Of a stretch of 32,187 nucleotides of DNA, positions 1-32,187 are shown piece after piece. Every line of letters begins with the position of its first letter. The stretch's first letter is position 1. Position numbers and translations under genes: made by a program. The notes beneath the pieces were generated by a model that saw only the letters and a program-made list of their open reading frames with translations, was not told the origin of the DNA and made no database searches. Source of the DNA: Microcaldota archaeon (lineage in GTDB: Archaea; Micrarchaeota; Micrarchaeia; Micrarchaeales; Micrarchaeaceae); NCBI GenBank assembly GCA_021828705.1, contig JAJZDG010000002.1, positions 1-32,187 of the forward strand, written 5' to 3'.

Positions 1-72
1 ACATATTTTTTATTCATATAATCATTCTAAGAAAATCAAGGAAAGACAAGAATTTAAATTTAGTTATAAAAG

Positions 73-179
73 TGCAGGGGGTGAGATTCGAACTCACGAA
101 GGTGCTAGACCACAGGATCTTAAGTCCTGCGCATTTTTCTGTGGCCCAAAGCAGCCAAACCAGACTTTGCTACCCCTGC
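73..179 (-). tRNA. tRNA-Leu (anticodon UAA) with probable 23-nt D-loop intron (intron 136..158)
   Basis: Minus strand reads GCAGGGG-TA-GCAAAGTCTGGT-[TTGGCTGCTTTGGGCCACAGAAA]-AATGC-G-CAGGACTTAAGATCCTG-variable arm-GTGAGTTCGAATCTCAC-CCCCTGC-A. The acceptor stem pairs 7/7, the anticodon loop is CTTAAGA, and the T-arm is canonical. No encoded CCA. Confidence 0.93.
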
Positions 180-210
180 AATTAAGTTATATTTATCAAC
201 AGAATCATAT

Positions 211-945
211 TTATGTATACATGTTTGGATCACTTTCCGGTATAACACCCTCACGTGTCTCCTTGCTCTTTTTAAGTAGTTCTTTTACCTTGTCTTCTAC
301 CATTTTGGCTTCTTTATCAAGTTCGATAACGTCTATATTCATATTAAGTAATTTATTTAAACTATTTATTGCTATTTCCGCATATCTTGGGTCTATTATC
401 TGTGGGTTTACTTGTACCAATATATTAATATCATCTATATTATCTATAGCTGCATTCATCATTATTACTGCGCTGACCCCTGCCGCAACGCCTTCACCTA
501 TTGGCTTTAATCCTAATTTTTGTATTTTTTCAGATAGCTCTTTTGTGGACGCTACTGCAAAAACATCAAAATTATTTGGATTTTGGGTAGGTATGCCACT
601 TATCGATATTATTTTTTTAATCTTTTTTTCTTTCAGGAAATTGTATATTGCATCAGATATTTCGTATATGGATTTTTCAGATGATGGTCCCGATTCCGCA
701 AAAAGCAATAAGAGACTATTTTTTTTTGAATAATAAAATCTTAATGGTGGCATTGGTGTATCTTTATGTATAGATACAAGTGGCGGGAAAAGATCGCTTT
801 TTATATATCCTACATATTCAAGCTGAAGTTTATTTACCATATAACTTATGCTCATAGGTCCTACGAGCCCAGTTCCTGGGAAGCCTTCTAAGAATGTGCA
901 TCCCTCTAATTCTATCTTTTTAAATAATTTTATTTCGATCATCAA
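211..945 (-). CDS. PAC2 family protein (proteasome assembly chaperone-like)
   Basis: ORF of 244 aa with FLEGFPGTGLVGPMSISYMVNKL, ISISGIPTQ and GEGVAAGVSAVIM, typical of archaeal PAC2 proteins. Confidence 0.85.
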   Translation of the reverse strand: MMIEIKLFKKIELEGCTFLEGFPGTGLVGPMSISYMVNKLQLEYVGYIKSDLFPPLVSIHKDTPMPPLRFYYSKKNSLLLLFAESGPSSEKSIYEISDAIYNFLKEKKIKKIISISGIPTQNPNNFDVFAVASTKELSEKIQKLGLKPIGEGVAAGVSAVIMMNAAIDNIDDINILVQVNPQIIDPRYAEIAINSLNKLLNMNIDVIELDKEAKMVEDKVKELLKKSKETREGVIPESDPNMYT

Positions 946-1098
946 ATCATATTTATTATTTAGGGAAGATATAAAAGATTATATAAAAAAGACGAAAAAA
1001 GCCAAAAAATGCGCTAAATTTACGTAAAAAACCTATTTTCCTCTGTAAATCGACGATAAATATTTAAATCTATCTAGTTTATTCTTATTAGTGATCTA

Positions 1099-1323
1099 AT
1101 GGCAGAAAAGATAGGAAGCGAATCAATAGAGAGAGAAGATGGGTACCTATACTTCTTGGGAAAGGACGGGTTTGTATGGAGAACTCCGATGAAATCTAAT
1201 ACAAGAGGAAGAAAATCGAAAGTGGGTTCCGAAAAGATCAAGAGGGAACAGGGCTATCTCTATTTTATTGATAAGAAAGGATATGTTGCAAGAGCAAAGA
1301 TGAATAGAAAGGGAAGAAGGTAA
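1099..1323 (+). CDS. Small basic protein made of two tandem ~27-aa repeats, function unknown
   Basis: 74-aa ORF; repeats GSESIEREDGYLYFLGKDGFVWRTPMK and GSEKIKREQGYLYFIDKKGYVARAKMN; AT-rich TATA-like tract ataaatatttaaat upstream. Confidence 0.75.
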   Translation: MAEKIGSESIEREDGYLYFLGKDGFVWRTPMKSNTRGRKSKVGSEKIKREQGYLYFIDKKGYVARAKMNRKGRR

Positions 1324-1332
1324 TCTTCTTAC

Positions 1333-1740
1333 CTATTTTTTTATTTTAATTTTTGCTCCTTTTTTTATTCCATTATTTTTTATAAATCCGGCGCTTAATT
1401 CTATAATATATTTATCTGGACTTTTTGGTATATAGGTTTTGCAGTTAAACATTGAGGTGCACGGCGTTGCATTTTCACAAAAATCTACAATTTTAAAGTT
1501 ATTGTCGATCCACAATATATCTATATTGAAATGCATGTTGAGCATCCATATGCTATGGTAATCGCTTCTGTTGAATATGAAGAGCATACCTCCATTAGTA
1601 TTTAATGATTTTTTATACATAAGCCCTATCATTCTTTTTATAAAATTATCTGCGATAATCGCAGTAATCTCTTTTTTTCCTATGTAAATTTTGGCTTCAT
1701 TATAATGCATATGTTTTTGCAAGAATTTTAATAGTGGCAT
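1333..1740 (-). CDS. DUF192 family protein
   Basis: 135-aa ORF; ADNFIKRMIGLMYKKSL..GGMLFIFNRSDYHSIWMLNMHFNIDILWID matches the DUF192 pattern. Confidence 0.85.
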   Translation of the reverse strand: MPLLKFLQKHMHYNEAKIYIGKKEITAIIADNFIKRMIGLMYKKSLNTNGGMLFIFNRSDYHSIWMLNMHFNIDILWIDNNFKIVDFCENATPCTSMFNCKTYIPKSPDKYIIELSAGFIKNNGIKKGAKIKIKK

Positions 1741-1749
1741 TTATATACC

Positions 1750-3375
1750 TTATTTCGTTAATGATAAACTTTGCTCTCTCATAAACTGCTGCAAATAATA
1801 TTTGCTACCACTGCCCTTGCCTGTAAACCCACTTGCCTTCCAGCCTACGAATGTATGCAAGCCTACAACTGCTCCTGTTGTTGCGCTTGTTGCTCTGTTT
1901 ATGTAAACAACACCTGCAGCTATTTTGTTGGAGAACTCCTTTATTTCATTCTTATTTTTGGTATATAACCCTGCTGTAAGACCGTATTTGACATTGTTTG
2001 CCATTTCTATTGCTTTATTGAAATCATCGAACTCTATTATTGCAAGTATAGGTAAAAAGAGCTCATTATGTACCAGTTCATCATCATTTTTTAATTCTGC
2101 TACTACTGGTTCAACGTAATATCCATTTAATTGGGTTGATATTCTATTACCTCCATATAATAGTGATCCAGATCTCTTTATCTTATTTATCGATTCTACA
2201 TATCTAATATATGCATTTTCACTTATCAAAGGGCCAATATAATTGGTTTTTTTGAGCGGATCTCCTATATGAAATGTCCTTACCTTGTCTATTAATTTGC
2301 TTATAAAAATTTCCTTTATTGAAGAGTGTACATACACTCGTGATAACGCACTACATTTTTGCCCAGTATAACCAAATGCCGCACTTGAAATTCCGTCTAC
2401 TGCTTTTTCTATGTCTGCATGCTTTGACACTATCGCAGGATTTTTACCTCCCATTTCAACAACAAAATTTTTTTGCAGACCCAAATTAAGGCTTTTTTTA
2501 ATCATATTAATTCCTGTATCATATGAACCAGTAAACGCTATTCCTGAAACGTCCTTGTTTACTACTAATTCATCTCCCACCTCACTACCTGGGCCTGTGA
2601 TAAAATTAAATACGCCATCAGGCAATCCTGATTCTTTTAGCAGCTGGTATATTCTCAATCCTGTAAGCATTGTCATGTTATCTGTCGAAGATGGTTTGAA
2701 TACTACAGTATTGCCTGTAATCATTGCACCTATACTCATTCCAGAAGATATAGATATTGGGAAGTTAAATGGTGCTATAACTCCAAATACACCTACGGGC
2801 AATAACTTTATATTTACTATTTCAGATGCACCAGGTGCACCTTGAAATCCAGCATTAATTTTTATATTACTATTATCTGAAATATTTTTCCGTATATACC
2901 CCTTATTAGTTTCCACATCATTTGCATAATAATTGGCGAAATCTATTGCTTCGTCAACCTCTCCGATAGATTCATATCTAGATTTTCCATTCTCTAGACT
3001 TAGTAATGCTGCTAAGTCAAATTTATTTGTTGATAATAAAACTGCAAAATTTTTAAATATCTCAACACGTTTTTTATAATCAACTAAATGCCATTCATCA
3101 AATGCTTTTTTTGCAGCATCAATAGCCATTTTTGCATGTTCGCGTTTTCCACATTGGAAGCGGCCTATCATTATGTTTTTATCTATTGGTGAATATTCGG
3201 TTAATAAGCTATCTGAATTAATTGCCTTTCCTGATATATACATAGGGTATGTAGATCCAATATTCTTTTTAAGTCTTAAAATCGCATCATCAAATAATCT
3301 ATCAAATTCCACTTCATTATTGCTCTCCATAAATTTTTTATAAGTAAATTCATTTTTAAATTTTGAATAAGACAT
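1750..3375 (-). CDS. NAD(P)-dependent aldehyde dehydrogenase, 1-pyrroline-5-carboxylate dehydrogenase-like
   Basis: 541 aa; VEMGGKNPAIV, FGYTGQKCSALSRVYV (catalytic Cys region), and a GWKASGFTGKGSGSKYYLQQFMREQ C-terminus characteristic of the P5CDH branch. Confidence 0.85.
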   Translation of the reverse strand: MSYSKFKNEFTYKKFMESNNEVEFDRLFDDAILRLKKNIGSTYPMYISGKAINSDSLLTEYSPIDKNIMIGRFQCGKREHAKMAIDAAKKAFDEWHLVDYKKRVEIFKNFAVLLSTNKFDLAALLSLENGKSRYESIGEVDEAIDFANYYANDVETNKGYIRKNISDNSNIKINAGFQGAPGASEIVNIKLLPVGVFGVIAPFNFPISISSGMSIGAMITGNTVVFKPSSTDNMTMLTGLRIYQLLKESGLPDGVFNFITGPGSEVGDELVVNKDVSGIAFTGSYDTGINMIKKSLNLGLQKNFVVEMGGKNPAIVSKHADIEKAVDGISSAAFGYTGQKCSALSRVYVHSSIKEIFISKLIDKVRTFHIGDPLKKTNYIGPLISENAYIRYVESINKIKRSGSLLYGGNRISTQLNGYYVEPVVAELKNDDELVHNELFLPILAIIEFDDFNKAIEMANNVKYGLTAGLYTKNKNEIKEFSNKIAAGVVYINRATSATTGAVVGLHTFVGWKASGFTGKGSGSKYYLQQFMREQSLSLTK

Positions 3376-3544
3376 ATTATCACATCAATATAGTATAATC
3401 ATAACACATCTTTTTATAAATGATTTTTAAATTCGATTTTCATAGTTTGCGGACAAATGACTAATTTAATATGTAATATGCTTGACATTAATTTAATTGT
3501 GATAAATAAAAATTATAATAAGCTTTAAAAAGGAGAATGTTCAG

Positions 3545-3563
3545 ATTATAACTGAGTTATAAT
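3545..3563. promoter_or_regulatory. 19-nt perfect palindrome ATTATAACT-G-AGTTATAAT upstream of sufB; candidate operator
   Basis: Direct reading; lies upstream of a TATA-like tttattataaata (about 3572-3584), roughly 50 nt before the sufB ATG. Confidence 0.6.
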
Positions 3564-3614
3564 TATAATGTTTTTATTATAAATAATAGCTAATGTCTAC
3601 ATCGTGGTTTTATT

Positions 3615-5033
3615 ATGTCTAATACAAAAGAGCAGTTCGTCGGTACAAACGAACAGGAGTATATGGAGAAATATGGTTTTAATGATAAAATTGATTATAA
3701 ATTTAAGAGTGATAAAGGGCTATCTGAAGATATAGTAAGAGAGATATCCAAAATAAAGAATGAACCTGAGTGGATGCTTGAGAAAAGGTTAAATGCTTAT
3801 AAAATATTTAAAAGTAAACCAATGCCTAAATGGGGTGCAGATCTTGAAGGTATAGATTTTGATGATATTTATTATTATATAAGGCCTACAGACAAGAAAT
3901 CTGATAGTTGGGATTCTGTTCCTGATGATATAAAAAAGACATTCGATAAACTTGGTATACCAGAAGCGGAGAGAAAATTTTTTGCAGGAGCGGAAGCACA
4001 GTATGACAGTGAAGTTGTATATCATAGTATAAAAGAGGATCTTAAAAAGCAGGGTGTAGTATTTACAGATACAGATACTGCAGTAAAGGAGTATCCGGAA
4101 CTAATGAAACGTTATTTTGGCACTGTTATACCTGATAATGATAATAAATTTTCTGCCTTAAATAGCGCAGTATGGTCCGGAGGCAGTTTCATATACATTC
4201 CAAAAAATGTCAAGCTTGCGATGCCCCTTCAGGCGTATTTTAGAATAAATGCTGAAAAGGCTGGCCAATTTGAGCGAACGCTTATAATAGCTGACGAAGG
4301 TGCTGATGTTACATATATAGAAGGATGTACTGCGCCAATATATGTAAGTTCTTCATTGCACTCGGCTGTAGTTGAACTTGTTGCTCATAAAAATGCACAT
4401 ATTCGCTATGTTACTATTCAGAATTGGTCAAAGAATGTATATAATTTAGTTACTCAACGCGCATTTGCGTATGAGAACGCATATGTTGAATGGATTGATG
4501 GTAATATAGGCAGCAAGGTAAACATGAAATATCCAAGTGTATACTTAAAAGAACGCGGCGCAAAGGGTGAAATATTATCCATAGCTGTTGCTGGAGAATC
4601 ACAGATACAAGATTCTGGAGGAAAAATTCTTCATCTCGCTCCAGATACAACCTCAAAAATAATATCCAAAAGCGTTTCAAAAGGTTCCGGGCTGACTACT
4701 TATCGTGGTCTTATATATGTCGGAAAGGATGCTGCAAATGTAAAGTCCGCTGTTCGCTGCGATGCGCTTTTGCTTGATGAAAATTCAAAGACTAACACAT
4801 ATCCATATATGGAAATGCATAGGGAGGATGCAAGTATAACCCATGAAGCTACAGTGGGAAAAGTCGGGGAGGATGAATTATTTTATTTGATGAGTAGGGG
4901 TCTTAGTGAAGAGGATGCACTAACAACAATAGTGCTTGGATTTATAGAGCCACTTGCAAAGGCACTACCTATGGAATATTCATTAGAATTAAAGCGATTA
5001 ATAAAGATAGATATGACCGATTCTGTAGGTTAA
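3615..5033 (+). CDS. sufB: Fe-S cluster assembly scaffold SufB
   Basis: 472 aa; SGGSFIYIPKNVKLAMPLQAYFRINAEKAGQFERTLIIADEGADVTYIEGCTAP and ATVGKVGEDELFYLMSRGLSEEDA. Confidence 0.97.
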   Translation: MSNTKEQFVGTNEQEYMEKYGFNDKIDYKFKSDKGLSEDIVREISKIKNEPEWMLEKRLNAYKIFKSKPMPKWGADLEGIDFDDIYYYIRPTDKKSDSWDSVPDDIKKTFDKLGIPEAERKFFAGAEAQYDSEVVYHSIKEDLKKQGVVFTDTDTAVKEYPELMKRYFGTVIPDNDNKFSALNSAVWSGGSFIYIPKNVKLAMPLQAYFRINAEKAGQFERTLIIADEGADVTYIEGCTAPIYVSSSLHSAVVELVAHKNAHIRYVTIQNWSKNVYNLVTQRAFAYENAYVEWIDGNIGSKVNMKYPSVYLKERGAKGEILSIAVAGESQIQDSGGKILHLAPDTTSKIISKSVSKGSGLTTYRGLIYVGKDAANVKSAVRCDALLLDENSKTNTYPYMEMHREDASITHEATVGKVGEDELFYLMSRGLSEEDALTTIVLGFIEPLAKALPMEYSLELKRLIKIDMTDSVG

Positions 5034-5045
5034 TTGGTGTTTTAA

Positions 5046-6338
5046 ATGAGTGAATATCAAACATTTGCAAATGAAGCGTTGGAATTATATAAATCACTTC
5101 CAGAGGAGACAAATTCAATATATAAGCGTAGACATATAGTTTTGGATTTAAGTTTATTAGATGAAAAATCTGAGTTAATTGATGATAAATCTGTAATAGA
5201 GCGTGTGTATACGGAATCAATTGCCCATTTGAATATACCCTTTGATATGATTATAGGAAGACATGGCGCAATAATTAAAGATAATCCCTATATAAAAATA
5301 ATAAATAAAAGCGATGAAGAGTTTTATAGTATACTAAAAAAATCAATGCATGATAAGCGTGAGGATAAATATGTTGCATTTACACACGCACATGTTGACC
5401 AAATAATAACAATAAATATACCTGAAGATACGGTAGCATCATTGAATCTATTATTTGTAAATGTTAATGAATCACTTCCAATAATTGTATATACTAAATT
5501 GGGAAAGGGTGCGAATCTTAAAATGTTGCAGCTATCTGTATCAAAATCAAAAAAGAATATATTTACATCAATAATAAATGAATTTGATGCGTTAGCATAT
5601 TCCAAGGCTGAAGTTAATGTAATATACCCACAAGATGAACGTGTAACAATAATTAATAATTCAAAAGCTGATGCAGGTATAAATGCAGATATTAAATTTA
5701 ATTACATATATATCGGAGGTAATGCTGTACGTTCGAGAAATTATATAAATGCTGTTGGAAATGGCAGTTCAATAAATGCAAATGAAATTATTTTTGGATC
5801 AAAATCACAGAAAATGGACATAAATACCTATATAATAAACACAGGGAGGGAAACTACTGCAAAGTTAGATTCAAAAGTTGCATTAATGCATGATTCTATA
5901 TGTTTTATAAAAGGGTTTGCTAAAATTGTAAATGGCGCAAAAGAATCGCGCTCTTTTGTTGAAGAAGGAGGTGTACTTATTGATAGAACCGCACGAATAG
6001 ATTCAATCCCATCTGTTTCAATAGATGAAAATGCAGTAAAAGCTACGCACTCATCAGCAACAGGACCTATAGATGATGAGTCATTATTTTATTTGACTTC
6101 AAGGGGTATAGATAAAGTTCGAGCACAGCAGCTAATTCTTTCTGGATTTTTCTCACCAGTCATAAGTAATATTTTTGATGATAATGTTAAATCTATAATA
6201 TCCTCAATGATAAATGACAAAATGAAAAATAATGGTAGATATGGCGTAATACCAAGGATTGATACTACTGATATTATATGGTTTAGCAAGCCGTCAGCTG
6301 ATCTGTTCGAGCGTCATTATAAATACAGGGGTAATTAG
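5046..6338 (+). CDS. sufD: SufD-like Fe-S assembly protein (SufB/SufD family)
   Basis: 430 aa; C-terminal ATHSSATGPIDDESLFYLTSRGIDKVRAQQLILSGFFSPV; immediately after sufB. Confidence 0.9.
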   Translation: MSEYQTFANEALELYKSLPEETNSIYKRRHIVLDLSLLDEKSELIDDKSVIERVYTESIAHLNIPFDMIIGRHGAIIKDNPYIKIINKSDEEFYSILKKSMHDKREDKYVAFTHAHVDQIITINIPEDTVASLNLLFVNVNESLPIIVYTKLGKGANLKMLQLSVSKSKKNIFTSIINEFDALAYSKAEVNVIYPQDERVTIINNSKADAGINADIKFNYIYIGGNAVRSRNYINAVGNGSSINANEIIFGSKSQKMDINTYIINTGRETTAKLDSKVALMHDSICFIKGFAKIVNGAKESRSFVEEGGVLIDRTARIDSIPSVSIDENAVKATHSSATGPIDDESLFYLTSRGIDKVRAQQLILSGFFSPVISNIFDDNVKSIISSMINDKMKNNGRYGVIPRIDTTDIIWFSKPSADLFERHYKYRGN

Positions 6339-6671
6339 ATGAATAGAATAATGACTGATTATGAACGTGTTGCGTATAAATTTATGCCAGCATTACGACA
6401 GTATACTGTCTACATATTGGTAAATGAAATGCATATGAATCAGAAGGAGGCGGCTATGGCAATGGGCGTAACACAGGCTGCAGTTAGCAAATATTTAAAT
6501 AACAAAAAAATATCAAAAGAGACACGCAGCATAATGTTAAATTTTGAGCGTTCCAATGTCTATGATTACGTCAAAAATATATTATCCAAAAGTGATATAA
6601 ATGCACAAAAATCAGTCTGCCATTTATGTCAATTATACCATAAATTTGATTGTAATATGATGGTAAGGTAA
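6339..6671 (+). CDS. HTH transcriptional regulator with C-terminal CX2CX7C motif (resembles COG2522-type archaeal regulators)
   Basis: 110 aa; MNQKEAAMAMGVTQAAVSKYLNNKKIS (HTH) then VCHLCQLYHKFDC; starts directly after the sufD stop. Confidence 0.8.
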   Translation: MNRIMTDYERVAYKFMPALRQYTVYILVNEMHMNQKEAAMAMGVTQAAVSKYLNNKKISKETRSIMLNFERSNVYDYVKNILSKSDINAQKSVCHLCQLYHKFDCNMMVR

Positions 6672-6727
6672 TGTATGTAAATTAAGGCATTAAAACAATT
6701 AATTTATTAATATTTAAAGTGGTTTTT

Positions 6728-7465
6728 ATGAATATGTTATTAGAAATAAGAGATCTGCATGCAGAGATAGACGGCAAGGAGGTAATAAATGGGCTTAATC
6801 TAAAAATAAAGCAAGGAGAGCTTCATGTAATAATGGGTCCAAATGGATCAGGAAAAACAACACTTGCAAAAGCAATATTTGGCCATCCTGCTGTAACAAT
6901 AAAAAGCGGCGATATATTAGTTGACAACAAGAGTATACTAGATTTATCAACAGACCAGCGTGCGGCGCTTGGGCTATTTTTAGGTTTTCAGCATCCTGTT
7001 GAAATTGAGGGTGTTGGATTTATAAATTTCTTAAGAGCATCAAAAGAATCATTAAATAAAGGTACTGTGGACATGAAGAACATGATGGTAGAGATAAAAA
7101 AGAATGCAGAAGATCTTAAAATAGGTGAGGGCATAATAGGTAGGCCATTAAATAAAGGTTTTTCTGGAGGGGAGAAGAAAAAAGCAGAGATATTGCAAAT
7201 GGCAATACAGAAACCAAAGATTGCAATCCTCGATGAACCAGATTCTGGGCTAGATATAGATGCCATCCGTGTGGTTGCTACAAATATAAATAGAATAGTA
7301 AAAGAATCGAATTCAGGACTACTTGTAATAACACACTATAGCAGGATACTAGAGTATATGAAACCAGAGTTTGTGCATGTTATGGTTAAAGGAAAAATTG
7401 TAGAGGAAGGCAATAGTGATATGGTAAAAAAATTAGAAGAAAAAGGTTATGTAAACTTTGAATAA
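6728..7465 (+). CDS. sufC: Fe-S cluster assembly ATPase SufC
   Basis: ABC ATPase; Walker A GPNGSGKTT, GFSGGEKKKAEI signature, ILDEPDSGLD; ATG at 6728 preferred over upstream GTG at 6719. Confidence 0.96.
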   Translation: MNMLLEIRDLHAEIDGKEVINGLNLKIKQGELHVIMGPNGSGKTTLAKAIFGHPAVTIKSGDILVDNKSILDLSTDQRAALGLFLGFQHPVEIEGVGFINFLRASKESLNKGTVDMKNMMVEIKKNAEDLKIGEGIIGRPLNKGFSGGEKKKAEILQMAIQKPKIAILDEPDSGLDIDAIRVVATNINRIVKESNSGLLVITHYSRILEYMKPEFVHVMVKGKIVEEGNSDMVKKLEEKGYVNFE

Positions 7466-7476
7466 ATGTGTATTTG

Positions 7477-8736
7477 ATGGTTTCTAAAAATGATCTGTCT
7501 GATGGTATAGAAAGTGTTAGATCAGATTTTCCAATATTTAAAAGAAGGATTAATGGAAAACGGTTTGCCTATTTAGATAGTGCTTCAACCTCACAAAAAC
7601 CAAAACAGGTGATAAAAGCAATATCTGATTACTATGTAAATTATAACTCAAATATACACCGTGGTATATATAACATTGCTGAAAAATCAACAAGTATGTA
7701 TATATCCTCAAAAGAGCATATTGCAAAATACATAAATGCAAATTCATATAATGAGATAATATACACCAGAAATACGACAGAATCAATCAATTTGGTTGCA
7801 TTGACTTTAGGCAATGAGTATGTAAATAAAGAGGATCACATATTGATAACTGATCTTGAACATCATAGCAATATTGTTCCATGGCAGTTGCTTGCAAAAC
7901 GAAAGTCAGCCGCAGTAGATTATATAAAATTGGATGAGTCTAAAGAGCATTTGGACATTAACAGTATAAAAGAGCAGTTGGAAAAAGATCCCAAAATTGT
8001 TGCAATATCACACGCATCAAATGTGCTCGGAACTGTAAATGATGTTAAGGAGATAACACGTGAAGCACATAAGCATGGCTCTATAGTTATTGTTGATGGC
8101 GCTCAAGCTGTGTCACATATGTCTGTAGATGTGCGTGATATAAATTGCGATTTTTATGCGTTTTCATCTCATAAAATGTTTGGTCCCTCTGGCATTGGGG
8201 TTTTATATGGAAAGGAGGAGCTTCTTGAAAATATGGGACCATTGTATGGGGGTGGCGATATGATACATACTGTTACGCATGATACTTATAGTTGGAATTC
8301 ATTACCTTGGAAATTTGAGGCAGGAACGCCAAATATCGAAGGTGCTATAGGTTTAAATGCTGCAATAGACTATATTGAGCAAATAGGCATTCAAAGAATA
8401 GCAAAGCATAATATGGCGTTAACCGCTTATCTGTTAGAACATTTATCAAAGATAGATGACATAACTGTATACGGACCTAAAAATGTAGACAATAGGCGCA
8501 TAGGTGTTGTATCATTTGATATAAAAGGTTTGCATCCACATGATGTGGCGCAGGTGTTTGATAGTGAGGGAATAGCTATACGCGCAGGCCATCATTGTGC
8601 AATGCCTCTTATAACCGAGTCTTTAAACAGGAGCGCCTTATCAAGAATAAGTTTTAACGTATATAATAATTATGTAGAGATAGACAGAGCATTAAAGGCA
8701 ATAAAAAAGGCAAAAAAACTCTTTAAGGTAAAGTAG
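7477..8736 (+). CDS. sufS: Cysteine desulfurase SufS
   Basis: YLDSASTSQKPKQVI, ADLEHHSN-like DLEHHSNIVPWQ, FSSHKMFGPSGIGVLYG (PLP Lys), RAGHHCAMPL (catalytic Cys); alternative GTG start at 7468. Confidence 0.96.
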   Translation: MVSKNDLSDGIESVRSDFPIFKRRINGKRFAYLDSASTSQKPKQVIKAISDYYVNYNSNIHRGIYNIAEKSTSMYISSKEHIAKYINANSYNEIIYTRNTTESINLVALTLGNEYVNKEDHILITDLEHHSNIVPWQLLAKRKSAAVDYIKLDESKEHLDINSIKEQLEKDPKIVAISHASNVLGTVNDVKEITREAHKHGSIVIVDGAQAVSHMSVDVRDINCDFYAFSSHKMFGPSGIGVLYGKEELLENMGPLYGGGDMIHTVTHDTYSWNSLPWKFEAGTPNIEGAIGLNAAIDYIEQIGIQRIAKHNMALTAYLLEHLSKIDDITVYGPKNVDNRRIGVVSFDIKGLHPHDVAQVFDSEGIAIRAGHHCAMPLITESLNRSALSRISFNVYNNYVEIDRALKAIKKAKKLFKVK

Positions 8737-8750
8737 CAGAAGTTGATTAA

Positions 8751-9149
8751 ATGGATTTTTATGCAGAAGAATTAATATCACACTACGAGCATCCACACAA
8801 TAAGGGTGTCATTTCAAATTCGGATTCAAAATTTCATGAATATAATCCGACATGTGGTGACGATATAACGATATATCTAAAAATAAAAAATGATATAATA
8901 GAGGATGTTAAATTTGATGGTAATGGGTGTTCAATTAGTATAGCATCAGCCAGCATGCTCACTGATTTTGTTAAGGGAAAGAAGCTATCTGAAATAGAAA
9001 AAATGGATTTTAAAACCCTAAAAGAATTGATAAATATAGATCCAGGGCCTGCAAGGCTTAAATGCGCCACACTTTCACTTAAAACTTTAAAAGGCGCTGT
9101 ATTCTTATACGAGCATAAACCAATGGATCAAAACACAAAGAATATGTAA
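8751..9149 (+). CDS. sufU: SufU/IscU-like Fe-S scaffold or sulfur acceptor
   Basis: 132 aa; NPTCGDDI, GNGCSISIASASML, GPARLKCATLSLKTLKGAV with SufU-type insertion. Confidence 0.94.
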   Translation: MDFYAEELISHYEHPHNKGVISNSDSKFHEYNPTCGDDITIYLKIKNDIIEDVKFDGNGCSISIASASMLTDFVKGKKLSEIEKMDFKTLKELINIDPGPARLKCATLSLKTLKGAVFLYEHKPMDQNTKNM

Positions 9150-9167
9150 TCTAATCGATTACAAATA

Positions 9168-9222
9168 AATTCAGCCGACTCTTTTCATCACAGATCAGAA
9201 ATACCTCGACTCATCACGTAGT
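9168..9222 (-). ncRNA. C/D box sRNA (2'-O-methylation guide), double guide
   Basis: Minus strand: C box GTGATGA (9211-9217), guide GTCGAGGTATTT, D' box CTGA (9195-9198), TCT, C' box GTGATGA (9185-9191), guide AAAGAGTCGG, D box CTGA (9171-9174); lies wholly between convergent CDSs. Confidence 0.85.
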
Positions 9223-9265
9223 ATAATGGTATTAAAAGGATAAAAGCCTTTCATAAATAACAAAA

Positions 9266-10126
9266 CTATACAATGAGCGTATATACCGCAATCATTAAAA
9301 TAATTGATAATAATAATTTTCTTTTAATGTTCTTTTCTCCAAAGAGAAGACCACCTAAAATCACGGTTATCAATATGTTGAGTGTATTTCTCAGAGGGTA
9401 TGCGATACTTACAAATGTATTTACTAGCGCTAGATAATAGAGCAATCTATATGTAATAGTTATAATTGCAATTGCTATTATTGGATATTTGTAATATATT
9501 GTGTTTTTAACAATTTCACGTAAACCACCAAATTTTATCTGCATGTAAGCAATACCATTGATTGCTGTAAATACGCTTAAGAATAAAAGATATGTAAGTG
9601 GCTGTATAGAAAATAGCAGATATTTAAGTATGGTGGCACCAACTGCCATGAGTAACGTTAATACTATTAGAATATAGATATAGTATTTTTTGTCAAATGA
9701 CTTGGATTTTTTATTTTTATTTGATATTAAAAAATATGTAGTTATTATTATTACTGCAATGCTCACATACTTTATAGGGCTCAGTTTTTCATTTAAGAAT
9801 GCCAGAGCAAGCACTATAATTATGAATTGCGGTATTGAACTAAGAATAGGCGATACAACGCTAATATTGCCGTGTTTGTAGACTTTTGCTGCAAGTATTG
9901 CGGTCGTTGTGGAAAGAAGGCTGACAATATATAATAAGAATATGTCAAGAATGCTAATATTCAAATTAATAAATGGGATGAATGTTAATGATATTATCGC
10001 TGCAATGAGTGCGACACTTGTGGCATATGCAACCGAATGTTCCTTTTTGAGCGTCGCCTTTTCTATCAGCGCTGATACTCCTATAAGTACGCCTGATAAA
10101 AGGATTAATAGGTAATCATATATCAA
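9266..10126 (-). CDS. EamA/DMT-family transporter, multi-pass membrane protein
   Basis: 286 aa, about 10 hydrophobic segments, two-halves EamA layout, AFLNEKLSPIKYVSIAVIIITTYFLI. Confidence 0.8.
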   Translation of the reverse strand: MIYDYLLILLSGVLIGVSALIEKATLKKEHSVAYATSVALIAAIISLTFIPFINLNISILDIFLLYIVSLLSTTTAILAAKVYKHGNISVVSPILSSIPQFIIIVLALAFLNEKLSPIKYVSIAVIIITTYFLISNKNKKSKSFDKKYYIYILIVLTLLMAVGATILKYLLFSIQPLTYLLFLSVFTAINGIAYMQIKFGGLREIVKNTIYYKYPIIAIAIITITYRLLYYLALVNTFVSIAYPLRNTLNILITVILGGLLFGEKNIKRKLLLSIILMIAVYTLIV

Positions 10127-10133
10127 TATACCA

Positions 10134-10529
10134 CTATTTTTTGGAATTGTTTGTCAGATTCTCAAAAGCTGCATATAAAACATTATATATTTTTGAGCTG
10201 TTTGTTTTAATTCCCGTCGTATTTTTAAGCGCGTTAATTTTATTCCATAAATATGTTGCCTTATTGGTTACATTATTTGTACTTATATTAAGTATACTTG
10301 AAACATTTGTGCTTTTGTTGTATTTTATCCAATTTATAAAAAATGATTCATTCATATTTTTTGTCTTGTTATAAAAACTGAGCATGAAGGATTTATTAAG
10401 CAATGTAATGTTATTTCCTGTTTCTATGTGGCTTTTTGAATATGTAATAAAATTAGGGCTATATAAAAATAGATAAATACCGAGCCCTAATATTATAAGT
10501 ATTATTACAAATGCAATTCCATCGTTCAT
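10134..10529 (-). CDS. Hypothetical protein, N-terminal TM anchor plus Asn-rich ectodomain with many N-X-S/T sequons
   Basis: 131 aa; FVIILIILGLGIYLFLY anchor, about a dozen NXS/T motifs after it. Confidence 0.6.
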   Translation of the reverse strand: MNDGIAFVIILIILGLGIYLFLYSPNFITYSKSHIETGNNITLLNKSFMLSFYNKTKNMNESFFINWIKYNKSTNVSSILNISTNNVTNKATYLWNKINALKNTTGIKTNSSKIYNVLYAAFENLTNNSKK

Positions 10530-10543
10530 AAAATCATTTCATT

Positions 10544-10616
10544 TAGTCCCGGTCGGATTCGAACCGGCGTAGCAGGGTCCAAAGCCCTGCGTCCTTGACC
10601 ACTAGACGACGGGACT
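10544..10616 (-). tRNA. tRNA-Gln (anticodon UUG)
   Basis: Minus strand AGTCCCGTCGTCTAGTGGTCAAGGACGCAGGGCTTTGGACCCTGCTACGCCGGTTCGAATCCGACCGGGACTA; 7-bp acceptor, loop CTTTGGA. Confidence 0.95.
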
Positions 10617-10726
10617 AAATATAAGTAATTTAATATACAAAATATATATAATGCATTCTTATTGAACTCATTATAATGAATTGTTCTAATGTGGTGAAAT
10701 AGGGGAAAAAACTAAATTTTTAATAA

Positions 10727-10743
10727 GGTATATAAAATATACC
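10727..10743. promoter_or_regulatory. 17-nt inverted repeat GGTATAT-AAA-ATATACC overlapping a TATA-like element upstream of lonB
   Basis: Direct reading; 7-bp perfect arms with 3-nt spacer, about 60 nt before the ATG. Confidence 0.4.
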
Positions 10744-10801
10744 AGTATAATATTGATTGTAGTGTATAAGGTACATATTACGATATAAAAAGTGAAAATA
10801 A

Positions 10802-12730
10802 ATGGCTGATTTTAAAACAACTGCTGATGTAAAAATACCAGATAAACTAATAGATCAGATAATAGGCCAAAAACGCGCCGTAGAGATAGTTAAGAAAGCC
10901 GCAAAGCAGCGCAGAAATGTTCTTCTTATAGGTTCTCCAGGAACTGGTAAAACACTTTTAGCACAGGCAATGTCCGAATTATTACCTATTACAGATTTGA
11001 CAGATGTTTTGATATATAAGAATAATAATGATGAAAATGTGCCCGTAGTAAAAGCTGTGAAGACTTATCCTGATGGTATAAAAGAGAAAAATCAAGATGG
11101 TCAGGGGCGAACAATACTTCAAAATGAAAGAATGAAAGCCAGAATGAGTGTTGGTCGTGCAGGCTCTATAATAATTCCAATAGTTATAATTTTGGTTATT
11201 GCACTATTTGCGCTATCTATTAGTGGTATATTCAATGGTTATGAAATAGTGGTTCTTGCTGCATTAATGCTTGGCATAATGATATTTGGATCTGTTGCAT
11301 TAGTTATGACCGGTCTTACAAAAAGGGTAGGATTTCCTGGGATGTCTGATGTGTCAGAGCCTAAATTAATTGTGGATAATACTGGAATGACACATCCTCC
11401 ATTTATAGATGCTACAGGTTCAAAAGCTGGTGCATTGTTTGGTGATGTTAGGCATGACCCTCTGCAAAGTGGAGGTTTAGGAACGCCTGCGCATCTTCGT
11501 GTGGAAAGCGGAGCAATACACAAGGCAAATAATGGCGTTTTATTTATAGATGAAATATCAAGTTTGGATGGGCGTTCACAACAAGAGCTTCTTACTGCAA
11601 TGCAGGAAAAAAAATATCCAATAACCGGAAAGAGCGATATGAGCTCTGGCGCACTTGTAAAAACTGAGCCCGTTCCGTCAGATTTCATTCTTGTTGCTGC
11701 TGGTAATCTTATAGATATAAAGAACATGCATCCTGCATTAAGATCAAGAATACGTGGGTATGGTTATGAGGTTTATATGGAATCATCCATGGAGGATAAT
11801 AAGCAGAATATAGATTCTATAGTGCGTTTTATTGCACAGGAGGTTCAAAAGGATGGAAAAATACCTCATTTTGATAGGTCTGCAATAGACGAGATAATAG
11901 AGGAGGCGCGCAGAAGGTCCGGCAAGAAGAAAAGTTTAACACTTTCATTAAGAGATTTGGGCGGACTGATACGTGCGGCAGGAGATATAGCAATAGAAAG
12001 AAAACATAAAGCGGTTACAAAGGATGATGTTATAACTGCAAGAAATCTTGCAGGTTCAATAGAATCGCAAGTTGTCAATCAAGAGTTAGAGTATAGAAAG
12101 GACTACAAGGTATTTAATATAAAAGGATTTAGTGTTGGTAAGGTGAATGGACTTGCGGTTGTCGGTTCTTCAGCTACTTCTGCTGGAATAGTAATACCAA
12201 TAGTTGCTGAGGTTACTCCAGCAAGCTCACGCTCTGAAGGTAAATTTATACCTACTGGAAAGCTTGGTAAGATTGCAAATGAAGCGGTAAAGAATGTGAG
12301 TGCGATTATTAAAAAACATATGGGGAAGGATGTTGCTAATTACGATATGCACGTGCAATTTTTGCAGACATATGAAGGAATAGAGGGAGATAGCGCTAGC
12401 ATATCCGTTGCTATAAGCATTATATCTGCAATGGAGAATATTCCAGTAAATCAATCTGTTGCAATGACCGGTTCGCTTTCAGTTAGAGGCGAAGTACTTC
12501 CAGTTGGCGGTGTTACGAGCAAGGTAGAGGCTGCAATAAGTTCTGGCATACGTACTATAATAGTGCCGGAAAATAACAGGGATGATATATATCTAAGCAA
12601 GGATATGTTAAAGAAGGTTCAAATAATACCTGTGAAAAATCTAGCTGAGGTAATAAAGAATGCAATGAAACCCAGCGAGAAACGCGATGCGATAATTAAG
12701 GAGCTTGAGAGCGCGACTAAAAAAAGTTGA
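10802..12730 (+). CDS. lonB: Membrane-anchored archaeal Lon protease (LonB)
   Basis: Walker A GSPGTGKT, two TM segments inserted after it, Walker B VLFIDEIS, Lon protease domain [15 protein letters not shown] with Ser and downstream Lys. Confidence 0.96.
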
Positions 12731-12741
12731 TGTTGATTTTA

Positions 12742-13854
12742 ATGGCAAATGAAAAAAAAAGCAATGCAGAGACTGTAAAGCGGCTCTATAATTTTGGAGC
12801 ACATATAGTTGATGATATAAAAAGCGGAGAGAGCCCGAAATTTTCTACGACGGTGCGCTCACGTTCAAATGTAATATTTGATGATAAAAATGGATTTCTA
12901 AAATTAGGCAATTCAAAAGAGGAACGTACGTTTGTAAATATAGCTCAGGCAAGAAAGTTCATGCAGACAATGGCAATAGCCGCAAAATGCGACTCTTTTG
13001 TTAAGGCTAATTTACATACATCTATAAGAGGACTATTCTATCAATTAAAACTCTCACTAGGGGAAGATATAGAGGAGAATCTTTTTAATGAGCAGAGCGA
13101 ATCAAATCCATTAATTGAGGATTTGGAGGTCGCATTGGATCTAAAAAGGGAGGATCTTAATTTGAGCGCAGATAGAAAAGGTTTTCTTGCTGGAAATGTG
13201 CGTGTAATAGATAAGTTTGGGGATGAAGAATTAGAGATCGATGCAAGTAAGCAAGGAAGGGGTGGATGGCCCATACCAAGCGATGTGGATAATGATATAA
13301 AATTTGTTGATATAAAGGCAAAATATGTTCTTGTAGTGGAGAAGGATGCCGTATGGCAGCGTCTTAATGAGGATGGATTTTGGAAGAAAGAGAATGCGAT
13401 AATAATAACCCCAAAGGGCCAAGCATCAAGAGGCACACGAAGGCTTATTAGAAAGCTTGCGGACGCAGGTCTGCCAATATACGTATTTAATGATTGCGAT
13501 GCATGGGGCTGGTATATTTATTGGACAATAAAAACAGGCAGTATAAATCTTGCATATATAGGTAATTCAATAGCAACGCCAGAGGCAAGATTTTTGGGTG
13601 TTACAATGTCCGACATCGAGAAGTATGATTTTTTAAAGAAAATGACTATAAAGGCAAATGATGTTGATGTAAAGAGGGCGCAGGAGATGCTTGGCTATTC
13701 ATGGATAAATAAGCATAAACAATGGGTTGTAGAGCTTAAGAAAGTAATACAGACAAAAACAAAGCTCGAACAAGATTCGCTGCAGGCGCCAAAGCTCACA
13801 TTTATAGGAGATTATGTTAGAGAGAAAGTCAAGAATAATGACTTCCTTCCGTAA
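12742..13854 (+). CDS. top6A: DNA topoisomerase VI subunit A (Spo11-like)
   Basis: HTSIRGLFYQLK (catalytic Tyr region), GRGGWPIPSDVD, Toprim IYVFNDCDAWGWYIYWTIKTGS; ATG at 12742 preferred over 12727. Confidence 0.95.
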   Translation: MANEKKSNAETVKRLYNFGAHIVDDIKSGESPKFSTTVRSRSNVIFDDKNGFLKLGNSKEERTFVNIAQARKFMQTMAIAAKCDSFVKANLHTSIRGLFYQLKLSLGEDIEENLFNEQSESNPLIEDLEVALDLKREDLNLSADRKGFLAGNVRVIDKFGDEELEIDASKQGRGGWPIPSDVDNDIKFVDIKAKYVLVVEKDAVWQRLNEDGFWKKENAIIITPKGQASRGTRRLIRKLADAGLPIYVFNDCDAWGWYIYWTIKTGSINLAYIGNSIATPEARFLGVTMSDIEKYDFLKKMTIKANDVDVKRAQEMLGYSWINKHKQWVVELKKVIQTKTKLEQDSLQAPKLTFIGDYVREKVKNNDFLP

Positions 13855-15168
13855 TCATATCTTTATTACAGGTTCAATGTCATTAAGGCCTAGTTTCTTC
13901 AACGTTCCTGAAGGATCTTGATAATAATCTCTTACCAGTCCATTTATATCGGTTATGTCGCGTTTTCCCAGTCTGTTCATTGCATATAACATGTGCGCCC
14001 TTACCTTCTCTTCAGCTATTATATCAGATGGTGCAATGCCAAGTATAGTAGAAATTGTATCCCTATACGTTACGCTGGGTAGAATCGGTGCTGATTTATG
14101 GGTTTTATAATCATACTTATACAAATCGGATAATAAGACCTGAGTTTCTATTCCAGCAATCTCTGATATCTGTGTTACCTTTCTAAGTGGTTTTTTATCT
14201 ATATAAACCTGCCCAAGCATTACTATTACGTCTATTACGGGTACTAGCTCCTTTGGTACATTCATAGGTTCATTTTGCAATCTATTTATGACATCCCTTG
14301 CGGTTGAGGAGTGTATTGTGCCAAGAACTATTTTACCTATGTTCATTGCTGTTATCATATCTTTTGCTTCCTCTCCTCGCACTTCGCCTACAACTATAAT
14401 ATCGGGGCGCATTCTTAAAGAGTTTTTAACAAGCTCAAGCATGGGCATGTCCTGGCTTGTCTCGAGCTTTGCGCAGTTTGGCTGTGTGGTTGTATCAAGT
14501 TCATATGTTTCTTCAATAGTTATAATACGTTCCACCGGTCTGAAAAATGAGAACATGGCATTGAGCAGCGTAGTTTTTCCAGCGGCAGGCAATCCACCTA
14601 TCAATATATTGGCAGGTCTTACTCTAAAGCCGTCAACATACATCCAAAGCCTTGCAGCTATCTGATAATCAAGCTCATTAAAATTTATAAGATCTAGTAT
14701 GCTAAGTGCCCTGCGTTTGAATTTTCTTATTGTTATATCATAACCTAGTGGAGATGATATTATATTTACTCTGCTTCCATCAGGCAGATGTACGTCCATT
14801 ATATTCCCATTCGCGCTCTCATTTGTTGCGTACAGTCTTAGTTTATGAACTAATAATTCAAGGTCCTCAAATGTTTCAATACGCATATCCATTTTTCTAA
14901 ATCCACTACCTCCGTCATATACAAAGATATTTGCGGTGTTGTTTATTATTATATCTTCTATACTGTCGCTGTTTACTAAGTCGGATATAGGGCTTAAATC
15001 ATATATGTCTTTTATTATATTGTCAATATTTATGTCTGGATAATAAGAGATGGTTTTTATGACATTTGATATAAGATCCTTTCGCCTATCCATATCTGTC
15101 GTATTGACAAATCTACCTTTAAGGCTCTTAAGCACGCGAATTTCTAAGTCATATGCCTTTGGGTCCAT
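13855..15168 (-). CDS. Type II/IV secretion system (archaeal pilus/archaellum-like) ATPase
   Basis: Walker A GGLPAAGKTTLLNA, RPDIIVVGEVRGEEAKDM, LGTIHSSTARDVINRL. Confidence 0.9.
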   Translation of the reverse strand: MDPKAYDLEIRVLKSLKGRFVNTTDMDRRKDLISNVIKTISYYPDINIDNIIKDIYDLSPISDLVNSDSIEDIIINNTANIFVYDGGSGFRKMDMRIETFEDLELLVHKLRLYATNESANGNIMDVHLPDGSRVNIISSPLGYDITIRKFKRRALSILDLINFNELDYQIAARLWMYVDGFRVRPANILIGGLPAAGKTTLLNAMFSFFRPVERIITIEETYELDTTTQPNCAKLETSQDMPMLELVKNSLRMRPDIIVVGEVRGEEAKDMITAMNIGKIVLGTIHSSTARDVINRLQNEPMNVPKELVPVIDVIVMLGQVYIDKKPLRKVTQISEIAGIETQVLLSDLYKYDYKTHKSAPILPSVTYRDTISTILGIAPSDIIAEEKVRAHMLYAMNRLGKRDITDINGLVRDYYQDPSGTLKKLGLNDIEPVIKI

Positions 15169-15212
15169 ATATAGTCACATATATGATAGAAAGAAAAAAT
15201 ATAAATATAGAT

Positions 15213-16469
15213 TTAATTCTTTGGCACAATTGCGTCAACAATAAAATTAGGGTCGTATGGCAATAGGTCTGTATATTTCTCCCCTACTCCAAAGAATAAT
15301 ATTGGTATTCCTGTAACATCAGCAATAGATATTGCATTGCCCCCTTTTGCGTCACAGTCAAGTTTCGTTAGTATTATTCCGTTGATATTAACAAATTTTT
15401 TAAACTCATTTATTTGTTCGGATATTGCATTTCCTGAAACGCTCTCTCCAACATATATGATGATGTTTGGTTTTATTACACGCTGCATTTTTTCAATTTC
15501 ACTTATCAAATTCTTATTTGTTTCTTGTCTACCGGCGCTATCTATCATTACAACATCAATGCCTCTTGCCTTTGCATATGCGACCGCATCAAAAGCAACG
15601 CTTGCAGGATCTGTACCATAATTACTTTTAATTATAGGAACTTCTAGTTTTTTTGCATGATATTCAGATTGTTCAATTGCCGCTGCCCTAAATGTATCGC
15701 TTGCAGATATTACTACTTTAAAATTTTTGTTTTTAAGCATATACGTAAGTTTTGCAATTGTCGTGGTCTTTCCGGTACCATTTGGCCCTAAAAAAAGTAT
15801 TTTCACTGGCACTTCTTTTTTTGAAACGCTCTCTTTTACATACTCTATTATATCAATGCCTTTTTTCGATAGTATACTAAGTAACGATTCTCGTATAAAT
15901 TTGAATAATTCATTGTCTATTTGTTTTGAATCTATTTCAGTATCTAAAATTCTTTTTTTAAGATTCTCTAAAAATTTTTCAACTGTATTATAAGAGACAT
16001 CTGATTCAAGCATTGAAACTTTTATATCATCTAAAAATCCATCAATCTCAGATTCTTTTAGTTTTGTCTTTTTAAATACCACGCTTTTTATCTTTGTAGA
16101 TAAGCTCAAATCTATTCCAAATGTTTTTTTTGCCTCAGGTTTTTTTTGAACATCTGTTAGCAATTGCGGTTCTTGTTTCTCTAGAATTTTATTTTCTGTT
16201 TTTTTGTTAAGTTCTATATTTGATTTTGGCACAGGTTCTACTTTTACAGCGCTGTCTTTAGAAATAAGCTCCTCTTTTTTTTGCTCTATTGCTACTGAAT
16301 TGTCTAAAATTTCTTTTCTGTGCTCTGCAATATCTTTATTATCAACTATTTTTTCAGTATTATCCTCGTTATTTTTTGCAGAAGTGTTTTCAAGTTCTAT
16401 ATGTTTCTCTTCCTTTTCTGAAAAGAATTTAACCGCCTTAGATATTCTTTTCTTAAGTCCATCAAACAT
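15213..16469 (-). CDS. ftsY: Signal recognition particle receptor FtsY
   Basis: GPNGTGKTTTIAKL, ASDTFRAAAIEQ, DSAGRQETNKNLI, TKLDCDAKGGNAIS; long charged N-terminal region. Confidence 0.95.
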   Translation of the reverse strand: MFDGLKKRISKAVKFFSEKEEKHIELENTSAKNNEDNTEKIVDNKDIAEHRKEILDNSVAIEQKKEELISKDSAVKVEPVPKSNIELNKKTENKILEKQEPQLLTDVQKKPEAKKTFGIDLSLSTKIKSVVFKKTKLKESEIDGFLDDIKVSMLESDVSYNTVEKFLENLKKRILDTEIDSKQIDNELFKFIRESLLSILSKKGIDIIEYVKESVSKKEVPVKILFLGPNGTGKTTTIAKLTYMLKNKNFKVVISASDTFRAAAIEQSEYHAKKLEVPIIKSNYGTDPASVAFDAVAYAKARGIDVVMIDSAGRQETNKNLISEIEKMQRVIKPNIIIYVGESVSGNAISEQINEFKKFVNINGIILTKLDCDAKGGNAISIADVTGIPILFFGVGEKYTDLLPYDPNFIVDAIVPKN

Positions 16470-16471
16470 AA

Positions 16472-16900
16472 TTAACCAACGAGCTGCTCTAATTTATAAG
16501 AGATATCGTAAATAAAGCTTTCTGTTTTTTTCTTTTCAGCTATTGCTGCGTTAAGATTTCCAGTTATTTTTTCAATTCTTGTTTTTATTAAGTCTAAGGC
16601 TGATTGTGTATCTTTTTCTATTGCTAATTTGGCACCGATTCCAACTACAACATTTTCAACACTTGCTGATTTTGCATCCAAAAAAAGTGCATTTCCTACG
16701 TTGACTAACATATTTTTATTCTTTATCTGTTTGGTATTTTCGAGCAGTTCTCTTTCCATATTTAATTTTTGTATTAGCGACATTATGGACTCTATCTGCT
16801 CGCTTACATTAACTAATCTTTCTTGATATGCTTGCAGCATGTACTCTAGCTGCGCAGCCTCATTTTTTTTGTTATCGCTTGGTTGCGAGTTTTCGTCCAT
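16472..16900 (-). CDS. pfdA: Prefoldin alpha subunit
   Basis: 142 aa coiled coil flanking VNVGNALFLDAKSASVENVVVGIGAKLAIEKD; synteny with ftsY and rplX. Confidence 0.9.
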   Translation of the reverse strand: MDENSQPSDNKKNEAAQLEYMLQAYQERLVNVSEQIESIMSLIQKLNMERELLENTKQIKNKNMLVNVGNALFLDAKSASVENVVVGIGAKLAIEKDTQSALDLIKTRIEKITGNLNAAIAEKKKTESFIYDISYKLEQLVG

Positions 16901-16903
16901 AAT

Positions 16904-17080
16904 CTATTTCTCCTCTTTTATAACTTTTATCATGTCAATTTTTATTTTATTTAGTTTAATGCGCTGTCTGCCTCCTATATTAGAAATGGCTATCTGCTTT
17001 GCATGATTTTCGCTCTCTGCATCAATTTCTATATTAAAATTTGCCCCTCCTTTTATGTTTCCTGTTACTATATATTTCAT
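16904..17080 (-). CDS. rplX: 50S ribosomal protein LX (L18Ae/L20a), 58 aa, absent from supplied ORF track
   Basis: Hand translation MKYIVTGNIKGGANFNIEIDAESENHAKQIAISNIGGRQRIKLNKIKIDMIKVIKEEK*; conserved position between eif6 and pfdA. Confidence 0.88.
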   Translation of the reverse strand: MKYIVTGNIKGGANFNIEIDAESENHAKQIAISNIGGRQRIKLNKIKIDMIKVIKEEK

Positions 17081-17084
17081 ACAT

Positions 17085-17765
17085 TCACCTTATGTTTAAA
17101 CCATCAAGTATCCTATCTAATTCAAATCCTGTAGTGTTATTTCCCATAAGAACCCCATTGCTATTTGCTATGGTTGAAACCCCTATTCCTAAAGAACCCA
17201 TATTCGCTGTGCTTATTGTGGGTTTTATTTTTGTTAATTTTTCAAAATCTACTAATTCCATATCACTGCACCTATTGTTCAGCACCGCTCCTATATTGGT
17301 TAATATATTGTTAGCACCAACAGTTTTAAAACCACCAATATCAAAACGAATTGCTTTAACTCCAAGGGTTTTTTCTATTACTTCAAATGATCTATCATCA
17401 TATTCGCTATTTACAAATGCGATACTGTCATTTGCCATTATGTTATTTCCTATAGCGTTAAGTGGGCTGTCTAATATGTTTATTTTCATATTTAATTTGG
17501 CTTCTTTTAAAATATGCATCTCATTCTCTGTTGTGAGATTAGATAAGAGCATACCTTTGGAATTTGCTCTCATAAATATTCCAACCAAATTAGACCCTCC
17601 TATTGTAACATCAACTGTATTTACATTAAGCGTCTCTGATATTACCTTCTTATTACCATTGGTTATATTTTTGCCCACAAAAACATTATGATCTGTGGGG
17701 CTCGCAAATGCGCCTATAAACTCACTGCCATCAATTATGTATCTAGCAGCTCCCATATTACTCAT
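17085..17765 (-). CDS. eif6: Translation initiation factor aIF6
   Basis: 226 aa; GSEFIGAFASPTDHNVFVG and TTENEMHILKE type pentein repeats. Confidence 0.93.
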   Translation of the reverse strand: MSNMGAARYIIDGSEFIGAFASPTDHNVFVGKNITNGNKKVISETLNVNTVDVTIGGSNLVGIFMRANSKGMLLSNLTTENEMHILKEAKLNMKINILDSPLNAIGNNIMANDSIAFVNSEYDDRSFEVIEKTLGVKAIRFDIGGFKTVGANNILTNIGAVLNNRCSDMELVDFEKLTKIKPTISTANMGSLGIGVSTIANSNGVLMGNNTTGFELDRILDGLNIR

Positions 17766-18178
17766 TCTGTTTTTTTCTTTTCAGCACTCTTTTTCTGCTT
17801 CGGGGCAGCTATAGGTTTTTCTAATTTTGTTGTATTCTCTTTTGGTTTTGGAGCATTCAACTTTACATTATTTGTACCAGTAGCTTTAGTATTATCTTTA
17901 TTTACATGGTGTGTAGGCCTTATGCTATCTTGATGTGCCTTGACGAATGCGTTTCCATCCTTTAAATCTATACTCAGCTTTATCGGCTTCATCTTTCTTG
18001 AATAATACTTTATCACACTTTCGCTTAGCGGCATGTCTATTTTCACATTATCAATGTCTACTTTTGTGTAGTGTGCAACGCGCTCGCGTATGTAATTAAT
18101 AGCTTTTCTCTGCCTTTTTGTAACCGGTTGCTCAACCAAATATCTTCTAAGATTAAGTGTAATCAAACGTTCTGCCAT
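17762..18178 (-). CDS. rpl31e: 50S ribosomal protein L31e with long charged C-terminal extension
   Basis: RLITLNLRRYLVEQPVTKRQRKAINYIRERVAHYTKVDIDNVKIDMPLSESV; ATG at 18178. Confidence 0.92.
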   Translation of the reverse strand: MAERLITLNLRRYLVEQPVTKRQRKAINYIRERVAHYTKVDIDNVKIDMPLSESVIKYYSRKMKPIKLSIDLKDGNAFVKAHQDSIRPTHHVNKDNTKATGTNNVKLNAPKPKENTTKLEKPIAAPKQKKSAEKKKTE

Positions 18179-18179
18179 C

Positions 18180-18341
18180 TCAATCAACCTTTATCCTCAT
18201 TTTTTGTGATCTCCAGCTTCTGGAAAACCTGTTAGTCTGTATTTTTCTATGCGTTCTAAGCGCCGTTAATATCGGCAACCTTCTTGATTGTTTCATCCTA
18301 TTTCCTAATATTCTCTTTTTTTCACTGCTATTTTTTGACAT
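18180..18341 (-). CDS. rpl39e: 50S ribosomal protein L39e, 53 aa, absent from supplied ORF track
   Basis: Hand translation MSKNSSEKKRILGNRMKQSRRLPILTALRTHRKIQTNRFSRSWRSQKMRIKVD*; typical L39e basic pattern and synteny. Confidence 0.92.
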   Translation of the reverse strand: MSKNSSEKKRILGNRMKQSRRLPILTALRTHRKIQTNRFSRSWRSQKMRIKVD

Positions 18342-18351
18342 TAATTAACAC

Positions 18352-18654
18352 CTATTTGTGCTTAAATGATATTGTTGGTTCCGGTTTGCTGGTTATCCTG
18401 CTAAGAAGCTGCATAAACTGTGTTTCGGTTATTCGCCCGTTAAGATTCTGACTCTGTACTATTGATATTAAAATATTTAATATCTGTCCATATAATTCTG
18501 GATTTGTGCTTTTTATATTCATTAGCCGTTCATATGCGTTTGTATCAAGTATCTTTCTGGCAAGCTCCCTTCTCTGCTGGTCCTCTTGCATTCTTTTTAT
18601 GCTAGATTCAAGTCGAGACCTCATCTTTTTATTATACTCATCTTCTTCAGGCAT
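18352..18654 (-). CDS. PDCD5/TFAR19-family DNA-binding protein
   Basis: RKILDTNAYERLMNIKSTNPELYGQILNILISIVQSQNLNGRITETQFMQLLSRI. Confidence 0.93.
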   Translation of the reverse strand: MPEEDEYNKKMRSRLESSIKRMQEDQQRRELARKILDTNAYERLMNIKSTNPELYGQILNILISIVQSQNLNGRITETQFMQLLSRITSKPEPTISFKHK

Positions 18655-18667
18655 AACTAATCACAGA

Positions 18668-19081
18668 TTATGTCTTAATTATACTGTTGCTTATTTTATC
18701 CATAAACGAGCGCCCGCTTGCTGTTATCTCTCTGCCCTTTTTGGTTTTTTTGACGTAATTGAGCTCTTCTAGTGCTTTTAATGAATCCTGTATTATACTA
18801 CCTGACGCGCGCACGCTGTGTTTTTTATGTATTACATGCTCCTTTCTATTTCCATAACGTAGTCTCAATCGCGATATACCTACGGGGCCATTTACATATA
18901 CTTGTCTTAATATCGAGGCGCTTCTAATATACCAGAAATCTGGATCCTTTGGCGGTCTTTCTCTACCGGCACCAGACTTAACATACGTTACATATGCTGG
19001 AGGCGCTTTCATAACATCCTTTAGCTTTTTAGCAGCCTCATCTATAAGTTTCGAAGTATCTACATCATATATACTAGCCAT
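18668..19081 (-). CDS. rps19e: 30S ribosomal protein S19e
   Basis: DPDFWYIRSASILRQVYVNGPVGISRLRLRYGNRK and SGSIIQDSLKALEELNYV. Confidence 0.95.
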   Translation of the reverse strand: MASIYDVDTSKLIDEAAKKLKDVMKAPPAYVTYVKSGAGRERPPKDPDFWYIRSASILRQVYVNGPVGISRLRLRYGNRKEHVIHKKHSVRASGSIIQDSLKALEELNYVKKTKKGREITASGRSFMDKISNSIIKT

Positions 19082-19180
19082 TTACATCAACTTTAATGAT
19101 AAAAAGTCAAGATAATATTTATAAAGCAAATTATAAATACCCTTTGAGAATGCCCTGCAAAATATATACATTTTCAATAT

Positions 19181-19350
19181 GTGGGTGCTTAGCGGTGGGG
19201 AAACACTATAACTAAACATCCACAATAAAGCATCTAAAATAAAATTTAAAAATCTTTACCTACATTTTATATCTTAATCTATATTGTACACCTGCGCTAT
19301 ATTGGCATACTGTTTATACATATTTAGAAATAAAACAGAAAGCTTTTAAT
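19181..19350 (+). other. 5S-rRNA-like element (degenerate or interrupted 5S relic, or structured leader)
   Basis: Block TAGCGGTGGGGAAACAC and block CACCTGCGCTA..GGCATACTG..AACAGAAAGC resemble 5S helix II/loop A and helix IV/V segments; TAGC/GCTA plus GGTG/CACC can pair as in helix II; no recognisable helix III or normal helix I closure. Confidence 0.35.
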
Positions 19351-19380
19351 ATTTAAATTTATAGAAGTAGAGCATATAAG

Positions 19381-19587
19381 GTGTTTTTTATAAAAATTAA
19401 TGACATTAGAGCGCTTCCTGACAGCGCATTATTGGCAAAGGAGGGTGAACTCGCATTGGAGTTAGCTATAGAACGTAGAAATATAGCGGCTACTGGGGTA
19501 TCAAGCAAGATAATAAAGGTGCGATCTATACGCAGGACTATAGCTAGAATACAGACCATACTTAAAGAGCGGGGTGCAAAAGAATAA
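19381..19587 (+). CDS. rpl29: 50S ribosomal protein L29 (GTG start)
   Basis: 68 aa; LRKEGELALELAIERRNIA-type pattern and KVRSIRRTIARIQTILKER. Confidence 0.9.
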   Translation: MFFIKINDIRALPDSALLAKEGELALELAIERRNIAATGVSSKIIKVRSIRRTIARIQTILKERGAKE

Positions 19588-19901
19588 TGGCTGAGGTTTG
19601 TCCTAATTGTGGTCTTCCTAAGGAGATATGTGTCTGTTCTGTATTAGACAAGGAAACTGAGAGTAAAATAAAGGTATATACTAAAAAAGCTAAATTTAAC
19701 AAGTTTGTAACTATAGTGGAAGGCATAAATCCGGATGAGATAGAGAATGCCACAAAGAGCCTAAAGAAATCGTTGGCATGCGGCGGAACGGACAAGGATA
19801 ATGTCATAGAACTTCAGGGCGAACATGTTGATGATGTTAAGCGCGTTTTAGTAAATCTAGGTTACAAAGAAGCGAATATAGAAGTATTACACAGAAAATA
19901 A
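19587..19901 (+). CDS. SUI1/aIF1 translation initiation factor
   Basis: N-terminal CPNCGLPKEICVC, then VTIVEGINPDEIENATKSLKKSLACGGTDKDNVIELQGEHVDDVKRVLVNLGY. Confidence 0.95.
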   Translation: MAEVCPNCGLPKEICVCSVLDKETESKIKVYTKKAKFNKFVTIVEGINPDEIENATKSLKKSLACGGTDKDNVIELQGEHVDDVKRVLVNLGYKEANIEVLHRK

Positions 19902-19969
19902 TTTCTAATATTTTAAGCAATCCTCTAAAAATATAAGCGTGCTATTAGTATTGCTAAGGTAGAGTGGAT

Positions 19970-20950
19970 ATGGCTGTTTTGGGGATAGAGTCTAGTGCGC
20001 ATACGCTTGGTATAGGAATCATAGATGGAGATAGGTTCTTGAGCAATAAACGCATAATGTTTCCTATAACTAATAACGGCATAATACCATCAGAGTTAGC
20101 TGAATTTCACTCAAAGAATGCCGCAAATGCTTTAAAGAGTGCCCTTGACGAATCCTCACTATCAATGCGTGATATATCCGCAATAGGTTATACCAAAGGT
20201 CCTGGATTAGGTCCTGCATTAAATGTTGGCGCGATATCCGCAAAAGCATTAGCACTACGCTATAAAATACCAATATATTCAATTAATCATGCGCTCGCTC
20301 ACTTAGAGATCGTGCGGCATATAAATAATTTTGATGATCCACTTTTTTTATATGTTAGTGGGGGCAATTCACAGATTCTTGGTTTTAATGAAAAGAAGGA
20401 TAAGTACCACATATATGGAGAAACATTTGATATAGGTATAGGAAACATGCTAGATAATTTTGCGCGTGCCGCAAAGCTTATACATGCATGGGGCTCTTCA
20501 GTTGCCACTCTTGCTGAAAATGGCAGTTATATACAAATGCCCTATACTGTAAAGGGAATGGATTTTACGTTTACGGGTCTGCTTACACATGCAGTAAAAA
20601 TGCTTGATAACCCTACAATAAATAAGAGCGATATTGCATATTCATTACAGGAGACAGCATTTTCAATGCTCTGTGAGGCGACTGAGCGTGCGCTGATGCT
20701 TACAAAGAAAAAAGAGCTTGGCATTTGTGGAGGTGTTGCACAGAGTGTTAGGTTAAAAGCCATGTTAAAATGCATCGCTGATGAGCATAAAATAAAATTC
20801 GGATTTGTTGAAAATCAATTTAATGCGGATAATGGCGCTATGATAGCATTGGTTGCGCAGAAAATGCTAAGTAACGGCGTAATATCTAATATAAATGATT
20901 GTAATATAAATCAGAGGTTTAGAATAGACACAGCCAGGGTGTATAAATGA
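19970..20950 (+). CDS. kae1: Kae1, tRNA threonylcarbamoyladenosine synthase subunit
   Basis: LGIESSAHTLGIGI, HALAHLE, LYVSGGNSQI, FGETFDIGIGNMLD-like segment. Confidence 0.95.
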   Translation: MAVLGIESSAHTLGIGIIDGDRFLSNKRIMFPITNNGIIPSELAEFHSKNAANALKSALDESSLSMRDISAIGYTKGPGLGPALNVGAISAKALALRYKIPIYSINHALAHLEIVRHINNFDDPLFLYVSGGNSQILGFNEKKDKYHIYGETFDIGIGNMLDNFARAAKLIHAWGSSVATLAENGSYIQMPYTVKGMDFTFTGLLTHAVKMLDNPTINKSDIAYSLQETAFSMLCEATERALMLTKKKELGICGGVAQSVRLKAMLKCIADEHKIKFGFVENQFNADNGAMIALVAQKMLSNGVISNINDCNINQRFRIDTARVYK

Positions 20951-21540
20951 GAATATCAAACGGCGCCGAGGCAAATGTATATAGATCAAATATACTTGGC
21001 ATAGATTGTATTGTAAAGGTAAGGCAAAAAAAATTATATCGCATTCAATTTCTTGACGACCAGATACGTGAGCAGCGCACAAAAATTGAGGCAAGAATAC
21101 TCGCGCTTTCCCATTCATATGGCATAAACGTTCCACCACTACTTCTTGTATCAAAATATGGCATTACAATGGGCTTTATAAATGGTAAATTGCTCAGTGA
21201 AATAGACGGCAATACGAATGTATATCTAAAAGATGCGGGAATTTTGTTGGGTATGCTACATAATAATAATATAGCTCATGGTGATTTTACCCCTGCAAAT
21301 ATAATGGTTTTTAATAAGGAATTATTTATTATAGATTTTGGACTCTCTGAGATAATAGACTCAGTAGAACAAAAAGCTCTTGATATACTTTTAATGAAGC
21401 GTTCAATTAGCCAAAAGGGTTTTGGCATATTTATCTCATCATATAAAAAAAGTTCTAAAGCGCATAAATTAATAATTAAAAAATTAAATGAGCTTGAGAT
21501 GCGTGGCAGATATCAACAAAGATCACTGCAAAATATTTAG
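20947..21540 (+). CDS. bud32: Bud32-family atypical kinase (KEOPS)
   Basis: 197 aa; NGAEANVYR, IAHGDFTPANIMV, LFIIDFGLSE; 4-nt ATGA overlap with kae1. Confidence 0.94.
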   Translation: MRISNGAEANVYRSNILGIDCIVKVRQKKLYRIQFLDDQIREQRTKIEARILALSHSYGINVPPLLLVSKYGITMGFINGKLLSEIDGNTNVYLKDAGILLGMLHNNNIAHGDFTPANIMVFNKELFIIDFGLSEIIDSVEQKALDILLMKRSISQKGFGIFISSYKKSSKAHKLIIKKLNELEMRGRYQQRSLQNI

Positions 21541-21552
21541 ATTCTATAATAT

Positions 21553-22467
21553 TTAAAAATTACCAACGTCTGGCCAATCTAAATTCTGCTGCGATTCTGG
21601 CCTGCTATAATTGTATGGTAGCGTTTCATCACTATACTCACTTCTTGAATACACTATTAAAAAGAACGCTACAATTCCTATTATTGATATAAATAGCGGC
21701 AGCGTAGCATGTGTTTGTATATAAATATATATGAAAAAAGAGAAGAGCAATACTGATGAAAATATACCAAATCCGGCGGATCTTCTAGCTCCAGTTACCA
21801 TAATTAGCCCTGCTATAAAACTTAATAATGAAATTACAAATTCAAATATTATGTTTATGTATAATACTTTAGGGGCGCTTATAAACTGCTGCAACCCTAC
21901 GTTATTTATGTAACTGAGCATGTTTATTAGCGCGGAATTATTTAGATATATAACTATTATTATTGGTATGAAAAGAAGCATACCAGAGAGCAATGCGGCT
22001 GAAAGATTATATCCTCTATCATACATTTTTGCAGCATAATTTATGTCTTCAAGGCAATAATACCTGCCCGATTGCTCAATAAGATCCTCAAAGCAGAATG
22101 GTCTGCGGCAATAATCGCATATTGCATATGCACCCCTCCAAGAATGCCAAACGCAAAATAGCCCCTTTGCGGCCTTTCTACTCTCTTTTTCAGTATCTAT
22201 ATGTTTTTTATGCGATTTGCCAAGTATCTCCACTGCTTCATATTCGCTGCCCAATTGGTCTACAATCGCATTCTTTACTTCTTCATTGCTCTCTTTTTCA
22301 GTTACATAGCTAAGGGCTACATTATTTTTCATCTTTTTAAGGCTTTCACTTTCATTTTTTTTGCTATCCTTAACAGAACTATGCCCGCTAGTATCAGCCT
22401 GCTTTCCCTTATTCTTATTCAATCGCTCTTTGAATATGATTAAGTCATTGTCAGGCTCTATAGTCAT
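21553..22467 (-). CDS. Membrane protein with B-box-like zinc-binding motif and C-terminal TM bundle
   Basis: CVWHSWRGAYAICDYCRRPFCFEDLIEQSGRYYCLED followed by several TM segments. Confidence 0.65.
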   Translation of the reverse strand: MTIEPDNDLIIFKERLNKNKGKQADTSGHSSVKDSKKNESESLKKMKNNVALSYVTEKESNEEVKNAIVDQLGSEYEAVEILGKSHKKHIDTEKESRKAAKGLFCVWHSWRGAYAICDYCRRPFCFEDLIEQSGRYYCLEDINYAAKMYDRGYNLSAALLSGMLLFIPIIIVIYLNNSALINMLSYINNVGLQQFISAPKVLYINIIFEFVISLLSFIAGLIMVTGARRSAGFGIFSSVLLFSFFIYIYIQTHATLPLFISIIGIVAFFLIVYSRSEYSDETLPYNYSRPESQQNLDWPDVGNF

Positions 22468-22703
22468 TATACCAACTTTTTGGCACTACGCCTCATAGCC
22501 TGCTCTTTCTTCTTTTGGAATATACCTCTATGCTTTGCGCAACTGACGCAATAGTAAACTTTCATCCTTTCAAAAAATCTGACGTCGTTTGCAGTTCTAA
22601 GCTCTGTATTGAAGCTTACTGATCTTTCAAAACTAACGCCTTTGTTTCTTGGTATCTTTCTACCGCATGACTCACATGTCACTATCGTCTCTTTTCCTCT
22701 CAA
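22467..22703 (-). CDS. rps26e: 30S ribosomal protein S26e-like
   Basis: 78 aa; CESCGRKIPRNKGV...YYCVSCAKHRGIF, matching the S26e CxxCG/YCVSCAxH pattern. Confidence 0.75.
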   Translation of the reverse strand: MRGKETIVTCESCGRKIPRNKGVSFERSVSFNTELRTANDVRFFERMKVYYCVSCAKHRGIFQKKKEQAMRRSAKKLV

Positions 22704-22763
22704 ACGAACACCATACTTGTACTTAAATATAAAAGTATAAAAATATTAAGCCTTATCTATACA

Positions 22764-23099
22764 ATGTTTATAAAGGTATTTATTATGCGATCTGTAAAAC
22801 TGAACTGCGAGCCTATTATACATGATGAAATTCCCTCAATACGTTATGCCATTGCGCATATATTAAGCGAAAAATACAAGCTGAAGCAGGATAGCATCTC
22901 AGATTTATTGGGTTTAACACAGGCGGCCGTGAACAAATATCTAAATGATAAATGCTCAAAGAGGATAATCTCTCATGGTATATCATTAAAAAGAAATAGC
23001 AGCATAATAGAAATAGCATCAATATCCTATAAAAATAAAAATACAACAGAACTCAACAGGATGATAGATCTATTTGCCTCCAGCGATAAAGTGTATTAA
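22764..23099 (+). CDS. HTH regulator, paralog of the suf-operon regulator lacking the C-terminal Cys motif
   Basis: LKQDSISDLLGLTQAAVNKYLND versus MNQKEAAMAMGVTQAAVSKYLNN. Confidence 0.7.
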   Translation: MFIKVFIMRSVKLNCEPIIHDEIPSIRYAIAHILSEKYKLKQDSISDLLGLTQAAVNKYLNDKCSKRIISHGISLKRNSSIIEIASISYKNKNTTELNRMIDLFASSDKVY

Positions 23100-23104
23100 A
23101 TAAG

Positions 23105-23671
23105 TTATTTATTATGTTTTAATATATCGCTTCCTGCGTTTTCTATTTGGATACGTGCAACATCCTGCTTTTTTCTAAAGCCTGGAAGTATTGCTTCCGC
23201 AAAACGTATGCTTCTTGTAGCGTCATAAATATACTCCATATAGTTGAAATATCTTTTTGCATCATCAATGCAATTTTTTCTCAATGCATTTAGCAATTCA
23301 CGTTTTAATTCTCCGACGACATCCATAAGTCCAAGTATATACGACTCATAATCTATACCAATCTCATCAGGTGTTGGAATATGTTCATTAATTTTTATTT
23401 CATAAAATATGCGCGCTTCAGCCATCTCCTGATATGCTTGGATTACAATATATCTAAAACGCTCCTCAAACGTTTTTAGCTTTTTATGTAACATTTCAAT
23501 GTTCTTTGAAATTAATTCTATGCCCGTTTTGTTGTCGTTATGTATGTATGTTATCATTTTTGCCGCATTTCGTATCATCTCTCTGGATAATTCATGTGCC
23601 TCATCAAAATTTTTTTGCAGAATTTCTAATTCATTCTCTATTTTTTCTATCTGAGCATCTATTTTTTCCAT
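23105..23671 (-). CDS. Translin family protein
   Basis: AHELSREMIRNAAKMI, YILGLMDVVGELKRELLNAL, AEAILPGFRKKQDVARIQIE. Confidence 0.88.
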   Translation of the reverse strand: MEKIDAQIEKIENELEILQKNFDEAHELSREMIRNAAKMITYIHNDNKTGIELISKNIEMLHKKLKTFEERFRYIVIQAYQEMAEARIFYEIKINEHIPTPDEIGIDYESYILGLMDVVGELKRELLNALRKNCIDDAKRYFNYMEYIYDATRSIRFAEAILPGFRKKQDVARIQIENAGSDILKHNK

Positions 23672-24561
23672 TATATAACACCTATGCTTCTTCCGTTCCA
23701 GAAAATATATTGTTGCGCATACCCTGCATATTTACCCCATCTACTATTTGCAAAATCTGCAATCTTATCTATTTTTTGCTCTTTTTTGAAATAAATACGC
23801 TCCATGACGCGTTTAACCCATCTATCTATAGGAAATGCCTCGGTTTTTCCATAACCCATAAGCGCAATACAATCAGCAACCTTTTCACCTATCCCGTGTA
23901 CGCTCATAAGGGCATCTTTAATCTTATAATAATTTTTGCCATTTAACGAATAAAGATCCAAATTTTCCATACATGTTTGCGCAGCGCTCTTTAGGTATTT
24001 GCCGCGAAATCCAGGTCCACAGGACATAATGTCAGTCTCACTTGCCTTGGCTATAGACTCTATTGTTGGGAAATTATGGCCAATTATCATATTATGTTCA
24101 TCATAAATAGGCGTGCCGAAGTGCTCCATTAATTTTTTTGTTATTAGTCTGATGCGTTTTACATTATTAAATTGGGAAATTATAAAAACAACAGTAGTCT
24201 CCCAAGGATCATTCATAGTAACACGCATGCCAAAATATTTTTTTATTGATTCAGACATAAACGTATCAGTATCTATTTTTGAATATATATAATTCATCCG
24301 ATCCTGCAATCTAAAGCGCTTTTTTACTTCTTGTAATGCATATATAGTGTTTGAACCTATTGCCGATATGCTGCCATCATTAATACTGCCAGAATGTTTT
24401 AGCTCCAAAATTCTACCATTTGATGGATATTTTATCATGTTCTCTCTTATATAATAATCAGCATAGAATGTTAATGGCTGTGCGCTCTCAAAGGTGTGCT
24501 GCATGTTGAAGATTTTTATGGGTATTAGGTTAGTTTCAAGCAACCTACTATTTATTGCCAT
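23671..24561 (-). CDS. 8-oxoguanine DNA glycosylase (OGG1-type, HhH-GPD)
   Basis: NPWETTVVFIISQ-like segment, SVHGIGEKVADCIALMGYGKTEAFPIDRWVKRV (catalytic Lys/Asp context). Confidence 0.9.
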   Translation of the reverse strand: MAINSRLLETNLIPIKIFNMQHTFESAQPLTFYADYYIRENMIKYPSNGRILELKHSGSINDGSISAIGSNTIYALQEVKKRFRLQDRMNYIYSKIDTDTFMSESIKKYFGMRVTMNDPWETTVVFIISQFNNVKRIRLITKKLMEHFGTPIYDEHNMIIGHNFPTIESIAKASETDIMSCGPGFRGKYLKSAAQTCMENLDLYSLNGKNYYKIKDALMSVHGIGEKVADCIALMGYGKTEAFPIDRWVKRVMERIYFKKEQKIDKIADFANSRWGKYAGYAQQYIFWNGRSIGVI

Positions 24562-26040
24562 CTAATAACCAAACTTCACCATTTTTGATACGTATTCTGA
24601 TATATCTGATATTTTGATGCGCTCCTGTTTTTTGCTGTCGCGTTCGCGTATTGTAACTGTATTGTATTCATTGGAATTGCTATCAACGGTGTTGAAATCA
24701 ATTGTAATGCAAAATGGCGTTCCGATTTCATCCATGCGCGCATACCTTCGTCCAATAGAACCGCTCTCATCAAAATATACATTGAAAATTTTTCTTGAAT
24801 TCTCATATATGTCGCGTGATACTTTTATTATATTATCATCTTTTTGCAGTGGTAGTATAGCAAATGCGTATGGGGCTAGGAACCGTTTGATCTTGAATAT
24901 GCTTCTATCCTCATCTTTTATTAATGATTGATCTACTAACATCCAAAGATTCCTATCAACACCAAAACTTAGTTCCAATACATTTGGCATTATTTTTTTG
25001 CCATTAATGTTGACAGACAAATCTATATTGGACCCTTTGGAGTGTGAAGTCAAATCATAATCACTTCTATAATGAAGTCCTCCAACCTCTTTAAATCCAT
25101 TCCAGCTATCAACATTTATCTCTATGTCCATATGTACTTTGTTGTAGAATGCCTTATCCTCTCCTCCTTTTTCTAAAAAGCGCATTCTATCATTTTTTAT
25201 GCTTAAAACTTCTTTATAAAAATAATCTATAAGACCCATATGGTATGCATAAAATTTTGGTATGTTAAATGATGCAACAAGCTCATTTCCTGTGATTACT
25301 CTCTCTTTTTTATCCACGTATAAAATTACATTTAATTTTCTTTCTAGTAGCATGTCATTATCTGTAGGGTTAAATGTATCAGGATCAAAAAATATCTGCA
25401 ATTCCGCTTGGGTTAATTCTCTCATTCTATATAATCCCTGCCTTGGTGATATCTCATTTCTATACGCTCTGCCTATTATAGCAAGTCCTATAGGTAGACG
25501 CTTTCTTAAAATGTTAAATTCTCTAAAAAAATTAAGATATACTGATTGGGCGGTCTCTGGTCTTAAATATCCAAGCTCTCCTTTCTCCGGGCCTAAAGAA
25601 ACACCAATCATCATATTGAACGCTTTAGGTTCTAGAAGCATTCCAGAGCATTTTGGGCACTTTACACCATTCTTTTTTATGACTTCGCCTAATTCTGACG
25701 CGTTTGCACCTTCTGCGACGGGTATTTTCATATCATTAAGCAATACGTCTGCTCTATAATAACTCTTGCATTTTGAGCAGCCTACAATTACATCATTAAA
25801 GCGCGAGGCATGTCCTGATGCTACAAGAGGTTTTTCTGGCAATATATTAGATCCTTCTATTGGATAGTAATTCTCATTTCTATATACAAAAAAATTAAGC
25901 CACGCATCCTCAAATTTTCTACGCATTAAAGCCCCTAAATGCCCATAATCAAATATCCCTGATGTGCCTCCGTATATTTCTGCAGCAGGCCAGAAAAATC
26001 CTGTTCTTTTTGCAAATCCCAAAAGCTCCTCAATATCCAT
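24562..26040 (-). CDS. glyS: Glycyl-tRNA synthetase
   Basis: RTGFFWPAAEIYGGTSGIFDYGHLGALMRRKFED, LRPETAQSVYLNF, GRAYRNEISPRQGLYRMRELTQAE. Confidence 0.96.
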   Translation of the reverse strand: MDIEELLGFAKRTGFFWPAAEIYGGTSGIFDYGHLGALMRRKFEDAWLNFFVYRNENYYPIEGSNILPEKPLVASGHASRFNDVIVGCSKCKSYYRADVLLNDMKIPVAEGANASELGEVIKKNGVKCPKCSGMLLEPKAFNMMIGVSLGPEKGELGYLRPETAQSVYLNFFREFNILRKRLPIGLAIIGRAYRNEISPRQGLYRMRELTQAELQIFFDPDTFNPTDNDMLLERKLNVILYVDKKERVITGNELVASFNIPKFYAYHMGLIDYFYKEVLSIKNDRMRFLEKGGEDKAFYNKVHMDIEINVDSWNGFKEVGGLHYRSDYDLTSHSKGSNIDLSVNINGKKIMPNVLELSFGVDRNLWMLVDQSLIKDEDRSIFKIKRFLAPYAFAILPLQKDDNIIKVSRDIYENSRKIFNVYFDESGSIGRRYARMDEIGTPFCITIDFNTVDSNSNEYNTVTIRERDSKKQERIKISDISEYVSKMVKFGY

Positions 26041-26127
26041 AAAAATCCAACTCAAAAATAATATCTATAAGATACTTCAATCTAAATTCAAAGTTTTATA
26101 ACCTTTCCACAGAATCTTTTTATTTAC

Positions 26128-26631
26128 TTACCACGGCACATCCTTTAATTTTAACCTATTTGCGCAGATATTTGTAAGTGGGTGCATAATTCCAGTTAAA
26201 ATTATTATAAATATTATGCCAAAAAGCTGTGGATAATTGCCAAATGGTAATGCAAATATCAATGCAAAAAGAAGAAAACCATACTGGTCCATTATAGGGA
26301 AACTTTTTCCCGATTTCATATTAATTCTTCTTTTTATAAAGCTCCCAAATAAGTCTCCAACGTTTGCGCCAATTGTGAGTAATATTGCTATAAAAAGCAT
26401 GTAATGGAAAAACGGGTATTCTATTAATCCTATTATTATGCCTGCAATAATACTTGATATCGTTCCGCGTATAGTCTTATGGTCGCCAAAAATGCGTTTT
26501 CCAAAAAGCTTTTTTTTCAAATCTAGTGGATAGCCGCCTCCAAAGAGTATTGGAGCTCCATTTGCCGCATATGCGGGAAATATATAAATTATAGGATATA
26601 AAAAGATCTGGTATAAAAAACCAAAAGACAA
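26128..26631 (-). CDS. carS: CDP-archaeol synthase
   Basis: ANGAPILFGGGYPLDLKKKLFGKRIFGDHKTIRGTISS and GDLFGSFIKRRINMKSGKSFPIMDQYGF. Confidence 0.93.
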   Translation of the reverse strand: MSFGFLYQIFLYPIIYIFPAYAANGAPILFGGGYPLDLKKKLFGKRIFGDHKTIRGTISSIIAGIIIGLIEYPFFHYMLFIAILLTIGANVGDLFGSFIKRRINMKSGKSFPIMDQYGFLLFALIFALPFGNYPQLFGIIFIIILTGIMHPLTNICANRLKLKDVPW

Positions 26632-26642
26632 GAAATCACTAT

Positions 26643-27212
26643 TCAGTTATTTACCTCAAGTTTTCTTATCTCCACTTTGTTTAATTGTGCGATATGTTTT
26701 AGTTTATTTTGTATTTCAGATTGCAATGCGCCTGATATGACCGCTTCTATTATTGCATCTGCACTATTCTCCTTTGAATATGCTTCTATGAATTGGTTCA
26801 TCTCCTTTCTCATCCCTATAAGTCTGCTGTGTGTTTCGCGCTTTGCTGTTATAGCAATAGGTTTTATTGTTATGCTTACATTATCCTTTGTTTTAACATC
26901 AATTACCGAAGTGGATATACTTCTATATTTTCTTACCATAGATCTTACATAACTAAAAAGTATCTCCATTCTAACGAGTTTAGTTTTTGCTTTATCACCA
27001 TCAACCTCCGTAATTTTAAAGAATAGGTTCGTATAAGTGTTTTGGGGGTTTTGAGTGACTACATCAAGGCTCACTTTCATGTTTCTGTTAAGCACGCTTG
27101 CCTCATCATTTCCAGGTATCTCTCCTATGATTGCGTCCTTAAAGACTGCTGGTGCATAGACTGAGAACCATCTCTTAAGTTTCCATTTGTCTACTCCTTT
27201 TTGAAATGCCAT
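26643..27212 (-). CDS. rps3ae: 30S ribosomal protein S3Ae (eS1)
   Basis: WKLKRWFSVYAPAVFKDAIIGEIPGNDEASVLNR, RSMVRKYRSISTSVIDVKTKD. Confidence 0.95.
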   Translation of the reverse strand: MAFQKGVDKWKLKRWFSVYAPAVFKDAIIGEIPGNDEASVLNRNMKVSLDVVTQNPQNTYTNLFFKITEVDGDKAKTKLVRMEILFSYVRSMVRKYRSISTSVIDVKTKDNVSITIKPIAITAKRETHSRLIGMRKEMNQFIEAYSKENSADAIIEAVISGALQSEIQNKLKHIAQLNKVEIRKLEVNN

Positions 27213-27223
27213 AATAACACACT

Positions 27224-27694
27224 CTACCTATTTTTGATAAGAAGTTCAGCTGTGGATGGATCATACTTCCAATTTTCCGGTATGCTGCCTATTCTTCTAT
27301 AATATTTGACAAGCCTCCATATCTTTGATTCTATTCTAATGAGCCTTATCTTGCCATAAACATCCTGCTTATTTTTCTCGATATGCTTTCTCATCGTTAT
27401 TGCTTTTCTTATAAGATCTATCATGTCTGATGGAATCTCTCCGTTTAGCTTCTTTTCGCTTAAGAATTCAAGAAGGCGCATGCCTATCGCCTGCTTTATA
27501 TACTTAACATTATGCTTTGTTTTTAGTGTTTCGCCTATAAGTGCAGGGCTCATACCACTTTTTGCATAATCAATTATTATTTTTTCAATCTGCTCTTTTG
27601 AGAGCTCTTCATTACCGCTTCCAAAAGTTGCACTATCTACAATTGGTTTTCTAGATTTTGATTTTCCATGTTTTCCTGTATAAAGCCTTGCCAT
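27224..27694 (-). CDS. rps15: 30S ribosomal protein S15
   Basis: 156 aa; MARLYTGKHGKSKSRKPI, YAKSGMSPALIGETLKTKHNV, IESKIWRLVKYYRRIGSIPENWKY. Confidence 0.96.
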   Translation of the reverse strand: MARLYTGKHGKSKSRKPIVDSATFGSGNEELSKEQIEKIIIDYAKSGMSPALIGETLKTKHNVKYIKQAIGMRLLEFLSEKKLNGEIPSDMIDLIRKAITMRKHIEKNKQDVYGKIRLIRIESKIWRLVKYYRRIGSIPENWKYDPSTAELLIKNR

Positions 27695-27762
27695 TGCTTC
27701 ACTCTCTTTTAGCTATAACTAACATACGTAATTATAGTAGTTTGTCATACAAAGGTATAATA

Positions 27763-30249
27763 TCATATCTCTATTTTAACGGAAAAGCCCGTTTCGGCGC
27801 CCTTTTTAGGCTTGTGTTTAGATGTACCTTTCGAATGCTCAATAGAAACATTAACCTTCTTAGCCTTGCATATGCCTTCTAGCTCCGTTTTGGAACTAGA
27901 AACAGCACTATAATATGCCTCAGCAACATTTATATTAATAGCTGTTATTTCTTTGTTTAATGCTATACGCATAGATGCCTTGGCCTTTCTAACCTCCGCT
28001 ATAATATCATTTAACAAGGCACCTATTGAATCTGGTTCATTAATGTTTAGTATCACACTGCTAAAGATTATACCATTAATCACATAATCATTTTTTGATG
28101 GTGGTTCAATATATTTTGGCATACGTTCTAGGAATATGCTCTTATTCGAGAACATGCTATTTATTTCTTCTATAGTAAATGGCATTACTGGAGCTAGCAA
28201 TTTCATTATGTTAGATAGTACATTAAATAATGTATATGCTGCGGCTTTCTTGCTGCCCTCCATGTCCTTGTTTTCAGAATATAACCTATATTTGACGTTT
28301 TCTATATAATAATCGCAGAACTCATGCCAATAAAATTCTACTATTTTGGATGTGGCTAAGTATAAGTCGTAGCTTTCATAGCCCTCTCTTGCAATTTTTA
28401 TAATCTCATTTGTTCTGCTTAATATCCAAAGGTCGAACACGCCCATATCTTTTGATGGTATATCATCGATTTTTATTTCTGCAAGTGCCTGCTTAATGAA
28501 AAGTGCAGAGTTGTATAATTTTGTTATAAATGCCTTTCCGTGGTTTATTTCCTCATATGAGAAAGGCCTGTTTTTCTCTGTTCTACCAGAGGCCGTTACC
28601 CATAACCTTATGTTATCAACGCTGTATTTTTTTAGTAGCTCATCTGGGCTTACTCCATTGCCAAAACTCTTGTGCATCTCTCTTCCGTCAGTTCCTAAAA
28701 CCAGCCCATGAACTATGAGATTATCAAATGGTTTGTCATTTTTTAATGCCCATGTCCTATATATGGTGTAGAATGCCCATGTCCTAACTATTTCGGTTCC
28801 AAGTATTCTTATTGTGGTTGGAAATGCTCTTTTAAATAATTCCATATTATCTGGCCAGCCTGCAACTACCAATGGTGTTATTGACGAGTCTATCCAGCAA
28901 TCACATGTATCAGTCTCTCCTGAAATATCCTCAGATCCACACTTCGGGCATTTTTTAATTTCAGGTTGTATAAGCGCGGGATTTACTGGGAGCTTATTTT
29001 TATCTGCTGCAATTATATATTCACATTTGTTGCAATACCAAAATGGTATAGGTGTCCCAAATACTCTACTCCTTGATATGTTCCAGTCCCATTCTATATA
29101 ATCAGTCCAGTTATATAATATCTGTTTTGCGGTTTCTGGTGTCCATTTAATTTGATCTGCTATCTCCCGTATTTTTTTTGCGTGTTCCTTTGTTCTCATA
29201 AACCATTGTATTGAAGACAATAATTCTATTGGCGTATTGCATCTATCATGTAACTTTATCGACTGTTTTATTGGTTCTGCCTTTTTGAATATATTCAATA
29301 ATTTTAGGTCATTTATTATGGCTATACGCGCTTCCTCAGCTTTCATTCCAGTATATTTTTCTGCATCTAACAGGCGGCCTCGCTTATCCATGGCACTAAT
29401 ATGTGCCAATTTATGTTTGTAATATAAGATAACATCATTTTTATCTCCAAATGTGCAGATCATCTCTGCTCCTGTACCAAATTCTAAATCAACAGACTCT
29501 TCTGCAATTATTGGAACCTGTTTGTTAAATATTGGCGTGATAGCATTTTTTCCTATGAGGTCACGATATAATTTATTTTCCGGATTTATTGCAATTGCAA
29601 CACATGCATGTAATAATTCAGGGCGCGTAGTTGCTATATCTATTGTCTTATCCTTATAATCTGTTTTAAATACAATATAATTTAATGCCGAATCTCTTTC
29701 TAATTCAACAGTCTCCTCTCTTGCTATTCCGCTACTGCAGTGACTGCACCACTCTACTGGATGCTTTCCACGATAAACAAAACCCTTTTCAAACATATCA
29801 ATTATTGAGAGTTGAACTTTTCTTCTATAATCCTCAGTAAATGTTATATACTCATATTTATCATCAAAAGATGCTCCGATTGTAAGCATCTGCCTTTTCA
29901 TTATTTTCATATTTTCTGTGGCAACTTCTACACATCTGCGGTAAAATTCCTCTCTACCAATTCCCTTACCATATTTTTTTTCTACCTTTATTTCAGTAGG
30001 AAACCCTTGGGTATCCCATCCTAATGGATATAATACGTTGTAATCATTCATTCGCATATATCTTGCTATTGAATCTATGTATGTAACCCAGAATACTTGG
30101 CCCATGTGCATTTCGCCGCTTGTAAATGGTGGCGGCGGGTCTATTATATACATACGCCTTTTTGTATCAAACTCATCAAATTTAAAAAGATTTAATTCAT
30201 TCCAAAGTGTAATCCATTTATTATTATCAATTTCCATAAAATTCAACAC
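27763..30249 (-). CDS. valS: Valyl-tRNA synthetase
   Basis: PPPPFTSGEMHMGQVFWVTYID, GWDTQGFPTEIKVEK, MHKSFGNGVSPDELL (KMSKS-like). Confidence 0.95.
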   Translation of the reverse strand: MLNFMEIDNNKWITLWNELNLFKFDEFDTKRRMYIIDPPPPFTSGEMHMGQVFWVTYIDSIARYMRMNDYNVLYPLGWDTQGFPTEIKVEKKYGKGIGREEFYRRCVEVATENMKIMKRQMLTIGASFDDKYEYITFTEDYRRKVQLSIIDMFEKGFVYRGKHPVEWCSHCSSGIAREETVELERDSALNYIVFKTDYKDKTIDIATTRPELLHACVAIAINPENKLYRDLIGKNAITPIFNKQVPIIAEESVDLEFGTGAEMICTFGDKNDVILYYKHKLAHISAMDKRGRLLDAEKYTGMKAEEARIAIINDLKLLNIFKKAEPIKQSIKLHDRCNTPIELLSSIQWFMRTKEHAKKIREIADQIKWTPETAKQILYNWTDYIEWDWNISRSRVFGTPIPFWYCNKCEYIIAADKNKLPVNPALIQPEIKKCPKCGSEDISGETDTCDCWIDSSITPLVVAGWPDNMELFKRAFPTTIRILGTEIVRTWAFYTIYRTWALKNDKPFDNLIVHGLVLGTDGREMHKSFGNGVSPDELLKKYSVDNIRLWVTASGRTEKNRPFSYEEINHGKAFITKLYNSALFIKQALAEIKIDDIPSKDMGVFDLWILSRTNEIIKIAREGYESYDLYLATSKIVEFYWHEFCDYYIENVKYRLYSENKDMEGSKKAAAYTLFNVLSNIMKLLAPVMPFTIEEINSMFSNKSIFLERMPKYIEPPSKNDYVINGIIFSSVILNINEPDSIGALLNDIIAEVRKAKASMRIALNKEITAININVAEAYYSAVSSSKTELEGICKAKKVNVSIEHSKGTSKHKPKKGAETGFSVKIEI

Positions 30250-30284
30250 GATAGTTAAGCTTGAACAAAAATATAAAGATTATC

Positions 30285-30719
30285 TTAAAATGCCGCTTTC
30301 TTTATGATGCTGCGTATCATTTTTTTATCAATAAACATTTTAAGATATTCATCTGGTATCTTTTTATAGTATACCCATTTATAATCGCTATTCTCTATAT
30401 TCAGCTTAATATAATTTTTATTTGTGGCAAATACGTAAATTTTATTCGTCCAGAAATATTTTTTATAATACACAAATATTTTTCCATCATATATAAGTTC
30501 AAGCTCATTTTTAGGTAGTTTTGTCTCCTCATATATCTCTCTATACGCCGTGTTTATGTAACGCTCCCCATATTTTCTTTTTCCACTTACGAAAGAAAAC
30601 ACGCCAGGATTTACTATGAACGGCAAAAAACGCCGCTTTAAAAATAATATTTTATTGCTTTTTTTGTTTATTATTATTGCAGTTATGCCATCCATATTTT
30701 TCTTTAATACATATTCCAT
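30285..30719 (-). CDS. Nudix hydrolase-like protein
   Basis: 144 aa; FVSGKRKYGERYINTAYREIYEETKL resembles the Nudix box (GX5EX7REUXEEXGU). Confidence 0.8.
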   Translation of the reverse strand: MEYVLKKNMDGITAIIINKKSNKILFLKRRFLPFIVNPGVFSFVSGKRKYGERYINTAYREIYEETKLPKNELELIYDGKIFVYYKKYFWTNKIYVFATNKNYIKLNIENSDYKWVYYKKIPDEYLKMFIDKKMIRSIIKKAAF

Positions 30720-30827
30720 AAATCAATATTGTTTGTGTAATTAAAATATTTTTGCTTAGTTGGCAAACATTATTTACAAACATTACCTATATATATTTCC
30801 GTGAACAGATTTTGAATTGATGATTTT

Positions 30828-31031
30828 ATGGAAAATGCAAAATTAGTTGGTGTTTCTTTGGTTTTAAGCGCAGCACTTTTATCTGGTGCATATGTAGAAT
30901 GTAATAGTGTCGAAAAGAAAATAAATAATCTCCATACAGCTATGTTAAGGCAGGAAACGTCGTTAAATAAGATAAGCAAGCAGAATGACAAAATTATAAA
31001 ATTAATAAGAAATGATTTGAATAGTTTTTAG
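30828..31031 (+). CDS. Small single-TM protein with coiled-coil tail, unknown function
   Basis: 67 aa; LVGVSLVLSAALLSGAYV then heptad-like charged region; upstream tatatatattt. Confidence 0.5.
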   Translation: MENAKLVGVSLVLSAALLSGAYVECNSVEKKINNLHTAMLRQETSLNKISKQNDKIIKLIRNDLNSF

Positions 31032-31103
31032 TATAATTAATATAAAAATAGCGTTAAATAATTGCTCTATATTAGTGTAATTTTAAAATTAAAAATAAAA
31101 AGA

Positions 31104-31118
31104 GGGTCTAAACGACCC
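31104..31118 (-). terminator. Hairpin plus T-rich tract downstream of the TRAM gene
   Basis: Minus strand GGGTC-GTTTA-GACCC followed by TCTTTTTATTTTTAATTTT. Confidence 0.55.
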
Positions 31119-31135
31119 AAAATGAATATAGATAA

Positions 31136-31429
31136 TTACTGTATTATCTCTCCGTTTGCGTGTCTTGCTTTTACTTCTGTTATTTTTATCTTTAGTTCAT
31201 CTCCCTCCTTTGCGCCCTTAACGAAGATTACGAATCCATCAACCTTGGCTATTCCATCCCCTTTGGATGCTACTGCCTCAATCTTCACGCTAACTTCGTC
31301 ACCTACTTTAACTGGTTTTGGCATAAAATAGTCAGGCTTTATTCTCATACCCCCTCTTCCAGAGTGGTCTCCGCCTCTATTGCCTCTACGTTCTCCTCTA
31401 TTTTCCATTCCTTCGTCTTCTTCGTTCAT
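31136..31429 (-). CDS. TRAM-domain protein with RG-rich N-terminal tail
   Basis: MENRGERRGNRGGDHSGRGGMRIKP followed by a TRAM domain VKVGDEVSVKIEAVASKGDGIAKVDGFVIFVKGAKEGDELKIKITEVKARHANGEI. Confidence 0.92.
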   Translation of the reverse strand: MNEEDEGMENRGERRGNRGGDHSGRGGMRIKPDYFMPKPVKVGDEVSVKIEAVASKGDGIAKVDGFVIFVKGAKEGDELKIKITEVKARHANGEIIQ

Positions 31430-31615
31430 TTAATCTCTTCCAATACGTAGAATTAGCTTTACTGCTTTACTCCGTATTTATTAATATTCAATCTTTTAAA
31501 CTTAAAAATCTTTCTGTTTTTGCGGCTTTATGCAAAAATATCAAAATTTGTCAAAAAACCATTTATAAATAATTTGAGGTATATACTTAGATGATGCGCT
31601 GAAGGTATTGTTTGT

Positions 31616-32187
31616 ATGCTAAAGAACGTAGATACAAGAGAAAAATTAAAGAATAATATAGTCAAGACTGATGGAAATGTGCTATTTAATATACGTAAAA
31701 GTGAGACTGTGGGGTTGATATTATCCTGCAATTCAAATATACTCTTAAATTCAAATGGGCGGTCTATATTTGAGGCAACTTTGGAGCAGATTTCGCTAGT
31801 TAAAGAATTGTCAAATATTATAATATTGTTAGATAATGCGTGTGTTGAACGTTGTAGCGGAATAATAAGGCGCATGCGACTAACAAATATTAAAAAAATA
31901 ATTATTAAAGAACCAAATACAAATGAACTTTTTAGAAATGCACTATTATATGCAAAGGAATGTGATATTATCATGCTGCATGACTGCTCAGAGCTATTTG
32001 TGAACGCAGAGGTTGCAAAAGAGCTAATCAGAAAAGCAAAGGCGTTTAGTTATGCTATTTCTGTTGTTAAAAAAGGCAATGTACTTATGGCTGTTACCCC
32101 TCAGGTGTTTGCATATGCTACTTTAAATGGCATAATTGCAAGCAAAAAATTATCAGAGAGGAATCTTTTTGACATGTCTGAATTTTT
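31616..32187 (+). CDS. IspD/TarI-like nucleotidyltransferase-family protein with degenerate N-terminal signature; truncated by window end
   Basis: Hand-translated open ORF; DIIMLHDCSELFVNAEVAKELIRKAKAFSYAISVVKK...MAVTPQVFAYATLNGII aligns with the IspD pattern IHDGARPFV...QTPQAF. Confidence 0.65.
   Translation, partial: MLKNVDTREKLKNNIVKTDGNVLFNIRKSETVGLILSCNSNILLNSNGRSIFEATLEQISLVKELSNIIILLDNACVERCSGIIRRMRLTNIKKIIIKEPNTNELFRNALLYAKECDIIMLHDCSELFVNAEVAKELIRKAKAFSYAISVVKKGNVLMAVTPQVFAYATLNGIIASKKLSERNLFDMSEF

Follow-up and report, generated by a model that had tools for sequence, protein, structure and literature searches.

A conserved, very probable double-guide C/D box sRNA gene of Micrarchaeota with predicted targets in helices 69 and 71 of 23S rRNA

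Introduction

The C/D box sRNAs of archaea are RNAs of 50–60 nt that have boxes C (RUGAUGA) and D (CUGA) near their ends and, upstream of boxes D and D', guides of 10–14 nt complementary to rRNA or tRNA. They fold into a k-turn and a k-loop and bind the proteins L7Ae, Nop5 and fibrillarin. In the Rfam families known from Pyrococcus and Sulfolobus (sR2, RF01139; sR9, RF01312; snoPyro_CD, RF00095), the genes are intergenic and have a TATA-like element, and the two guides of an RNA address targets separated by less than 100 nt. The locus described here shares these family features, as well as the box sequences, the spacing and the 3-nt spacer between boxes D' and C', but its guide sequences are different and its scores lie below the Rfam gathering cut-offs. 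Guide RNAs are also found in a reduced genome in Nanoarchaeum equitans, for which 26 C/D sRNA genes are given (PMC3491384, PMC4644070); the C/D sRNA surveys that we consulted do not include Micrarchaeota. Among the papers that our literature search returned for Micrarchaeota and DPANN archaea, none reports an rRNA-guide family for Micrarchaeota, none is a guide survey and none joins Micrarchaeota with fibrillarin.

Domain IV of archaeal 23S rRNA (H68–H71; helices 68, 69 and 71) is a methylation hotspot across archaea (PMC3491384, PMC4644070). By published criteria a guide should form 9 Watson-Crick base pairs, a rule that is relaxed for double guides (PMC4644070). In bacteria, C1920 of helix 69 is the site of the 2'-O-methyltransferase TlyA (PMC12805891), which is a stand-alone protein enzyme.

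We analysed a window of 32,187 nucleotides, which is the whole stretch of DNA under study, from a micrarchaeotal genome of 0.73 Mb (77%-complete assembly). We conclude with high confidence that the window contains a real, unannotated gene for a double-guide archaeal C/D box sRNA with A1940 and C1920 of 23S rRNA as its predicted targets. Below, L-numbers are loci, G-numbers are genomes (G000 is the genome of the window), and f1 and f2 are families as defined in this analysis.

Results

The four boxes and their position in the window

A preliminary description of the locus reported the arrangement GTGATGA-12-CTGA-3-GTGATGA-10-CTGA on the minus strand. It is exact, running from position 9217 to 9171 with spacings of 12, 3 and 10 nt (Table 1), and the mature RNA probably covers about 9168–9222. 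The element was also said to lie between two convergent genes without overlapping a coding sequence, which is borne out, as sufU ends at 9149 and the DMT gene at 9266. The term "antisense" had to be narrowed: the element is on the strand opposite to sufU but shares its strand with the DMT gene upstream, and thus it is antisense to sufU only.

Table 1. Features of the C/D box element and its surroundings, in window positions
Feature	Position	Strand	Basis
sufU/NifU_N gene, convergent	8751..9149	+	PF01592, E 4e-30
Double-guide C/D box sRNA gene, box C to box D	9171..9217	-	box sequence, Rfam match, simulations, conservation
Box D, CTGA	9171..9174	-	read in the sequence; conserved
D guide, AAAGAGTCGG, 10 nt	9175..9184	-	pairs with own 23S CUGACUCU
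Box C', GTGATGA	9185..9191	-	read in the sequence; conserved
Spacer TCT between D' and C', 3 nt	9192..9194	-	read in the sequence
Box D', CTGA	9195..9198	-	read in the sequence; conserved
D' guide, GTCGAGGTATTT, 12 nt	9199..9210	-	pairs with own 23S AAUACCUCG
Box C, GTGATGA	9211..9217	-	read in the sequence; also conserved in relatives
Probable BRE/TATA promoter, GAAAGG-CTTTTAT, TATA -29 to -23 from box C	9240..9252	-	AT peak
EamA/DMT transporter gene, directly upstream, same strand	9266..10126	-	PF00892, E 5e-13

Such an arrangement is not expected by chance. Neither strict nor relaxed four-box sets appeared on either strand in 600 simulations with a first-order Markov model of the window, and base composition alone predicts about 1.5e-5 sets. 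The whole 0.73-Mb genome contains only two C-D'-C' sets, and the reversed-pattern control gave none. As in C/D sRNAs, boxes C and D of the window copy are near the ends, and the internal D' and C' boxes are separated by a short spacer. Since the terminal stem of archaeal sRNAs is often short or missing, we treated it as an optional feature and did not take it as defining. The stem that would close the k-turn has only 1 bp in the window copy, and stems of at least 5 bp occur in 19 of the 97 unique loci described below (7.8 expected, maximum 15 in 500 shuffles). The free RNA of the window copy folds no better than shuffled sequences (z 0.17), and weak free folding is usual for archaeal C/D sRNAs.

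At gathering thresholds, Rfam found only a tRNA in the window and nothing at the element. In a comparison with archaeal C/D models, a check proposed in the preliminary description, the best match at a relaxed threshold was sR2 (29.1 bits, E 4e-5), followed by sR9 and snoPyro_CD, which are also archaeal C/D families. Membership in sR2 itself was rejected because the gathering cut-off of that family is 42 bits. Thus, judging by its sequence, the element is a new member of a well-known RNA class and is covered by no curated family.

A second four-box C/D-like element, GTGATGA-TTTTAGCGCT-CTGA-GCTATGCTA-TGATGA-GGATCTTGAGTG-CTGA, was seen elsewhere in the same genome (L162, G000:C21:2341-2375, minus strand). 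It is located just upstream of a histone-like ORF and has a TATA-like sequence upstream; no convincing rRNA target was found for it.

Conservation among relatives

Using blastn with a 111-nt query, we found the element in 14 of 20 relatives, belonging to two families. GTDB contigs were then scanned with a pattern made of the D' guide, box D' and box C', with boxes C and D left out. The scan returned 102 contigs, 95 archaeal and 7 bacterial; contigs were assigned to archaea by their label or by a full box set, one being labelled "bacterium" and some "Marsarchaeota". The archaeal loci, from Micrarchaeota MAGs and genomes, number 110, of which two are truncated by a contig end and 108 are complete; the unique loci number 97. 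The named relatives with the element are Micrarchaeota MAGs and Ca. Micrarchaeum sp. A_DKE. All four boxes are kept in all of the 108 complete loci, and the position of box C reads RTGATGA or TGATGA in every one of them, although the scan did not demand it. The full set was present in none of the 7 bacterial matches, which are chance matches. The D'-C' spacer is 3 nt long in 86 of the 97 unique loci. Loss of the boxes in close relatives had been named as an outcome that would count against the element, and the opposite turned out to be the case. The view that its size and 3-nt spacer fit an archaeal C/D sRNA is likewise supported, both by this conservation and by the adjacent 23S targets.

Of the phylum's 197 genomes, 104 were matched at E <= 0.001 by a sequence profile built from 38 copies. 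Strong matches are nearly all in families f1 and f2; most of the matches beyond the order are weak, and these outside matches may represent different C/D sRNAs. The profile search gave no match in some fairly complete f1 genomes (G004, G010, G045, G047, G049 and others), which points to either loss of the RNA or a diverged guide.

Promoter and gene neighbourhood

At positions -28 to -23 upstream of box C, the AT content reaches 0.94 in 29 DMT-adjacent loci and 0.82 in the 97 loci, the background being about 0.55. If the RNA starts just before box C, an archaeal TATA box would be expected at this distance, and the conserved peak suggests a TATA promoter. The stop codon of the DMT gene is about 48 nt upstream of box C in the window. 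A DMT gene is found upstream on the same strand at 37 of the 110 loci (26–106 nt away in 34 of these), and sufU is found downstream on the opposite strand at 43 of the 110, at distances of 6–2666 nt. Many copies adjoin other genes. Such a variable context is typical of archaeal C/D sRNAs (PMC7994747).

At four loci (L017, L021, L050 and L065), a conserved block, GGGGTTGTAGCGTAACTTGGCAGC, is located just downstream of box D and resembles the 5' half of a tRNA. A tRNA start was rejected for it, as ARAGORN calls no tRNA there.

Protein machinery

The genome of the window encodes fibrillarin (E 4e-73) and two proteins of the L7Ae family (L7Ae, E 8e-27). A search for Nop5 (PF01798) gave no match in the assembly, which is 77% complete. 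Nop5 is present in 20 of 20 relatives, one of them from the same genus, and its absence is probably an assembly gap.

Targets in 23S rRNA

The D' guide forms 9 Watson-Crick pairs with the genome's own 23S rRNA in helix 71 (E. coli 1937–1945; E. coli numbering is used throughout), and the fifth nucleotide before box D' (N+5) pairs with A1940. The D guide forms 8 pairs (7 Watson-Crick and one G:U), followed by a mismatch, with the 3' strand of helix 69 (1916–1923), and its N+5 pairs with C1920. The pairing at N+5 is Watson-Crick at both sites, and the guides predict Am1940 and Cm1920, respectively. The two sites are 20 nt apart at the subunit interface. With its 9 bp the D' guide agrees with the published rule, and the D guide with its 8 bp does so only in the relaxed form for double guides. 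Shuffled D' guides reach 9 Watson-Crick pairs in 5.8% of cases, shuffled D guides reach at least 8 pairs with G:U allowed in 76%, and shuffled guide pairs have both sites within 100 nt in 0.23%. The evidence from the single genome is thus good for the two guides taken together and weak for the D guide by itself.

Among the relatives, the D' guide pairs over 9–11 bp at the same site in every genome for which we read this part of the 23S gene. Their D guide is usually AAAGAGAGTC with 1–2 further nucleotides and mostly pairs over 9–11 bp with helix 69. That of the window is 2 nt shorter than most, the nucleotides having been lost from the far part of the guide. Since its duplex is weak, the assignment of its target rests on homology with the relatives and on proximity to the other site. 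Other targets were rejected: in 16S rRNA the best match of the D' guide is 6 Watson-Crick pairs, and alternative 23S sites for this guide, whose scores in individual genomes are comparable if G:U pairs are counted, are not conserved among relatives.

Two observations concern the rRNA genes themselves. The 23S gene L170 (G031:C43:20981-24599) is 3.6 kb long and has an insertion shortly before GGTAGCG (E. coli ~1927), which separates the sRNA's two targets. The 16S genes of the window's genome (L153, G000:C56) and of relatives (L152, L154-L157) are about 2.0 kb long, which suggests rRNA introns or insertions.

Variation of the D guide

The nucleotide opposite the fifth position of the D guide is C1920 in 26 of the 97 unique loci and U1921 in 52; the other 19 have another D guide. 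Thus, the predicted target appears to slide by one nucleotide among relatives. Guides ending in GTCTG before CTGA, as in the cultured Ca. Micrarchaeum sp. A_DKE (L052), predict C1920, and those ending in GTCT or GTCG predict U1921. A 23S tree for these switches, which includes only 12 labelled genomes, requires two or more changes between the states. In one clade (G015, G025, G022), helix 69 has changed and the D guide has lost its fit to the former site; the guide of G022 pairs over 9 bp with the helix's 5' strand instead. The correlated change of D guide and helix 69 (L130, L175 and L178; for L130, the sRNA is that of G013, another member of its genus) is confined to one clade and therefore counts as one event at most. 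In several genomes (e.g., L107, L011), the D guide has no match in helix 69 and the helix sequence is intact. A compensatory change in G032 was rejected: alongside G1918A in helix 69 the guide has changed too, but the result is an A:A mismatch.

Discussion

The boxes, their spacing and conservation, the complementarity of the guides to 23S rRNA, and the fibrillarin and L7Ae genes are demonstrated here. By analogy with the class, transcription, RNP assembly and methylation would proceed as follows. An RNA of about 50 nt would be transcribed leftwards, starting shortly past the end of the DMT gene; the conserved AT peak indicates that it probably has a TATA promoter of its own. Boxes C/D and C'/D' would form the k-turn and k-loop and bind the three core proteins. 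The D' guide would pair with helix 71, the D guide would bind the 3' strand of helix 69, and fibrillarin would methylate the ribose opposite the fifth guide nucleotide at A1940 and C1920. The RNA might also act as a chaperone in the folding of H69–H71.

The proximity of the DMT stop codon speaks for reading the boxes as a chance arrangement or as part of the 3' UTR of that gene, with no guide RNA function. This is highly improbable: about 100 species have kept the element, beside a variety of genes, with fixed boxes and with guides for adjacent 23S targets, and boxes conserved outside the DMT context contradict it. A more serious alternative accepts the RNA and questions its second guide. The D' guide alone would work, giving Am1940, and the D guide of this genus would have decayed through the 2-nt deletion and no longer direct methylation. 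The short window duplex with its G:U pair fits this, as do the several relatives in which the match is lost beside an intact helix 69. Decay nevertheless seems doubtful. The guide retains the nucleotides beside box D and its N+5 pairing with C1920, the same shortened guide is found in L094 and nearly so in L074, and relaxed pairing is accepted for double guides (PMC4644070).

The closeness of the two binding sites also bears on what the RNA mainly does. By holding the 3' strand of helix 69 and helix 71 together during 23S folding, it could be primarily a chaperone, with methylation secondary, and such roles have been proposed for archaeal C/D sRNAs (PMC4644070, PMC7994747). We regard a mainly chaperone function as unlikely, because N+5 pairs Watson-Crick at both sites, as methylation requires, and because the cases proposed in PMC4644070 join sites far apart in sequence, not neighbours. 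The reading that we prefer is a methylation guide with two predicted targets.

For the evolution of this guide, the chances seem evenly balanced that the target of one orthologous guide has moved between C1920 and U1921 at least twice in one archaeal order, through a single base gained or lost before box D, and that in L043/G022 the D guide came to match the opposite strand of the same helix. If true, nature would here offer a series of retargeted guides at the inter-subunit bridge, around the nucleotide that TlyA modifies in bacteria. The approximately 100 orthologues are a handy set for studying guide loss, shift and exchange.

The nucleotide predicted here is the one whose ribose TlyA modifies, so the same ribose is apparently reached in two ways, in bacteria through a protein enzyme and in these archaea through an RNA guide, which picks the site. 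The element provides a well-supported rRNA-guide family for Micrarchaeota. RNA-guided methylation of helices 69 and 71 has apparently been retained in genomes of about 1 Mb, and the predicted Cm1920 would be RNA-guided where bacteria use TlyA.
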